A model generated the notes under the pieces. The model made no database searches and was not told the origin of the DNA. It saw only the letters and a list, made by a program, of their open reading frames with translations. A stretch of DNA of 64,000 nt from Actinoplanes cyaneus (lineage in GTDB: Bacteria; Actinomycetota; Actinomycetes; Mycobacteriales; Micromonosporaceae). The position numbers and the translations under genes are program-made. Each line of letters starts with the position of its first letter. Position 1 is the stretch's first letter. Below, piece after piece: positions 1-64,000 of the stretch. The DNA lies in the NCBI RefSeq assembly GCF_016862095.1, contig NZ_BOMH01000002.1, forward strand, positions 248,001 to 312,000, read 5' to 3'.

Positions 1-79
1 CGAGCGAGACGTTGCGGAGATTGTTCTCGCGTGCCCCGCGGACCTGGATCAGCCGGTGGCCCTCCGGGTCAGCCAGCAC
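1..79 (-). CDS. UvrA-like ATPase, N-terminal fragment (runs off window start)
   Basis: Only the first 26 codons are in the window; the gene continues beyond position 1. Reading from a GTG at 79 the peptide contains LIQVRGARENNLRNVSL, which closely resembles the N-terminal strand of UvrA proteins (consensus ..I.VRGAR.HNLKNI.L) just before the first Walker A region. A GGAGGG ribosome binding site lies 9 bases before the GTG, and the start overlaps the stop of the preceding MerR gene by 11 bases, suggesting translational coupling. It could be UvrA itself or one of the UvrA paralogues of actinomycetes; the fragment is too short to decide. No upstream ATG competes. Confidence 0.6.
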   Translation of the reverse strand, partial: MLADPEGHRLIQVRGARENNLRNVSL

Positions 80-617
80 GCCGGCGTGCCCTCCGCGCCG
101 CCAGCTCGTCGCCCGCCGCGGGCTCCTCGGGGTGCTCGGCCGCCGGCTGCGGCGCGGCCGGCTCGGCCGGCAGGTGCGACAGCGAGCCCTGGATCTCCTT
201 GAACGCGCCGCCGATCGCGATGCCGAACACGCCCTGACCACCCTGCAGCAGGTCGACGACCTCCTCCGGGGAGCGGCACTCGTAGACCGTGGTGCCGTCC
301 GAGATCAGGGTGATGCCGGCCAGGTCCTCCACGCCGTGCGAACGCAGCGTGTCGATCGCGCGACGGATGTTCTGCAGGGAGACCCCGGCGTCCAGCAGGC
401 GCTTGACGACCTTGAGGACCACCAGGTCACGGAAGGAGTAGAGACGCGACGTGCCGGAGCCGGAGGCGTCCCGCACGCTGGGGACCACGAGCGTGGTGCG
501 TGCCCAGTAGTCGAGCTGGCGGTAGCTGATGCCCACCGCCTGGCAAGCCGTCACTCCGCGATAGCCGACCGAGCCGTCCTCGCCGACGAGTGGGCCTTCA
601 AGAGGCTGCTCGTGCAC
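69..617 (-). CDS. MerR-family regulator (Rv1830/ResR-McdR-like)
   Basis: DNA-binding regulator of 182 residues. An N-terminal MerR winged helix is visible at about residues 17-85 (YRGVTACQAVGISYRQLDYW, then the RLYSFRDLVVLKVVKRLL helix and a SLQNIRRAI dimerisation start). The C-terminal 50 residues are Ala/Pro/Glu-rich and probably disordered, with an Arg-rich tip. Start is a GTG at 617 preceded by GGGGAGG. The position next to a DUF151 nuclease gene, a second MerR gene and garA is the same as that of Rv1830 in mycobacteria, where this family affects cell division and growth; that role here is inferred from synteny. Its own upstream region carries a long inverted repeat (716-768) that may be its operator. 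Confidence 0.88.
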   Translation of the reverse strand: MHEQPLEGPLVGEDGSVGYRGVTACQAVGISYRQLDYWARTTLVVPSVRDASGSGTSRLYSFRDLVVLKVVKRLLDAGVSLQNIRRAIDTLRSHGVEDLAGITLISDGTTVYECRSPEEVVDLLQGGQGVFGIAIGGAFKEIQGSLSHLPAEPAAPQPAAEHPEEPAAGDELAARRARRRAG

Positions 618-715
618 GCGACTACCTCCCCGCTGCCCATGATCAACTGATCTGGGCGGTGCCGGTTCACCTGGACTTCACGAGCGTATATCTCAGTCAC
701 GGGTGAAACATGGAG

Positions 716-768
716 GTAACGGCACGACACGCCGCGTTAGGACGAGCGACACGCCGACATGCCGTTAC
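716..768. promoter_or_regulatory. Long inverted repeat upstream of the MerR gene
   Basis: In the 298-bp spacer between the MerR gene (start 617) and the DUF151 stop (916) there is a perfect 9-bp inverted repeat, GTAACGGCA at 716-724 and TGCCGTTAC at 760-768. Inside it the decamer CGACACGCCG occurs twice in direct orientation (725-734 and 747-756). This symmetric layout looks like a regulator-binding region, possibly for the MerR protein encoded just downstream; nothing else in the spacer looks coding. Which protein binds is inference. Confidence 0.4.
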
Positions 769-915
769 TCTCCGGCGCGTCCGGGGGTTTTCCGCCTGTT
801 TCGACGCTTCTGCCGCACCGCCGGTCGGCGGTCTGCGCGCACCGGCACGGCTTCCGCGCGCCGAGACGCGCGTGGACGGCAGCGCGCGTCACCGCGGGCC
901 TCCCCCGGAAACTCC

Positions 916-1380
916 TCAGCCCGCGAAATCCTCGGGACGCACCTGGTCGAGGAACTCACGGAACTTCTCGACCTCGTCCTCCTGCTCGTCCGGGATGACG
1001 ATGCCGGCCTCGGTCAGCACCTGCTCGGCGCACCGGATCGGCGCGCCCACCCGCAGCGCCAGGGCGATCGAGTCGCTCGGCCGCGCGGACACCCGCAGGT
1101 TGTCGCCGATCAGCAGGTCGGCGTAGAACACATTGTCCTTCAGCTCGGTGATCTCGACAGCCTTCAGCGGCTGCTGCAGAGCCGCCAGGATGTCGCGCAG
1201 CAGATCATGGGTGAGCGGCCGGGCCGGTTTCACACCCTGCTGCTCGTAGGCGATCGCGGTCGCCTCCACCGCACCGATCCAGATCGGTAGGTAACGGTCG
1301 CCGTCGACCTCTCGCAGCAACACGATCGGCTGGTTACTGGGCAGCTCCACCCGGACCCCGACCACGCTCAGCTCGCGCAC
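916..1380 (-). CDS. DUF151 / bifunctional nuclease family protein
   Basis: 154-residue protein with the BFN/DUF151 fold: an N-terminal MRELSVVGVRVELPSNQPIVLL strand pair, the LPIWIGAVEATAIA motif near residues 31-44, and the RPSDSIALALRVGAPI motif near residues 100-116. These are the hallmark conserved segments of the family, members of which have reported RNase/DNase activity. GTG start at 1380. It is flanked on both sides by MerR-family regulator genes, the arrangement seen around Rv1829 in mycobacteria. Its 125-bp upstream spacer carries two TACC/GGTA inverted repeats (1430-1492). Cytosolic; substrate unknown. Confidence 0.9.
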   Translation of the reverse strand: MRELSVVGVRVELPSNQPIVLLREVDGDRYLPIWIGAVEATAIAYEQQGVKPARPLTHDLLRDILAALQQPLKAVEITELKDNVFYADLLIGDNLRVSARPSDSIALALRVGAPIRCAEQVLTEAGIVIPDEQEDEVEKFREFLDQVRPEDFAG

Positions 1381-1429
1381 CGCCGCCTCCGTGTTCGTTG
1401 TTGTCGCCGCCCCCAGACGGCCCGCCCCT

Positions 1430-1492
1430 TACCCTGCACGGTACACGCACTCCCTGCCGATCCGCCCCGCGCGGGATACCCCGCACAGGGTA
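1430..1492. promoter_or_regulatory. Pair of TACC-GGTA inverted repeats between DUF151 and ftsR
   Basis: Two related inverted repeats lie upstream of the DUF151 gene: TACC-CTGCAC-GGTA at 1430-1443 and TACCC-CGCACA-GGGTA at 1477-1492. Both share the CxGCAC-like core and outer TACC/GGTA arms. Because the flanking genes both encode MerR-type regulators, these are plausible operators for one of them. No -35/-10 pair is convincing by eye. Confidence 0.3.
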
Positions 1493-1505
1493 GGCCGAAC
1501 ACGGA

Positions 1506-2246
1506 TCAACGGCCGAGTTCGCCGCGCAGTCCGGTGCGCACCAGCGCCGCGTGCAGCCGCTGCGACAGTGCCTGCAGCTCACGCGCGGTGTCGGTGGCCC
1601 GCGCCCGGGCCGCCGGGTCCTGCTGGCGCACCATCGGCGCGAGGAGCTGGCCGAACAGGCCCACCTCCCGGTCCGACGCGTTCTTGAAAGCGCGCAGGTG
1701 ACGCACCTCGAGACCGAACCGGGTGAGACCCACCACGGCTTCGACGATGATCACTGCGTCCGGGTCGTACCACCCCGGCGGGCGCGCCACGACCAGGCCG
1801 ATCTGCTCCAGCTCGGCCAGCAGCGCCTCGTCGATGCCGGTCCGCTCGACCAGATCGTCCTTCGGGATGCGGGCGTCGGCCGGGTCGGCGGCCCGCTGCG
1901 AGCCGACCGCCACCAGCGTCGGCCGCTGCGGGACCACCGGCTCCTGCTCCATCCGGTCCAGCTGCTCCCGGATCACCCGCAAGGGCAGGTACTGATCACG
2001 CTGGGCGGTCAGCACGAACCGCAGCCGGGCCACGTCGTTCCACGAATACTTGCGGTACCCGGAGGCGGTGCGTTGCGGGTCGACCAGACCCTCCGCCTCC
2101 AGGAACCGCAACTTCGAGATCGTGGTGTCGGGGAACTCGGAGCGCAGGTGGGCCAGCACCTCCCCGATGCTCATCAGCGCACCCTCGCGCCCGGCCTGGG
2201 GACGCGAAGCCCCCGGGTCGTGTGCGGCCGCCCCCGACGGGTTCAC
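1506..2246 (-). CDS. ftsR: MerR-family regulator FtsR-like (Rv1828 homologue)
   Basis: 246-residue regulator. The MerR domain spans about residues 25-95 (MSIGEVLAHLRSEFPDTTIS, then KLRFLEAEGLVDPQRTASGY, then R-LRFVLTAQRDQYLPLRVIREQL), followed by a second winged-helix-like module (residues about 125-185, KDDLVERTGIDEALLAELEQ). This two-part layout is that of Rv1828/FtsR, which in corynebacteria activates ftsZ. The assigned start is GTG at 2246, overlapping the garA stop as GTGA; an internal ATG at residue 25 begins right at the MerR domain and is a credible alternative. Co-transcription with garA is strongly suggested by the overlap. Confidence 0.9.
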   Translation of the reverse strand: MNPSGAAAHDPGASRPQAGREGALMSIGEVLAHLRSEFPDTTISKLRFLEAEGLVDPQRTASGYRKYSWNDVARLRFVLTAQRDQYLPLRVIREQLDRMEQEPVVPQRPTLVAVGSQRAADPADARIPKDDLVERTGIDEALLAELEQIGLVVARPPGWYDPDAVIIVEAVVGLTRFGLEVRHLRAFKNASDREVGLFGQLLAPMVRQQDPAARARATDTARELQALSQRLHAALVRTGLRGELGR

Positions 2247-2695
2247 GCCCGGCCGCCCTCGCCCTCCGGCCGCGGACCGGCGATGAACACCAGACGGAAC
2301 TTGCCGATCTGGACCTCGTCGCCGTTGCTCAGCGTCGCCGCCTCGACCCGCTCGCGGTTCACGTACGTCCCGTTGAGCGAGCCCACGTCGCGAACGGTGA
2401 ACATGCCCCCGTCACGGTGGAACTCGGCGTGGCGGCGCGAAACCGTCACGTCGTCCAGGAAGATGTCACTGTCCGGGTGCCGACCGCTGGTCGTCACGTC
2501 GTGGTCCAGCAGGAACCGGGCGCCGGCGTTGGGCCCGCGACGGACCACCAGCAGCGCCATGCCGGGTGGCAGCGAACCGGACATCCGGGTCGGCACCACG
2601 TCGGTCTCGGGACCCTCGAGCACCTCGTCGAGGGCGCCAAGGTTCAGCGTGGACGTGACGTCGAGCGGGGGGAACTCGTCGTCTGGGCGCGTCAT
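2243..2695 (-). CDS. garA: FHA-domain regulator GarA/OdhI-type
   Basis: 150-residue phosphopeptide-binding protein. The C-terminal FHA domain (about residues 50-145) shows the canonical segments LLVVRRGPNAGARFLLD, SGRHPDSDIFLDDVTVSRRH, and DVGSLNGTYVNRE. GarA/OdhI inhibits 2-oxoglutarate dehydrogenase and steers glutamate metabolism; the switch is phosphorylation of an N-terminal TT motif by Ser/Thr kinases. Here the N-terminal candidate is DVTSTLNLG (residues about 12-20) rather than the ETTS motif known from mycobacteria and corynebacteria. ATG start at 2695 with GAGGTGG upstream. The 214-bp spacer before it suggests its own promoter. Cytosolic. Confidence 0.93.
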   Translation of the reverse strand: MTRPDDEFPPLDVTSTLNLGALDEVLEGPETDVVPTRMSGSLPPGMALLVVRRGPNAGARFLLDHDVTTSGRHPDSDIFLDDVTVSRRHAEFHRDGGMFTVRDVGSLNGTYVNRERVEAATLSNGDEVQIGKFRLVFIAGPRPEGEGGRA

Positions 2696-2909
2696 CGGAC
2701 CACCTCACGGATCAGTTGGTCGTCGCCTCGACCGGCAAGGTCATGATGTTGCGACCTCACCGAGGCCGTCAGGCCCGGCGCGCGACTATCTCGGTTGGGA
2801 CGGTTTCAAAGGAATAACGGTTCTACATGTGCCCCGCGAGCCTAGTCAGCGCCAATATCGCAGGGCAACCAGACTCGCGGGGCTTGCCGGAAGATCCGGG
2901 TCGATGCGC

Positions 2910-3308
2910 TCAGCTCTCGGTGAGCGCCTGGTACGCCGCGGCGTCCAGAAGACCCTCGAGGGCCGCCGGGTCCGCCGGGGCGATCTCCACCAGCCAACCG
3001 GCCGCGTACGGCTCGGCGTTGATCAGCTCGGGCTCGTCGCCCAGCGTGTCGTTGCGGGCCACCACGGTGCCGGCGATCGGCGCGTAGATCTCCGAGACAC
3101 TCTTGGTCGACTCGACCTCGCCCATCGAGTCACCGGCGGCGAGCTCGGTCCCCTCCTCGGGGAGCTGGACGTAGACGATGTCGCCGAGCGCGTCCTGCGC
3201 GAAGTGGGTGATCCCCACCCGCACGGGGCCGGTGCCGTCGCCGGCCACCCACTCGTGCTCCGCGGTGTACCGCAGATCCTCAGGAATCAACACTTCCTCC
3301 GTAGTCAC
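2910..3308 (-). CDS. gcvH: Glycine cleavage system H protein
   Basis: 132-residue lipoyl carrier of the glycine cleavage complex, shuttling the aminomethyl group between the P, T and L proteins. The lipoyl-lysine motif ESTKSVSEIYAP is at about residues 66-77, and the flanking DIVYVQLPEEG and GTVVARND strands fit the family, as does the length. GTG start at 3308 overlaps the DUF881 stop as GTGA. gcvP and gcvT are not in the window. Its place beside garA, a controller of 2-oxoglutarate flux, is conserved in actinobacteria. Confidence 0.95.
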   Translation of the reverse strand: MTTEEVLIPEDLRYTAEHEWVAGDGTGPVRVGITHFAQDALGDIVYVQLPEEGTELAAGDSMGEVESTKSVSEIYAPIAGTVVARNDTLGDEPELINAEPYAAGWLVEIAPADPAALEGLLDAAAYQALTES

Positions 3309-4333
3309 GAAACCGGACGTGCGTACTGCAACGCAGTCGCGCTGCGCACCGCGGTCACCTCGACCACGGCTCGCGAGTCCATGGTCACGCTACCGCCGTC
3401 GCTCTTCACCGACGCCACCACCCCGCCCGGGATCTGCAGCGCCGGCCTCATCGTCTCCGGAGAACCGATCACGAGCAGGCGGAACGGCCCGGACAACCGG
3501 TCACCGTCGGCGATGATGCCACCACCGGCCGCATCGACGAAGTAGGTGGACGCGACGATCCGCACGGACCCGCCGGCCGACCCGCTGATCTGCATCACCT
3601 CACCGCCCGAGCCGCGCAGCTCCTGCACCGTGTTCAGCACGTCGGACGCCTTCACCCGGTCCAGCACGATGTCGAGCCCGGGGCCACGGCCGGGAATCGT
3701 CCCGGCCAGCAGGCCCAGCTCCCGGCTGCGCTTGTTCGCCTCCTCCAGGGCCGCCTGGCGGCCTTCGACACCCGAGGTGAGCTGCTGACGCGTACGCTCC
3801 AGGGTCTCGATGTCGGTGTTGAGGCGGCTGTCCCGGGCCTCCAGGTCACTCAGGATCTGGACCAGATCCTCCTGACGCATGGTCGACAGGCCGCTGTCCG
3901 CGTCGTTGCTGCGCAGCTGCACCACGAGCGTGAACCCGAGCAGCGCCAGCAGCACCCAGATCAGCGTCCCGGCCGGTGCCGGACGTTTCAGGACCGCTTT
4001 CCGTTGCCTCGCCCCGCTGTTTTCAAGATCACTTCCGGCGCTAGCAGGCTCGGGCGTGTCGGACAACGACGAATCGGGTGACGTGGGCGAAATCTCCTCC
4101 ACGACCAGGTCACCCGGCCGGGTGTCAGGACCGTCAGGATCAACGTCATCACTTCCCGGTACGGCGGCGGCAGGCGCGCCGGCATCGCCCGTGCTCGCCG
4201 GCACGTCGACGGCGGGCGCGCCGCGATCCCCCGCGCTCTCCGGCACGCCGATGGCAGGCGGCTTGCGGCCCGCCGTGGGCAGCTCGAAGTCCGCCGGCGT
4301 CCGGTCGCGGCCGTCATCCTCACGGTCGGTCAT
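3305..4333 (-). CDS. DUF881 membrane protein (Rv1825-like)
   Basis: 342-residue membrane-anchored protein. Residues 1-115 are Pro/Ala/Gly-rich and probably disordered, with imperfect repeats around VPESAGDRGAPAVDVPAS. One membrane segment follows (about 123-142, GTLIWVLLALLGFTLVVQLR), then a coiled coil (about 150-205) and the DUF881 domain with GPGLDIVLDR and a C-terminal VVASVKSDGGSVTM strand. DUF881 proteins flank the small basic protein gene in actinobacteria and are thought to act in cell-wall/septum assembly; the exact role is unknown. ATG start at 4333. Confidence 0.88.
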   Translation of the reverse strand: MTDREDDGRDRTPADFELPTAGRKPPAIGVPESAGDRGAPAVDVPASTGDAGAPAAAVPGSDDVDPDGPDTRPGDLVVEEISPTSPDSSLSDTPEPASAGSDLENSGARQRKAVLKRPAPAGTLIWVLLALLGFTLVVQLRSNDADSGLSTMRQEDLVQILSDLEARDSRLNTDIETLERTRQQLTSGVEGRQAALEEANKRSRELGLLAGTIPGRGPGLDIVLDRVKASDVLNTVQELRGSGGEVMQISGSAGGSVRIVASTYFVDAAGGGIIADGDRLSGPFRLLVIGSPETMRPALQIPGGVVASVKSDGGSVTMDSRAVVEVTAVRSATALQYARPVS

Positions 4334-4378
4334 CGAGCCCCCACGTAGTCACACACACCCGGCGGTCGGAACGGACGG

Positions 4379-4711
4379 TCACGCGCGGAACAGGTGCCGG
4401 CGGATCGCCGCGACGTTACCGAAGATCCGGACGCCGAGCACGACCACGACACCGACGGAGAGCTGACTGCCGACGCCGAGCTGATCGCCCACGTAGACGA
4501 TCAGCGCCGACACCAGCACGTTCGAGATGAACGACACCACGAACTGCTTGTCGTCGAAGATGCCGTCGAGCTTGGCGCGCAGCCCGCCGAACACCGCGTC
4601 CAGCGCCGCGATCACCGCGATCGGCAGGTACGGCACCAGCTCCAGCGGCACCGACGGATGGAACACGATGCCCAGCAGGACACCGGCGATCAGGGCGAGA
4701 ACGGCGATCAT
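4379..4711 (-). CDS. sbp: Small basic protein (sbp family, DUF1290)
   Basis: 110-residue integral membrane protein with three or four hydrophobic segments (MIAVLALIAGVLLGIVF; LPIAVIAALDAVFGGLRA; FVVSFISNVLVSALIVYVGD; VGVVVVLGVRIFGNVAAIR) and a basic C-terminus (IRRHLFRA). This is the typical Sbp length and layout. The ATG at 4711 overlaps the upstream DUF881 stop as ATGA, so start choice is firm although the frame stays open further upstream. sbp genes commonly lie near ftsA/ftsZ or pgsA; a function in division is inferred only from context. Confidence 0.92.
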   Translation of the reverse strand: MIAVLALIAGVLLGIVFHPSVPLELVPYLPIAVIAALDAVFGGLRAKLDGIFDDKQFVVSFISNVLVSALIVYVGDQLGVGSQLSVGVVVVLGVRIFGNVAAIRRHLFRA

Positions 4712-5754
4712 CGGCCGCCTTCCGACGGTGAGAGGGTCGACGCCGGCCCCGCGGGGACGCCGGAACCGGCCACGGACGAGGCGCCCGACGGAGCGGGCGC
4801 AGGGGTGCTCGGCGACGCCGACCGCAACTTCAGCTCCGGCGCCGCGTCCAGGGTGACGTTGCGGACCTTGGCGGCCTCGAACGAGATCCCGTACGACTGC
4901 GCGAGGCTGTCGAAGAACTTGCCGGCATACCCGTCGCGGAAGTCGTCGGCCAGGCGATCGGGGCCGAGGGCGATCACCTCGTACGGCGTCGTCACCGGCC
5001 GCGTGTCGACCAGGATCGCCTCGCCGGCCTGCCGGATCGTCGAGGTCGCGGTCAGGCGCTGCCCGTTGATCGCGATCGCCTCCGCGCCGGCCGCCCACAA
5101 CGCGTTCGCCGCGAGCTGCAGGTCGGTGTCCTTGACCCGGTTGGCGGTGCTGCGCTCACCGGTCACCGCGTCCACCGACGCCGGGCCGTCCATCAGCCGG
5201 ACCCTCGCGCCGGAGCCACGCACCGCGGCCAGCCCGGCGGCCGCCTCCAGGTTGTCGAGCCGCGCCGTCGTGGCGCCGCCCAGCTCCTGCTCGCGCAGTT
5301 TCTCCACCTGGTCGGCGAGCGCGTCCGCCCGGACCTGCAACTGCTCGGTCTGGTCCCGGCGGCTCTCGACCTGCTTGATCAGGGCGTCCTTCGCCTGGGT
5401 GCGGCCCGGCTCGTCGGCCACCGTCTGCTGGTAGCCGATCACCAGCAGGAAGCCGATCGCGACCATCGTCACCGAGGCGACGGCCTTGGTGGTCGCCCGG
5501 CGCGCCCCGGTGCGGTGGTGACCGGCCGCCCGGCGGGCGGCGGCATCCGCGTACCCCGGATCCAGGGGGTTCTGGAAGAGCGCGGTGAGGAAGTCGGGGC
5601 CGTAGGTGCGCTTGCCCGCCGCGGTCCCGTCCGGGTCCGGGGTCGACGCCCGACGGGCCGCCGTGCCCCCGTCGGCTGCCTGCTCGGGCGTCGCCGCCCT
5701 CCGGGGCGCCGCGCCCCCGCCGGCTGGCTCCTCGGGCGTCGCCGGACGGGTCAC
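4708..5754 (-). CDS. DUF881 membrane protein (Rv1823-like)
   Basis: 348 residues when started at the GTG at 5754, which overlaps the pgsA-like stop as GTGA; a longer open frame exists but runs antiparallel in phase through the end of the upstream gene. Residues 1-75 are Ala/Thr/Pro-rich with a TPEE/TPEQ repeat. A basic stretch and one membrane segment follow (TTKAVASVTMVAIGFLLVIG, about 86-105), then a coiled coil (TQAKDALIKQVESRRDQTEQ onward) and the DUF881 domain ending in RNVTLDAAPELKLRSA. Paired with the other DUF881 gene around sbp, it is probably part of one membrane complex. Confidence 0.88.
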   Translation of the reverse strand: MTRPATPEEPAGGGAAPRRAATPEQAADGGTAARRASTPDPDGTAAGKRTYGPDFLTALFQNPLDPGYADAAARRAAGHHRTGARRATTKAVASVTMVAIGFLLVIGYQQTVADEPGRTQAKDALIKQVESRRDQTEQLQVRADALADQVEKLREQELGGATTARLDNLEAAAGLAAVRGSGARVRLMDGPASVDAVTGERSTANRVKDTDLQLAANALWAAGAEAIAINGQRLTATSTIRQAGEAILVDTRPVTTPYEVIALGPDRLADDFRDGYAGKFFDSLAQSYGISFEAAKVRNVTLDAAPELKLRSASPSTPAPAPSGASSVAGSGVPAGPASTLSPSEGGR

Positions 5755-6374
5755 GGCGCGACCGCCCGGGACGGGCCCGGGCCGGCCCGATCGGCACGCA
5801 GCAGGCGCGCGGCCTGGATCAGGTAGAGCGCGCCGGCCGCCCAGTAGAGCCCCAGCGCCCACCAGGCCAGACCCCAGCCGATCGGCTGCGCCCAGTTGTC
5901 GATGGACGGCACCGCCTTGGCGAGCAGGATCACCGGGAACGCCGCGAGCAGCACGAACGTGCCCGTCTTGCCGACGTAGTGCACCGGGGGCGGGCCGTAG
6001 CCGTGCCGGCGCAGGACCAGCAGCGCGACGCCGAGCACGGCCTCACGCAACAGCAGCGCGGCGGTCAGCCACCACGGCACGACGTCGCGGATCGTGAAGC
6101 CGACCAGCGTCGCCAGGATGTAGAGCCGGTCCGCGAACGGGTCGAGCAGCTCGCCGAGGCGGGACACCGAGTTCATCCGGCGGGCGACGTAACCGTCCAC
6201 CCAGTCCGTCGAGCCGCCGACCGCCAGGACGATCACCGCGGCCACGTCGTGGTGCGGGCCGAGCAACAGGTACAGGAAGAGCGGGACACCGAGCAGCCGG
6301 AAGAAGCTGATCACGTTCGGAATCGTGAAGATGCGATCGGAGGTCTCGATGGACGACGCAGGCTGCTGCGGCAT
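5751..6374 (-). CDS. CDP-alcohol phosphatidyltransferase family (pgsA2-like)
   Basis: 207-residue membrane enzyme that transfers a phosphatidyl group from CDP-diacylglycerol to an alcohol. The signature D-x2-DG-x2-AR-x8-G-x3-D-x3-D is readable as DWVDGYVARR followed by GELLDPFADR (about residues 57-82). About six hydrophobic helices follow. The ATG at 6374 (MPQQPASSIE) is chosen because GAGGGGGAGAGG lies just before it; the frame is open 13 codons further up. The syntenic mycobacterial gene is pgsA2; whether the acceptor is glycerol phosphate, cardiolipin-type or inositol phosphate cannot be read from sequence. It is first in the operon running down to ftsR. Confidence 0.88.
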   Translation of the reverse strand: MPQQPASSIETSDRIFTIPNVISFFRLLGVPLFLYLLLGPHHDVAAVIVLAVGGSTDWVDGYVARRMNSVSRLGELLDPFADRLYILATLVGFTIRDVVPWWLTAALLLREAVLGVALLVLRRHGYGPPPVHYVGKTGTFVLLAAFPVILLAKAVPSIDNWAQPIGWGLAWWALGLYWAAGALYLIQAARLLRADRAGPGPSRAVAP

Positions 6375-6424
6375 CTTCCTCTCCCCCTCTAGTGCGACAT
6401 GCCTGTCGCACACGCTCGCCGAGC

Positions 6425-6430
6425 ACTATA
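6425..6430 (-). promoter_or_regulatory. Possible -10 element for the pgsA-DUF881-sbp operon
   Basis: On the minus strand TATAGT stands alone as an AT-rich hexamer in GC-rich DNA about 50 bases before the pgsA-like start. The -35 position has no good match, so this is weak. The spacer also holds a CTCTAGAG palindrome near 6477. Confidence 0.25.
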
Positions 6431-6521
6431 ACCACCTGCCTACCGCGTGCCGTCGCGCAGTCACACTCGCCACACCCTCTAGAGTGTCCTAGGAGGCTAG
6501 GCAAGCGACCAGCGGCCGGTG

Positions 6522-7469
6522 TCAGGAGTTCTGGAACAGCGGCCACAGCGGCGCCGTCATCGGCAGCTCCAGCCAGGTCGTGGTGTTGATCACCCGGTTG
6601 TCCACGATGTCGAGCATCATCAGCGCGAACGGCACGTGGCCGCCCTCGCCGTCCGGCCGCAACTGCCAGAACGCCGGCTGCCCCGACGCCGCCACCGGCA
6701 CCAGCCGGTGCCCGGCACACGCCGCCTCCGGCGCGCCCATCGCCAGCCCGATCTGCTCCCGCCCGAGCAACCCCCAGGTGAACGGCGGCATCGACGTCGT
6801 GGCGTCCTCGTGCAGCAACGACACCAGACCGGCGATGTCGTGACTCTCGAACGCCGCGCAGTACCGCGCCAGCAACTCCCGCTGCGCCCCGTCAGACGGG
6901 TCGAGCACGTCACCGGGCCGGGGCGCGACCGTCCGCAGCGTCGCCCGGGCCCGCTGCAACGCGCTGGTCACCGAGGCCGCCGACGTCTCCAGCAGCGTCG
7001 CGACCTCGGCCGCCGGCCAGCACAGCACGTCCCGCAGGATCAGCACCGACCGCTGCCGCGCCGGCAGATGCTGCAGCGCCGCCACGAACGCCAGCCGGAC
7101 ACTCTCGCGCCGCACCACCAGCGTCGCCGGATCCTGCGTCAGGTCCAGCACCAGCCGATCCGGGACCGGCCGCACCTCCGCCCCGGCCGCCAGCAACGCC
7201 CCGAACGGCTCCCCCGCCTTGCCCGGAACGCTCAGATCGATCGGCAACGCCCGCCGCGCCGACCCGCGCAGCAGATCCACGCAGATGTTGGTGGCGATCC
7301 GGTACACCCAGGTGCGCACCGAGCCACGCGCCGCGTCATACCGATCCGCGGCCCGCAGCACCCGCTCGAACGTCTCCTGCACGGCGTCCTCGGCGTCGTT
7401 CCCGGAGCCGAGCATGCGATAGCAGTACCCGGTCAGCTCGGTCCGCAGCCCCGCGAGCGCCTCCTCCAC
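6522..7469 (-). CDS. ECF-type sigma factor with C-terminal SnoaL domain (SigG/SigJ-like)
   Basis: About 315 residues from a GTG at 7469 (a TTG at 7487 is the alternative; the frame extends further but without a ribosome site). Region 2 is visible as LRTELTGYCYRMLGSGNDAE-DAVQETFERV and VRTWVYRIATNICVDLLR; region 4 as LPARQRSVLILRDVLCWPAA-EVATLLETSAASVTSALQRA. A SnoaL-like NTF2 domain follows (LLARYCAAFESHDIAGLVSL onward, with MPPFTWGLLGREQI). Such fused domains replace a separate anti-sigma factor. No anti-sigma gene is adjacent. Target promoters are unknown. Confidence 0.9.
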   Translation of the reverse strand: MEEALAGLRTELTGYCYRMLGSGNDAEDAVQETFERVLRAADRYDAARGSVRTWVYRIATNICVDLLRGSARRALPIDLSVPGKAGEPFGALLAAGAEVRPVPDRLVLDLTQDPATLVVRRESVRLAFVAALQHLPARQRSVLILRDVLCWPAAEVATLLETSAASVTSALQRARATLRTVAPRPGDVLDPSDGAQRELLARYCAAFESHDIAGLVSLLHEDATTSMPPFTWGLLGREQIGLAMGAPEAACAGHRLVPVAASGQPAFWQLRPDGEGGHVPFALMMLDIVDNRVINTTTWLELPMTAPLWPLFQNS

Positions 7470-7589
7470 ACCGGCGACCTTAACCAATCCCCATTCCCGA
7501 CCCCTTTTCCCGTACGTCGTGAGCCCGGCCCCGCCGCGCGCGCCCGCAAGGCCGCCCGGGGCCGAGCTCGCCACGCGCCCCCTCCCCTC

Positions 7590-7641
7590 GGCTGGTCCTC
7601 ACGGTGGTTATCCATCCCGACAACCACCGTGAGGACCAGCC
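7590..7641. repeat. Long hairpin repeat, copy 1
   Basis: Perfect 20-bp inverted repeat: left arm 7590-7609 beginning GGCTGGTCCTCACGG, right arm 7622-7641 ending CCGTGAGGACCAGCC, with a 12-base loop. Two other hairpins in the window (35181-35233 and 38615-38675) have the same ends and the same GTTAT/ATAAC motif near the loop. It lies in the roughly 500-bp spacer between the divergent sigma factor and maleylpyruvate-isomerase-like genes, so it is not a simple 3' terminator of either. Confidence 0.8.
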
Positions 7642-7680
7642 AGAAAGCGCGACACGCCGGGTCAGCCGGGGCGGGCCGGG

Positions 7681-7725
7681 GGCGCGGCGGGCCATGGCGC
7701 GGCGGGCCATGGCGCGGCGGGCCGG
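7681..7725. repeat. 15-bp tandem repeat in extreme-GC spacer
   Basis: Three tandem copies of GGCGCGGCGGGCCAT (the last ending CGG). The stretch from here to about 7860 continues as degenerate GGCGGGACGGACGGG-like units. No reading frame through it has normal codon usage. I regard 7642-7960 as noncoding. Confidence 0.7.
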
Positions 7726-7966
7726 GGGTGCGCCGCAGAGGGTCGCGGCGGACGGACGGGGCCGGGCCGCTGCGGTCGCGGCGGGACGGACCGAACGGGC
7801 CGGGGTCGTGGCGGGACGGACGGGCCGAGGGTCCCGGCGGGACGCACGGGGCGGGCTCACGACGTACCGACGCCGGCGCAGCGATTAATCGGCGATGCCG
7901 CCGCCGTATCTCTTCCGGAGAGCGAAGCGGCGAAGCGCGCCGCGGGCGCCTGAGGAGGTACGGACC

Positions 7967-8587
7967 ATGCAGACCGACGTGCGAAGTGAGATCGCCGCCC
8001 AGCGGACCGAGCTGGCGGACCTGCTCGCCGGGTTGAGCGAGCAGCAGTGGGACGCGCCCACGCTGTGTGCGGGCTGGCGGGTGCGGGAGGTGGTCGCGCA
8101 CGTGACGTATCCGTTCCGGACGCGCGCGCCGCGATTCTTCCTCGACCTGGCGCGGGCGGGCGGGAGGTTCGACCGGATGGCGGATCGGGTGGCGCGGCGC
8201 GACGCGACGGCCATGAGCGCCGCGCGGCTGCTGGCGCAGGTGCGCGACAACGTGGAGCACCCGTGGTCGCCGCCGGGTGGCGGGGCGGCCGGGGCGCTGT
8301 CGCACGACGTGATCCACGGGCTCGACATCACTCTTGCGCTGTTCCCGGAACGGCCGGTTCCGTCCGGCCGGATGGCGGTGGTGCTCGGCGGCATGTCCCC
8401 TCGCAGCATCGGCTGGTTCGGCACCGACCTGTCCGGCGTCCGGTTGGTCGCCACCGACCTGGAGTGGACGTTCGGCGCGGGCGAGCCGGTCCGGGGCAGG
8501 GCTCAGGACCTGCTGATGGTCGTCTGCGGGCGACGGCTGCCGACGGGGCTGCTGACCGGTACGGCGGCGGCGCGGTACACCGGATGA
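7967..8587 (+). CDS. Maleylpyruvate isomerase family protein (TIGR03083/DinB-like)
   Basis: 206-residue cytosolic protein of the mycothiol-dependent/DinB-like superfamily. The N-terminal helical bundle has the characteristic LADLLAGLSEQQWDAPTLC-GWRVREVVAHVTY segment (about residues 17-49), where the His of VVAHV is a usual metal ligand, and a second ligand candidate in LSHDVIHGLDI (about 112-122). ATG at 7967 has a strong GAGGAGG site; the frame is open upstream without one. The substrate of this group is mostly unknown. It precedes an AraC regulator gene on the same strand by 85 bp. Confidence 0.85.
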   Translation: MQTDVRSEIAAQRTELADLLAGLSEQQWDAPTLCAGWRVREVVAHVTYPFRTRAPRFFLDLARAGGRFDRMADRVARRDATAMSAARLLAQVRDNVEHPWSPPGGGAAGALSHDVIHGLDITLALFPERPVPSGRMAVVLGGMSPRSIGWFGTDLSGVRLVATDLEWTFGAGEPVRGRAQDLLMVVCGRRLPTGLLTGTAAARYTG

Positions 8588-8672
8588 CCGAGGAGGAATC
8601 GCCCGATCGGGCAGGGGCCGACACGTCCGGCACGGTTGGCGGAGTGTCAACTGAAGGGTCAAGCTGTGTGGT

Positions 8673-9638
8673 GTGCGGTCTTCGACTTTTCATCTCACCG
8701 ACGTGGACGAGGCGCGGGACATCCTGCGCCGGACCTTCTACACGATGGATGTGGAGGTGCTACGCCCGGTTCCGGACTGGACGGGACGGTTCGCGGTGGG
8801 CGGGGGCAAGACGATCACCCTGGGTGACCTGACGTTCGGGGTGGACGTGCGGGTCCGGGCCGGCGAACTCGGGGCCTACCACGTGAATCTGCCGCTGACC
8901 GGGGCGATGGCCTGGCACCAGGGCTCGCACGCGCCGCTGCGGGCCCGGGCCGGGCACAGCGCCGCCGTGTTCCAGCCGATCGGCGACACGGTCGTGGACA
9001 GCTGGGACGGCGACTGCCGGATCCTAGCCGTCAAGATCGGCCGCACCGAGCTGGAGACCCAGCTGGAGCGGATGCTGGACCGGCCGGTGCGCGGCCCGGT
9101 CGACCTCGGGCCGGAGCTGGACATCTCGGGTGGGCCCGGGGCGAGCTGGGCCCGTCTGGCCGAGGCGATCACCGCCGACGTCAGCGGGCCGGACGGGCTG
9201 ACCGAGCACCCGGTGATCGGCGCCCGGATGAAGGAGGCGCTGATCACCGGGCTGCTGCTGGCCACCGATCATCGCTACCGCGGTCCGCTGGACAGGCAGA
9301 GCCCGGCGCTCGCGGCGCCGGGGGCGATCCGCCGGGTCGTCGAGGCGATGCGCGCGCAGCCGGGCCGCCCGTTCACCGTGGCCGATCTCGCCGGCATCGC
9401 CGGGGTGGGCTCCCGGGCACTGCAACAGAGCTTCGCGCGGTACGTCGGGATGCCGCCCATGACCTATCTGCGTCAGATCCGGCTGGCGCTGGTCCACGAC
9501 AACCTGCGGGCCGCGGAACCGGGCACGACGACGGTGGCCCAGGTGGCGTACCGCTACGGGTTCACGCACCTGGGCCGTTTCGCCGCCGCCTACCGGGAGC
9601 GGTACAGCGTCTCCCCCTCGGAGACGCTGCGCGAGTGA
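8673..9638 (+). CDS. AraC-family regulator with AraC_binding_2-type sensor
   Basis: 321 residues. The N-terminal sensor (about 1-190) begins with LTDVDEARDILRRTFY and includes YHVNLPLTGAMAWHQG; the C-terminal double helix-turn-helix (about 215-321) has RPFTVADLAGIAGVGSRALQ, QSFARYVGMPPMTYLRQIRL and VAYRYGFTHLGRFAAAYRER. A second gene of the same architecture is at 27283-28272. GTG start at 8673. The last gene before the convergent VWA gene, with only 4 bp between stops. Ligand and targets are not evident. Confidence 0.9.
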   Translation: MRSSTFHLTDVDEARDILRRTFYTMDVEVLRPVPDWTGRFAVGGGKTITLGDLTFGVDVRVRAGELGAYHVNLPLTGAMAWHQGSHAPLRARAGHSAAVFQPIGDTVVDSWDGDCRILAVKIGRTELETQLERMLDRPVRGPVDLGPELDISGGPGASWARLAEAITADVSGPDGLTEHPVIGARMKEALITGLLLATDHRYRGPLDRQSPALAAPGAIRRVVEAMRAQPGRPFTVADLAGIAGVGSRALQQSFARYVGMPPMTYLRQIRLALVHDNLRAAEPGTTTVAQVAYRYGFTHLGRFAAAYRERYSVSPSETLRE

Positions 9639-9642
9639 CCGG

Positions 9643-11595
9643 TCATCGACGGCCGCGCCGCGCCCGCACGTAGTCGTCGATGACGTAACGCCCCAGCTCG
9701 GCGGCGTCCGGGCTGAACACCCGGCCGCCGTTGCGCCGGGCGACCGCGTCCATGAACCGCTGCAGGCCCGGGTCGTCACCGAGCATGAACACGTTCATCG
9801 TGGCGCCGTACCGCGTGAGCAGGTCGACTTCGCGGACCGTGGCCTGGACCGTCTCCGGCAGCGGCGGCCACCAGAACATCGCCTCGCCGTCGTCCTCCAG
9901 GTGAGCGGTCGGCTCACCGTCGGTGACGACCAGGACGACCGGCTCGGCGCCGGGGTGCCGCCGCAGATGCCGGCCGGCCAGTTTCAGGGCATGCTGCAGG
10001 TTCGTGCCCTTCTCCATGGTCGGCTCGATCGCGGCGAGCTCGCCCTGCGACAGCGACATCGCATACTTCCCGAAGCCGATGATCTGCAGCGCGTCCTGCG
10101 GATACTTCGTGGCGACCAGATGCGACAGGGCCAGGGCCGTCTGCTTCATCGGGCCCCAGCGCCCGTCGGCGAACATCGAGTAGGACAGGTCGACGCAGAG
10201 CGCGACGACCGCCGACGCGCGCCGCTCGGTCTCGGCGACCTCGAAGTCCTCCGGCTCCAGCCGCACCGGGAGGGTGGCCGTGCCCCGCGAGCCGGCTCGG
10301 CGGCGGACCGCATTGCCGAGTGTGCGGACCACGTCGAGCGGCTGGTCGTCGCCGAACTCCCAGCGCCGGGACGAGCCGATCAGGTCACCGGCGGCGCCGG
10401 CGTCCCGCATGTCGTGCTCACCGCGTTTGCCGGCGAGGTCGTGGAAGATCTTCGACAGCGCCGACTGGCCGAGCCGGCGCAACGCCTTCGGCGACAGGGT
10501 GAGCCCGTCGTCGTCGCGCTGCACCCAGCCCTGCCGGCGCAGCTCCCGCTCCAGCTCGCGCAGCCGGCGCAGGTCGTCGGCGGCGGACCGGCCGAGCTGA
10601 CGCTCCACCGCCTCCACGTCCACGTCGTCGAGCGTGGCGCCGGGATGTTCCTGGCCGAGCTGGTCGATCAGCTCGTCCAGGTCGCCGATCTCGCCGAGGG
10701 CCGCGGCGGCGTCGCCGTAGCCGAGGTCCTCGCCGCCGCGCATCCGCTCGCCACGACCCCAGTTCATGCCGGGCCGCAGCGCCTTGAGGTTGTCGGTCAG
10801 CTCGGACAACTGGCCGCGCAGCGGGCCGTCACCGAGCGCCTGGTCCATCAGGCTCTGCAGCTCCTCGCGCTGCTGCGGGCTCAGGGACCGCATCAGGCGC
10901 TCGGCCGCGGCGGCCTGGCGGGCCAGGGAGTCGATCAGCTCGTCGATGTTCTGCGGGTTGTCCGGGAAGAACTTCCCGTGCTTGTCCATGAAGTCGCGGA
11001 AGGCGTCGTCGGTGTCCTCGCCGCGGGCGTGTTTCTCCAGCAGCTGGTTGAGGTCGCCGACCATGGCCGACACCTCCGAGAAGTCACCGTTGCGCAGCGC
11101 GTCGCGCATGCCCGCGAAGCGCTGCTCGACGACCTCGCGTTTCAACCCGTCGAGAATCTGCTGGTAGAGGTCGCGCGCTTCCGGTGAGGCCCAGTTGTAC
11201 TCGGACAGCTCCGAGATGGCCTGCGAGGTGGACCGGGGCAGGTTGTCCAGGACCGCCTCGTTGAACCGGGCGTCCAGGTCGTCGCGGGCGCGCAGCGTGT
11301 CCCGCTCGGTCGCCAGGGCCTGGTCGAGCATCTGCCGGGCCCGGGTGACGGCGCCGTCCAGGTTGCCCCGGCGCAGCGCCTCCTTGCGCAGCCGGCGGGC
11401 CCGGTCGCGCAGATTGTCGAGCCCGCGCCCGTCCCGCGGCCCGCGGCGGATCAGGTCACGCAGCGCGTCGCGCAGGCTGTCGCCCTGCATGACGCGCTCG
11501 CCCATCTCGTCGACGGCGGCGCGCACGTCGAACGGCGGGGCGAGCGGGTCGGGCCCGTCCCGCCACGCCCCGTACCGAAACACATGGCGTGCCAT
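9643..11595 (-). CDS. VWA-domain protein partner of the AAA+ ATPase
   Basis: 650 residues, starting at ATG 11595 (MARHVFRYGAWRDG), 2 bp after the ATPase stop. The frame is open much further upstream in the ATPase gene, but that part is a shadow. The N-terminal two thirds are helical and charged, rich in Arg, Asp and Leu. The C-terminal von Willebrand A domain (about residues 440-640) has a MIDAS motif, DLSYSMFADGRWGPMK, and VVLVVTDGEPTAH. Together with the upstream gene this resembles MoxR/VWA and Mg-chelatase I/D-like chaperone pairs. The client is unknown. Confidence 0.9.
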   Translation of the reverse strand: MARHVFRYGAWRDGPDPLAPPFDVRAAVDEMGERVMQGDSLRDALRDLIRRGPRDGRGLDNLRDRARRLRKEALRRGNLDGAVTRARQMLDQALATERDTLRARDDLDARFNEAVLDNLPRSTSQAISELSEYNWASPEARDLYQQILDGLKREVVEQRFAGMRDALRNGDFSEVSAMVGDLNQLLEKHARGEDTDDAFRDFMDKHGKFFPDNPQNIDELIDSLARQAAAAERLMRSLSPQQREELQSLMDQALGDGPLRGQLSELTDNLKALRPGMNWGRGERMRGGEDLGYGDAAAALGEIGDLDELIDQLGQEHPGATLDDVDVEAVERQLGRSAADDLRRLRELERELRRQGWVQRDDDGLTLSPKALRRLGQSALSKIFHDLAGKRGEHDMRDAGAAGDLIGSSRRWEFGDDQPLDVVRTLGNAVRRRAGSRGTATLPVRLEPEDFEVAETERRASAVVALCVDLSYSMFADGRWGPMKQTALALSHLVATKYPQDALQIIGFGKYAMSLSQGELAAIEPTMEKGTNLQHALKLAGRHLRRHPGAEPVVLVVTDGEPTAHLEDDGEAMFWWPPLPETVQATVREVDLLTRYGATMNVFMLGDDPGLQRFMDAVARRNGGRVFSPDAAELGRYVIDDYVRARRGRR

Positions 11596-11597
11596 CG

Positions 11598-13022
11598 TCA
11601 GCTCCCGTAGAGGGTGCGGCCGTCGTCGGTCAGCTCCTTCGCCAGCCGGCGGGTCAGGTGCAGACCCTCCAGGACGAACTCGATGCCGGAGGCGGCCTGG
11701 CCCGGGCTGGGCGCGTCGCCGAGGCCGAGCCGTTCGAGGACCTTGGCCAGGCCGGGGACCGTGCCGATCTGGTTCAGCAGCTCCTCCGCGCTGACCAGGT
11801 CGCCGGTCTCGATGATCGCGCCCTCGGCGACCAGGTCGGTGAAGCCGGACAGGTCGAGGCCGGCGAGCCGGGCCCGGAACGTCTCGGCGGTCGCGACGCG
11901 CAGCAGGTGGCCGAGGATCTCGGTCTCGCGACCCTCCTCGCCGCTCTCGAACTCGACCTTGCCCCGCAGGGTGGACGTGACCGAGACGGTGTCGCAGATC
12001 CGGGCGACCGCCTCCCGCTCGCCGCGCAGGCCGGCCCGGCGCAGCGCGGACCCGGCCACGGTCTCGGCCGCGGCGATCGAGAAGCGCGCGGAGACGCCGG
12101 AGCGCGAGTCCACCGACGAGGACTCGCGGACCCCCCGCGTGTAGCGGGCGATCACGTCGATCAGGTGCTCCGGCACGGCCGCGACGAGCGCCGCCTCCTG
12201 CCGGACCAGGGCGGTCTCCAGCTCCAGGTCGACCGGGTAGTGGGTGCGGATCTCCGCGCCGAACCGGTCCTTGAGCGGGGTGATGATCCGGCCGCGGTTG
12301 GTGTAGTCCTCCGGGTTCGCCGAGGCGACCAGCAGGACGTCGAGCGGCAGCCGCAGCTGGTAGCCGCGGACCTGGATGTCGCGCTCCTCCAGCACGTTGA
12401 GCAGCGACACCTGGATGCGCTCGGCCAGGTCGGGCAGCTCGTTGACGGCGAAGATGCCCCGGTTGGTGCGCGGGACCAGACCGAAGTGGATCGTCTCCGG
12501 GTCGCCCAGGGCGCGGCCCTCGGCCACCTTGATCGGGTCGACGTCGCCGATCAGATCGCCGACGCTGGTGTCGGGGGTGGCGAGCTTCTCGCCATACCGC
12601 TCCGAGCGGTGCAGCCAGGAGATCGGCAGCAGATCGCCGGTCTCGGCGGCCAGCCGGCGGATCGCCGGGGTGAGCGGATGATAGGGGTGTTCGTGCAGCT
12701 CGGAGCCGGTGATGTAGGGCGTCCACTCGTCCAGCAGCCCGGTCAGGGCGCGGATCAGGCGGGTCTTGCCCTGGCCGCGCTCACCGAGCAGGACCATGTC
12801 GTGGCCGGCGAGCAGCGCCCGCTCGACCTCGGGCAGCACGGTGTCGTCGTAGCCGACGATCCCGGGGAAGCGGGGCTCGCCGCTGCGTAACTTGTGGAGC
12901 AGGTTGTCGCGCAGCTCCTCCTTGACGGTGCGGAACTCGTGCCCGGAGGCACGCAGCTCGCCCAGGGTGCGCGGCAGGTCGGCGGGGGTTTCGAGAATGA
13001 TCGCGGTAGGACCCTCTGTCAC
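11598..13022 (-). CDS. MoxR/Mg-chelatase-I-like AAA+ ATPase
   Basis: 474 residues from GTG at 13022 (MTEGPTAIILE). Walker A is GERGQGKTR (about residue 72); the Walker B region reads GIFAVNELPDL, with Asn where many relatives have Asp; sensor 1 is LLVASANPEDY; the arginine-finger segment is PLKDRFGAEIRTHYP. The C-terminus is helical with DFSGFTDLVAEG-like features. Usual length for the family. Operon with the VWA gene. Likely acts as a hexameric remodelling chaperone in the cytosol; no metal-chelatase H subunit is nearby, so a chelatase role is unlikely. Confidence 0.9.
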   Translation of the reverse strand: MTEGPTAIILETPADLPRTLGELRASGHEFRTVKEELRDNLLHKLRSGEPRFPGIVGYDDTVLPEVERALLAGHDMVLLGERGQGKTRLIRALTGLLDEWTPYITGSELHEHPYHPLTPAIRRLAAETGDLLPISWLHRSERYGEKLATPDTSVGDLIGDVDPIKVAEGRALGDPETIHFGLVPRTNRGIFAVNELPDLAERIQVSLLNVLEERDIQVRGYQLRLPLDVLLVASANPEDYTNRGRIITPLKDRFGAEIRTHYPVDLELETALVRQEAALVAAVPEHLIDVIARYTRGVRESSSVDSRSGVSARFSIAAAETVAGSALRRAGLRGEREAVARICDTVSVTSTLRGKVEFESGEEGRETEILGHLLRVATAETFRARLAGLDLSGFTDLVAEGAIIETGDLVSAEELLNQIGTVPGLAKVLERLGLGDAPSPGQAASGIEFVLEGLHLTRRLAKELTDDGRTLYGS

Positions 13023-13134
13023 CGCTGGAACGCTACTCCGCGGAGATGACAACCGGCGACTGTGATCGGGAACGCGGCCAGAGCCGCGGGATTGGCTTTT
13101 GCCCACTGTCGCGGCCGCGCGGCAGGCTTCGCTC

Positions 13135-13956
13135 ATGACGACAACCACGATCCAGCGGTACGCGGCATTCACCGACTCGCCGGCCGGAGGCAACCCCGCC
13201 GGCGTGGTCCTCGACGCTTCCGCCCTGACCGACGCCCGCATGCTCGAGATCGCAGCTGAGCTGGGCTATTCCGAGACCGCGTTCCTGACCGAGCGGGACG
13301 GCGACCGGTACCGCGTGCGCTACTTCAGCCCGCTCACCGAGATCCCGTTCTGCGGTCACGCGACGGTCGCCACGGCGGTCGCGCTCGGCCCGGGCGAGCA
13401 CCTGTTCGTCACGAACGCGGGCGAGGTTCCCGTGACGGTCGACACGCAGGGGACGGCCACGCTGACGAGCGTCCCGCCGGTGGTGTCCGCGCTGGGCGAG
13501 CCCGAGCTGGGCGCCCTGCTCGCGGCGCTGCGCTGGGATGCCGCCGAGCTGGACCCGGAGCTTCCGCCGCGGGTCGCGTACGCCGGTGCGTACCATCCGA
13601 TCCTGGCCGTGACGAGCCGCGAGCGGCTGGCGGACCTGGACTACGACGTGCCCGCGCTGAAGGCGCTGATGACCGGGCGCGGCTGGACGACGGTCCAGCT
13701 GGTGTTCCGCGACAGCGCTGACACGTTCGACGTGCGGGACCCGTTCCCGATCGGCGGCGTCTACGAGGACCCGGCGACCGGTGCGGCGGCCGCGGCGTTC
13801 GGTGGCTACCTGCGCGAGCTGGGCCTGGTCGCCGACGACGCGACGCTGCACCTGCGGCAGGGCGACGACCTGGGCCGGCCGAGCCGGATCACGGTCCGCC
13901 TGGTCGCCAGTGAGCCCGGCGTGCGGGTCAGCGGGACGGCTGTGCCGATCCTCTGA
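13135..13956 (+). CDS. PhzF-family isomerase/epimerase-like protein
   Basis: 273 residues, ATG at 13135 (MTTTTIQRYAAFTDSPAGGN). PhzF fold signatures: NPAGVVLDA, LGYSETAFL with the catalytic Glu near residue 46, FCGHATVATA, and DPATGAAAAAFGGYL near the C-terminus. The family includes isomerases in phenazine synthesis, but most members are stand-alone and of unknown substrate; no other phenazine genes are present. Divergent from the AAA+/VWA operon with a 112-bp spacer. Its last 29 bp overlap the convergent GGDEF gene. Confidence 0.92.
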   Translation: MTTTTIQRYAAFTDSPAGGNPAGVVLDASALTDARMLEIAAELGYSETAFLTERDGDRYRVRYFSPLTEIPFCGHATVATAVALGPGEHLFVTNAGEVPVTVDTQGTATLTSVPPVVSALGEPELGALLAALRWDAAELDPELPPRVAYAGAYHPILAVTSRERLADLDYDVPALKALMTGRGWTTVQLVFRDSADTFDVRDPFPIGGVYEDPATGAAAAAFGGYLRELGLVADDATLHLRQGDDLGRPSRITVRLVASEPGVRVSGTAVPIL

Positions 13957-15511
13957 GGACCGTCCCGTCCTGGGAGCGGCTCCAGGTGCCCTTGCCCTGG
14001 TGCTTGGCGGCGTACATCGCCATGTCCGCGTCGTGGAGCAGCGTGCGTACGTCGTCGCGCTCCTCGGCGCAGGCGATGCCGATGCTGGCGTTCGCGCAGA
14101 CCGCGAGGTCACCGACGTCGACCGGCTCCCGCAACGACCGCAGGATGCGCTGCGCGGTCTGCTCGGCGTCGCGGACCGTGCAGTCGCGCAGCAGCACCGC
14201 GAACTCGTCACCGCCGAGCCGCGCCACCAGGTCGCCGGAGCGCACCGACTGGCGCAGCTTCTCCGCGACCCCGGCGAGCAGCAGGTCACCGGCCTGGTGA
14301 CCGTGGGTGTCGTTGACCGCCTTGAAACCGTCCAGGTCGACGAGCAGCAGGGCGACGCTGCCGGGCCGGGCCCGCGCGGCGGCCAGCGCGGTGGTGGTCT
14401 CCTCGCGGAAGTGCGCCCGATTGGCCAGCCCGGTCAGCTCGTCGTGCAGCGCCTGGTGGCGGAGCCGCTGCTCGTGCTCGCGCAGCTCGGTGAGCGTGGT
14501 GTCGAGCTGGTCGATCAGGCGGGTGTTGTCGTGGAACGCGGCCAGCTGCCGGGCCACCACCAGCGCGATGATCGCCCCGAAGCCGGCCACCACACCCCAG
14601 AGCTGCGCGTTCGTGCGCCCCTGGCTGTGCGGCAGCACGTACAGCAGCGTCACGAAGACGACCAGGATCGAGCCGTACGGCAACAGGCTGTACGGCCTGC
14701 GCCGCCGCGACCCGAAGGCGGTCTCGTCGAAGCGGGCGATGATCTCCTGGGTGCGCGGCCCCATCGCGATCAGCAGCGACGGCATCAGGCGGACCACGTA
14801 GACGTACGCCGGCAGCGAACCGCCGGAGGCGGAGGGGGCCACGAACAGGCCCACGCTGTTGACCACCGCGGAGACGATCATCGGGATCGCGGCCGCCTTG
14901 TTCATCGGCGCGTTCCCGGACAGGACCAGTTTCACCGCGGCGAACGACGAGGTGAGCACGACCGCGCCGGCCGCGAGCGAGCCGACCAGGCCGGCGTTGG
15001 AGTCCTGGTGCGCCGGGTCGACCGCGAAGCACCAGGCCACCACCACGCCACCGACCAGGACCGTCGCCGAGTCGAGCCAGAAGGCCAGCGACTCGCGGCG
15101 GGTCCGGTGCGGGTGCGGATGGATCAGCATCCCGACGATGATCAGCGCGAGGCCGACCGCGAAGCAGGTGGACTGGACGGTGCCACCGGCCGTGGACCAC
15201 TGGTTGCCGCGGGTCACCGCGAGCACGGTCTGCACGAGGTCGCCGGTCAGGAACAGGGTGGCACCGATGCCCATCAGCCGCCAGAAGCGGCGGATCGGGT
15301 GCCTGGCGACCCGGAACACCCGCCACGACGACCAGACCAGCAGCAGGTCCAGCGGCGGCTGGAAGATCCAGAACAGCCGGACCTGGGTGTTCGGGCCGTC
15401 GACGGTGAACAGCAGCACCGCGCCGAGCACGGTCCACGCGAGCGCGGCCAGCATCGCCGGGTCACGGCGCCACGCATGCCACGCTTCCCGCCCGACCGCC
15501 AGCCTTGTCAC
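13928..15511 (-). CDS. Membrane diguanylate cyclase (GGDEF)
   Basis: 527 residues. About eight to nine hydrophobic helices fill residues 15-330, followed by a short coiled coil (LIDQLDTTLTELREHEQRLR) and the GGDEF domain (about 350-515) with LTGLANRAHF, LLLVDLDGFKAVNDTHGHQAG-like substrate residues and the intact RLGGDEFAVLL active site. It should make cyclic-di-GMP from GTP. No EAL domain. GTG start at 15511; the short spacer to the divergent ABC-F gene is 71 bp. The 3' end overlaps phzF by 29 bp. Confidence 0.92.
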   Translation of the reverse strand: MTRLAVGREAWHAWRRDPAMLAALAWTVLGAVLLFTVDGPNTQVRLFWIFQPPLDLLLVWSSWRVFRVARHPIRRFWRLMGIGATLFLTGDLVQTVLAVTRGNQWSTAGGTVQSTCFAVGLALIIVGMLIHPHPHRTRRESLAFWLDSATVLVGGVVVAWCFAVDPAHQDSNAGLVGSLAAGAVVLTSSFAAVKLVLSGNAPMNKAAAIPMIVSAVVNSVGLFVAPSASGGSLPAYVYVVRLMPSLLIAMGPRTQEIIARFDETAFGSRRRRPYSLLPYGSILVVFVTLLYVLPHSQGRTNAQLWGVVAGFGAIIALVVARQLAAFHDNTRLIDQLDTTLTELREHEQRLRHQALHDELTGLANRAHFREETTTALAAARARPGSVALLLVDLDGFKAVNDTHGHQAGDLLLAGVAEKLRQSVRSGDLVARLGGDEFAVLLRDCTVRDAEQTAQRILRSLREPVDVGDLAVCANASIGIACAEERDDVRTLLHDADMAMYAAKHQGKGTWSRSQDGTVLRGSAQPSR

Positions 15512-15582
15512 GGCCTGGTCATCGGCCGGTGACCGCCCGTCATGAGGGTTAAGGTCCGATCCTTGCGTAGGATGTCACCCCG

Positions 15583-17211
15583 ATGAGCGCCACATTGATC
15601 GCCCGGGAACTCGCCGCTGGGCACGGCGACCGCAGCCTCTTCACCGGCCTGGACCTGGTGGTCGCGCCCGGGGACGTGATCGGCTTGGTCGGCGTGAACG
15701 GCGCGGGCAAGACCACCCTCCTGCGTACGCTGGCCGGGGTGCTGTCCGCGGAGAGCGGAAGCGTCTCGCTCAGCCCGCCCACCGCGAACATCGGCTACCT
15801 GCCGCAGGAGCGCGAGCGGCGCGCCGGGGAGACCGTGCGGGAGTTCCTGGCCCGGCGCACCGGGGTCGGCGACGCGCAGACCGCGATGGACGCGGCCGCC
15901 GAGGAGCTCGCCGCGGGCACGGCCGGCGCCGACGACCGGTACGCGGTGGCGCTGGAACGCTGGCTCGACCTCGGCGGTGCGGACCTCGACGAGCGCGCCG
16001 AGCCCCTCGCCGCCGAGTTCGCGATCGACCTGGACCTGCCCATGACGGCGCTCTCCGGTGGTCAGGCGGCCCGCGCGGGCATGGCGTCGCTGCTGCTCAG
16101 CCGCTATGACGTGTACCTGCTCGACGAGCCGACCAACGACCTCGACCTGGACGGGCTGGCGCGGCTGGAGAGCTTCGTGGCGGGCCTGCGCGCCGGCGTG
16201 GTGGTGGTCAGCCACGACCGGGAGTTCCTCACCCGTACCGTCACCAAGGTCCTTGAACTGGATCTTCACCAGCAACAGACCCGGCTGTACGGCGGTGGCT
16301 ACGGCTCCTACCTCGAGGAGCGCGAGCGGGCGCGGGCCCACGCGCGCGAGCAGTACGAGGAGTACTCCGACAAGAAGGAGGACCTGCTCGACCGCGCCCG
16401 CATGCAGCGCGCCTGGATGGACAAGGGTGTGCGCAACGCCCGCCGCAAAGCCCCCGACAACGACAAGATCGCCAAGGCGCAGCGGGGCGAGACCAGCGAG
16501 AAGCAGGCCGCCAAGGCGCGGCAGACCGAGAAGATGATCGAGCGTCTCGACGTGGTCGACGAGCCCCGCAAGGAGTGGGATCTCCGGATGGAGATCGCCG
16601 TGGCGCCGCGCGCCGGCGCGGTGGTCGCCACGCTGCGTGACGCCGTCGTCCGGCGCGGGACGTTCGCGCTGGGCCCGGTCACGCTGCAGATCGACTGGGG
16701 CGACCGGGTGGCGATCACCGGGGCGAACGGCGCCGGGAAGTCGACGCTGCTCGCGGCGCTGCTCGGGCGGCTGCCACTGGACGAGGGCGTGCAGCACCTC
16801 GGGCCGGGCGTGGTGGTCGGCGAGGTCGACCAGGCGCGCGGACTGTTCCTCGGCCCGGTGCCGCTGGTCCGCGCGTTCGGTGACGCCGTGCCCACCTGGC
16901 CGGACGCGGAGGTGCGCACGCTGCTGGCCAAGTTCGGCCTCAAGTCGGCGCACGTGACGCGGCCCGCCGAGTCGCTCTCCCCCGGCGAACGCACCCGGGC
17001 CGCGCTCGCCCTGCTCCAGGCACGTGGGGTGAACCTGCTCGTGCTCGACGAGCCGACGAACCACCTGGACCTCGCGGCGATCGAGCAACTGGAGTCGGCG
17101 CTGGCGTCGTACACCGGTACCCTGCTCCTGGTCACCCACGACCGCCGGATGCTCTCCGCGGTCGCCACGAACCGCCACCTCGAGGTGGCCGACGGCAAGG
17201 TCACCGGCTGA
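15583..17211 (+). CDS. ABC-F family ATPase
   Basis: 542 residues with two ABC domains and no membrane segment, hence ABC-F. Domain 1: Walker [10 protein letters not shown], signature LSGGQAARA, Walker [15 protein letters not shown]. Linker about 245-330 is highly charged ([20 protein letters not shown] onward). Domain 2: [34 protein letters not shown] proteins act at the ribosome; some confer ribosomal antibiotic protection, others are housekeeping. A possible TAGGAT -10 at 15568-15573 would give a very short or no leader. It is followed after 2 bp by an unknown gene and then by a PP2C gene. Confidence 0.93.
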
Positions 17212-17213
17212 AC

Positions 17214-17606
17214 ATGAGCACGATCATCACCTTCTACACCGCCGCCAACGACGACGCGGCGGAGGACCAGGGCCCCGGCCGGGACAAGGTCGTCCTCGGG
17301 AACTTCGACGTCTTCGCCAGCCTGGAGGAATGGGAGAGCCTGCTGCTCGACCGCTCGATCGACGACGTCGACGGGCCGGAGCAGGTCAACGACGAGGAGT
17401 CGCCGATCATCCTCGGCTTCCTGCCGGCCCTGACCAAGGCCCTCGCGGCGGCGAACCCGGCGACGCTGGCCGACCTGACCCAGCGCTGGGTGACGGCCCG
17501 CAAGCAGGACGGCGAAACCCTCGACCCGGCCCAGGCCCGCACGATCGTCGACGCGGTGGCGGCGCTGGCCCGGTCCCGGCGCAAGCTCTACTGCCAGGTC
17601 GCCTGA
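17214..17606 (+). CDS. Conserved-looking hypothetical protein in ABC-F/PP2C unit
   Basis: 130-residue soluble acidic protein that I do not recognise. It starts at ATG 17214, 2 bp after the ABC-F stop, and ends 5 bp before the PP2C start, so the three genes are probably one transcript. The N-terminus MSTIITFYTAANDDAAEDQG is followed by a DVFASLEEWESLLLDRSIDD segment, then two helices (FLPALTKALAAANPATLADL and ARTIVDAVAALARSRRKLY). No membrane segment, signal peptide or catalytic motif. Normal codon use for the genome supports that it is real. Confidence 0.8.
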   Translation: MSTIITFYTAANDDAAEDQGPGRDKVVLGNFDVFASLEEWESLLLDRSIDDVDGPEQVNDEESPIILGFLPALTKALAAANPATLADLTQRWVTARKQDGETLDPAQARTIVDAVAALARSRRKLYCQVA

Positions 17607-17611
17607 GCGGG

Positions 17612-18436
17612 ATGCGGGCGCGGCTGGCCACCCTCCCGGCGTCGCCGCACCGCCCCAACGAGGACTTCGCGGCGGTCACCCCGGACGCGGCGGTCCTGCT
17701 CGACGGCGCCGGCGCGGCGGAGATGGACAACGGCTGCCGCCACGGCGTCGCCTGGTTCACCCGCCGCCTCGGCGCCGCCATCCTCGCCCGGGTCGGCGAC
17801 GGCCCGCTGCGGTCGGTGCTCGCGTCGGCCGTCTCGGCGACAGCCGACGCCCACCGGGACACCTGCGACCTGGCGCACCCCGGCTCACCGAGCGCCACGG
17901 TGATCATCGTGCGGTTCACCGGTCCCGCCGTGGAATACCTGGTCCTGGCCGATTCGGTGCTCCTGCTGAGTACGGCGTCAGAACGCCCCGAGGTCATCAC
18001 CGACCCCCGCGTCGAAGCCGTCGGCAACCGCTACCGCGCCCCGATGGACAGTCTGCGCAACGGCACCCCCGAACACGCCGAGGCGCGGCGCGCGTTCGTC
18101 CGGGCCACTCTCGGGCACCGCAACCGCCCCGGCGGGTACTGGGTGGCGTCGGCCGACCCGTCGGTGGCCGCCGAGGCGATCACCGGCTCGGCCGCGGTCA
18201 CGTCACTCGCCCTGCTCAGCGACGGCGCCACCCGCCTGGTCGACACCTTCGCCCTGGAAACCTGGGAAGGTCTCCTGGCGTCCCTCACCTCGGCCGGCCC
18301 GGAGGAGCTCCTGCGCCGCACCCGTGCCGCCGAACTGTCCGACCCGGCCGGGTCGCGCTGGCCCCGGGCCAAACCCCACGACGACGCCACCGCGGTCCAC
18401 CTGAGCGTCGAAGCCGAGCTCCGACCCCCTGCATGA
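17612..18436 (+). CDS. PP2C-like protein phosphatase
   Basis: 274 residues from ATG 17612; the frame is open earlier but overlaps the preceding gene. PP2C-type metal-site motifs are in order: NEDFAAVTPDAAVLLDGAG (about 15-33), LLSDGATRLVD (about 208-218) and KPHDDATAVHL near the C-terminus. It is a compact stand-alone phosphatase domain, without sensor or membrane parts. The usual second-motif aspartates are partly replaced, so activity is probable but not certain. Third gene of the ABC-F unit; a regulatory link to that ABC-F protein is inferred from spacing only. Confidence 0.82.
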   Translation: MRARLATLPASPHRPNEDFAAVTPDAAVLLDGAGAAEMDNGCRHGVAWFTRRLGAAILARVGDGPLRSVLASAVSATADAHRDTCDLAHPGSPSATVIIVRFTGPAVEYLVLADSVLLLSTASERPEVITDPRVEAVGNRYRAPMDSLRNGTPEHAEARRAFVRATLGHRNRPGGYWVASADPSVAAEAITGSAAVTSLALLSDGATRLVDTFALETWEGLLASLTSAGPEELLRRTRAAELSDPAGSRWPRAKPHDDATAVHLSVEAELRPPA

Positions 18437-18605
18437 CGCTGCTCCGGGTCACGCCCGCGTCCTGCCGCTGCTGATCATGACCGGCGGTGACAGCCGCCCG
18501 CGCCGCCGAAGCACCCCATCCCGCCCGGACCAGTTTCCGCCGAATAGTCGCGCGCCAGGTTCCGCGCGGCGGACTGATCGACGGCGGGCGCGAGCGGTTC
18601 GTCGT

Positions 18606-19211
18606 TCAGCGAACGGCGTTGCGCAGGGTCCGGAAGAGTTGGCCCAGGCGCTGGCGATGGTGCAGGGCTATCGCGGTGGAGGCTTCGCCGACGAGGTGCC
18701 GGCGCGCGTTGTCGACCAGCACGGTGGTGTAACCGGCGATGAAGAACGCGGCGAGCAGCGTGCTGTCGCCGTCGAAACCCGGGTCGCGGTCGAGTTCGTC
18801 GGCCAGCACCTGCTGCAGTTCAGCGGCGAGCTCCCGGGCCCGCGCGATGAGCGGGGTGGAGCGGGCCACGGTGCGGAAGAACGGGACGGACTCGACGGAG
18901 GTGCCCGACAGCCCGTGACCGTCCTCGGCCAGCCGCAGCACCATGGCCTCCAGCGAGTCCAGCACGCCGGTGCCGGCGGGACGGTCGCGGACCGCCGAGC
19001 GCAGCAGCTGCACGGCGTCGTCGGCCCGGTCCAGCAGGAGATCTTCCTTGCGCGGGAAGTGCTTGAACACGGTGACGGTGGAGACTCCGGCCTCGCGTGC
19101 GACGTCGGCCACGGTGACGGCGTCGAACCCCTGGTCGAGGAAGAGCCGGGTGGCGATCTGCGAGATCCGAGCGCGTGTCTGCGGTCCCCCGCGAGCATCG
19201 GTGCGTGGCAT
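18606..19211 (-). CDS. TetR-family repressor
   Basis: 201 residues. The helix-turn-helix (about 10-57) reads TRARISQIATRLFLDQGFDA then VTVADVAREAGVSTVTVFKH and FPRKEDLLLDR. The C-terminal ligand domain is helical. It is divergent from the MFS/esterase pair with a 68-bp spacer that contains TAGTG/CACTA inverted repeats, the classic arrangement of a TetR regulator controlling an exporter. ATG start at 19211 with GAGGGGG upstream. The 169-bp stretch between its stop and the PP2C stop holds nothing I can identify. Confidence 0.92.
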   Translation of the reverse strand: MPRTDARGGPQTRARISQIATRLFLDQGFDAVTVADVAREAGVSTVTVFKHFPRKEDLLLDRADDAVQLLRSAVRDRPAGTGVLDSLEAMVLRLAEDGHGLSGTSVESVPFFRTVARSTPLIARARELAAELQQVLADELDRDPGFDGDSTLLAAFFIAGYTTVLVDNARRHLVGEASTAIALHHRQRLGQLFRTLRNAVR

Positions 19212-19238
19212 GCGGCCCCCTCCTGAGTGCCGTCAGCA

Positions 19239-19277
19239 TAGTGGTTGTGTCACTAGCTTTAGTCAGTTAACGTAGTG
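19239..19277. promoter_or_regulatory. Candidate TetR operator between tetR and MFS genes
   Basis: TAGTG-GTTGTGT-CACTA at 19239-19255 is an inverted repeat, and a further TAGTG at 19273-19277 makes a second pair with the CACTA. The element lies in the 68-bp divergent spacer. No ribosome site precedes the MFS ATG at 19280, so leaderless translation is possible. Binding by the adjacent TetR protein is inferred. Confidence 0.45.
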
Positions 19278-19279
19278 GT

Positions 19280-20743
19280 ATGTCCACTCCTGAGGCGAGC
19301 CCCGCCGCTACGGCTCGATCCGAGTCGCTCGGTGCCAGATGGATCGCCCTTACCGGGTTGTCCGCGGTGTTCCTGTTCGAGATGCTCGACAACTCCATCC
19401 TCAACGTCGCGCTGCCGACGATCGGCCGTGAGCTGCAGGCGACGACGACCACGCTGCAGTGGGTGACAGGCGCGTACTCGGTCGTTTTCGGCGGGCTGAT
19501 GCTGCTGTTCGGGGCGATCGCCGACCGATTCGGGCGACGCCGGGTCATGCTGGCCGGTCTGGTCCTGCTGGGCGCCGCGAGTCTCACGACCATGGTCGTG
19601 TCGACCACCTGGCAGCTCATCGCGGTCCGGGCGTGCATGGGAGTCGCGGCGGCGATGACGACCCCGGGCTCGATGGCGCTGGCCTTCCGGTTGTTCCAGG
19701 CCGACGACCTGCGCGTGCGGGCCATCACGGTGATCTCGACCGCCGGGCTGGTGGGTCTGGCGATCGGCCCGACGGCAGGCGGGTTCGTGCTCGCCGTCGC
19801 CCCGTGGCAGGTCCTGCTCCTCGTCAATGTGCCGATCGCGGCGCTCGCGTTCGCCGGGATCCGCCTCGGCGTCGCCGCGGACGAGCCGAGCGGCCTGCAT
19901 GCCGATCCGCTGGACATTCCGGGCGCGGTGCTGGGCACAGCGACGATCATCCTGGCCCTGGTCACGCCGACGTTGTTCGTGGACGAGGGCGCCGGCTCGT
20001 GGGCGCCCTGGACGGCCGTGGCGGCAACGATCGCCGCGGCGGCGGCCTTCGTCCGGCGCGAGCGAACGGCACGTCATCCCCTGCTCGACCTGCGGCTGCT
20101 GGCATTGCCGCTGGTGTCGAGCGGCCTGGCCTACAAGGCCGCCGCCGGCCTCGCCGTCGCAGGCCTCGGCTACCTGGTGACGCTGCTGCTGCAGTTCGCC
20201 TGGGGCTGGTCGCCCGCGATGGCGGCCGTCGGCATGCTGCCGCAGGTCATCGTGCTGCTCGCCGGCGGTCGTTTCGTCGCCCCCTTCGTCCGGCGCGTCG
20301 GCCTGCAACGGGCGGCCTGGCTCAGCGCCGCGGCCGTCGTCACCGGTCTCGCCGCCTTCGCCGCACTGAGCAGGTTCGGCTACCCCGGGGTGGTCGTCGC
20401 GCTCGTGCTCGTCGCCGCCGGCATGCGCGTCGTCGGGGTGGCGGCCGGCACCAACGTGCTGCGCGGCCTGCCGGAAAACCGCACCTCGATCGGCGCGGCC
20501 CTCGTCGACACCTCCAGCGAGCTCGCCACCGGCGTCGGGATCGCCACCACCGGCACCATCCTGGCCGCCCTGTTCACCGGCAGCCTCACCGCCTCGACCT
20601 GGAGCCCCGCACAGGCCGGGCAGTTCCAGCAGGCGCTGACGATCGCGGCTCTCACCCTCACCGCTGTCGCGGCCGCGCTCGTCGCCTACGGCCTCATCCG
20701 CTCGCACACCACCATTGCGGCCAAGGAGCCCCACCATGTCTGA
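19280..20743 (+). CDS. MFS drug exporter, DHA2 (14-TM) type
   Basis: 487 residues, about 14 membrane helices. The N-terminal LDNSILNVALPTIGREL segment and the loop DRFGRRRVMLAG (motif A, about 90-101) are typical of DHA2 multidrug exporters of the QacA/EmrB group. Proton-driven efflux from the cytoplasmic membrane is expected. It shares a divergent control region with tetR and its last 8 bp overlap the esterase gene, so export and hydrolysis may serve the same compound. Substrate unknown. Confidence 0.9.
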   Translation: MSTPEASPAATARSESLGARWIALTGLSAVFLFEMLDNSILNVALPTIGRELQATTTTLQWVTGAYSVVFGGLMLLFGAIADRFGRRRVMLAGLVLLGAASLTTMVVSTTWQLIAVRACMGVAAAMTTPGSMALAFRLFQADDLRVRAITVISTAGLVGLAIGPTAGGFVLAVAPWQVLLLVNVPIAALAFAGIRLGVAADEPSGLHADPLDIPGAVLGTATIILALVTPTLFVDEGAGSWAPWTAVAATIAAAAAFVRRERTARHPLLDLRLLALPLVSSGLAYKAAAGLAVAGLGYLVTLLLQFAWGWSPAMAAVGMLPQVIVLLAGGRFVAPFVRRVGLQRAAWLSAAAVVTGLAAFAALSRFGYPGVVVALVLVAAGMRVVGVAAGTNVLRGLPENRTSIGAALVDTSSELATGVGIATTGTILAALFTGSLTASTWSPAQAGQFQQALTIAALTLTAVAAALVAYGLIRSHTTIAAKEPHHV

Positions 20744-21707
20744 CGTCCTGCCGCGCCCGCCGTTCGACCCCGAGCTCGACGTGTTCCTCACCGCCATGCA
20801 CGAACGCGGCCCCTTCACCCTGACCACCGAGATGCTGCCGCGCATGCGGATGCTGGACACCACCGAACAGGCCCTCGACGAGCGGCTGCGGGCTCAGGGT
20901 CTGCAACGCCGCACCCGCACCGTTCCCGGTTACCAGGGCGCCCCCATCAACCTGGCCGTCATCAGCCGGATCGGGCACACCGGCCCGGCGACGTGCTTCT
21001 ACACCATGCACGGCGGCGGCATGATGTTCGGCCACTACCTGGGCAACCTCGACTCCTACGACGAATGGCTGCTCACCCACGACGACGTGGTCCTCATCAG
21101 CGTCGACTACCGCCTCGCGCCGGAGTATCCCGATCCCTACCCGGTCGAGGACTGCTACGCCGGCCTTCTGTGGACCGTCGCCCACGCCGGCGAGCTGGGC
21201 ATCGACCCCGCGCGCATCGTGCTGGTCGGGCAGAGCGCCGGCGGCGGACTCGCCGCGGGCACCGCGCTCCTGGCCCGCGACCGGCACGGACCACCACTGT
21301 TCGGGCAGATCCTGATCTCGCCGATGCTCGACGACAGCGACTCGACCGTCTCGACCCACCAGATCGATGGCGTCGGCGTCGCCGACCGCGCCATGACCCG
21401 CTTCGGCTGGACCGCCTACCTCGGCGACCGGCGCGGCAGTGACGACGTCTCGATCTACGCCGCCCCCGCCAGGGCCACCGACCTGACCGGCATGCCACCG
21501 ACCTACATCGACTGCGCCAGCGCCGAAGTGTTCCGCGACGAAACAGTTGCCTACGCCAGCAGACTGTGGCACGCCGGAATCAACACCGAGTTACACGTCT
21601 GGCCGGGCGGATTCCACGGCTTCACCAGCATGATGCCCCAAGCAGCACTGTCACGGACCGCTACCACAGCGCTGACGACGTGGACCAGCCGACTACTCGC
21701 TGCATGA
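20736..21707 (+). CDS. Alpha/beta hydrolase, hormone-sensitive-lipase group
   Basis: 323 residues from ATG 20736 (MSDVLPRPPFDPELDVFL), with AAGGAG upstream; overlaps the MFS stop by 8 bp. Oxyanion-hole motif HGGGMMFG (about 95), nucleophile elbow GQSAGGGLA (Ser about 168), acid in YIDCASAEVFRDE and base in GGFHGF (about 293) form the HSL-family catalytic set. DYRLAPEYPDPYP is a family hallmark. Cytosolic esterase; probable acyl-ester substrates. Part of the TetR-controlled unit. Confidence 0.92.
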   Translation: MSDVLPRPPFDPELDVFLTAMHERGPFTLTTEMLPRMRMLDTTEQALDERLRAQGLQRRTRTVPGYQGAPINLAVISRIGHTGPATCFYTMHGGGMMFGHYLGNLDSYDEWLLTHDDVVLISVDYRLAPEYPDPYPVEDCYAGLLWTVAHAGELGIDPARIVLVGQSAGGGLAAGTALLARDRHGPPLFGQILISPMLDDSDSTVSTHQIDGVGVADRAMTRFGWTAYLGDRRGSDDVSIYAAPARATDLTGMPPTYIDCASAEVFRDETVAYASRLWHAGINTELHVWPGGFHGFTSMMPQAALSRTATTALTTWTSRLLAA

Positions 21708-21864
21708 CGTCGGCGACGCGCCATCACACCATGCCGCCCTGCACAGATGGCTGACCATTCGGGCCATGCCCCATCGGCTGAGTCGGCGGGGCGAGGCCGA
21801 TGCGGAAACGACGCCCGAAAAGCGATGGTGCAGTGAAGTTCTCAACCACGAGGGGAGCGACTTC

Positions 21865-22443
21865 ATGAACACGCTGACATGGGTAGCGGCCGCGGCGGCA
21901 GGTCTGGTCGCCGGTACAGCGATCGGGACGCACCCGGCGTCGGCCGCCGACACCGGCTGCCCGCCCTGGGACGTGGCCTGCCACGCCGCGCAGGGGGCGA
22001 AAGACCTGGGAGGCGACCTTTCCGACGCGGCGAAGAAAAGCAATCCGTTCGTGTGCAACGACGGGCGCGGCTGCGACAACGTCACCACCTTCGACGGTCC
22101 GCCCTCCGGCCCGACCCGGATTGTCAATGCCGGCGCCGTCCTCCATGGATTCCGCTCTCGCAACGCACCGACGATGTCGTGCGAACAGCGGGGCTCGCGG
22201 AGCTTCGACACCTTCGGAATCCCTTTGACGGTGACGAACGACAACGTCGCCACGATCAAGCTGTATTGGCGGAACTCGGGGGGAAGCCGGGTGTTCAAGC
22301 GGATTCTTCAGTCCGGCGACAGTGTTCGGTACACCACTTACGGAGGCAGTGTCTGGGAAGTCGCCAACTACAACGGGATGTGCCAACAGCAATTCGCCGT
22401 CAAGCCCGGCGCCAGCAGCGCCGAATTCACCGTCAAACCTTGA
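21865..22443 (+). CDS. Small secreted protein, unknown function
   Basis: 192 residues. A signal peptide is clear (hydrophobic VAAAAAGLVAGTAIG, cleavage after HPASA near residue 28). The mature protein has six cysteines, an early CPPWDVACHAA segment and a beta-rich C-terminal half (FGIPLTVTNDNVATIKLYWR, DSVRYTTYGGSVWEVANYNG). The start is ATG 21865 with GAGGGGAG before it. I do not recognise a family. The 157-bp spacer upstream shows no other gene. It ends 69 bp before the convergent glycosidase stop. Confidence 0.8.
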   Translation: MNTLTWVAAAAAGLVAGTAIGTHPASAADTGCPPWDVACHAAQGAKDLGGDLSDAAKKSNPFVCNDGRGCDNVTTFDGPPSGPTRIVNAGAVLHGFRSRNAPTMSCEQRGSRSFDTFGIPLTVTNDNVATIKLYWRNSGGSRVFKRILQSGDSVRYTTYGGSVWEVANYNGMCQQQFAVKPGASSAEFTVKP

Positions 22444-22512
22444 GGGCTCGACCGTGGCCTGGGCGGCCGCTGCCGCGGCCAGGTCGGCGGCGCAGGTGAC
22501 CCGGGCCGCCGA

Positions 22513-24138
22513 TCAGGCCGCCGGCGGGGTCAGCGCCGGGCTGAGCGGGCTCTCGTCGCCGCTGCGGTCGACGGCGCTCAGGCAGTAGGTGCTGTTCGCG
22601 GCCGGGTGCGGGTCGGCGATCTCGCTGCCGGCGCGGCCGGTCGCGACCAGGTCGGCCGGGCCGCCGCTGGTGCGGTAAAGCGCCCAGTTCGTCGTCGCCA
22701 CCCCGCTCTGCGTGAAGATCAGCTTGCCGGACGCGTCCTTACGGGCCGCGGTCAGCTGCGGGGTCGCCGGAGTGGTGGCGTTCAGCCGGGCGAGGCGGGG
22801 CAGCAGCGCGGGCGCCGCGTAGTGCGCCTTCCGGTACCGGGTGACGGCGCCCAGCTTGTCGTCACGGACCTGGGCGGCGCTGAAATGGATCTCGCCCTGC
22901 ACGCCGTACTGCCGATTCAGGGTCATCTCCCGGTCGAGCATGGCGGGTTTGCTCCAGTCGCCCTTCTCGCCCACCCGATAGTCGGCCATGCCGATGTAGA
23001 GCTGGACGTTCGTGCCCTTCATCAGCGCCGACCACCATTTCAGCAGCGTGGTGTAATCGGCCTTGTCGAATCCGATCGTCCAGTAGAGCTGCGGGACGAT
23101 GTAGTCGAGCCAGCCGTTCTGCACCCAGGTGCGGGTGTCGGCGTAGATGGTGTCGTAGCTTTCCAGGCCGCTCGTGGCCGAGCCCTTCGGATCGGTCGCC
23201 TTGTTGCGCCAGATGCCGAACGGGCTGATCCCGAAACTGACCCACGGCTTCGTCTGCGCGAGCCGCTCGTGCATCTCGCGGACCAGCGTGTTCACGTTCT
23301 CGCGGCGCCAGTCGGCCTTGGACTTGCCGGCGCCGTACTTCGCGAACGAGGCGGCGTCCGGGAAGTCCTCCCCGCTGCCCTCCGGGTAGGGGTAGAAGAA
23401 GTCGTCGAAGTGCACGCCGTCGACGTCGTACTTCTGCACGGCCTCGAGCATCGAGTCCTCGACGAACTTGCGGGCCTCGGGGATTCCCGGGTCGAAGTAG
23501 AAACGGCCGGTCGTGCCGGACGGGTAGGCGACCCGCCATTCCGGGTGCAGGCGCAGCGGGTGGTTCGGCGCGAGTTTCGCGGCGTCGACGCCGACCCCAC
23601 CGCCGGGGGCCGGCTGAGTTCCGCGGTACGGGTTGAACCACGCATGGAATTGCAGGCCGCGCGCATGTGCCTCGGCGACCATGAACGCCATCGGATCCCA
23701 CCCGGGCGACTTCCCGTCGAAGCGGCCGGTGAGCCAGTTCGACCAGGGCGCGTAGTCGGACGGCCAGAACGCGTCCCCGCTGGGCCGTACGTGCACGAAG
23801 ATGGCGTTGTGGTTCTGCGCGACCGCGAGGTCGAGCCACCCCTCGTACTCCGCCTTGACCTGGGCCTCGCTCAGGCCCGGCTTGCTCGGGAAGTCCAGGT
23901 TGTAGACAGTGGTCAGCCACATGCCGCGCAGCTCGCGGGTCGCCCGGGTGGGCTGCCCGGCGCACTGGCCGGTCGTTCCGGCGGGGGCGGCGGGCGCGGC
24001 GAACGTGCCGCCGCGGATCACCGGCGCCGCGGAGGCCTGGTAGAACGCCGCCCGGGCCAGCCCCGCGCCGATCGCCAGCGCGGCGATCAGCACGACCGAC
24101 AGGATCAGCCCGAGGCGGAGACGTTGGACCCCGGTCAC
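22513..24138 (-). CDS. GHL10-type (DUF187/COG1649) secreted glycoside hydrolase-like protein
   Basis: 541 residues. An N-terminal signal anchor ([20 protein letters not shown]) is followed by a TIM-barrel GHL10 domain (about 68-410): [20 protein letters not shown], the [20 protein letters not shown] motif, [22 protein letters not shown] with adjacent carboxylates, and [11 protein letters not shown]. The C-terminal 130 residues look like a fibronectin-type domain ([20 protein letters not shown]). GTG start at 24138 overlaps the glgA stop as GTGA. Outside-facing glycan hydrolase; its coupling to a glycogen synthase gene is unexpected, since one is exported and the other cytosolic. Confidence 0.9.
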
Positions 24139-25328
24139 AGCACCGACCGGTAGACGTCGAGCGTGTCCTCGGCGATGCGCGCCCAGCTGAAGTGCTCCAC
24201 GGCGCGTCGGCGACCGGCTTTGCCCAGCCGCTCGGCGAGCTGCGGGTCGTTCAGCACCCGGGTGAGGGTGGCGGCCAGGTCGGTGACGAACTTCTCCGGG
24301 TGCAGGGGGGTGCCGGTGCCGTCCTCCGCCTGCTCGATCGGGACGAGCAGACCGGTCTCACCGTCCGCGACGACCTCCGGGATGCCGCCGGTCGCCGTGG
24401 CGACGACAGCGGTCTCGCAGGCCATCGCCTCCAGGTTGACGATGCCCATCGGCTCGTAGATCGACGGGCAGACGAAGACGGTGGCGTGCGTGAGGACCTG
24501 GATGACCTCCTGCTTGGGCAGCATCTCCTGCACCCAGACGACACCGCCGGCATCGCGCGCCGCGCGCAGCTCGTCGGCCAGGGCGGTGACCTCCGCGGCG
24601 ATCTCCGGAGTGTCCGGGGCGCCGGCCAGCAGGATGATCTGCGCCTCGGCAGGCAGCTCCTTGCAGGCCCGCATCAGGTAGGGCAGGCCCTTCTGCCGGG
24701 TGATGCGGCCGACGAAGACGACACTGGGCCGGTTGCGGTCGATGCCGAGGCGGTCGACGACGTCGGTGCCGGAATCCGGCTGGTAGAGGTCGGTGTCGAT
24801 CCCGTTGTAGACCACCTTGATCTTGTCGGGATTCACCGTGGGGTACGCCTTCAGCACGTCCCGCCGCATCCCCGCGCTGACCGCGATGACCGCGTCGGCG
24901 TGCTCGATGGCCGTCCGCTCGCAGTAGGAGGAGAGTGCGTATCCCCCGCCGAGCTGCTCGGCCTTCCACGGGCGCAGCGGTTCCAGGCTGTGTGTGGTCA
25001 TCACGTGCGGGATGCCGTGCAGCAGCTTCGCGGTGTGCCCGGCGAAGTTCGCATACCAGGTGTGGCTGTGCACGATGTTCGAACCGGCGCAGCCGTCGGC
25101 CATCGCCAGGTTCACCCCCATGGTGCGCAGCGCGGCGTTGGCGCCCGCCAGCTCGGCGGGCTCCGGGTACGCCGTCACGCCCTCTTCGGTTCGGGGTGCG
25201 CCGAAGCAGTGCACCCGCACGTCGGCGAGCCGCCGCAGGTCCCTGGTCAGGTATTCCAGGTGCACGCCGGCGCCGCCGTACACCTCCGGCGGGTATTCAC
25301 GGGTCAGAAGGTCCACACGGAGAGCCAC
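24135..25328 (-). CDS. glgA: Glycogen synthase, actinobacterial GT4 type
   Basis: 397 residues from GTG 25328 ([20 protein letters not shown]). GT4/GT-B signatures: N-terminal [56 protein letters not shown], and the C-terminal [20 protein letters not shown] with the catalytic Glu. This is the actinobacterial GlgA/GlgM group, which uses ADP-glucose to make glycogen or maltose-1-phosphate. Divergent from glgC, which makes ADP-glucose, over 126 bp, so the pair likely forms one pathway unit. Cytosolic. Confidence 0.92.
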
Positions 25329-25400
25329 GCCCCGCAGGATAGCCCGCGCCCGGGCCGGCGGCATCGGGGAGACACCGCTGGAGAGAGCACCTTCACCAAA

Positions 25401-25426
25401 GTTCGCCGTGCTTTCCGGTGGCGAAC
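25401..25426. promoter_or_regulatory. Inverted repeat between glgA and glgC
   Basis: GTTCGCC at 25401-25407 and GGCGAAC at 25420-25426 form a 7-bp inverted repeat with a 12-base centre in the 126-bp divergent spacer. It could be an operator shared by the two glycogen genes or a leader hairpin of glgC. No firm promoter hexamers are seen. Confidence 0.3.
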
Positions 25427-25454
25427 GGAAGGCCGGGATATTAGCGTCCTTGCC

Positions 25455-26687
25455 ATGGCTGTCAAGGTGCTTGCGATCGTTCTGGCCGGTGGAGAAGGCA
25501 AGCGCCTGATGCCCCTTACTGCGGACCGGGCCAAGCCCGGTGTCCCGTTCGGCGGCATCTATCGCATGATCGACTTCGTTCTCTCCAACCTCGCGAACGC
25601 CGGTTATCTCAAGATCGTCGTTCTCACGCAGTACAAGTCCCACTCGCTCGACCGGCACATCTCCAAGACGTGGCGGATGTCCACGCTGCTCGGCAACTAC
25701 GTCACCCCGGTGCCGGCCCAGCAGCGGCTCGGCCCGCGGTGGTTCGCCGGCTCGGCCGACGCGATCTACCAGAGCCTCAACCTGATCAACGACGAGTCGC
25801 CGGACTACGTGATCGTCTTCGGCGCCGACCACATCTACCGCATGGACCCGAAGCAGATGGTCAACGACCACATCGCCTCGGGTGCCGCGGTCACCGTCGC
25901 CGGCATCCGGCAGCCGCTGTCGCTGGCCGACCAGTTCGGCGTGATCGACGTCGGGCCGGACGGGAAGAAGATCCAGGCGTTCCGGGAGAAGCCGCGCGAC
26001 GCGAAGGGTCTCGCCGACTCCCCCGACGAGGTCTACGCGTCGATGGGCAACTACGTGTTCACCACCCGGGCGCTCTGCGAGGCGGTCTCCCGCGACGCGC
26101 AGAACCCGGACAGCAAGCACGACATGGGTGGCAACATCATCCCGATGCTGGTCGAGCGCGGCGAGGCGAACGTCTACGACTTCCGCGACAACGACGTGCC
26201 CGGGGCGACCGATCGCGACCGCGGTTACTGGCGGGACGTGGGCACGCTCGACTCGTTCTACGAGGCCCACATGGACCTGATCGCCACCCTGCCGATCTTC
26301 AACCTCTACAACCACGACTGGCCGATCTTCACCAACTACGGCTCGTGGCCGCCGGCCAAGTTCGTCCACGGCTACGACGACCGGCAGGGCCGCGCCATCG
26401 AGTCGATGATCTCCCCCGGCGTGGTGGTCTCCGGCGCCCTCGTCGAGCGCTCGATCATCTCGCCGAACGTGCGGGTCAACTCGTGGGCGCACGTGGAGGG
26501 CTCGGTGCTGATGGAGGGCGTCTCGGTCGGCCGCCGCTCGGTCATCCGCAACGCCATCATCGACAAGAACGTGACGATCCCGGAGGGCGCGCAGATCGGC
26601 GTCGATCTCGATCGGGATCGCAAGCTCTACACGGTCAGCGACAACGGCGTGGTGGTCATCGGCAAGGGCCAGCGAGTCGAGCTGTAA
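25455..26687 (+). CDS. glgC: Glucose-1-phosphate adenylyltransferase
   Basis: 410 residues, the usual GlgC length. It makes ADP-glucose from glucose-1-phosphate and ATP, the committed step of glycogen synthesis. Nucleotidyltransferase motifs: [42 protein letters not shown], and [15 protein letters not shown]. The C-terminal left-handed beta-helix is readable as [20 protein letters not shown] then [21 protein letters not shown] 25455 has only a weak ribosome site. Divergent from glgA; followed by a hairpin terminator at 26712. Confidence 0.95.
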
Positions 26688-26711
26688 CGCCCGGCCGCGC
26701 TCCGCTCGACC

Positions 26712-26751
26712 CCTCGACCAGGTCGAAGCTTGACCCTCGACCAGGTCGAGG
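26712..26751 (+). terminator. Hairpin downstream of glgC
   Basis: The 15-mer CCTCGACCAGGTCGA occurs twice, 23 bp apart. Together the copies fold as CCTCGACC/GGTCGAGG plus GGTCGA/TCGACC with a single A-A mismatch and a 10-base loop. It begins 25 bp after the glgC stop. No U-run, as usual in actinomycetes. Confidence 0.65.
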
Positions 26752-26767
26752 CGGCACGCTCCTCCCC

Positions 26768-27190
26768 ATGACAGAGCTCACCCTGGAGATGCTGGCGCCG
26801 ATCCTGCGAGCGGCGTGGAGCCGGGACACCTGCGACCCGCACGACCTGCCCGTCTGGACACCGGCGAACCCGTCCCGCGGGCAGTGCGGGGTGACCGCGC
26901 TGGTGGTGCAGGAGTTGCTCGGCGGTGAGCTGCTGCTCGGCGAGGTCCTGGTCGGCGGGGTCAAGGTCGGGCACCACTGGTGGAATCGTCTGCCCGTTGG
27001 CCGGGACGTCGACCTCACCGCCGGCCAGTTCCGGCCGGAGGAGATCGTCACGGGGGCGGTGCCGTACCCGGCGCCGACAGCTGGACCGCGGCGGATCACG
27101 GCGCAATGGCAGCTGTTCCGGGGCCGCGTGATGGCCGCCCTCGCCGATCAGGAACGGTCAGGGACGCTGATCAGCGAGCGCGGCCGCTGA
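26768..27190 (+). CDS. YunG-like family protein
   Basis: 140 residues. The CGVTALVVQELLGGELLLGE segment followed by a conserved HHWWNRLPVGRDVDLTAGQF block resembles the YunG-like family of small proteins; the Cys and His are reminiscent of a papain-like fold but function is unknown. ATG at 26768. The C-terminal LADQERSGTLISERGR is encoded by the first unit of a 43-bp tandem repeat that continues past the stop, so the tail may have been altered by the repeat. The stop codon lies inside a hairpin (27167-27194). Cytosolic. Confidence 0.75.
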   Translation: MTELTLEMLAPILRAAWSRDTCDPHDLPVWTPANPSRGQCGVTALVVQELLGGELLLGEVLVGGVKVGHHWWNRLPVGRDVDLTAGQFRPEEIVTGAVPYPAPTAGPRRITAQWQLFRGRVMAALADQERSGTLISERGR

Positions 27191-27290
27191 TCAGGAACGG
27201 TCGGGGACGCTGACCAGCGAGCGCGGCCGCTGATCAGGAACGGTCGGGGACGCTGACCAGCGAGGCCCCTGATCAGGAACGGTCAGGAAC
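27146..27290. repeat. 43-bp tandem repeat spanning two convergent gene ends
   Basis: Units begin GATCAGGAACGGTC at 27146, 27189, 27232 and 27271. The first two are 43 bp, the third 39 bp with the end shortened to GAGGCCCCT, and the fourth is truncated and merges into a shorter GGTCAGGAAC repeat. Unit 1 codes the end of the YunG-like protein and the last unit contains the stop of the convergent AraC gene. The units also carry a terminator-like hairpin. Confidence 0.9.
27167..27194. terminator. Hairpin at the YunG-like stop, repeated in tandem
   Basis: CTGATCAGCG (27167-27176) pairs perfectly with CGCTGATCAG (27185-27194) around an 8-base loop AGCGCGGC; the YunG-like TGA is in the right arm. 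The second tandem unit makes the same hairpin with one mismatch at 27210-27237. As the flanking genes converge, these could terminate both. Confidence 0.55.
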
Positions 27291-28272
27291 GGTCGCGCAG
27301 GGTCGCGGACGGGGAGACGCCGAAACGGGCGCGATAGGCCCCGGCGAAGCGACCCAGATGCGTGAAGCCCCAGTGGTACGCGACCTCGCTGACACTCGCG
27401 GTGCCCGGGTCCGCGCGGGTCAGCTCGGCGTGCACGCCGTCCAGGCGCAGGCGCCGCAGGTACGTCATCGGGGACATGCCGACGTGCTGACGGAACGCGT
27501 CCTGCAGGACCCGGACCCCGACCCCGGCGATCGCCGCCAGTTCCCGCGACGTGTACGCCCGGGCCGGCGCGGCGTGCATGGCGTCCAGCGCGCGCTTGAC
27601 GGTCCGCGGACGGTACGGCCCCTGCAGCCCGGCCGGCTCCTCGCCGTACGGGTGCTCGACCGTCAGCGCCAGCCCGCTGACCACCAGATCGCGCCAGCGG
27701 GCCGCCATCCGTGGCTGGCTGGCCAGGCCGTCCGCACCGCGCAACTCGGCGAGCAGCAGGCGGACCAGCGCCACCCACGTGCGCCCGGGCCCGTCGATCA
27801 GGTCGAAACTCGCGCCGAGCAGCAGCGGTGAGACCACCTGCTGGTCGAGCGCGGCGTCGAGCTCGCGTTCCAGGGCGGCACGGTCGACCTTCACGCTGAG
27901 CAGCCGGCACGAGCCGGGCCACTCCAGCTCGATGTGCCCGATGGGCCGGAAGACGGCGGCCCGGGTCGGGTCGGCGAGCACCATCGCGCCGTGGTGCCGG
28001 GAGCGGAGCACCCCGGTCAGCGGGACCAGCACGTGGTACGCCGTCTCCAGGTCCCCGATCGAGACCCTGATGTCGGTGCCGTAGCCGACCTCGCCGACCG
28101 TGATCGGCCCGAGCTCCACCACGTCGGCGCTGAAGTCGAACCGGCCGGGGTCACCGACCGGTTCGATCCGCAGTGGCGCGTAGTAGAGCTTGCGGCAGAA
28201 GGCGCGGGCCTCCTCCACGTCGGTGGTGTGCAGCGCGACGTGGACCGGGACATCGACCGGGAGGCCCGCCAT
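27283..28272 (-). CDS. AraC-family regulator with AraC_binding_2-type sensor
   Basis: 329 residues with the same layout as the gene at 8673: N-terminal sensor (TTDVEEARAFCRKLYYAPLR, then YHVLVPLTGVLRSRHHG) and C-terminal AraC domain (ELAAIAGVGVRVLQDAFRQH, VGMSPMTYLRRLRL, VAYHWGFTHLGRFAGAYRAR). ATG 28272 lies 9 bp after the stop of the His-rich gene, so it may be the last gene of the DUF4331 operon and could sense whatever that operon handles. Its final codons (RDRS) and stop fall in the 43-bp tandem repeat. Confidence 0.9.
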   Translation of the reverse strand: MAGLPVDVPVHVALHTTDVEEARAFCRKLYYAPLRIEPVGDPGRFDFSADVVELGPITVGEVGYGTDIRVSIGDLETAYHVLVPLTGVLRSRHHGAMVLADPTRAAVFRPIGHIELEWPGSCRLLSVKVDRAALERELDAALDQQVVSPLLLGASFDLIDGPGRTWVALVRLLLAELRGADGLASQPRMAARWRDLVVSGLALTVEHPYGEEPAGLQGPYRPRTVKRALDAMHAAPARAYTSRELAAIAGVGVRVLQDAFRQHVGMSPMTYLRRLRLDGVHAELTRADPGTASVSEVAYHWGFTHLGRFAGAYRARFGVSPSATLRDRS

Positions 28273-28281
28273 CGTCCCACC

Positions 28282-28659
28282 CTAGACCGTCAGGAGCGTC
28301 CTTCCGGGTACGGCGTTCTCGGGCCAGGTGAACTGGGCGACCGCGCCACCGCGCACGTCCAGCTCGGTCAGCGGCTCGTCGCCGTCGCCCCAGACCGCGT
28401 ACCGGCCCTCGGCGAGATTGTCGATGACCACGCAGTACGTGACGCCGCCGCGCACGTAGCGGGCCCGGACGGCGGCGTGCTGCCGCTGATCGGGGGCGCC
28501 GGCCGGGCTGATCTCGATCTCGTGGCCGTGGAACCGGGCCGGGGTGTCGATGATCAGCGCGCCGATCGTGCCGCCGATGTTCAGCATCACCGTCCCCTGC
28601 CCCGAGGGCGCGAGAGTGTGGTGGTGATGCGGATGCCCGTGGTCGTGAGAGTGCGTCAT
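28282..28659 (-). CDS. His-rich small protein in DUF4331 operon
   Basis: 125 residues from ATG 28659, overlapping the DUF4331 stop as ATGA. The N-terminus is a metal-binding-like run, MTHSHDHGHPHHHH, followed by a beta-rich domain (TVMLNIGGTIGALIIDTPAR, YCVVIDNLAEGRYAVWGDGD, AVAQFTWPENAVPGR). No signal peptide or membrane helix. The frame is open far upstream inside the DUF4331 gene but that is a shadow. I do not know the family; the His run suggests Zn, Ni, Co or Cu binding. Confidence 0.82.
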   Translation of the reverse strand: MTHSHDHGHPHHHHTLAPSGQGTVMLNIGGTIGALIIDTPARFHGHEIEISPAGAPDQRQHAAVRARYVRGGVTYCVVIDNLAEGRYAVWGDGDEPLTELDVRGGAVAQFTWPENAVPGRTLLTV

Positions 28660-30050
28660 GCCGGCACCGAGAATCCGTCGAACGGCGTACCCAGGTAGGG
28701 GAACTTCTTCAGCAGGCCGGAGCTGACGTTCTTGATGCTCAGTCCCTGCTCGACGAGCGCGGCCGCGGCGTCCGGCTTGAAGTCCTTGTTCACCAGCGGC
28801 ACGGTGACGCCGGCGATCGCCCGCAGCGAGATGGAGACCACGTCGTCGGCGATCCGGCGCCCGTTCGGGAAGCCGGCCACGTCCCCGCCGACCACGCCGA
28901 ACGCGTTCTCCTTCTTCGCCGGCGGGATCGCCGTGTTCAGCCGCAGCATGTCGGCCTGCAGCTCGCCGGTGTTGTTCTGGAAGCCGTCGATCAGGCCGCT
29001 CGGGATGCCGGTGAGCAGGATCGCGAGCAGGTCCGCCCGGTCCTTCTTCTCCTTGTTGAGCGCGGCCAGGTTGTCGAACAGGCCCGGGTAGAGCACCGGC
29101 AGCAGCCCGCCCAGTTCCGGGGTGGCCACGAACTCGGCGAACTTCTTGTCCTCGCTCGGCGGCAGGCTGTTCCACTTGTCCTTCTGCGCCATCGGGACGA
29201 TGACCTCGTTGAACAGCGGGTTGCCGAGCCGCGACACCTGGACCTGCGGGCCCACGTACACGTCGGCGTTCTTGTTGTCGCCGTTGCGGACCTGCACCTG
29301 CCGGCGGCTGGCCGACGTCCACACGCCGATCACCGCGCCGGCGTCACTGGCCTTGACCCGCTTCTTGCCGTCCCGGCGGACCATGTCCAGCGGGATCTTG
29401 ATCGCGATGCTGTGCACGTTGGTCTGGTCGGTCGCGTTGACCGCCTTGCCGGCGTAGTTGAACAGCTTCTGGCCGACCAGGTGCTTGTCCTGGAACGGGC
29501 GCAGCGTGGCCAGGTCGAAGATCGCGCCGAGGTCGACGAAGAACGCGTCGGCGCGCTGGCCGGCGAAGACCGTCTCGCGGCTCTTCAGCTTGTGCACCGC
29601 GTCGGCGGCGAGCTTCTCGTAGTTCGGGATGGAGACCTTGCCGACGTTGCACGGCGGGCAGGGCAGCTTCTTGGCGAGCACGGTCTGCTTGCCGTGGCTG
29701 TCGACCTTGGTCACCGAGAAGAACTGCCGCCGGTTCCAGTTCTCGCTGTCCAGCGATTCGATCTGGCCGGTGTTGTAGAGGAACGTCCGGTCGTTGCGCA
29801 GCTCGGTCACGAAGCGGAACTGGTAGGTGACGTCCGGGCGGGCGTCGCCGTTCGCGTCGATGTGAATCTCGTAGAGCACGTCGTCGCCGAACTCGAAGAA
29901 GTTCGGGCCGCTCGCCGGAATCTGCAACGGGACGTAATTCGCGATGATGGTGACCGTGTCCGGATCGTCGGGGCTGACGAACGCGTACAGGTCGGAACTG
30001 TCGGCAACCGGGTCCTTGCTGATTTCCGGCGCTTCGCGGTGAGAAGACAT
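28656..30050 (-). CDS. DUF4331 family protein
   Basis: 464 residues beginning MSSHREAPEISKDPVADSSD-LYAFVSPDD, the hallmark start of DUF4331. A repeated beta-rich fold follows, with ANGDARPDVTYQFRF and a CPPCNVGK motif near residue 130. No signal peptide, although many relatives are exported. Function unknown in the family. A GGAGG site precedes the ATG at 30050. It lies between a small Tat-like exported protein and the His-rich protein in one operon (19 bp and -4 bp spacing). Confidence 0.92.
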   Translation of the reverse strand: MSSHREAPEISKDPVADSSDLYAFVSPDDPDTVTIIANYVPLQIPASGPNFFEFGDDVLYEIHIDANGDARPDVTYQFRFVTELRNDRTFLYNTGQIESLDSENWNRRQFFSVTKVDSHGKQTVLAKKLPCPPCNVGKVSIPNYEKLAADAVHKLKSRETVFAGQRADAFFVDLGAIFDLATLRPFQDKHLVGQKLFNYAGKAVNATDQTNVHSIAIKIPLDMVRRDGKKRVKASDAGAVIGVWTSASRRQVQVRNGDNKNADVYVGPQVQVSRLGNPLFNEVIVPMAQKDKWNSLPPSEDKKFAEFVATPELGGLLPVLYPGLFDNLAALNKEKKDRADLLAILLTGIPSGLIDGFQNNTGELQADMLRLNTAIPPAKKENAFGVVGGDVAGFPNGRRIADDVVSISLRAIAGVTVPLVNKDFKPDAAAALVEQGLSIKNVSSGLLKKFPYLGTPFDGFSVPA

Positions 30051-30068
30051 TGTTGGTGTTCCTCCGGA

Positions 30069-30344
30069 TCAGCGAGCGGCCTTGAGCAGCTGGGCAACGA
30101 GTTTCTTGTCGGTCACGGTCTTCTTCGAGCCGCCGGAGAAGACGTCGATCTCGCCCTTCTTGGCGTCCCGGACCGAGATGACCAGGGGGGATCCGTCCGA
30201 GGACGACGTGGTCTCGTTCTCCGAGGCGAGGCTGAGCCCGGCAACCGAGGCGGCCGACACGCCGACACCTGCGGCGGTCAGCGCGAGCATCCTCCGGCGA
30301 TTGAACCGCGGGAACGCCTGGGCACGGTAGCGACTACGACTCAT
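30069..30344 (-). CDS. Small exported/anchored protein with twin-Arg-like leader
   Basis: 91 residues from ATG 30344 with AAAGG upstream. The N-terminus has FNRRRMLALTAAGVGVSAASVAGLSLA, a hydrophobic segment after a triple Arg that resembles a Tat or lipid-free signal anchor. The mature part is short, Ser/Lys/Asp-rich (LVISVRDAKKGEIDVFSGGS). First gene of the DUF4331 operon. No named family recognised; similar short proteins with an FSG-K motif might carry a cofactor or bind a partner, but I cannot show it. The 137-bp spacer upstream likely holds the promoter. Confidence 0.75.
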   Translation of the reverse strand: MSRSRYRAQAFPRFNRRRMLALTAAGVGVSAASVAGLSLASENETTSSSDGSPLVISVRDAKKGEIDVFSGGSKKTVTDKKLVAQLLKAAR

Positions 30345-30481
30345 GCTGGGCCTTTCGTCTGTTGGGGGGCCGGACGGGCGTTGCATTGTCGACGCCGGTG
30401 ATTACGTGATTGGAGATCCAGGAGTTCAAAACTTTTTCCAGGTACCTCTCAGGACCCCGAGATAGGGGCGTTATTGGCTGC

Positions 30482-31399
30482 TCAGAGCCCTGAACGCCGG
30501 CGACGGCCGACGAGCGCGACCAGAAGCGCGACCACCCCCGCACCTAGCGCTGCGCCGATCATCCAGTGACCCGCAGTGATCGAGGACTTCTCCTCCGGTG
30601 AGGTGGCCGCGGCGAGAACCGGGTCGGCGGTGGACTCCGCGGCCGGCTCGGCGGCAGGCGCGGCCATGGACGCCTCCGGCGCCGGGGAACTGGTCCGCAC
30701 CGGCGCGGTCCGCACCGGCGCGGCCTTCTTGGTGGCCGCCGCCGACGGGGCCGCGGGCGCCGACGAGGCCACGGGCGCGGCCGGGAAGACCAGATCGGAG
30801 CAGGAGTAATAGGTGTCCGGGGTGCTGGAGGTCTCCCACACCACGTAGAGCAGCTGCCGCCCGGTCCGCTGCGGCAGCGTCACCGACATCCGGTACGACC
30901 CACCGGTCAGCGGCGGGTCGGTGAACGTCCCGATCGGCTTGCTCCCCAGGTCGTCCCAGGTCAGGCGCTTCGACGGGTCGTAGCCCGGCCGGGTCAGGAA
31001 GACCCGGAACTGACCCTGGTGCGGGATCGTTCCCTCGTACGAGATCGGAAGCTTCTGCCCTGACTTCACGCTCGTCGACGGGAAGTCGTCGCGGGGCAGG
31101 TCGAGTCCCTTGTAGTTGTCGAGACCGCCGCTGCACAGCTTGCCGTCCGGCACGGCCTTCCGATCGTTGCCGTTCACGTTCGCGATCCGCAGGTTGTCGA
31201 ACGCCCCGATGAACCCGTTCGTGGCGACCTTGGCCGCCTTGCACGCCGCCGCCGACGTCTTGATCCCGTTGCCCGCGCAGGCGGCCGACCTGCTGATCGG
31301 CGTGATCGGGGCGCCGTGCGCCGAGGCGGGCGGGGACGGCAGGGCGACAGTGGCCGCCGCGGTGAGCAGAGCGGCGGCACAGAGGCGGCGGACGGACAC
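30482..31399 (-). CDS. Membrane-anchored lytic polysaccharide monooxygenase (AA10)
   Basis: 305 residues. Signal peptide 1-27 ends in PPASA and the mature protein begins HGAPITPISR, so His28 is the first ligand of the copper histidine brace; the second is probably His127 in GTIPHQGQFRVFL. TYYSCSDLVF closes the catalytic domain at about residue 207. An Ala/Pro/Thr-rich linker (about 212-270) leads to a membrane helix (WMIGAALGAGVVALLVALV) and a basic tail RRRRSGL. AA10 enzymes cleave chitin or cellulose oxidatively. Surface anchoring rather than secretion with a binding module is unusual. Confidence 0.92.
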   Translation of the reverse strand: MSVRRLCAAALLTAAATVALPSPPASAHGAPITPISRSAACAGNGIKTSAAACKAAKVATNGFIGAFDNLRIANVNGNDRKAVPDGKLCSGGLDNYKGLDLPRDDFPSTSVKSGQKLPISYEGTIPHQGQFRVFLTRPGYDPSKRLTWDDLGSKPIGTFTDPPLTGGSYRMSVTLPQRTGRQLLYVVWETSSTPDTYYSCSDLVFPAAPVASSAPAAPSAAATKKAAPVRTAPVRTSSPAPEASMAAPAAEPAAESTADPVLAAATSPEEKSSITAGHWMIGAALGAGVVALLVALVGRRRRSGL

Positions 31400-31533
31400 G
31401 GGACACTCCCAGGCATGTCACACGACCGGGACGTTCCCGGTCACCCGGGGATACGCAGATCCGGCACCGCTCGTTCAGTGACGGCTGGGCTGTGATTGCA
31501 TGGCTAGGCCAGTATCACCATCCTGGAGGATTC

Positions 31534-31902
31534 ATGAACAAGCCCGACGTCGGTCACATCCCCGACGAAGCGCCCGCCGATCTCGTGATCGAGGACATCG
31601 TCGAGGGCACCGGCCCGGAGGCCAAGCCCGGCGAGTTCGTCAGCGTTCACTACGTGGGCGTCGCCCAGTCCACGGGCAAGGAGTTCGACGCCTCCTACAA
31701 CCGCGGTGAGGCACTCGGCTTCCGCGTCGGTGGCCAGCAGGTCATCGCCGGGTGGGACCAGGGCGTCGCCGGGATGAAGGTCGGCGGCCGTCGCAAGCTC
31801 ACCATCCCGCCGCACCTGGGGTACGGCGCGGCCGGCGCGGGCGGCGTGATCAAGCCGAACGAGACCCTGATCTTCGTGGTGGACCTGGTCGAGGTCCACT
31901 GA
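31534..31902 (+). CDS. FKBP-type peptidyl-prolyl isomerase
   Basis: 122-residue single-domain FKBP: VSVHYVGVAQSTGKEFDASY, VIAGWDQGVAGMKVGGRRKL, IPPHLGYGAAG and LIFVVDLVEVH are all present and in order. ATG 31534 with GGAGGA just upstream; the frame is open earlier without a site. Cytosolic prolyl isomerase/chaperone. Monocistronic, followed by a strong hairpin shared with the convergent gene. Confidence 0.95.
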   Translation: MNKPDVGHIPDEAPADLVIEDIVEGTGPEAKPGEFVSVHYVGVAQSTGKEFDASYNRGEALGFRVGGQQVIAGWDQGVAGMKVGGRRKLTIPPHLGYGAAGAGGVIKPNETLIFVVDLVEVH

Positions 31903-31918
31903 CGCGGCAGTAGGTTCC

Positions 31919-31951
31919 GGCCCGTGGATCGCGACGCGTGATCCACGGGCC
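31919..31951. terminator. Bidirectional hairpin between FKBP and coiled-coil gene
   Basis: GGCCCGTGGATC (31919-31930) and GATCCACGGGCC (31940-31951) form a perfect 12-bp stem with a 9-base loop, 17 bp after the FKBP stop and 6 bp before the convergent gene's stop (31958). Confidence 0.8.
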
Positions 31952-31957
31952 GTGAGC

Positions 31958-32602
31958 CTACGGCCGGGGGTCGTCCCCGGGCCCCTGCAACAACCCGGAC
32001 AGTCCCTCGGCCGCCTCGGCCTCCAGCCGCGCGACGGCGGCCTCCTCCTCGGCGATCCGGGCCTCCTCGGCCAGGACCTCGGCGGCCACCTCGGCCACGT
32101 GCGCGTTGCGCCGCTCCGCGACCGCCTCGAGCAGCGACTCCTCGTAACGCCGCTTGGCCTCAGCGATCTCCCGGTCCATCCGCTCGACCTCGGACTCGTC
32201 CGGCCGGGTGTGCTGCCAGATCCGGTTCAGCTGATCCACCGAGAGATCACCCCGGCGGTACGCCTCCAGAGCCGCCCGTTCGACGAGCGTGCGGCTCTCG
32301 TCCTTCGGGCCGGTCCACGCGTCCCACCGCGCCTGCTGGTAGTGCTCCTCGGCCTCGTCGCGCACATCGTTCGCCTCGGTGGCCCGCTCCCGCGCCGCGT
32401 CCGCGGCCTGCACCGCGCGCTGTGCCGCAGCCCACACCTCGCCGGCGCCGCTCTCCAACTCCACCACCTCCGGAGCCGGCTCGGGCGCCGCGGGTGCGGC
32501 CGAGCGACGGCCGGCGACGATCGCCATCCCGCCCAGCGCTAGCACGGCGAACAGCAGCAGCGCCACCGAGATCTGCGCTGCCTCGATCCCCGTTCCACTC
32601 AC
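31958..32602 (-). CDS. Membrane-anchored coiled-coil protein, unknown function
   Basis: 214 residues. One N-terminal membrane helix (SVALLLFAVLALGGMAIVAG, about 12-31), a short Pro/Ala linker, then long Glu/Ala/Arg-rich helices (about 48-205) that read as coiled coil, e.g. RMDREIAEAKRRYEESLLEA. WDAWTGPKDESRTLVERAAL is a less repetitive middle segment. GTG start at 32602. I cannot name the family; the layout suits a cytoplasmic-side scaffold. Confidence 0.85.
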   Translation of the reverse strand: MSGTGIEAAQISVALLLFAVLALGGMAIVAGRRSAAPAAPEPAPEVVELESGAGEVWAAAQRAVQAADAARERATEANDVRDEAEEHYQQARWDAWTGPKDESRTLVERAALEAYRRGDLSVDQLNRIWQHTRPDESEVERMDREIAEAKRRYEESLLEAVAERRNAHVAEVAAEVLAEEARIAEEEAAVARLEAEAAEGLSGLLQGPGDDPRP

Positions 32603-32629
32603 GCCCCTCGACGCTAGTAGAAATGCGAA

Positions 32630-32749
32630 TCAACCGCACATCGAAGGCGCACCCGTGAACTCCCGCGGCACGGGCCGGGCAGAGCCCCGGAACTCGTCCC
32701 GGGGCTCGGGTTCCGGGGCGGGCGGCCACGGCTCGTCGATCGGGATCAC
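32630..32749 (-). CDS. Possible 39-residue protein coupled to the lipoprotein gene
   Basis: GTG at 32749 overlaps the lipoprotein stop as GTGA, a common coupling signal in this window. The peptide VIPIDEPWPPAPEPEPRDEF then RGSARPVPREFTGAPSMCG is Pro/Glu-rich with no fold. It could be real, or chance coding in the spacer. Coupling is the only positive evidence. Confidence 0.4.
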   Translation of the reverse strand: MIPIDEPWPPAPEPEPRDEFRGSARPVPREFTGAPSMCG

Positions 32750-33609
32750 CGGGCCCCCTTCAGCGCGGCGCACCCGCCGGTCTCCTCCGGGAGCAGCGGA
32801 CGGAACGTGACCCGCCACTGCTTGCCGCCGGAGGTCCACGGGGTGAGCTGGTTCGCCTTCTCGGCGGCCGCCTGCACGAGGTCCTTCGCGGCGCCGGTGA
32901 CCGCGACGCAGTGCAGCCCGGTGCCGGGGTTCAGCTCCTCACCCGGCAGCGCCGGGCCGGGCCAGGCCCTCTCCTCCTGCTTCGCGTCGCCCGGCACATA
33001 CTGTTCGACCAGGGCCACCAGGGTCACCGGCCGGTAGGCAGCCGGCGCGGGCGAACCGGTCTCGGCGGCGAACCCGGTCAGCGCGTCGGCGTAGGCGACG
33101 AGCTTCTTCCGGGCGGCACGCTGATCGGCGGTCAGGTTCGGGTCGTCGGGCCGCGCCTGGCGCAGGGCGTTGACCCGTACCGTCTCGGTCCGGCCCTGAG
33201 ACGTGGCGGTGATCACCGTGTCCGGGATGTCGGTGATGCCGGGCGTCCCGAGATCGGCACCGGACTTCACGCCGGCCTTCAGGGCGTCGTCGGCCCACTG
33301 CTGAGCCCGTGCCGGAGTGATCTGCGCGACCAGCACGTTGGGCAGCGCCGGGCCCGGATGGATCATCGGCACCGGACCGTTGCTGATCACCCGCCCGTCC
33401 GCGTAGACGGTGATGTCGGGCAACCGGCCGTAGGCATAGTTGGCGGGGACGAAGCCGCCCTCCTGCGCGATGCGGACCAGGACGGCAGGGGTGGCGGCGG
33501 CACTCTCGGTGACCGGTTCGGCGGCGGAACCGGCTTCGCCCGGGCGGGCACACCCGGCCATCAGGATCAGGGGGACGGCGGCGGTCAGAAGGCCGCGGGT
33601 TCGGGTCAT
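32746..33609 (-). CDS. Lipoprotein, unknown function
   Basis: 287 residues. Lipoprotein signal with lipobox LMAGC (Cys about residue 20). The mature domain includes GGFVPANYAYGRLPDITVYA and QWADDALKAGVKSGADLGTP, with ITDIPDTVITATSQGRTETV and a C-terminal GKQWRVTFRPLLPEETGGCA. This looks like a beta-rich extracytoplasmic domain; I do not recognise a named family. ATG at 33609. Downstream coupling to a tiny frame (32749) is possible. The spacer 33610-33711 has no clear feature. Confidence 0.85.
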   Translation of the reverse strand: MTRTRGLLTAAVPLILMAGCARPGEAGSAAEPVTESAAATPAVLVRIAQEGGFVPANYAYGRLPDITVYADGRVISNGPVPMIHPGPALPNVLVAQITPARAQQWADDALKAGVKSGADLGTPGITDIPDTVITATSQGRTETVRVNALRQARPDDPNLTADQRAARKKLVAYADALTGFAAETGSPAPAAYRPVTLVALVEQYVPGDAKQEERAWPGPALPGEELNPGTGLHCVAVTGAAKDLVQAAAEKANQLTPWTSGGKQWRVTFRPLLPEETGGCAALKGAR

Positions 33610-33711
33610 AACGGGTTCGACGAGACGATCCGCCCACCGGTTCCGCCCCGGCGCGACAAACCCGCCGAAAGGATGGATCTTGCGGCCCGGCTCATCCCCT
33701 GGAGAACCCGA

Positions 33712-33921
33712 TCACGGTACGACGCGCGCACTCCTGCCGAGCACCGACACCACGTCGCCGGGGTGCAGCTGGCGTCCCCGCCGGGTGTCCACCTCACCGT
33801 TCACCGTGACATCGCCGGACGCGATCAGGATCTTGCCCTCGCCCCCGGTGTCGATGAGGTCGGCCAGCTTGAGGAACTGGCCCAGCCGGATCATGTCGCC
33901 GTCGATCGGCACGTCGCGCAT
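33712..33921 (-). CDS. S4-domain RNA-binding protein
   Basis: 69 residues from ATG 33921 (MRDVPIDGDMIRLGQFLKLA); the frame is open upstream but gains only Arg/Gly-rich sequence. The S4 fold is covered entirely: IRLGQFLKLADLIDTGGEGK, ASGDVTVNGEVDTRRGRQL and HPGDVVSV. This is the YbcJ/YaaA-like stand-alone S4 group, likely binding rRNA or stalled ribosomes. Cytosolic. Confidence 0.88.
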   Translation of the reverse strand: MRDVPIDGDMIRLGQFLKLADLIDTGGEGKILIASGDVTVNGEVDTRRGRQLHPGDVVSVLGRSARVVP

Positions 33922-34109
33922 CCGGACATCATCCGGCACCGCGGCCCGTGCTCCGACGGCAGGGCGGCGACCGTGTCCCCGGCCACGCGGCGGCAGTCCG
34001 GGCCCCACGGTCGTGCCCCGGCGACACGACGGGCGACCGCGCTGAAAAGAACTCGAAAACTTTCTGACGGCTGTTGAACCATCGGGGCCCGTGATCCGAA
34101 CTAACCTCC

Positions 34110-34934
34110 GTGAGGTATTCGGTAACAGCGCTCACCTTCGTGACGGCCGCCGGGGTGCTCGGCGTGACGGCCGGCCCGGCGTATGCCGACGTCACCGTCA
34201 GCCCGGCCAGCGTGCCACAGGGCAGTGGGCAGAACCTGACCTACCACTACGTCAACGACGGTACCCAGCCGGTGTCGCAGGTGACGCTGCTGATCCCGGC
34301 GGACAGCCCGATCGCCGAGGTCTATCCGCTCTCGGTCGACGACTGGGCGCCGAAGATCGACTACCAGCAGCTCACCGAGCCGCTGAAGACGATCCACGGC
34401 GGCACCCCGGTCACCGAGGCGCCGAAGTCCATCACGTGGATCGCGATGGCCGGCAAGGAGATCAAGCCGGGCGGCGCGGCCGACCTCAGCGTCGCGCTGG
34501 GCCCCCTGCCCACGCTCAGCTCGATCACGTTCTCACTGACCGGCAGGTACGCCGACGGCAAGGACGCGCCCGCGATGACCACGAGCCTGGCGCTCACCCC
34601 GGACCCGGACGGCTCGATCGCCGCGGCCGGTCACGCGGCCCACGGCGACGCCGGCCCAGCCGCCGGCGAGGACGCGGTCTTCCAGCAGGCGGTCGCCGAA
34701 GCCGAGGACGACGCCCGCGGCGGTTCGGCCTTCGCCGTGGCCGGCTGGGTGGTCGCGCTCCTGGCGCTGCTCGGCGCCGGCGTGATGATCCTCCGCAACC
34801 GCCACCGCGCCGAGGAGCCCGACGAGTCCCCCGCGCCGGAGGACGAGAGCAGCTCGTCGGGCGGCACGCCCGACGCGGAGGCCGACTCCGGCAAGGAGCC
34901 GGTGGCGGCCGGTCGCTGGAGCCTCAAGGGCTGA
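34110..34934 (+). CDS. YcnI-like (DUF1775) membrane-anchored protein
   Basis: 274 residues. Signal peptide 1-26 ends AGPAYA and the mature protein starts DVTVSPASVPQGSGQNLTYH, matching the YcnI/DUF1775 domain (to about 165, with SVDDWAPKIDYQQL). YcnI proteins bind copper through an N-terminal His and a Trp; here the position of that His is occupied by Asp (DVTVSP), although the Trp is present. A His/Ala linker, a membrane helix (about 218-235) and an acidic Ser/Glu tail follow. GTG start at 34110, no obvious ribosome site. No copC/copD neighbours, so copper handling is uncertain. Confidence 0.85.
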   Translation: MRYSVTALTFVTAAGVLGVTAGPAYADVTVSPASVPQGSGQNLTYHYVNDGTQPVSQVTLLIPADSPIAEVYPLSVDDWAPKIDYQQLTEPLKTIHGGTPVTEAPKSITWIAMAGKEIKPGGAADLSVALGPLPTLSSITFSLTGRYADGKDAPAMTTSLALTPDPDGSIAAAGHAAHGDAGPAAGEDAVFQQAVAEAEDDARGGSAFAVAGWVVALLALLGAGVMILRNRHRAEEPDESPAPEDESSSSGGTPDAEADSGKEPVAAGRWSLKG

Positions 34935-34975
34935 GACAAGACTCCCCCGCAGGGCAGGGTCCTTGCAGCGGGAAA

Positions 34976-34997
34976 CCTCACGCGGGTGGGCGTGAGG
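34976..34997 (+). terminator. Hairpin downstream of the YcnI-like gene
   Basis: CCTCACGC/GCGTGAGG, 8-bp perfect stem with a 6-base loop GGGTGG, 41 bp after the stop codon. Confidence 0.55.
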
Positions 34998-35026
34998 CAG
35001 TCGGGTGAGGCGCGTGGGGCGCTGAT

Positions 35027-35106
35027 CACGACAGGCGGGTGGGGCCCCGGGCAAGGCCCGTGATCCGCACGACAGGCGGGTGGGGAGTCGACTCCCCACC
35101 CGCCTG
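35027..35106. repeat. Direct repeats leading into a 34-bp perfect palindrome
   Basis: The 18-mer CACGACAGGCGGGTGGGG occurs at 35027-35044 and 35068-35085. The second copy forms the left half of a perfect 34-bp palindrome (35073-35106) centred on the SalI-like GTCGAC, left arm CAGGCGGGTGGGGAGTC. It is in the 391-bp stretch 34935-35325, which has no gene and also holds the terminator at 34976 and the hairpin at 35181. Confidence 0.85.
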
Positions 35107-35180
35107 CTTGCTCTGCGCTGCTGCTGGCCGCCGGACAGTTCCGAGCACATCCCCAGCCGCGACGCACTCTCCCCGGCCCG

Positions 35181-35233
35181 GGCTGGCGCTCACGGTCCTC
35201 ATGAGTGACGGATAACGACCGTGAGGGCCAGCC
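35181..35233. repeat. Long hairpin repeat, copy 2
   Basis: Left arm 35181-35197 (GGCTGGCGCTCACGGTC) and right arm 35217-35233 (GACCGTGAGGGCCAGCC) pair over 17 bp with one mismatch; the 19-base centre contains CTCATGAG and GATAAC. Ends match the hairpins at 7590 and 38615. Confidence 0.8.
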
Positions 35234-35325
35234 GGGAGGGCGGCGGCGCGGTGGCGGCCCGGTGCCGGAGCGGCGTCGCGGTCCGGACGGACGGGACGCC
35301 GCCGCGTCCGTACCTCAAGGGTGGG

Positions 35326-35661
35326 TCAATCGTCTTTCAGGGCTGTCGCCACGTCGGCGAACATCGGCAAGTAGTCGCTGAGACCGAGCGTGTCGAAGAG
35401 GCGCCGGAGAAAACTGGACGGCGCCGCCAGGCGGACCCAACCGCCCCGCTCCATGGCGCGGCCGTGCGCGGTGACCAGCACCCCGACGCCCATGGAGTCG
35501 CAGAAGTCGAGGCCGGCCACGTCGACGACGACGCGCGGGGAGGGGCGTTCGACGAGACGGCCGAGGTTGGCCTTGAGCGCGGGCGCGGTGTCGATGTCGA
35601 GGGAACCGCGCAGGACGAGGACGGCCGTGTTGGGTGGATGGTGCGCGACCGATACCTGCAT
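35326..35661 (-). CDS. STAS-domain anti-sigma factor antagonist
   Basis: 111 residues from ATG 35661 (MQVSVAHHPPNTAVLVLRGS); the frame is open upstream. Single STAS domain: LDIDTAPALKANLGRLVE, VVVDVAGLDFCDSMGVGVLV, where the Ser of CDSMG is the usual phosphorylation site for an anti-sigma kinase. No anti-sigma factor or sigma gene is adjacent, so partners are unknown. Ends 76 bp from the start of zwf's 3' end. Confidence 0.92.
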   Translation of the reverse strand: MQVSVAHHPPNTAVLVLRGSLDIDTAPALKANLGRLVERPSPRVVVDVAGLDFCDSMGVGVLVTAHGRAMERGGWVRLAAPSSFLRRLFDTLGLSDYLPMFADVATALKDD

Positions 35662-35737
35662 TGTGCTGTGAACCTTCGGGTCGGGGGGCGGACTCGTACA
35701 GGCAACCCTATGCGAGCCCGCCAACACCCGCAGTTTC

Positions 35738-37228
35738 TCAGATCGAGTTACGCCACTTACGACCGTTGCGTCCGATCAGCCGGTCCGCGTCGGCCGGGCC
35801 CCAGGAGGCGGCCTCGTACGTCGGGATCGGCGAGCGGTCGTTCGCCCAGTGCTCGATGATCGGGTCGACGACCCGCCACGACTGCTCCACCTCGTCGCTG
35901 CGGATGAAGAGCGACGCGTCACCGACCAGCGCGTCCAGCAGCAGGCGCTCGTAGGCCTCCGGGGACTCCTCGACGAAGGTCTGGTCGTAGGAGAAGTCCA
36001 TGCTCGCCGTCCGCACCCGGAACGAGTGGCCGGGCACCTTCGCCCCGAAGCGCAGCGAGATGCCCTCGTTCGGCTGGATGCGCAGGACCAGGGCGTCGGC
36101 GTCGAGCTCGGTGAGCTGGCTGGTCGGGATCGGCAGGTGCGGCGGACGCTGGAACTGCAGCGCGACCTCGGTGACCCGGGCCGGGAGCCGCTTGCCGGTG
36201 CGCACGTAGAACGGCACGCCGGCCCAGCGCCAGTTGTCGACGTTGAGGCGCAGCGCCGCATACGTCTCCGTGCGGGACAGCGGGTCGACGCCGACCTCCT
36301 CGCGGTAGCCGGCCATCAGCTCCTCGCGGGTGCCGCCCCGCGTGTACTGCCCGCGCACCGCGGCGTCGGCGATGTCCCGGTCGGTGGGCAGCCGGATCGC
36401 CTGGAGCAGCTTCACCTTCTCGCTGCGCAGGCCCTCGCCGCCGAACGACGCGGGCGGCTCCATCAGCGCGAGCGCGAGCACCTGGAGCACGTGGTTCTGC
36501 ACGATGTCGCGCATCGCGCCGGCCGACTCGTAGAAGCCGCCGCGGGTGCCGACGCCGAGCGTCTCGGCGACCGTGATCTGCACGTGGTCGACCCAGGAGC
36601 GGTCCCAGATCGGCTGGAAGATCGAGTTGGCGAAGCGCAGGGCCAGAACGTTCTGAACCGTGTCCTTGCCGAGGTAGTGGTCGATCCGGAAGACACTGGT
36701 CTCGTCGAACGCGGCGTGCACGACGCCGTCGAGCTCGCGCGCGGTGGCCACATCCCGCCCGTACGGCTTCTCGATCACCAGACGCGCGAACGAGCCCTCG
36801 GGCGCGTGGTTGAGCCCGGCGCCGTCGAGCCCGCAGATCACCGGCTCGAACGCGTTCGCCGGGGTCGACAGGTAGAACAGCCGGTTACCGGACGTGCCGC
36901 GCTGGGCGTCCAGCTCGTCGAGCGTCTCGGCCAGCCGCTTGTAGGTCTCCGGGTCGTCGTAGCCGCCCGAGACGTAGCGGATGCCGCCGGCGAGCTGTCG
37001 CTTCTCGCTCAGGCTGCGGCCGCCGAGGGCGCTCTCCGCGAACTGCTCGTCGGACATCGGTGTCCGGGCGACGCCGACCAGGGCGAACTGGTCGGGCAGC
37101 CGGTTGTGCCGGGCGAGGCTCTCGACCGCCGGCAGCAGCTTGCGACGGGTGAGGTCACCAGAGGCGCCGAAGATCACCAGAGTGGCCGGCGGCGCGCTGC
37201 GCTCCTGGATGAGCTGAGGTTGGTCCAT
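35738..37228 (-). CDS. zwf: Glucose-6-phosphate dehydrogenase
   Basis: 496 residues. Oxidises glucose-6-phosphate to 6-phosphogluconolactone with NADP+, the entry to the pentose phosphate pathway. NADP-binding FGASGDLTRRKLLPA at about 20-34, the substrate/catalytic RIDHYLGKD at about 181-189, and EKPYGRD. ATG 37228. Here it stands alone: the tal/tkt/opcA/pgl genes often seen beside zwf in actinobacteria are absent. It is divergent from the DHH gene over 183 bp, which holds no clear promoter hexamers. Confidence 0.95.
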   Translation of the reverse strand: MDQPQLIQERSAPPATLVIFGASGDLTRRKLLPAVESLARHNRLPDQFALVGVARTPMSDEQFAESALGGRSLSEKRQLAGGIRYVSGGYDDPETYKRLAETLDELDAQRGTSGNRLFYLSTPANAFEPVICGLDGAGLNHAPEGSFARLVIEKPYGRDVATARELDGVVHAAFDETSVFRIDHYLGKDTVQNVLALRFANSIFQPIWDRSWVDHVQITVAETLGVGTRGGFYESAGAMRDIVQNHVLQVLALALMEPPASFGGEGLRSEKVKLLQAIRLPTDRDIADAAVRGQYTRGGTREELMAGYREEVGVDPLSRTETYAALRLNVDNWRWAGVPFYVRTGKRLPARVTEVALQFQRPPHLPIPTSQLTELDADALVLRIQPNEGISLRFGAKVPGHSFRVRTASMDFSYDQTFVEESPEAYERLLLDALVGDASLFIRSDEVEQSWRVVDPIIEHWANDRSPIPTYEAASWGPADADRLIGRNGRKWRNSI

Positions 37229-37411
37229 CTTCTCCGTGTCCTCCGACCGGGTCGTTACCGTCCGTTTGAACCTTACGCAGCGGCCCCCCTTGATGGTTCA
37301 TCGCGACGTGTGCCGCCGAGCACAATGCGACCGCTTCTCTCGATGCGACAAAGACCTAACCGATAAAAGTGGCAAAATGGGCGCAAAGGTCTGGCAACCG
37401 AGGGGGACCCC

Positions 37412-38350
37412 GTGAAGTACCGGCTCGTGACCCGCAGCGACTTCGACGGCCTGGTCTGCGCCGTGCTGCTGCGGCACCTCGACATGATCGACGACATCAT
37501 GTTCGTGCACCCCAAGGACGTTCAGGACGGCGTCGTCGACATCACCGATCGGGACATCCTGACGAACCTGCCCTACGACGCCCGCGCGTACCAGGTCTAC
37601 GACCACCACCACTCGGAGACGCTGCGTAACGAGGGCGACCGGAGCAACCACATCATCGACGCCGACGCGCCGTCCGCCGCGCGCGTGATCTATGACCACT
37701 TCGGCGGCCGCGAGCGCTTCCCGAAGGTCTCCGACGACCTGATGCGCGCCGTCGACCAGGCCGACTCGGCCGACTACTCGCTGACCGACATCCTCAGCCC
37801 GACCGGCTGGACGCTGCTCAACTTCCTGATGGACAGCCGCACCGGCCTGGGCCGCTTCCGCAACTTCCGGATCTCCAACTACCAGCTGATGATGCAGCTC
37901 ATCGACGCCTGCATCGAGCACCAGGACGTCCACGAGATCCTCGCGCTGCCCGACGTCGCCGAGCGCGCCATGCTCTTCCACGACTGCTCGGCCCGCTTCG
38001 TCGAGCAGCTGCACCGCGTCAGCCACCTCGACGGCGACGTCATCGTCGTCGACCTGCGCGACGAGGAGACCATCGAGGCCGGCAATCGCTTCATGGTCTA
38101 CGCGCTGTTCCCCGAGGCCCGCGTCTCGGTGCACATCATCTGGGGCCGCCAGAAGCTCAACACCGTCTTCGCCTGCGGCAAATCGATCCTCGACCGCACG
38201 TCACCGGTCGACATCGGCGAGATCATGCTCCGCTACGGCGGCGGCGGCCACATCGCCGCCGGCACCTGCCAGGTCCCGCACGACGAGTCCGACCGCGTCG
38301 AGCGCGAGATCATCGACGCCCTGCGCACCGAACGGGTCGTCCCGGTCTGA
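37412..38350 (+). CDS. DHH-superfamily phosphoesterase-like protein
   Basis: 312 residues. DHH motifs: N-terminal SDFDGLVCAVLL (metal-binding Asp pair), YDHHHSE (DHH), VDQADSADYS, and a C-terminal DHHA1-like GGGGHIAAGTCQV. These enzymes hydrolyse phosphoester bonds in c-di-AMP, pAp, nanoRNA or polyphosphate; this one lacks CBS, CBS-DRTGG or RecJ extensions, so the substrate is open. GTG start at 37412 with GAGGGGG upstream. Cytosolic. Confidence 0.9.
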   Translation: MKYRLVTRSDFDGLVCAVLLRHLDMIDDIMFVHPKDVQDGVVDITDRDILTNLPYDARAYQVYDHHHSETLRNEGDRSNHIIDADAPSAARVIYDHFGGRERFPKVSDDLMRAVDQADSADYSLTDILSPTGWTLLNFLMDSRTGLGRFRNFRISNYQLMMQLIDACIEHQDVHEILALPDVAERAMLFHDCSARFVEQLHRVSHLDGDVIVVDLRDEETIEAGNRFMVYALFPEARVSVHIIWGRQKLNTVFACGKSILDRTSPVDIGEIMLRYGGGGHIAAGTCQVPHDESDRVEREIIDALRTERVVPV

Positions 38351-38614
38351 AGATCGGTTCAACGAGGCGAAGCTCAACGTCAAGATCACCATGTCCTACG
38401 TCCGCCGTGGCCGAGGTCCGCTGCTCCCGCGGGGACCCTTGCGGGCTTCGCAGGGCCGTGGCCGGCCCAGAACGCGAAACCCTCCAGGGCGGCCTCCGTG
38501 GCGGGGCACGGTCAGAGCACAACAAACCCGCGCAACGGCCCCGTCCGCGCGACCGCCCGGCGCGTGAACCCCCGCGAGGTTCGCGCCGGGCCGGGCTCGC
38601 GGCGCGGCTCACCC

Positions 38615-38675
38615 TTCCGGCTGGTTCTCATGGGCGTTATTCGTGCCTCATAACGCCCATGAGAACCAGCCGGAA
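38615..38675. repeat. Long hairpin repeat, copy 3 (26-bp perfect stem)
   Basis: Left arm 38615-38640 starts TTCCGGCTGGTTCTCATGGG and ends GTTAT; the right arm 38650-38675 is its exact reverse complement; the loop is 9 bases (TCGTGCCTC). Same ends as the hairpins at 7590 and 35181. It lies in the 475-bp stretch 38351-38825 between the DHH and ROK genes. That stretch has no gene; its first bases (38352-38408) could be read as a gene scrap (FNEAKLNVKITMSYVRRG), and CGGTCGCG-like words recur at 38730-38770. Confidence 0.9.
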
Positions 38676-38825
38676 CCGCAACCCGCGCAGCGACACCGCC
38701 CCGGGACAGGTCGCGAACCCCATCCCCACGCGACCGGTCGCGGACCTGATCGGCCGGGACCGGTCGCGAACTGCGGAAGGGCGAGGCGGGGCGGCTGCTG
38801 ATGCGGGGACGGCGTCGCGGACGGG

Positions 38826-39875
38826 TCAGCGGGTGGGAGCGGAGACGGCGTCGAGGGCGGCGACCGCGGCGCCACGGGCGCCGGCCATGTCCAGGTCCGC
38901 GACCAGGGCGAACGTGGCCGCCTTGGCCTGCTCGTCGCGCAGCTGCGTGTGCTCCCGGACGGTGTTGAGGAACCACTGGCGGAAGTGCGGGGCCGCCTCG
39001 ACGACGCCACCACCCAGGAAGTACGCCGCCGGGTCGGTGAAGTTGGCCGCGATCGTGAACAGCTTGCCGATCGCCCGCGCCTGCTGCCCGAAGACCGCCA
39101 TCGCGAGCGGGTCCTCCTTCTCCCCGTACCCCCGGAGCAGTTTTGCCGCCCTGCCGATCGGCTCGGCGGCGAGCGGGTGATCCGGGAAACGCTTCAGCCA
39201 GTACGGCAGGAGGTTGTTCTTGATCCCGGTCAGCGACGCGATCGCCTCGACGTCGCCGTCGAAGCCGCAGTTGCAGGCCGGCACGGGCTGATCGTCCTCC
39301 AGGACGCCGTGCAGCGGGATCTGCACGTGACCGAGCTCGCCCGCCATCCCGGCGGTGCCCTTGACGACCCGCCCGTTCTCGACGACGCCCCCGCCGAGGC
39401 CGGTGCCGACGATCGCGGCCACCGATGACGTCTCCAGCGCGGCGGCGCCGAAGTGCCGGTGGTGGGCGTAGAGCGCGGCGGCGTTGGCGTCGTTGTTGTA
39501 GATCACCGGCAGGCCCAGCCGTGCCTCGAGGGCGCCCCGGATGTCGAAGCCGTGCCAGGAGACCTGGTTGAAGTTGGTCGCGCCCTTGGACGAGATCACG
39601 CCGTTGGCGCTGGCCGGGCCGGGGGTGTCCAGGCCGACCGCGCGGACCAGGGACTTCGGCGTGCTGGTCAGCTCGAGGATGCCGGTGAACGCCTCGGCCA
39701 GGGACTCGACGGCCGACTCGGGCCCGTCGAGGACCCGGGACGGGTTCTCCACCAGGTTGTTCACCAGGAACTGCCCGGTCGCGTCGAGAACGGTGGCGTT
39801 GTTGCATGTCCCCCCGTTGTCGAGACCGACGACAACCCAGGACGACGGGGTCCGTACCGCTTCAGCCTGATCCAC
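38826..39875 (-). CDS. ROK-family sugar kinase
   Basis: 349 residues. N-terminal ATP motif is GLDNGGTCNNATVLD; the sugar-binding YNNDANAAAL and VGTGLGGGVV are typical of ROK kinases. The zinc motif, normally C-x-C-G-x2-G-C-x-E, reads CNCGFDGDVEA here, with the last Cys replaced by Asp. GTG start at 39875 with short spacer to the divergent DUF1800 gene. It could phosphorylate glucose or N-acetyl sugars, or be a regulator without DNA-binding part; no HTH is present. Confidence 0.88.
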   Translation of the reverse strand: MDQAEAVRTPSSWVVVGLDNGGTCNNATVLDATGQFLVNNLVENPSRVLDGPESAVESLAEAFTGILELTSTPKSLVRAVGLDTPGPASANGVISSKGATNFNQVSWHGFDIRGALEARLGLPVIYNNDANAAALYAHHRHFGAAALETSSVAAIVGTGLGGGVVENGRVVKGTAGMAGELGHVQIPLHGVLEDDQPVPACNCGFDGDVEAIASLTGIKNNLLPYWLKRFPDHPLAAEPIGRAAKLLRGYGEKEDPLAMAVFGQQARAIGKLFTIAANFTDPAAYFLGGGVVEAAPHFRQWFLNTVREHTQLRDEQAKAATFALVADLDMAGARGAAVAALDAVSAPTR

Positions 39876-39990
39876 GAACGGAAGCCTACGTCCGGCATGT
39901 GTGTCCGGTCACGGGTGCGCCCGGATTGCGGACGCGTTAGTCACGGTTGCGGTCCCGACGACGTTTGACAGAGTCGTCGAAGGGAATCGC

Positions 39991-41499
39991 ATGACGCTCA
40001 CCCGACGTACTCTCCTCGCCGGAACCGCCGCCGTGACCGCCGGGTTGATCATGGAAGCGCCGGCGCAGGCCGCACCGGCCGCCGCGCAGGCCGCACCGGC
40101 TGCCGCGGGCGACCCCGCGCACCTGCTGCGCCGCGCCACCTTCGGGGCGACCCCGCGGTCCCTGGCCGAGTTCCGCAAGCTGGGCGCGCAGGCCTGGCTG
40201 GACCGCCAGCTCGACCCGGCCCGGATCGACGACGCCGCCTGTGACGAGCTGCTCGAGCGTCTCCCGCTGGCCGGCGCCTCCCCAGCCGCGGTCCGCGCCG
40301 CGCTGCCCAAGGACTCCTACGAGGCGTTCCGCCAGCTCGGCCTGGCCGCCGTCGCCCGGGCCGCCTGGAGCGAGCGTCAGCTCTTCGAGACGGTCGCCGC
40401 GTTCTGGGCCAACCACCTGCACGTCGCGGCGCCGTCGGGCGGCATCTGGGACACCCGGAGCGACTACGACGCCCAGGTGATCCGCAAGCACACGTTCGGC
40501 CGCTTCGCCGACATGCTCCGCGCCGCCGCGCGGCACCCCGCCATGCTCACGTACCTGGACCAGCGCTCGTCGACGAAGGCGCACCCGAACGAGAACTACG
40601 CCCGCGAGCTGATGGAGCTGCACACGGTCGGCCTGGTCTACGACGAGTCCGACGTGCAGGACGCGGCGCGGCTGCTGACCGGCATGACGGTGAGCAAGGC
40701 CGGCGGGTACGTCTACGACGCGTCGAAGCACGCCACCGGCCGGGTCGACATCCTCGGTTTCCGGCACGCCAACGATCACGCCGACGGTGAGTCCGCCGCC
40801 CTCGCGTTCCTGGACCACCTGGCGAAGCACCCGGACACGGCCCGGACGATCGCCCGCAAGCTCTGTGTCCGGTTCGTCGCCGACGAGCCCCCGGCCGCCC
40901 TGGTCACCCGTCTCGCGAAGGTCTACCTGGACAGCGGCACCGCGATCACCCCGGTCCTGCGGGCGCTGTTCACCTCGGCCGAGTTCGCCGCCTCCGCCGG
41001 GCAGAAGACGCGCACGCCGTTCGAGGATCTGGTCGCCGCCGTACGCGCTCTGGGCCTGGGCCCCGACAAGGACGGCGTGCAGGGCCTGGACGCGCTCTAC
41101 GACACGCTCGTGCAGGCCGGGAACGCCCCGTTCCGGTGGGCGCCGCCGAACGGCTTCCCGGACGCCGCCGCGATCTGGGCGTCACCGTCGGGGTTCCTGA
41201 TGCGCTGCAACCTGCACCTGAACCTGGCCGCGGGCTGGTATCCGAAGCAGCTGACCCGCCCCGCCGACCTGCTGCGATCGCTGGTGCCGGTGCTGCCGGC
41301 GACGTACGGCGGCCTGGTCGACGCCCTCGCGGTCCGGCTGATCGGGACCAAGCTGCCGGCCGCGCACACCGAGGCCGTGCTCAGCGTCGCGAAGAAGGTG
41401 CCGAACTCTCCCCTCGAGACCGGCGACAAGCATCTCGCCGGCCACGCCCCGTACCTGATCGCGCTCGTCCTCGACGCGCCGTCCTTCCAGCTGAGGTGA
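39991..41499 (+). CDS. DUF1800 family exported protein
   Basis: 502 residues from ATG 39991 with AAGGGAA. A Tat-type leader, TRRTLLAGTAAVTAGLIMEA, ends at PAQA; the DUF1800 domain follows: HLLRRATFGATPRSLAEFRK, HLHVAAPSG, NENYARELMELHTVG, and CVRFVADEPPAALVTRL. DUF1800 and DUF1501 proteins occur in pairs and are exported, function unknown. The downstream DUF1501 gene starts 2 bp after the stop. Confidence 0.93.
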   Translation: MTLTRRTLLAGTAAVTAGLIMEAPAQAAPAAAQAAPAAAGDPAHLLRRATFGATPRSLAEFRKLGAQAWLDRQLDPARIDDAACDELLERLPLAGASPAAVRAALPKDSYEAFRQLGLAAVARAAWSERQLFETVAAFWANHLHVAAPSGGIWDTRSDYDAQVIRKHTFGRFADMLRAAARHPAMLTYLDQRSSTKAHPNENYARELMELHTVGLVYDESDVQDAARLLTGMTVSKAGGYVYDASKHATGRVDILGFRHANDHADGESAALAFLDHLAKHPDTARTIARKLCVRFVADEPPAALVTRLAKVYLDSGTAITPVLRALFTSAEFAASAGQKTRTPFEDLVAAVRALGLGPDKDGVQGLDALYDTLVQAGNAPFRWAPPNGFPDAAAIWASPSGFLMRCNLHLNLAAGWYPKQLTRPADLLRSLVPVLPATYGGLVDALAVRLIGTKLPAAHTEAVLSVAKKVPNSPLETGDKHLAGHAPYLIALVLDAPSFQLR

Positions 41500-41501
41500 C
41501 C

Positions 41502-42689
41502 ATGAGAACTTCCCGTCGCACACTGCTCGGCGGAGCGCTGGCAGGGCTCGCCGGGACCACGCTGAGCACGCGGACGGCCTTCGCCGCGGAGAGCTGGTCC
41601 GGCGACACCCTGGTCGTGATCTCGCTGCGCGGCGGCTTCGACGGCCTCTCCGCGATCGTCCCGATCGGCGATCCCGGCTACTACGCGGCACGGCCGGCCA
41701 TCGCCGTACCGAAGGAGAAAGTCATCGGCGGTGACGGGAGCTTCGGCCTGCACCCGGCGCTGAGCCCGCTCCTTCCGCTCTGGAAGAGCGGGAAGCTGGC
41801 CGCCGTGCACGCGGTCGGGCAGCCGAACCCGACCCGGTCGCACTTCGCCGCGATGGAGGCCCTGGAGAACGCTGCGCCCGGCACCTCGCTGCGCAGCGGC
41901 TGGCTGGACCGCATGCTCGGCCTGACCGGCGCCACCGCCCCGCTGGCCGGGGTGTCGCTGGGACACGCGATGCCCTCGCGGATCCTGATGGGCCCGGCCG
42001 CCGACGTGGCGATGACCGGCATCGACGGCTTCACGCTGGCCGGCGACGGGAAGCGGCCGATGGCGGCCGCGCTGCGTGCCATGTATGGGGACGACCCGGC
42101 GGCGAGGTCCGCCGATCGCGCGCTCGCCGCTGTCGCGAAGATCAAGGATGCGCCGTACGACGGGACGGCCGCCTACCCCGCCACCGAGCTCGGCAAGGCC
42201 CTGCGTGACGTCGCGCGCTTGATCAAGGCGAAGGCCGGCCTGGTCACGGCCGCCGTCGACTGCGGCGATTGGGACATGCACGAGGGCCTCGGCACCGCGG
42301 TCAAGGGCCAGCGGATGTACGACGAGCTGGCCGATCTGGCCGCCGCGCTGGGCGCGTTCATGACGGATCTGGGGGACGCGACCGCGAACGTGACGGTGCT
42401 GACGATCAGCGAGTTCGGCCGCCGGGTCCAGGAGAACTCGTCGCGCGGCGCCGACCACGGGCACGGCAACGCGATGCTGCTGCTCGGTGGCGGGATCCGC
42501 GGCGGCCGGGTGTACGCGAACTGGCCCGGCCTGTCCCCCGGCGCCCTGGTGGCCGGGGATCTCGCCGCGACCAGCGACTACCGCGCGGTGATCGGCGAGC
42601 TGCTGCAGAAGCGCTGCGGCGTCGGCGCGCTCGGCTCGGTCTTCCCGGGCGTCAAGCCGACCTCGTTCGGGCTGGCCACGGCCCGGTGA
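41502..42689 (+). CDS. DUF1501 family exported protein
   Basis: 395 residues. The leader MRTSRRTLLGGALAGLAGTT is Tat-like and ends at TRTAFA. DUF1501 (sulfatase-like fold) motifs: VVISLRGGFDGLSAIVP, RSHFAAMEALENAAPG, DCGDWDMHEGLG and ISEFGRRVQENSSRGADHGH, the last resembling the metal-ligand region of alkaline-phosphatase-like enzymes. ATG 41502 follows DUF1800 by 2 bp. Substrate unknown. A long hairpin follows (42709). Confidence 0.93.
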   Translation: MRTSRRTLLGGALAGLAGTTLSTRTAFAAESWSGDTLVVISLRGGFDGLSAIVPIGDPGYYAARPAIAVPKEKVIGGDGSFGLHPALSPLLPLWKSGKLAAVHAVGQPNPTRSHFAAMEALENAAPGTSLRSGWLDRMLGLTGATAPLAGVSLGHAMPSRILMGPAADVAMTGIDGFTLAGDGKRPMAAALRAMYGDDPAARSADRALAAVAKIKDAPYDGTAAYPATELGKALRDVARLIKAKAGLVTAAVDCGDWDMHEGLGTAVKGQRMYDELADLAAALGAFMTDLGDATANVTVLTISEFGRRVQENSSRGADHGHGNAMLLLGGGIRGGRVYANWPGLSPGALVAGDLAATSDYRAVIGELLQKRCGVGALGSVFPGVKPTSFGLATAR

Positions 42690-42708
42690 GGAAGACGCCT
42701 GGTAAAGC

Positions 42709-42745
42709 AATACGGGACCGCCACGTGAGGTGGCGGCCCCGTATT
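42709..42745. terminator. Hairpin between DUF1501 and permease genes
   Basis: AATACGGG-A-CCGCCAC pairs with GTGGCGG-C-CCCGTATT around GTGAG, a 15-bp stem with one mismatch. It is 20 bp after the DUF1501 stop and 17 bp before the convergent permease stop, so it can act in both directions. Confidence 0.85.
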
Positions 42746-42761
42746 CCGAGGGGTTGATCGC

Positions 42762-44005
42762 TTACTTCGCGCCGGCGGTGCGGCGCTTGCTCCACACGTC
42801 GAAGGCGACGGCGGCGAGCAGCACGATGCCCTTCGCCAGCATGACCTTCTCGGTCTGCCAGCCGAGCAGGCCGGCGCCGTTGTTGATGACACCCATGATG
42901 AGGCCACCGGTGATCGCGCCGACCACCTTGCCGACACCGCCCTGGACCGCGGCGCCACCGATGAAGGCGGCCGCGATGGCGTCCAGCTCGAAGCTGTTAC
43001 CGGCGGTGGGGCCGGCCAGGTTCAGGCGGCCGGCGAAGATGATGCCGGCGACCGCGGACAGCACGCCCATGTTGACGAACAGCCAGAACACGACCGACTT
43101 GACCTTGACGCCGGAGAGCGTCGCGGCCTGCAGGTTGCCACCGACCGCGTAGATCTGGCGGCCGAAGACCGCCCGGTTGGTGACGAACGTGTAGCCGACG
43201 ACCAGGATCGCCAGCAGCACGAGCACCCACGGCAGGTTGCGGAACCGGGCGAGCTGCACGACCAGGAACATGACGAGCACGGCCGGGCCGGCGACCTTCA
43301 GGATGAACAGCCACATCGGGTCGACGGCCTGGTGGTAGCGGACGCGACCGGCGCGGGCACGCCACTGCACGAAGACCATGGCGACCACGACGAGGACACC
43401 GACGATGATGCTGAACAGGTCGGCGCCGCCGAGCCCGCCGAGCCCGATGTTGCCCAGGAAACCGGGGGTGAAGCCGTTGGCCAGGGTGCGGATCTCGTCC
43501 GGGAACGGGCCGATGCCCTTGTTACCGAGGATCATGTAGGTGATCGCCCGGAACAGCAGCATGCCCGCCAGGGTGACGATGAAGGCCGGGATGCCGAAGT
43601 AGGCGACCCAGTAACCCTGCCAGGCACCGATGACCGCGCCGAAGATCAGCGTGATGACCACGGCGAGCGGCCAGGCCAGGTGCCAGTCGACCATCATGAC
43701 GGCGGCGAACGCGCCGGTCGCGGCGACGACCGAGCCGACCGAGAGGTCGATGTGGCCGGCGATGATGATCAGCACCATGCCGATCGCGAGCACCAGGATG
43801 TACGAGTACTGCACGATGATGTTGCTGAGGTTCTGCGGCGCCAGCAGGTCGCCACCGGTCGCCACGGTGAAACCCAGCACGAGCAGGGCCAGCGCGATGT
43901 AGATGCCACTCGACCTGATGTCGAAGTTGACCTTGCGCGTCGCCTTGTTCTGGGCACCGGCCGGTCCCTTGTCGACTGACAGATCGGCATTGGTGGGTGC
44001 GACGG

Positions 44006-44009
<4 letters not shown>
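42762..44009 (-). CDS. mmsB: Monosaccharide ABC transporter permease (MmsB/GguB-like)
   Basis: 415 residues, about 10-11 membrane helices. [20 protein letters not shown] is the characteristic BPD_transp_2 segment; the C-terminal half has [20 protein letters not shown] and [19 protein letters not shown]. It forms the channel of a CUT2-class sugar importer with the ATPase encoded upstream (GTGA overlap at 44006-44009). With araA in the same operon, L-arabinose is the likely substrate. GTG start. Confidence 0.93.
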
Positions 44010-45541
<1,532 letters not shown>

Positions 45542-45608
45542 GAAGACCCTCCTATGGGCCGATGAGCCCGCGCCCCGCCCGCGGTGGCGGGCGGGGCGCG
45601 GAGTCAAA

Positions 45609-46733
45609 TCACTTCAGCTGGTCAGCGGTGTAGTAACCACCGTCGACGATGACCTTCTGGTAGTTGTCCTTGTCGACGATGACCGACTGGAGCAGCTGGG
45701 CCGGGACGACCTTCTTGCCGTTGTCGTAGTCGGTGGTGTTGTTCGTCTGCGGAGTCTGGCCCTTCAGGATGGCGTCGGCCATCTCGCCGGTGACCTTGGC
45801 CAGCTGACGGGTGTCCTTGTAGATGGTGGAGTACTGCTCACCCTTGATGATCGACTTGACCGACGCGAGCTCGGCGTCCTGGCCGGTGACGGTCGGGTAC
45901 TTGCCGTCGGTGCCGTAACCGGCCGACTTCAGCGCGGAGAGGATGCCGATCGAGATGCCGTCGTACGGGGAGAGAACGCCGTTGACCTTGGCGCCGGCCT
46001 TGTAGGTCGAGGTGAGGATGTTCTCCATGCGCTTCTGGGCCGTCTCCGGGTCCCAGCGCAGCGTCGCGACCGTCTTGAAGTCCTTCTGGCCCGACTTGAC
46101 GACCAGCGTGCCGTCCTTGATGTACGGGTCGAGGATGCTCATCGCGCCGTTGAAGAAGAACGTCGCGTTGTTGTCGTCCGGCGAGCCGGCGAACAGCTCG
46201 ACGTTGAACGGGCCCTTCCCGTCGCCCTTGCTGCCGTCGGCCTTGAGCACGCCGAGACCGGTCAGCAGCGAGGTGGCCTGCTGCACACCGACCTTGAAGT
46301 TGTCGAAGGTGGTGTAGTAGTCGACGTTCGCGTTGCCACGGATCAGCCGGTCGTACGCGATGACCGGGATGTTCGCGGCCTTGGCGTTGTCCAGCTGGCT
46401 GGAGAGCGCGGTGCCGTCGATCGACGCGATGATCAGGAGCTTGGCGCCCTTGGTGATCTGGCTGTCGAGCTGCTGGGTCTGCGTCGGGATGTCGTTCTCC
46501 GCGTACTGCAGGTCGACCTTGTAGCCCAGGCCCTCGAGCTGCGACTTGAGGTTGTCGCCGTCGTGGATCCAGCGCTCCGACGACTTGGTCGGCATGGTGA
46601 TGCCGACCAGCGCGCCGGAGTTGTTCCCGCTGGACGCCTCCTTGTCCGTGGTCTTCTCCGCGGAGCCACAGGCGGCCATGGTCGTGACCAGCGTGGCGGC
46701 GCTGACTGCCGCCATGAGCCGGGTGTATTTCAC
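45609..46733 (-). CDS. chvE: Sugar-binding lipoprotein (ChvE/MmsC-like)
   Basis: 374 residues from GTG 46733 with AGAGGAGAA upstream. Lipoprotein signal with MAAC lipobox near residue 22. The mature protein is a periplasmic-binding-protein type 1 ([70 protein letters not shown] and [20 protein letters not shown]). ChvE-type proteins bind arabinose, galactose or glucose. It sits between araA and the ATPase gene. Confidence 0.93.
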
Positions 46734-46759
46734 GGTGGTTCTCCTCTTTGAGAGCGGTG

Positions 46760-48247
46760 TTACAGGGGGCGGGCCAGGCGGTGGTACGCCTGGTTCCACC
46801 GCACTCGATCGGCGAAGTCGTCGGTCGTGGTGCGGTCATCGATGAGCAGGAGCTCGGTCTGGGCCATCGTCGCGAAGTCCCGGAGGACCTCCGCGCCGAC
46901 AGCCTGCGTGAGGACGGTGTGGTGGGGTCCTCCCGCGGTGAGCCAGCACTCGGCCGATGTCGACAGCGACGGCGCAGGCTTCCACACCGCACGGGCAACT
47001 GGCAAGTTCGGCAGCGGCTCGTCCGGCGGTACTACTTCGATCACGTTCGCCACCAGGCGGAACCGGTCACCGAGGTCGGCGAGACCGACGACGACACCGG
47101 AGCCGGGAGTGGCGTCGAAAACCAGGCGCACGGGGTCTTCGCGCCCGCCGATGCCCAGCGGATGGATCTCCACCCGGGGCCGCGAGGAGGCGATGGTCGG
47201 GCAGACCTCGAGCATGTGCGCCCCGAGGATCTTCGGCTCGCCCGGCCCGAAGTGGTAGGTGTAGTCCTCCATGAACGAGGTGCCGCGGCCGGTGCCGGCA
47301 CCCATCGCCTTCACGGTGGCCAGCAGCGCGGAGGTCTTCCAGTCGCCCTCGCCACCGAAGCCGTACCCGTCGGCCATCAGGCGCTGCACGGCCAGGCCGG
47401 GCAGCTGGCGCAGACCGCCGAGGTCCTCGAAGTTCGTGGTGAAGGCCCCGAAGTCGCCCTCGGTGAGGAACTGCCGCAGACCGGCCTCGATCCGCGCGCC
47501 GTAGCGCAGCGAGTCGTGCCGCTCGCCGCCCGTCGCCAGCTCGGGGGCCAGCTCGTAGAGCTCGGCGTACTCCCCGACAAGGTCGTCGATCGTCTTCTCG
47601 TCGACCGCGTCGACGACGGCGACCAGGTCGTTCACCCCGTACGTGTTGACGGAGACACCGAAGCGCAGCTCCGCCTCGACCTTGTCGCCCTCGGTCACCG
47701 CGACGTCGCGCATGTTGTCACCGAAGCGGGCCAGCCGCAGGGTGCGCAGGCGCTGCAGACCGGTCGCGGCCTTCGCCCAGCCGTCGATCCGGGCGACCAC
47801 CGACGGGTCGGAGACGTGCCCGGCGACCGTCTTGCGCGGCACGCCGAGCCGCGCCTGGATGAACCCGAACTCCCGGTCGCCGTGCGCGGCCTGGTTGAGG
47901 TTCATGAAGTCCATGTCGATGGACTCCCACGGCAGCGACGTGTTGTGCTGCGTGTGCAGGTGCAGCAGCGGCTTGCGCAGCGCGTCCAGCCCGGAGATCC
48001 ACATCTTGGCCGGCGAGAACGTGTGCATCCACGCGATCACACCGATGACGTCGGGGTTCGCGTTCGCGTCCAGCATCACCTGCTTGATCGCGCCCGAGTC
48101 GGTCAGCACCGGGCGGGCGACCAGCTCGGCGCCGAGGCCGGCGGCCAGGGTGCGCTGGATCTCAGCGGACTGGTCGGCGACCTGCTGGAGCGTCTCCGGC
48201 CCGTACAGGTGCTGGCTGCCGGTCAGAAACCAGATCTGCGGTTTCAT
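46760..48247 (-). CDS. araA: L-arabinose isomerase
   Basis: 495 residues, full length. Converts L-arabinose to L-ribulose. [20 protein letters not shown] is the family N-terminus; [42 protein letters not shown] and the metal site EDYTYHFGP and HMLEVCP are all present. ATG 48247 with AAAGGAAA upstream. First large gene of the operon araA-chvE-mmsA-mmsB. araB and araD are not in the window, so later steps are encoded elsewhere. Confidence 0.96.
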
Positions 48248-48298
48248 GGTGTTTCCTTTGGTGTCGATGGTGGTGCTGTCAGCGGACCCGGTCAGGCG

Positions 48299-48503
48299 TC
48301 ACTGGTTGTAATCGTGCAGCACCGAACGCTCGGCGAAGAGCCGGACGTATATCTTGGCCGCCCACGGCTTGCTGTGCGGCCCGGCGAAGTCTCCCCAGAG
48401 GCCCCACCCTTGCGTCGCGCCGGACCTCAACAGCAACCGGGCGACGCCTCAGGAGCGTGCGACCGGCGCCGATGGCAGAGGCCATGATCGGCTCGACGGA
48501 CAT
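48299..48503 (-). pseudogene. Frameshifted short frame in the araA leader
   Basis: Between the operon promoter and araA an ATG at 48503 with GGAGG eight bases upstream begins MSVEPIMASAIGAGRTLL and then becomes Arg-rich. A different frame, with more natural composition, reads LLLRSGATQGWGLWGDFAGP then HSKPWAAKIYVRLFAERSVL and ends HDYNQ-stop at 48299. One indel near 48440 would join the two into about 68 residues. It could be a decayed small gene, a sequencing slip, or a real short leader frame starting at a TTG. I do not recognise the peptide. Confidence 0.4.
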
Positions 48504-48568
48504 GGGTCTTAACCTCCACGGGGGGAGCTGGATCGTGGCAGGCGCCACACCCAGCGGGGAGAAACCCA

Positions 48569-48596
48569 GTGTTATCGCTAACAATTGGGCTGTCAA
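48569..48596 (-). promoter_or_regulatory. Promoter and LacI-type operator of the arabinose operon
   Basis: On the minus strand TTGACA (48591-48596) and TAACAC (48569-48574) are 16 bp apart, a good -35/-10 pair. The palindrome-like TGTTATCGCTAACA (48570-48583, plus strand) overlaps the spacer and -10, exactly where a repressor would block polymerase. Its sequence differs by one base from the perfect palindrome before the lacI gene. The leader to araA would be about 310 bases. Confidence 0.75.
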
Positions 48597-48649
48597 CGGC
48601 TCTTGGCAACAACAAAGTAACGGCCGCTTAACCGGGCCCTGGGAGGGTC

Positions 48650-49663
48650 TCAGGCGGGCGGTGCCACGCTCTCACGCACCACCAATTGTGCCGGAACGAT
48701 CACCGTTTCCGCCGCCCCGGTCTCGTCCTTGAGCTGACCCAGCAGGAGCGTCAGCGCGGCCCGGGCCACGTCGCCGAAGGACTGCCGCACCGTGGTCAGC
48801 GGCGGGATGAAGTACGACGCCTCGGGAACGTCGTCGAAACCGACCACGCTGACGTCGTGCGGCACCCGGCGGCCGCGCTCGTGCAGCGCCCGCAGCACGC
48901 CCAGGGCCAGGTGGTCGTTGGCCGCGAAGATCGCGGTCACCTCGGGCATCCGGGCCAGCATCTGGCCGGCGCGATACCCCTCGGCGGCCGACCAGTCGGC
49001 GCTCAGCAGCGGCGGCACCTCCCGCCCGGCCTCCTGCAGGGTCTGCCGCCAGCCCTGGATGCGCCCGGCCGAGTCGAACCACTCGGTCGGCCCGGAGACG
49101 TGCCAGACGGTCTCGTGCCCGGCCTCCAGCAGGTGCCGGACCGCGGCCCGGGCACCCGCCACCTGGTCCACCGTGACCAGCGACCGGCCGGCCGCCGGGT
49201 CGCCGTCGATGAAGACCACCGGCACGTCGGCCGGGATCTCGGCGAGCGCCTCGGTGGCCGAGGCGACCTGGGCGATCACGACCAGGCCGGCGACCCGCTG
49301 GTCCAGGTGGCGCTCGACGACCGCGGAGATCGAGTCGCGGTCCAGCTCGCGGACGCTGCCGACGCTGACCGCGAAACCGGCGTCGGCGGCGGCCTGCTCG
49401 AACTCGGTCAGCATCGACGCCGGGCCGTAGAGCATGCTGTTGCGGGCGACCACCCCGATGAGCTGGGAACGGCCGGTGACCAGGGCGCGGGCCGCCCGGT
49501 TCGGCCGGTAGTTCAGCTCGGCGATGGCGGCGCGGACGCGGAGGCGGGTCTGCTCCTTGACGTTCGGATGGTCGTTGAGGACGCGGGAGACGGTCTGGTG
49601 GGAAACCCCGGCCAGTCGTGCCACGTCCGTCATCGCGGGGGAACGGGATCCCTTGGTCTCCAC
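48650..49663 (-). CDS. LacI-family repressor of the arabinose operon
   Basis: 337 residues. The HTH (about 10-60) reads AMTDVARLAGVSHQTVSRVL and NYRPNRAARALVTGRSQLIG; the sensor is a type 1 binding-protein fold ending VSVVGFDDVPEASYFIPPLT. GTG start at 49663; an ATG at residue 11 is possible but would trim the HTH arm. It lies just upstream of the araA operon promoter on the same strand. Palindromes TGTTATCGATAACA upstream of it and TGTTATCGCTAACA at the operon promoter imply self-control and control of arabinose uptake. Confidence 0.93.
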   Translation of the reverse strand: METKGSRSPAMTDVARLAGVSHQTVSRVLNDHPNVKEQTRLRVRAAIAELNYRPNRAARALVTGRSQLIGVVARNSMLYGPASMLTEFEQAAADAGFAVSVGSVRELDRDSISAVVERHLDQRVAGLVVIAQVASATEALAEIPADVPVVFIDGDPAAGRSLVTVDQVAGARAAVRHLLEAGHETVWHVSGPTEWFDSAGRIQGWRQTLQEAGREVPPLLSADWSAAEGYRAGQMLARMPEVTAIFAANDHLALGVLRALHERGRRVPHDVSVVGFDDVPEASYFIPPLTTVRQSFGDVARAALTLLLGQLKDETGAAETVIVPAQLVVRESVAPPA

Positions 49664-49730
49664 TTGCGCACCTCGCCAGGTCCGGATCTGATGGAGCGTA
49701 GCGGCAGGCCGCGCGTCTCCCGTGTGGGAA

Positions 49731-49744
49731 TGTTATCGATAACA
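49731..49744. promoter_or_regulatory. Perfect LacI-type palindrome TGTTATCGATAACA
   Basis: A 14-bp perfect palindrome between lacI (start 49663) and the divergent DUF2252 gene (start 49804). Matches 13 of 14 bases of the element at 48570-48583. Probable autoregulatory operator; it might also affect the DUF2252 gene. Confidence 0.75.
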
Positions 49745-49803
49745 ATGCCCGCGCCGCGAGCCCCGCGGCGAGGGCTGCCGCAAGCCCCGTACTCTCGGCA
49801 GCG

Positions 49804-51225
49804 ATGGACGCGACACCCACGGTCAGCAGCCACGTCGAGCTCGGCTCCGCGGACGACGAGGGCTTCACCTCCCTGCGCCGGCCCGCACGGCCGCGCGCCG
49901 AACGATACGAGATCGGCCGCTCGTTGCGCGAGCGGTCCCCCCGTTCGGAGATGGCGCACTGGCGTCCGGGCCCCGGCCGGATCGATCCGGTGCGGCAGGT
50001 CGTGGCGTCGCACGAGGGCCGCCTGCCGTGGCTGATCCCGGTCCGGATCGGCCGGATGATCGCCAGCCCGTACACGTTCCTGCGCGGCACCGCAGGTCTC
50101 ATGGCCGACGACTTCGCCGCCCTCCCGCACACCGGCATCACCCCGGTCATCTGCGGCGACGCCCATCTCGGCAACTTCGGCTTCTACGCCTCCCCGGAAC
50201 GGGAGCTGGTCTTCGACCTCAACGACTTCGACGAGGCGCACCCCGGCCCGTGGGAGTGGGACCTGCGCCGCCTGGTGGCCAGTGTCTACGTGGCCGGCCG
50301 GGTCAACGGCTTCCGGGAGAGCGCCTGCGCCGACGCGGTCCAGCACTGCGTCGCGGAGTACCGGGAGCAGATCGCGCACCTGTCCGACCGCCCGCTGCTG
50401 GCCCGCTCGTTCGAGCAGCTCAACGTCGACGCGATGCGCGGCGCCGCGAGCAAGGCCAGCTTCCGCGACGAGATCGAGCGGGCCGCCCGGCGGGCCCGGC
50501 GGCGCACCAGCGACCGGGCGCTGCCCCGGTTCACCGAGCGGCGCGACGGCACCCGCCGGCTCGTCGAGGAGCCACCGGTGATCACCCGTCCCTCGGCGGA
50601 CGACCGGGAGCTGCTGGACGGGGCGCTCGACGGTTACCTCAACACGCTCAAGCCGCACTGGGCGCGCATCCTCGGCGGGTACCGGATCCTCGACGTCGCG
50701 CACAAGGTGGTCGGCGTCGGGTCGGTGGGTCTGCGGGCGTACGTCGCGCTGTGCGAGGGCTCGGATCCCGAGGACGTGGTGTTCCTGCAGCTCAAGCAGG
50801 CCCGCCGCTCGGTCATCGCGAAACACCAGCACGGTGCGCTGGCCTGGCACCGGCACCAGGGGCAGCGGGTCGTGGAGTACCAGCAGGCCCTGCAGACGGT
50901 CAGCGACCCGCTGCTGGGCTGGGCCACGGCGGGCGAGCACCAGTACTACGTGCGGCAGTTCCGCGACATGAAGGGCGCGATCGTCGTCGAGGACATCAAC
51001 GCCGGCGCGCTCGCGGACTACGCCGGCATCTGCGGGTACCTGCTCGCCAAGTCGCATGCCCGCACGAGTGGGGCGTCGATCATCGCGGGGTACTGCGGGG
51101 GCAGCGACAAGCTGGACGACTCCCTCGCCCGGTTCGCGCGGCTCTACGCCGACCAGGTCGAGAAGGACCACGCGGCCCTGGTCGACGCGGTCCGCCGTGG
51201 TGAGCTTGCCGCCGAAGCCGCCTGA
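49804..51225 (+). CDS. DUF2252 family protein
   Basis: 473 residues. DUF2252 is a kinase-like fold: [60 protein letters not shown], and later [19 protein letters not shown] and [11 protein letters not shown]. The GDAHLGNFG and DLNDFDE pair resembles the catalytic HxDxxxxN/DFD loops of aminoglycoside-phosphotransferase-like enzymes. Substrate unknown. ATG 49804. Followed 58 bp later by the PPOX-like gene. Confidence 0.92.
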
Positions 51226-51283
51226 AATCATTTTCGCGTACGGATCACGCAACCGGGCGTGTCCGATAGGAACTGGAGATTGC

Positions 51284-51703
51284 GTGAGCGGCATCATTTC
51301 GCTGGAGTCAGCGGCGTTGCGGGAGTTCTGGACGGAGCGGCATCTCTGCACCCTGACCACGCTGCGTGCCGACGGCTCCCCGCACGTGGTGGCGGTCGGC
51401 GCCACCCTCGACCCGATCGCCGGGATCGCGCGGGTGATCGCCTCGGGCGGGTCGGCGAAGGTCCGGCACGTCCGCAACGGTCAGCAGCGGGTCGCCGTCT
51501 GCCAGGTGGACGGGCCGCGGTGGAGCACCGTCGAGGGCCTCGCCGTGATCCGGGACGACCCGGAGTCGGTCGCCGAGGCGGAGCGCATCTACGCCGGCCG
51601 TTACCGGACGCCGCGCCCCAACCCGGCCCGGGTCGTCATCGAGGTGGCCATCTCCCGCGTGCTCGGCTCGGCCTCGCTGGCGTCCTCCCCCGCCGCCGTC
51701 TGA
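51284..51703 (+). CDS. PPOX-class flavin/F420-dependent protein
   Basis: 139 residues. Split beta-barrel of the pyridoxamine-oxidase-like family: [53 protein letters not shown] and [20 protein letters not shown]. In actinobacteria these bind F420 or FMN and reduce varied substrates or store cofactor. GTG 51284 with CTGGAG upstream. Its last 103 bp overlap the convergent MptB-like gene on the other strand, an unusually long overlap. Confidence 0.88.
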
Positions 51704-53241
51704 GGCTCGCGTTCCCGGAAGCGCCGCCGCACGTACCGCACCGCCAGGTAGATCAGGTAGAGGGTGACCAGCGGCGCGCCCGGGAACTTCAGCGAGCGGA
51801 CCAGGCCGGAGCCGTCCGGCAGCACCGAGAACGACGCCACGACGGTGAGCACCATGACCACCTTGGTGCGCCGGCCGGTCGCCGCCAGCAGGATCAGCGG
51901 CCACAGCATGTACCAGGGCAGGAACACCGGGGCCAGGGCGACGGTGGCGACGACCGCCGCGGCCGCGCCGACCAGCGCCACCCGGGCCGGGTCGGTGCGC
52001 TCCCGCAGCGCCCGCACCCAGATGGCCACCAGCGCGACGGCGAGCACCCCGTAGGCGATCGCGCGGACCACCGGCACCGCGTCGAAGTCCGGGTCGAACA
52101 GCTGCCCGGCGTACGTGATGGTCATCCCGACCGCTGTCGGCATCGAGCTGAACTGGACCAGCTCGCCACTGTCCCGCACGCCGGCGATCCAGCCGTAGTC
52201 CAGCCCGCCGGCCACGGTGATCCCGGCGAGCGTGGCAGCGGCCGTGCCGAGCACCCCGGCCGTGCCGATGACCAGGCCGCGCAGGTCGGCCCGCCCCCTG
52301 CGCGAGTACGCCGCGGCGACGATCAGCACGGCGAACGGGATCGTGACCAGCGCGGTCGCCTTCACCGCCACCGCCCCGCCGAGCAGCACGCCACCGACGG
52401 CGATCGCGGCCGGGTGCCTCGGGTGGCGGACGATCACGGCCAGACCGGCGACGAGCAGGCCCAGCATCGCGGCGTCGTTGTGCGGGCCGCCGATCAGATG
52501 CGCGCCGATCAGCGGGCCGGCCAGCGCCAGCCACAGCGCCCGCGCCGGCGGCACCCCGCAGCGCCGGGCCAGCACCGGCAGGCCGGCCGCCATCCCGAGC
52601 ACCCCGGCGAGCGCGACCAGGCGGAACAGCACCAGCGGCAGGACCAGCGAGCCGAGCTGCGGGGGCAGCGCGTCGACCAGACCCGGCGCGAGCGGCAGGG
52701 CCTGCCCGGCGGCGACGATCGCGGCGGCGAGCAGGATGAACAGCGGCCCGTACGGCGTGATCGTGTCCCGCCAGATCGGCGGCACCGCCCCGATCCACGT
52801 GCAGGGCAGCGACTCCGCCGTCGACGAGTAGGGGCTCAGGCCGTTGGCGTACAACTCGCCCTGGCAGCTGTAGGAGTAGAAGTCCCGGCTGCCGACCGGC
52901 GGCAGGAACAGGAACGGCGCCGTCCAGAGCGCGATCGTGACGAGCACCCACCGCGGGCTGTGATCGCGGTCGCGGCCGGTCCACCACGCGTACCCCATCA
53001 GGGCCGTGCCGGTCAGCCACAGCGAGGTGACCACGAGGTTGTGGTTGCCCTTGGCCGGCAACGCCCCACCGAGCAGGCCCGCGACGAACAGCAGGAGCGC
53101 ACCACCGAAACCGGCCCAGCGCAGGGCCCGGGAACTCAACACCGGCAGATGGTCCCGGCAGCGGGTGAGCAGAAGGCCGAGGCGGGGGAAACGGGAGGCG
53201 TCCACCAGGCGATGGGCCGATCCCGTTCGGTCGATGTTCAT
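51601..53241 (-). CDS. mptB: Polyprenol-phosphomannose alpha-1,6-mannosyltransferase (MptB-like)
   Basis: 546 residues, about 12-13 membrane helices. [20 protein letters not shown] then PYSSTAESL and [19 protein letters not shown] are typical of GT-C mannosyltransferases; DFYSY and HND carry the acidic residues of the active site. MptB starts the alpha-1,6-mannan backbone of lipomannan/lipoarabinomannan using polyprenol-P-mannose. The long Glu/Thr-rich C-terminal tail ([20 protein letters not shown]) lies in the stretch shared with the PPOX-like gene. ATG 53241. Confidence 0.88.
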
Positions 53242-53371
53242 CCTGGCCTCATGCCCCCGTCAGCGCGCCGCCGGCCGGGTTCACAGCCGGCGATTGCAGG
53301 CTGTCATGACAACGCAAACCGCGGTGTGCCGCAAGTCGCGACGGACACCGCGGACGACCATCTGCCCCGGT

Positions 53372-54526
53372 TCAGGCAGCTTCGGCCCGCTCTCGCCTGA
53401 TTTCCGGTACGGCGGTGAGCGGCCCGCCCAGCACCTGCGCATAGTGGTCGAGCAACTCGTCGCCGACCGCCGCCCAGCTGCGCCCGCCGATCGCGGCACG
53501 TCCGGCCGCCCCCATCCGGCGGCGCAGCATCGGGTCGGCGGCGAGCCGGGCCACCGCGTCGGTGAACCCGGCCTCCTCGTGCGGCGGCACCAGGAATCCG
53601 GTCCGGCCGTCCCGCACCAGGTCCCGCGGGCCGCCCTGGGCCGGCGCGACCACCGGGACGCCGCTGGCCATCGCCTCCTGCAGCGTCTGCCCGAACGTCT
53701 CGAACGGGCCGGTGTGCGCGAAGACGTCAAGGCTCGCGTAGATCCGGGCGAGCTGACTGCCGTGCCGCACCCCGAGGAACGTCGCGTGCGGGAGCGCCTT
53801 GCGCAGCTGCGCCTCGGCCGGCCCGTTCCCGACGATCACCAGGCGCACGTTCGGCAGCCGCGACACCCCGGCCAGGAGCTCCACCTCCTTCTCCACGGCC
53901 AGCCGGCCGACGAACCCGGCCAGCACCTCGCCGTCGCGGCAGAGCGCCCGGCGGACCCCGGCGCTGCGCCGGCCCGGCTGGAAGCGGACGTCGTCGACCC
54001 CGCGGCGCCACAGGTGCACCCGCTCGACGCCGTGCCGCCGCAGCGCCTCCATCGACCCCGTGGAGGGCGCCAGGGTGCGGGCAGCTCCGTTGTGCAGGCG
54101 CCGGATCCACTGCCAGGACAGTTGCTCGGCAACGCCGAGGTTGCGGACCCTGGCGTAGGCCGCCACGTCCGTCTGGAAGACCGCCACCGCGGGCAGCCCC
54201 AGCGACGCCGCCGCGCTCCGGCCCCACGCGCCCAGGAAGAACGGGCTGGCCAGGTGGACGACGTCGGCCCGGTGCGCCCGGATCGCCGCGCGCACCGCGG
54301 GAACCGGCAGGCCCAGGCGGATCTGCGGATACCCGGGCATGGGGATCGACGGGATCCGCACGACCGGGTACGGCAGCGTGAGGGGCATCGGCCCCGGTGC
54401 GGGCACCGGCGCGATGACGATCGGCTCGTGGCCGGTGCGGACGAGGTGCTCCGCGGTCCGTACCACCGAATGGGCTACGCCGTTGACGTCCGGCATGAAC
54501 GACTCTGTGACCAGCGCGATGCGCAT
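53372..54526 (-). CDS. mgtA: GDP-mannose-dependent glycosyltransferase, GT4 (MgtA-like)
   Basis: 384 residues, GT-B fold. N-terminal RIALVTESFMPDVNGVAHSV, HLASPFFLGAWGRSAAASL, WRRGVDDVRFQPGRRS, FVGRLAVEKEVELLAG, GNGPAEAQLRKALPHATFLG and GPFETFGQTLQEAMASGVPV, with the EX7E pair in the last. This matches alpha-mannosyltransferases of the MgtA/PimB group that mannosylate a lipid anchor. Paired with the MptB-like gene 130 bp downstream, it supports a lipomannan or mannosylated glycolipid. ATG 54526. Confidence 0.9.
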   Translation of the reverse strand: MRIALVTESFMPDVNGVAHSVVRTAEHLVRTGHEPIVIAPVPAPGPMPLTLPYPVVRIPSIPMPGYPQIRLGLPVPAVRAAIRAHRADVVHLASPFFLGAWGRSAAASLGLPAVAVFQTDVAAYARVRNLGVAEQLSWQWIRRLHNGAARTLAPSTGSMEALRRHGVERVHLWRRGVDDVRFQPGRRSAGVRRALCRDGEVLAGFVGRLAVEKEVELLAGVSRLPNVRLVIVGNGPAEAQLRKALPHATFLGVRHGSQLARIYASLDVFAHTGPFETFGQTLQEAMASGVPVVAPAQGGPRDLVRDGRTGFLVPPHEEAGFTDAVARLAADPMLRRRMGAAGRAAIGGRSWAAVGDELLDHYAQVLGGPLTAVPEIRRERAEAA

Positions 54527-54717
54527 GCCCCCAGGGGACCGGGCGGGCCTGGACCGGCGGGCAACGCTCCCGTGACGCGCGGTTTAAAGGTGGCTGACAT
54601 CACTGATGTTCGTCTCTGCGTTGCCTGCCCGTGGCCCTACGCGGTCCGGCCGGCGCTCACGGTCCGGCGTCCGCTCCCGGACTGTTCGGGACCACCGCGG
54701 TGTGATGATCTGGGACG

Positions 54718-55005
54718 GTGACCCCCTGGGAGTACCTGCGTGCCGTCGCGGAGGCGCTGGAGGCCGCCGGCGTGGCCGTGGCGGACTGGCGGGCCGACGA
54801 CGACGAGGGCTGGATCCCGTTCGACCGCGCCCGCCCGTCCGCCGTGACGTGGGACTACGACCAGGCCGGGCTCGGCTGGTCCGCGCAGACCGGGTGGTAC
54901 CTGCTGCTGATCACCTCACCGGGACGCCGGGTGTCCCGTCCGCTGCCGGCGACGGCGACGGCGGAACCGTCAGTGGTGGTGGCCGCGGTCCTCGATTGCC
55001 GGTAG
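54718..55005 (+). CDS. Small hypothetical protein (DUF6292-like)
   Basis: 95 residues from GTG 54718. PWEYLRAVAEALEAAGVAVA resembles the start of DUF6292 proteins, and TWDYDQAGLGWSAQTGWYLL followed by RVSRPLPATA fits their C-terminal half; I recall this only loosely. Soluble, no motif of known function. The upstream 190-bp spacer has a degenerate copy of the hairpin end (54640-54665). Confidence 0.6.
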   Translation: MTPWEYLRAVAEALEAAGVAVADWRADDDEGWIPFDRARPSAVTWDYDQAGLGWSAQTGWYLLLITSPGRRVSRPLPATATAEPSVVVAAVLDCR

Positions 55006-55085
55006 GCGGAAGTCGCACAGAACGGCGTTGACGGGGTGCCGATCCGGGCGCAAGGTCGGAGAAAGGACACCGCCTCGGAGTCGCC

Positions 55086-55523
55086 TTGACCCTCTTGGAC
55101 GCCAGTCGCATCGCACTGATCATCGCGACGCCACCGCTGGTCATCGTCGTTGCCCAGCGCACGCCGCGATGGTGGCGCGCGCTCGCCGCCCGGGTCGAGC
55201 AGCGACGGCCGGCGCGACCCCGGCCGTACGGGCTGCCGATCGAGCGGCTCGCCGCCGACCTGCGCCGGCTGCTGCGCCTGCACGGGGAGCTGACCGCGTC
55301 CGCGCGGCCGGCGCTCTGCGCCCACCGGGTGTGGGCGGTCGAGGCGGCGATCGGGGCACGGGCGATCGAGGCGGCCGTCGCGCTCGGGGTGCCGCCTCCG
55401 CGGCCGGACGGTGCCGGGCTGCTCACCCGGGCCCAGCTGTCGGCGCTGCTCACCGACCTCGCGGCGGCCGGGCTGGTGCTGCCGGCCCGGGCCTGCCCGT
55501 TCACCTCGGACGGCCGCATCTGA
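55086..55523 (+). CDS. Hypothetical membrane-anchored protein
   Basis: 145 residues from a TTG start at 55086. An N-terminal hydrophobic segment (SRIALIIATPPLVIVVAQ) is followed by Arg/Leu-rich helices (LRRLLRLHGELTASARPALC) that resemble no family I know. No strong ribosome site; the natural codon use and a hairpin terminator 152 bp downstream (55675-55698) support it. Confidence 0.55.
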   Translation: MTLLDASRIALIIATPPLVIVVAQRTPRWWRALAARVEQRRPARPRPYGLPIERLAADLRRLLRLHGELTASARPALCAHRVWAVEAAIGARAIEAAVALGVPPPRPDGAGLLTRAQLSALLTDLAAAGLVLPARACPFTSDGRI

Positions 55524-55542
55524 CCCGGCAGGCTCGGCACCG

Positions 55543-55669
55543 CCCGCCCGCAGGACCACGCCCGCCCGTAGGACCACGCCCGCCGGTAGGACCACTCCCG
55601 CCGGTAGGACCACGCACGCTGGTGAAGCCACGCCCGCCTGTAGAACCACGTCCGCCCGTAGGGACCACG
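55543..55669. repeat. 18-bp minisatellite, seven units
   Basis: Seven units of 18 bp, consensus CCCGCCCGTAGGACCACG, starting at 55543, 55561, 55579, 55597, 55615, 55633 and 55651 (the last 19 bp). Units 2-4 are nearly identical, units 5 and 6 more diverged. Reading it gives hexapeptides such as PARRTT or SYRRAW depending on frame, none in a credible gene. It starts 20 bp after the 55086 gene's stop. Confidence 0.9.
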
Positions 55670-55674
55670 AGAAC

Positions 55675-55698
55675 GGCGGCGGGATTGCTCCCGCCGCC
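55675..55698. terminator. GC hairpin after the minisatellite
   Basis: GGCGGCGGGA-TTGC-TCCCGCCGCC, a perfect 10-bp stem with a 4-base loop. Confidence 0.6.
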
Positions 55699-56449
55699 GC
55701 CTCCTGTCCCGGCCTGGTGGGCCCTGATCCGCCGAGCGCCCGGAGAGTTGGGGGGCAAATCCCGGGCGGGTCGTCCATGGGCACCGGTGCAGCGGCCGCC
55801 GGATAACTGGGGGGGCGACGACCGCTCGGCCGGGGGGCTCGTGGGCTGTGCTGCCCGCCGCGGACCCGTGGGCCGTGGCAGGGCGGCCGGTCCGCAGTGG
55901 ATCTGGCCGCTCACCAACCGTGCCAGGCCGGACCCCCATGATCCGCGGAACGCAAGGGTGTCCTTCGCCACGTTCCGTCACCTGTTCAGGGTCACCCGCA
56001 AGTCCTTGGCTTTCCTGAAATGGACCTTAAGTAATGCTTAAATCGAACGTCCCGCCGTAACCGGAAAGCAATCATCCGGGTTGATGGGAACGAGTTCCGG
56101 CGCGCCTTCCGGGCCCCCGCCGAAATCCCGGCATAGTGACTGCTCACAACATTGAACCGGGAGCCGTCGGCGGACGTATCTCTCTTCGACCGAGCACACC
56201 CGGCGGGCTGCGGCGCCGGGCCGGTCACCGCTCGCGGCACCTGCGCGAGTCCGGTAAGGGGGACCCGCAGGGCGGTGGCGCACCACGCAAATCCGTGATT
56301 AACCTTCCACATCCACCACGTGGCGGCGGGTGATCCGGGTGCGCGAGGGGCGGGCACCGGGGGGCGCGGAGGTGGTCCAGGGTGAGGACGGTGGCACAGA
56401 TGCGGCGATGGGGCGGTGGGAAGTTCCCCAGCCGTAACGGAGCCGCGTC
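55699..56449. other. Noncoding leader region of the giant gene
   Basis: About 750 bp with no convincing gene. It contains plus-strand G-tracts (GGGGGG at about 55751, GGGGGGG at 55810, GGGGGG at 55836) and an AT-rich island 56012-56046 in which TTAAG-TAATG-CTTAA (56027-56041) is an inverted repeat. The island is a likely control site or promoter for the gene starting at 56450. Confidence 0.5.
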
Positions 56450-59400
56450 ATGAGCTTCGAGGACGACGAGTACTGGGACGAGGAGTACAACGAATACTCC
56501 TTCATGCCGAAGTACGCCGTGGCTCAGGAGCGCCATTTCGAGAAACGGACGGCGCCCGATCCGGTCATTCCCACGCGACGCCCTGCGGAGGGTGACAAAC
56601 CGGCTGCGCGGCGTTCCGGCCGTAACGGGGAGAAACCGGCCGTCGCGTTCGACGACAAGCGTCCGAGCTGGCTCGACGACCCGAACTTCGTCCCGATCGA
56701 CACGTCGGTCGACAACCTGTCCGGGAACTACTTCGACGACGTCGACTTCAACCGTCCCGAACTCGGGATGGACTTCGACAAACCGGACTTCCCGATCGTC
56801 GACCCGGCCGCCCTGCAGAACCCGGAACGCCAGCGGCGCCGGCCACAGCCCGACGGACGCCCGGCCGGCCGGTACGGCGCGCGCCGCCACGACGACCTCA
56901 CCGACGACCGCGGGCGCGCCCGGGACGATCGCCGCGACGACTCCCGCGGGCGGCACCCCGCGGAGCGGCGCGACGAACGCTGGGCCGACGACCGGCGCGA
57001 CCCGCGACGCGAGACCGACCGGCGCGACGGCGCCGGCCCGCGCCGGCAGCCCGCCGAGGCCGGCCCGGAGCGGCGACTCCCCGACACCGGGCTCGAGCGA
57101 CGACTTCCCGACGGCGGGCCCGACCGGCGGCTTCCCGACAGCAGCCCGGACCGGCGGCCTCTCGACGGCGGCCCGGACCGACGGCTTCCCGACAGCGGCC
57201 CGGACCGGCGCTGGAGCGAGGACGAGCGTGGCCGGCCCGGCGAGCGGCGTGGCGGTTCGGCGGATCGTCCGGCCGCTCGGCGGGACTACGTCGACGAGCG
57301 CGACTCGCAGCCGTGGCAGGAGGACGACTTCGGGCCGATCCGGCCGCCGGGCGGACGCCGGCCGCGACGCGAGGACGAGGAGCCGCGCCGCGGTCCGACT
57401 GGGCGCCCGGAACGTCCGGCCGCGGCCGGGCGGGCGACGGTCCCGGGCGACGACCGGTACGACGGTCGCGGACGGCCGCAGGACGTGGAGGCCGCTCACG
57501 GCAACGGTCACCTGCGCGACGACGATCTCCTGCGCGGCAGCGATCTCGTGCGCGGCAGCGAGCGGGTCCGTGACGACGAGCTGATCCGGGCCGACGAGTT
57601 GGTCCGTGGCACCGGCCGGGCGCGCGACGAGGACCTGGTCCGCGGCACCGGGCGAGCGCTGAACGACGAACTCGTCCGCGGCACCGGCCTCCCTCGCGAC
57701 GAGGACCTGGTCCGTGGCGGCCGCGGGCACGGCGACGCCGATCGCGAGAGCGTCGACCGGGACGGCTACGGGCGGGACGACCTCGCCGCTGGCCGGGCCC
57801 GGGTCCGGGACGACGAGTCCGCCCGCCGGCAGGGTTGGGACGACGAGCCCGTCGACCTGCAGGCCCGCGAATGGGACAAAGCACCCGCAAACGCGGACTG
57901 GACCGGCGGCGAACGCACACCCGAGGGCTGGGCGGCCGACGAGCAGTCCGCGCATCGGGACGACCGTTCCAGGAGCCGGGACGATCACGACGAGCACCCG
58001 GTCGTGCTGGACGGCGAGTACTACGAGACGCCGGACGAGCCGGCCACGCCCGGATCACCCGGCGACGACAAGCCGCGTGTGCTGCGGCGTGCCGACCCGC
58101 CCGTACAGCCGAAGGTCGTGAGCCGGGCCACGCCGCCGCCCACGCCTCGCGTCATCAAGAACGCGCCGCCGGTGACCCCGCGGGTGGTTGCCGCTCCGCC
58201 ACCGGCCGCTCCGGCCCGGGTGGTCGGCCCGGCCGGGCCTCAGATCCCGGCGGCCGCCGCTGCCACTTCCGCTCCGCCGCCCGGTTCCGCGCCGGGGACG
58301 GCTGAGGTCTCCCTCGATCCGCGTACGGCCATGGCGCCGCACGGCGAGTCGGCTCCTCCGCCAGCTCCGAGCGCTCCCTCGACGGCCGCGAACCGTCCGG
58401 TGTCGGGCACCCCGCAGTCCCCGGGCGCTCCGCAACTCCCCATCGGCCACCAGGCCACCGGCGTTCCGCAGTCTCCGTCGGGCCAGCACTCTCCGGTCGG
58501 CCCGCAGTCCCCGGTGGGCCAGCACTCCCAGGTCGGCCCGCAATCTCCGGTCGGCCAGCACTCCCAGGTCGGCCCGCAGGCCCCGGCCGGCCAGCAGTCC
58601 GCTGGTTTTGCGCAGGCAGCCGGCCCTCAGCAGACGCCGAACGCTCCGCAGGCGCACGAACCAGGCCCGTCACAGGCCGCCGGCATTCCGCAGGAGCCGG
58701 GCCCGTGGCAGTCCGGTCCGCCGCAGGCCGTCCCGCAGCAGCGCACCGGCCGCAGTCCGCGAACCGCGCACGTCTTCCTCGCCGACGGCGACGGCCCGTG
58801 GGCGATCGTCCCGGACGACGTGCCGCCGATGCCTCCGCACCCCACGGGCCGCACGGCGAGCCCGGCCCGCGGCCCCGTTCCGGTCGACGCTCGAGCCCCG
58901 ATGCCGCTGGACGCCCGCGGCCCGATCCCCGTGGACGCCCGTGGCCCGATGCCGGTCGACGCCCGCGGCCCGATGCCGGTCGACCCGCGTGGTCCGATTC
59001 CGGCCGACAGTCGTGGCCCGATCCCCGTCGACGCCCGCGGCCCGGTTCCGGTGGACGGTCGTGGGCCCACAGCGGTCGGCCGACCGACCGTTCCGGCTCC
59101 CGGGGCTGGTCAGACGCCGGTGCAGCCGGGTGTTCCCCGCACGGGTCAGCCCGTCATGCCCCCGCCCGGACTGATCGCACCGCAAGCGGTCACGCCGCGG
59201 CCGGTCGTGCCCCAGACGGCCACGCCTCCCGGACGAGTGCCGCCCCAGCCGGCCGCGCCCCCGCCGGGGCTGGTCGCGCCTCAGCCGGCCGCGCCGCCGC
59301 CAGGGCTGATCGCATCCCAGCCGGCCGTGCAGCCGGGCGCCCCTGTCCCGGGCAATCCGCCGGGGAACACGTGGGATCCGCGCCAGACCCCGCAGGGACG

Positions 59401-61576
59401 GCCGAACTCCCTCGCCGAGCACCAGGAATCCGCACTACCCCGCCGCCCGCGGGGCGACACCGTGCGGCCCGTCTCCCCTGCCGCGCAGTGGGCTCCAGGG
59501 CCCGGCGACGCGCGACCGGTCTCCGCGCCGACCGCACAGTGGGACCAGGGCCGGCCCGCGCCCGCCCCGTTGTGGGACCAGGGCCAGCCGGCAGCGCCGG
59601 ACGCAACACGGCCCGTCTCCTCCCCCGCCGCCCAATGGGGGCAGGGACAACCGCCGACGCCCGACACCGCACGCCCTGTCTCCGCTCCCGCGGGACCGTG
59701 GGGACCGGCCGCGGGCCGGCCGGTGTCGCCCGCCGGCCAGTGGACCCATGCCCAGCCCGGAAACGGGCAGGCTGGACACGCTCAGCCCGCGCACACTCAG
59801 CCCGGACAGCACCGCATCGCGCCGCCGCACGCTCCGGCCGAGACGTCTCAGGCAGCGCAGTTGCAGCCCGGACAGGCTGTCGGCCCGGTCGTTCAGCAAT
59901 CCGGCGCCGGGCATCGCCCTGCAGGCGAGGCGTCGACCGGGCACCCGGGCGCGGCGCACGCGCCGGTGTCGCCGGGCGGGTTCCTCGCCGGTGACGGGCC
60001 GACCGGTGAGCTGCCGCAGGTGGCGCAACCTGAAGACGACGGCTGGGGACCCCGGGCCGGTCAACGGCCGGTCTCACCCGCGCCGGGGCAGGCACCGGCG
60101 GCGACAGCACCGACCACGCCCGCGCAGCCCGCCCCCGCCCAGACGGCGCCAGCACCGACCATGCCCGGGCAACCCGCGCAGCCGCCGACAGCACCGGCCA
60201 CGCCGGGGCAACCCGCGCAGGCACAAACGGCGGCGACAGCACCGACCACGCCGGGGCAGCCCGCGCAGACGGCGACAGCACCGGCCTTCCCCGGGCAAAC
60301 GGCGCAGCCTGTGACAGCACCGGCCTCCCCGGCACAGCCCGCCCCGGGGAAGACCTGGCTGCCCGCCCCACGTCCGGGCGGCACGCCGGTTCCGGAAGCG
60401 CAGGCACCGGCGATCAGCGACGGCCCGTCCCCGGGAAGCGCCTCACCGGCCGACGGGGCGGTCAGCGCCGTCCCGGTGCCGGCGCAGCGCCACCCCGTCG
60501 ACGAGCCGTCGGCGGGCCCTGACGCCGAGCCCGTGCCGTACATGGACCCGGACGGCACGCTGCACAACCTGAAGCCGATCGCCCGCCTCGCGGTGTCCGG
60601 TCCGGATCAGGAGCCGCGGCGTTACTCCGACCCCGCGTTCGGCAGCGGCTGGTTCGTCGCCAAGACCCCCGCGCCGGACGAAGCGCCCAAGACGGCGCCC
60701 GAAGCGGCACCCGAGGAAGGGCCCGAGGCGGCGGCCACGGAGACGACTGAGGGAACGACTCCGGAAGCGGCCGGCGGGAAGACCGCGGCCACGGACGAGC
60801 CGGGCAGTGACCGTACCGCGGAGGGGAAAACCGGGAAGCAGAGCGCGCCGGAGCCCCGGAAGCAGCCGGAAGAGCTCGGGAAGCACCTGCCCCTCTCGGC
60901 CGCCGACCTGGACGCGATCCGCTGGCGCCTGGACGGCGGGACGCTGCGGGAGGTCGTCGACGACCGTGACGCCCTGCGTGAGCTGGGCGAGCGCCTCGAC
61001 GGCCCGCTCGCCGACGAGGCCGACAACATCGTCAAGGCGGGTCTGCTGAGTGTGCGCGCGGAGGTCTACCGCCTGCTCGGGGAGCTGGGGATGGCGGCCG
61101 CCGCGAGCCGGCTGGCGCTGGCGCACGCCGAGTCCGCGAAGGACGAGCAGTCGATGGTGATCGCCCAGGCGGAGCTCGCGCACGTGTTGCGCCTGCGCGG
61201 CGACTGGAGGGAGGCGGACCGGCTCTTCCAGCGGGCGGTGGACTCGGACGTGTCGACGGCGGTGCGCAGCGTGGTGCACGAGAACGCCGGGCGCAGCGCG
61301 TTCGACCAGGGCCGGCACATGGAGGCGCTGGATCACTTCGCGCGGGCGATCCGGCTGGGCGCGTCGGACGACTCGGATCTGGTGGAGCGGGTCGGGGTGT
61401 GCCTCGAGGCGGTCTACATCCACGTGTTGCGGGACGGCTGGGGTCCGTACCCGCGGCGGCCGGAGGAGATCCTGGCGCCGCTGAGCGGCCGGAACGCCGA
61501 CGAGCCGGCCGGGGAGCAGAGCGGCGCGCTGGACGAGACGACCGCCGAGCAAAGGGTCGTCACGAAGCGAGAGTGA
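56450..61576 (+). CDS. Giant low-complexity protein with C-terminal TPR-like domain
   Basis: 1708 residues. N-terminus (1-30) is strongly acidic/aromatic, MSFEDDEYWDEEYNEYSFMP; 60-125 is ordered-looking (RPSWLDDPNFVPIDTSVDNL). Residues 130-560 are Arg/Asp-rich with repeats (DRRLPDxGP, five 27-bp units at 57068-57202; D-LVRGTGRA units at about 355-423). Residues 560-1480 are Pro/Ala/Gln/Gly-rich with distinct arrays (SPVGQHSQVGPQ about 677-715; RGPxPVDA 807-878; PPGLVAPQPAA about 905-960; RPVS-x-AQW about 1005-1100; TPGQPAQ about 1210-1298). Residues 1490-1690 are helical and TPR-like (GDWREADRLFQRAVDSDVST, then GRHMEALDHFARAIRLGASD). No signal or membrane helix. ATG 56450 with weak GGAG. Function unknown; scaffold or interaction hub inferred. 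Confidence 0.9.
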   Translation: MSFEDDEYWDEEYNEYSFMPKYAVAQERHFEKRTAPDPVIPTRRPAEGDKPAARRSGRNGEKPAVAFDDKRPSWLDDPNFVPIDTSVDNLSGNYFDDVDFNRPELGMDFDKPDFPIVDPAALQNPERQRRRPQPDGRPAGRYGARRHDDLTDDRGRARDDRRDDSRGRHPAERRDERWADDRRDPRRETDRRDGAGPRRQPAEAGPERRLPDTGLERRLPDGGPDRRLPDSSPDRRPLDGGPDRRLPDSGPDRRWSEDERGRPGERRGGSADRPAARRDYVDERDSQPWQEDDFGPIRPPGGRRPRREDEEPRRGPTGRPERPAAAGRATVPGDDRYDGRGRPQDVEAAHGNGHLRDDDLLRGSDLVRGSERVRDDELIRADELVRGTGRARDEDLVRGTGRALNDELVRGTGLPRDEDLVRGGRGHGDADRESVDRDGYGRDDLAAGRARVRDDESARRQGWDDEPVDLQAREWDKAPANADWTGGERTPEGWAADEQSAHRDDRSRSRDDHDEHPVVLDGEYYETPDEPATPGSPGDDKPRVLRRADPPVQPKVVSRATPPPTPRVIKNAPPVTPRVVAAPPPAAPARVVGPAGPQIPAAAAATSAPPPGSAPGTAEVSLDPRTAMAPHGESAPPPAPSAPSTAANRPVSGTPQSPGAPQLPIGHQATGVPQSPSGQHSPVGPQSPVGQHSQVGPQSPVGQHSQVGPQAPAGQQSAGFAQAAGPQQTPNAPQAHEPGPSQAAGIPQEPGPWQSGPPQAVPQQRTGRSPRTAHVFLADGDGPWAIVPDDVPPMPPHPTGRTASPARGPVPVDARAPMPLDARGPIPVDARGPMPVDARGPMPVDPRGPIPADSRGPIPVDARGPVPVDGRGPTAVGRPTVPAPGAGQTPVQPGVPRTGQPVMPPPGLIAPQAVTPRPVVPQTATPPGRVPPQPAAPPPGLVAPQPAAPPPGLIASQPAVQPGAPVPGNPPGNTWDPRQTPQGRPNSLAEHQESALPRRPRGDTVRPVSPAAQWAPGPGDARPVSAPTAQWDQGRPAPAPLWDQGQPAAPDATRPVSSPAAQWGQGQPPTPDTARPVSAPAGPWGPAAGRPVSPAGQWTHAQPGNGQAGHAQPAHTQPGQHRIAPPHAPAETSQAAQLQPGQAVGPVVQQSGAGHRPAGEASTGHPGAAHAPVSPGGFLAGDGPTGELPQVAQPEDDGWGPRAGQRPVSPAPGQAPAATAPTTPAQPAPAQTAPAPTMPGQPAQPPTAPATPGQPAQAQTAATAPTTPGQPAQTATAPAFPGQTAQPVTAPASPAQPAPGKTWLPAPRPGGTPVPEAQAPAISDGPSPGSASPADGAVSAVPVPAQRHPVDEPSAGPDAEPVPYMDPDGTLHNLKPIARLAVSGPDQEPRRYSDPAFGSGWFVAKTPAPDEAPKTAPEAAPEEGPEAAATETTEGTTPEAAGGKTAATDEPGSDRTAEGKTGKQSAPEPRKQPEELGKHLPLSAADLDAIRWRLDGGTLREVVDDRDALRELGERLDGPLADEADNIVKAGLLSVRAEVYRLLGELGMAAAASRLALAHAESAKDEQSMVIAQAELAHVLRLRGDWREADRLFQRAVDSDVSTAVRSVVHENAGRSAFDQGRHMEALDHFARAIRLGASDDSDLVERVGVCLEAVYIHVLRDGWGPYPRRPEEILAPLSGRNADEPAGEQSGALDETTAEQRVVTKRE
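58868..59083. repeat. 24-bp in-frame tandem repeat in the giant gene
   Basis: Nine units of 24 bp in phase with the reading frame, each coding an 8-residue unit RGPxPVDx (RGPIPVDA, RGPMPVDA and variants; the last two drift to RGPVPVDG and RGPTAVGR). Units differ mostly by synonymous or conservative changes, showing the protein sequence is kept while DNA drifts. Confidence 0.9.
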
Positions 61577-62576
61577 CCATCGACGTACGGCCTCGTCCGC
61601 CGTCCTTCGCCTGGTAGAGCGCCGCGTCCGCGACCCGTTGCAGGTCCTCGGCGGCGCTCGCGTGGTGCGGCGCGACGCCGATGCCGATGCTGACCTGGGG
61701 TGGCCCTCCGGGCAGGCCGGCGGTGGCGGCGAGCGTGGCGCGGGCGCGCTCGGCGTACCGGAAGGCGCCTTCCGGGCCGCCGCGGAGCAGCACCGCGAAC
61801 TCGTCCCCGCCGAGCCGTGCCACCAGGTGCCGCGTCTCGGCTCCGGCGGCGCGCAGCGCGTCGGCGACGGCCCGCAGCGCCCTGTCGCCGGTTCCGTGTC
61901 CCCAGGTGTCGTTGATGCTCTTGAAGTGGTCGACGTCGATCAGCACGAGCGCGGCCGGGTCGCCGCCTCGCACGGCCTGCCGCACCGCCTCCCGCAGCTC
62001 CTCGTCGAAGGCCCGCCGGTTCGCCGCGCCGGTCAGCGCGTCGGAGCTGGCCTGTTCCTCGAGGACCGCGCGGAGCTGGTCGTTGCGCTGGTTCAGGTTG
62101 ATCACGACCCAGGCGGTCATCACCATGGCGACGGACATGGCGATCCAGTCGGTGAACGCCTGGACCGGCGGCGCGTAGGTGAAGACGACCGAGGCGTGCC
62201 CCGCGGAGATGACGGCCGTGACGAGGTAGGCGACGCGCCGACTCAGGAATCGGGCGGAGTAGAGGAGCGGCCACAGGTAGAACAGCTGGGCGGCGGTGCC
62301 GGCATCCTCGGTGGCGAAGTTCAGCCCGGTCACGACCCCGGCCGTCAGGAACGGGACGAGCAGCCAGAAGTAGGCCGGCAGCGCCTCCGGGCGACGCCAG
62401 CAGACGATGCCGACGACGAGCAGGGCCGCCGCGGTGATCCCGATCGCGGCCAGTTCCGCGGGAGGGGCGCCGAGCTGCATCAGGACACCGGTGACGAGGT
62501 TGTACGGCGCGCCCGCGAGCATCAGATAGGCGACGGCACGGGATGCGCCGTGCTGGTCGCGTAACTGGAACGGCAA
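61560..62576 (-). CDS. Membrane diguanylate cyclase (GGDEF)
   Basis: 338 residues from TTG 62576 with a strong GGAGGAGG site. About five to six membrane helices (20-160), then LTGAANRRAF, ALVLIDVDHFKSINDTWGHG and the intact active site ARLGGDEFAVLL (about 245-256). Makes cyclic-di-GMP. Distinct from the longer protein at 13928 in its sensory part. Its stop overlaps the giant gene's 3' end by 17 bp. Confidence 0.92.
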   Translation of the reverse strand: MPFQLRDQHGASRAVAYLMLAGAPYNLVTGVLMQLGAPPAELAAIGITAAALLVVGIVCWRRPEALPAYFWLLVPFLTAGVVTGLNFATEDAGTAAQLFYLWPLLYSARFLSRRVAYLVTAVISAGHASVVFTYAPPVQAFTDWIAMSVAMVMTAWVVINLNQRNDQLRAVLEEQASSDALTGAANRRAFDEELREAVRQAVRGGDPAALVLIDVDHFKSINDTWGHGTGDRALRAVADALRAAGAETRHLVARLGGDEFAVLLRGGPEGAFRYAERARATLAATAGLPGGPPQVSIGIGVAPHHASAAEDLQRVADAALYQAKDGGRGRTSMVTLAS

Positions 62577-62636
62577 GGCGGTCCTCCTCCGGGTCCCGCC
62601 TGACCCCTTCGGTTCGGTCCGCCGGGATCTGAGCGA

Positions 62637-63515
62637 TCAGGGCCGGTCCCGAGCCGGGACGGCCGGCTCCTCCCGCACGGCCGGCGTGCGGCGCGCGAGC
62701 GTCACGCCGACGCTGGCGAGGGTGACCAGCAGGAGGGCGGCGACCTCGATCGGGCCGAGCCGCTGCCCGAGCACGAGGAGGCCGGCCAGGGCCGCGGCAC
62801 CCGGTTCGAGGCTCATCAGGATGCCGAAGACCCGCGTGGGGATCCGGCGCAGGGCGTTCAGTTCGAGCCCGTACGAGATGACCGACGAGAGCAGCGCGAC
62901 CGCGACCGCCCCGAGCAGCAGGTGCGGGTGGCCGAGGACGGCGCTCGCCCCGGTGAGACCGAACGGGGCCACGATCAGCGCCCCGATCGCGAGCGACACG
63001 GTGAGGCCGCCGGTGCCCGGGATGAGCGCGCCGACCCGGGCGCTGAACACGATGTACGCCGCCCAGCACAGCCCGGCGAGCAGGGCCAGCAGCAGCCCGC
63101 CGATCGGCGCGCCCCCGCCGGAGCGCAGGCCGAGCAGCAGCACCCCGGCACCGGCCAGGGCCGCCCAGAACAGGTCGAGCAGCCGCCGTGTCTGGGCCAG
63201 GGCGAGCAGCAGCGGGCCGAGGAACTCGACGGTGACGGCGGTGCCGAGCGGGACGGACCGCAGGGCGTAGTAGAAGACCAGGTTCATGCTGCCCATCGAC
63301 AGCCCGAGCAGCGCCGCGGCCCGCCAGGCGGCGAACGACCAGGTCCACACCCGGGGCCGGGTGAGCGCGCCGAGGATCAGGGCGGCGATCGCCAGGCGCA
63401 GGAACGTGACCCCGGCCGCGCCGAGGTCGTCGAAGAGGGTCCGGGCGATCGCGCTGCCGAACTGGACCGAGGCGATCGCGGTCAGGACGAGGATCGGCGC
63501 GGGCACCCGCTTCAT
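62637..63515 (-). CDS. EamA-family transporter (RhtA-like)
   Basis: 292 residues, ten hydrophobic helices in two EamA repeats (FGSAIARTLFDDLGAAGVTF; MGSMNLVFYYALRSVPLGTA; WAAYIVFSARVGALIP; LNALRRIPTRVFGILMSLEP). RhtA/EamA proteins export amino acids or metabolites. The ATG at 63515 lies 3 bp after the ABC permease stop, so the two are likely cotranscribed. Confidence 0.9.
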   Translation of the reverse strand: MKRVPAPILVLTAIASVQFGSAIARTLFDDLGAAGVTFLRLAIAALILGALTRPRVWTWSFAAWRAAALLGLSMGSMNLVFYYALRSVPLGTAVTVEFLGPLLLALAQTRRLLDLFWAALAGAGVLLLGLRSGGGAPIGGLLLALLAGLCWAAYIVFSARVGALIPGTGGLTVSLAIGALIVAPFGLTGASAVLGHPHLLLGAVAVALLSSVISYGLELNALRRIPTRVFGILMSLEPGAAALAGLLVLGQRLGPIEVAALLLVTLASVGVTLARRTPAVREEPAVPARDRP

Positions 63516-63518
63516 CTG

Positions 63519-64000
63519 TTACTCCGTTCGCAGGGCCACCACCGGGTCGAGGCGGCCGGCCCGCTGTGCTGGGACGACGCCGAAGATAATGCCGACCGCG
63601 GCGGACACTCCGAAGGCCAGGGCCATGGACCACCAGGTGAGCGCGGCCGGCACCGGGCTGAGCGCGTCCACCAGCAGGGCCGCGCTCGCGCCGAGCAGCA
63701 TGCCGAGCACTCCCCCGGTCGTGGTCAGCAGGACCGCTTCGAGCAGGAACTGGACGCTGATGTCGCGCGGGCGGGCGCCGACCGCCTTGCGCAGGCCGAT
63801 CTCCCTGGTCCGCTCGCGCACCGAGACGAGCATGATGTTGGAGACGCCGACCCCGCCGACCAGCAGGCTGATCCCGGCGATCGCGGCGAGCACCCCGGTC
63901 AGCACGCCGAGGATGTCGCCGAGCACGCCGAGGATCTGCTCCTGGGTGACGGCGCTGAAATCGGTGTCCGGGTGCCGGCCGGTGAGCGCCGCGACGACGT
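63519..64000 (-). CDS. MacB/FtsX-type ABC transporter permease, C-terminal part
   Basis: The 3' 160 codons of a gene that continues past the window end. FSAVTQEQILGVLGDILGVL leads into ISLLVGGVGVSNIMLVSVRE, RTREIGLRKAVGARPRDISV, LLGASAALLVDALSP and IIFGVVPAQRAGRLDPVVAL, the conserved C-terminal half of MacB-type permeases (last three membrane helices of FtsX). Probably works with an ATPase encoded upstream outside the window. Export of a peptide or lipid-like molecule is typical. Confidence 0.92.
   Translation of the reverse strand, partial: VVAALTGRHPDTDFSAVTQEQILGVLGDILGVLTGVLAAIAGISLLVGGVGVSNIMLVSVRERTREIGLRKAVGARPRDISVQFLLEAVLLTTTGGVLGMLLGASAALLVDALSPVPAALTWWSMALAFGVSAAVGIIFGVVPAQRAGRLDPVVALRTE

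Follow-up and report, generated by a model that had tools for sequence, protein, structure and literature searches.

A dispersed family of REP-like palindromic hairpin repeats in Actinoplanes

Introduction

MITEs are short, non-coding, inverted-repeat sequences present in many copies, ERIC is an imperfect palindrome of approximately 127 bp located in spacers, and intrinsic terminators are hairpins positioned downstream of genes. REP elements, which measure 20-40 bp and include GTAG- and CGTC-tagged superfamilies, have been reported mainly from Proteobacteria, and the CGTC repeats apparently have no dedicated transposase according to the authors (PMC3733652, available part of the article); the words Streptomyces and actinobacteria are absent from the main text of that article as available. 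For REPINs, the length of the spacer and its capacity to form a hairpin are described as critical and compensatory changes as common, and RAYT enzymes have been proposed as their movers (PMC3116915, available part).

Here, we describe a family of hairpin repeats in Actinoplanes which, like REP elements as presented in the available part of PMC3733652, are short, extragenic, palindromic, and high in copy number, form families that differ between species, and occur in doublets and clusters.

Results

Three hairpins in a 64-kb window

The window, meaning the whole 64-kb stretch of DNA that was analysed, covers positions 248001-312000 of contig C2 of the Actinoplanes cyaneus genome (the host genome, G000; 10.36 Mb in 183 contigs). 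An earlier note on this DNA had described three intergenic hairpins with stems of 20 bp, 17 bp with one mismatch, and 26 bp, and all three are present:

7488..7966, no strand assigned: divergent spacer of hairpin 1 (home-made gene caller)
7590..7641, no strand assigned: core of hairpin 1, 52 bp, with an uninterrupted 20-bp stem; flanking genes divergent
34935..35325, no strand assigned: convergent spacer of hairpin 2 (home-made gene caller)
35181..35233, no strand assigned: core of hairpin 2, 53 bp, paired across its outer 17 positions except for one mismatch
38351..38825, no strand assigned: convergent spacer of hairpin 3 (home-made gene caller)
38573..38715, no strand assigned: extended element of hairpin 3, 143 bp, beginning with CGCGAGGT and finishing with AGGTCGCG
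38615..38675, no strand assigned: hairpin 3 with its palindromic extension TTCC..GGAA, 61 bp, a perfect 26-bp stem
38619..38671, no strand assigned: core of hairpin 3, 53 bp

The intergenic siting was borne out for all three, with the refinement that the copy at 7590 lies between divergent genes and the other two between convergent genes. Likewise, the third hairpin is present at 38615-38675, and the element itself runs beyond it to 143 bp. The 46- and 44-bp flanks of this extended element have motifs in common with the flanks of other copies, and the arm of its core is the one that recurs most often in perfect copies from the host sequence sampled. The stem of the hairpin at 35181-35233 contains mismatches. 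Folded as ssDNA, the hairpins at 7590-7641, 35181-35233, and 38615-38675 gave z scores of -9.2, -7.0, and -13.7, respectively, relative to dinucleotide shuffles, and 0 of 200 shuffles folded as well in each case. Pfam analysis of ten ORFs near the three copies recognised families in five (ECF sigma, MDMPI, STAS, ROK, and AraC) and no family in the other five. Among named loci, the best matches to the neighbouring ROK gene come from Actinoplanes.

Two other repetitive features were observed in these spacers. A palindrome whose 17-bp arms match perfectly (CAGGCGGGTGGGGAGTCGACTCCCCACCCGCCTG), a candidate for a separate terminator, occupies 35073-35106 in the spacer of hairpin 2, and short GC-rich repeats (gcgcggcgggccatgg and similar) immediately adjoin hairpin 1 at approximately 7690-7850.

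Copy number and anatomy in the host genome

A strict paired pattern matched 239 copies across the host genome, whereas the reversed control pattern matched 0, which excludes a chance origin of the hairpin family. The proposal of a dispersed family with shared ends therefore holds genome-wide, and the counter-scenario that the earlier note had raised, in which only three copies exist, is false. The length of 238 of the 239 strict copies is 52 or 53 bp. Using an nhmmer profile of the strict copies, we located 99 loci at E <=0.02 in 1.2185 Mb of host sequence, consisting of the contig of the window and other host contigs taken from the listing of strict matches. Because this sample is non-random, the family size was extrapolated from the strict copies, 39 of the 239 being in the sample, which gives about 600 copies genome-wide; extrapolation by length would have given about 840.

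Five of the 99 loci, in which two recognisable ends were not present, were dropped before counting. Among the 94 copies with both ends defined, 63 measured 53 bp, 30 measured 52 bp, and one measured 47 bp. The core repeat is accordingly 52-53 bp with the ends GGCTGG/CCAGCC, and the outer GCTGG is nearly invariant, a conservation that is partly by construction because the end definition demanded a GGCTGG-like start and its complement. A detector disregarding most of the stem sequence recovered 74 copies, versus 0 in one Markov resample per contig. Grouping of copies less than 200 bp apart yielded 66 clusters, of which 42 were single, 20 double, and 4 triple; in the 24 clusters of two or three, neighbouring copies were often separated by either 7-10 bp (nine cases) or 50-53 bp (eleven cases). 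The coefficient of variation (CV) of cluster spacing along the chromosome was 0.64-0.77 on four contigs.

The sequence outside the ends was profiled in 96 flanks of well-paired copies. Just outside GGCTGG, the profile approximates TYCC, with A at a frequency of <=0.02 in the last four positions, and weaker conservation extends to about position -47 and then fades. Of these 96 G000 flanks, 48 have the motif CGCGA at -44 to -47, and 8 of 44 single copies, that at 38573-38715 among them, carry it on both sides for a total length of 142-144 bp. In relatives, the CGCGA flank was detected in 5/26 (G037), 5/18 (G039), 1/20 (G026), and 0 (G034 and G065). Since the extended flank is weak or missing in relatives, the shared unit is the hairpin and not the flank.

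Placement relative to genes

Based on calls from the home-made gene caller, 88 of the 94 refined host copies are located in spacers; the spacer counts exclude three copies inside called genes and three at contig edges. The 61 occupied spacers comprise 41 convergent, 17 tandem, and 3 divergent, and the sample holds 102 convergent, 264 tandem, and 150 divergent spacers of >=80 bp. Occupancy at this size reaches 40% for convergent spacers and 2% for divergent ones (convergent 41/102 vs 20/414 of all others, p 2e-18). Copies avoid promoters, with 3 of the 61 occupied spacers being divergent. The G000 copies lie at a median of 139 nt from the nearest stop, 6 of 85 being within 20 nt, and TTT follows the hairpin in 0 of 146 flanks. 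Fifteen copies were placed in ten stretches of G065, which were chosen around known copies: 8 were convergent, 7 tandem, and 0 divergent, at a median of 16 nt from the stop codon (8/15 within 20 nt), and TTT was present in 5 of 23 three-prime flanks.

Paired changes in the stem arms

The claim that the arms co-vary between copies proved to be real in two alignments. The first contained 56 host copies, namely 55 of the 94 chosen to differ by >7 bases and the third window copy. Its covariation score was 0.296, compared with 0.152 in shuffles, and 139 cells had a double change, compared with 63 in shuffles (0 of 500 shuffles as high for either measure); the count of pairs showing at least one double change was within chance (15 vs 13.4, 99/500). 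The second contained one copy per genome from 21 of the 27 genomes with top covariance-model hits, a model that expects pairing and so favours paired rows. In this alignment, pairing holds in 94.4% of cells, double changes occur at 16 of 24 pairs (8.2 expected), and the covariation score is 0.420, compared with 0.127 when shuffled; 0 of 500 shuffles reached any of the five measures, and slid controls were far lower. The six hits omitted from it were not 57 columns long: the 52-bp copies of G065 and G034, and the hits in G005, G015, G041, and G044 (51, 54, 70, and 58 bp), those of G041 and G044 being unlike the hairpin family in appearance.

In a set of 44 53-bp copies selected for good pairing, the arms differ on average at 0.52 of 22 positions within a copy and at 2.75 between copies. 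Perfect copies, 28 of the 94 in the host sample, present 15 different arms. The outer flanks of the extended element display no paired variation (z -0.7, 44 single copies), indicating that the paired change is specific to the hairpin. Paired changes would also be expected from selection on structure.

Distribution across genomes

Of the 67 Actinoplanes genomes, 14 matched the strict pattern, G000 being one of them, and 27 were positive with a covariance model at E 0.001. This model scored <=84 candidates per genome and counted the palindrome on both strands, so that high counts are lower bounds; its hits in G041 (single), G044 (single), and G015 (two) are doubtful. Through a looser pattern, we detected copies in 8 of 200 Micromonosporaceae genomes, all eight belonging to the 36 Actinoplanes genomes, and in 0 of the 164 genomes from 43 other genera, although diverged versions could escape it; its reversed control gave one match among the 200, in one other genome. 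Across the phylum, the strict 52/53-bp pattern, which diverged versions could likewise escape, matched only G000 of 296 genomes.

A midpoint-rooted tree of one gene was built from the 30 of 67 genomes that best match one window protein. It grouped the 24 model-positive genomes together, with two negatives, G060 and G013, falling inside this group and the other four negatives grouping apart. The fewest label changes on this tree are three, which may represent one gain and two losses. In G060, a close relative with a single contig of 9,240,166 bp, no copy was found by the strict pattern, the covariance model, or a 400-kb scan.

Related palindromes were also observed. Versions ending in GGCTGT rather than GGCTGG occur at L186, L187, and L092 (12964-13022), which belong to G054, G051, and the Actinoplanes italicus locus. 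A second palindrome, TCCGCGCCCCGCCCGC..GCGGGCGGGGCGCGGA, is present at the Actinoplanes loci L076 (2917-2951), L077 (59-94), L078 (241-277), and L079 (207-255), with one further occurrence in the G060 sequence examined and one in that of G053; it may be a conserved hairpin located 3' of a gene.

Species versions in syntenic spacers

Between the same ends, the versions of the stem are genome-specific among the species examined, with the inner stems GGGTGTCTC in many G037 copies, GGCCCTAT in G026, and GGGCGTTAT in G000. Stretches of G037 and G026 also contain tandem arrays of near-identical hairpins with periods of, for example, 63, 66, 89, ~99, and ~109 bp.

Among syntenic spacers, G053 carries copies in 4 of the 6 whose G000 counterpart is occupied and in 0 of the 101 whose counterpart is not (Fisher p 2.9e-6); for convergent spacers alone, the counts are 2 of 3 vs 0 of 10. 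The corresponding G037 counts were non-significant (1/2 vs 1/35), and G060 held copies in none of either group (0/1 and 0/34). The spacer syntenic to 7488-7966 has copies of other versions in G053 and G037 and none in G060; that syntenic to 38351-38825 in G053 is 259 bp long without a copy; and the spacer 34935-35325 had no syntenic counterpart in the three relatives compared. Among the flanks of seven syntenic copy pairs, two of which pair a single G053 copy in alternative ways, one was clearly alignable and unique (left flank, z 4.6), one was weak (z 2.4), one reached z 4.7 within a repeat-bearing flank, and four gave nothing (all z <2). The occurrence of different versions in the same G000 and G053 syntenic spacers is more readily explained by in-place rewriting of old sites than by new insertions.

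Search for a mobilizing activity

We identified Y1_Tnp in 21 of the 67 Actinoplanes genomes, with a weakly positive, non-significant association with strict carriers (7/14 vs 14/53 others, Fisher p 0.11) and with model-positive genomes (11/27 vs 10/40, p 0.19). The host has two partial Y1_Tnp matches only, and the domain is absent from the strict carriers G026, G032, G034, G036, G046, G053, and G065. No hairpin copies were found around the 12 best-matching Y1 loci (<=1.5 kb on each side) or in the 4-kb stretches with the two G000 fragments. A RAYT/IS200 origin is therefore unsupported by the distribution or by the neighbourhood of the 14 Y1 matches. Of the REP/MITE-like elements spread by a transposase that the earlier note suggested, the dispersed family is thus supported, with hundreds of copies, species versions, and a location mostly extragenic and rarely between divergent genes, and the Y1 link is not.

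An autonomous copy between neighbouring hairpins was also considered and gained no support: where two copies lie 0.4-6 kb apart, no transposase was recognised in the intervening genes from the first 60 residues, over which these genes resemble ordinary host genes. A plasmid or phage origin was rejected after one 53-bp copy gave no BLAST match at E 0.01 in the plasmid or the phage collection. In the small set of 8 copies with CGCGA at both ends, no direct repeat of >=4 bp, as expected of a target duplication, flanked the element.

Relatives had been proposed as a source of empty sites, and the G053 spacer matching 38351-38825 does lack the third copy; it also lacks the surrounding sequence and gives no exact junction. 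Near the end of this spacer we observed a 24-bp palindrome, GCCGCGGGCTCGCGAGCCCGCGGC, centred on TCGCGA, which has CGCGA in common with the ends of the G000 extended elements and is possibly a target.

Discussion

On balance, we favour the reading that these hairpins form a REP-like family of DNA palindromes, 52-53 bp long and seen here only in Actinoplanes, which is likely spread and renewed as an ssDNA or cruciform hairpin by a putative activity. During copying or repair, one arm would serve as template for the other, such that a variant base enters both arms at once; this arm templating is inferred from the matched arms within differing copies. The central loop would remain free to vary, and copies may gather between gene ends because insertions in promoters would be lost. 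In some species, such as G065, stop-adjacent copies may additionally serve as 3'-end hairpins. The family is likely a mobile or formerly mobile REP-like DNA hairpin, whose copies may move at present, be converted in place, or both. Weighing against this reading, the comparisons gave no sign of movement, with no target duplication in the 8 copies and no clean empty site, and partial searches tied no transposase to the family. A related possibility, to which we give about one chance in a handful, is concerted evolution, in which the places are inherited and the stems are rewritten species-wide by hairpin-templated DNA conversion with no dedicated transposase; such conversion would hold length and ends fixed.

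A bidirectional terminator or 3'-end RNA hairpin between convergent genes, kept by selection on RNA structure, is unlikely, even though it would suit the 41 of 61 occupied spacers that are convergent, the stop proximity and TTT tracts of G065, and single copies with the edges AACCC..GGGTTTT (G047) and AACCCC..GGGGGTTTTT (G065). Against it are the long stop distances in G000 and the absence of TTT from its 146 flanks, and other stop-proximal hairpins are equally frequent in convergent spacers with (16/82 ends) and without (24/122) a copy. A consensus scan called no terminator in 34950-38900, a result with little bearing on these hairpins because the scan accepts loops of 3-8 only and requires a T-run. 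In gene orientation, mismatches in G000 have no excess of G-U over A-C that would mark an RNA strand: tandem spacers gave 25 G-U vs 21 A-C, and convergent spacers oriented by the nearest stop gave 45 vs 61 (66 vs 40 on the stored strand, which is meaningless for transcription). Selection at the RNA level was thus rejected on this measure, and, with no T-tract after the hairpin, an RNA terminator role is unsupported in G000. The structured RNA that the earlier note had entertained found no support in the host genome either, as no Rfam match exceeded the gathering score in the 64-kb window and no strand-specific wobble bias was present; nor do G000 copies sit solely at 3' ends like ordinary terminators, a picture to which G065 comes closer.

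An architectural or regulatory DNA site, at which a protein would recognise the GGCTGG ends, set a constant distance apart, together with the intervening hairpin or cruciform, appears somewhat less probable again. It would account for the rigid 52/53-bp length and near-invariant ends, and the cluster spacing (CV 0.64-0.77) and repeat periods of ~63 and 103-105 bp, which may be read as near whole helical turns, are in its favour. However, the stem bases between the ends are rewritten from species to species, and the searches used detected no copy in G060, which the one-gene tree nests among model-positive genomes. We regard as least probable that these are static old palindromes, immobile and perfected in place via template switching during replication. 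The match of arms inside a copy while copies differ, the shared syntenic spacers with different versions, and the one copy pair with a clearly alignable left flank (z 4.6) agree with this; yet the process alone cannot explain why a single version dominates at many places within each species, and the flanks of the other copy pairs are weak (z 2.4), repeat-bearing (z 4.7), or without signal (four at z <2).

Among the matches listed in a search of titles and the beginnings of abstracts, a literature with subscription journals mostly outside it, no published description of this hairpin family was present. With hundreds of copies, no clear RAYT link, and species-specific paired stems, the Actinoplanes family provides a system for studying how hairpin repeats are copied and maintained, and G060, a relative with no detected copy, offers a natural control for what the hairpins do.

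Compared with known systems, the Actinoplanes repeats resemble MITEs in being short, non-coding, inverted-repeat, and present in many copies, and differ from them in that partial searches found no target duplication or related transposase. The extended element of 142-144 bp and ERIC, at approximately 127 bp, are both palindromic and located in spacers; unlike ERIC, the Actinoplanes repeat co-varies only in a central hairpin whose sequence differs between species. Like intrinsic terminators, the hairpins lie downstream of genes, some G065 copies having short T-tracts, whereas those of G000 have no T-tract and are mostly far from stop codons. Length, hairpin capacity, and compensatory changes feature here as they do in REPINs, as far as the available part of PMC3116915 describes them, but REPINs are REP doublets tied to RAYT genes, and the Actinoplanes unit appears to be one hairpin, for which no RAYT link was found. 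In contrast to REP elements of 20-40 bp as they appear in the available part of PMC3733652, the Actinoplanes core measures 52-53 bp, the best copies have near-perfect 20-26 bp stems, the base of the stem has approximately TYCC (96 flanks) instead of an unpaired GTAG or CGTC tag, and the host is Actinoplanes. The best reading is that the family is new in sequence, length, and host relative to REP elements.
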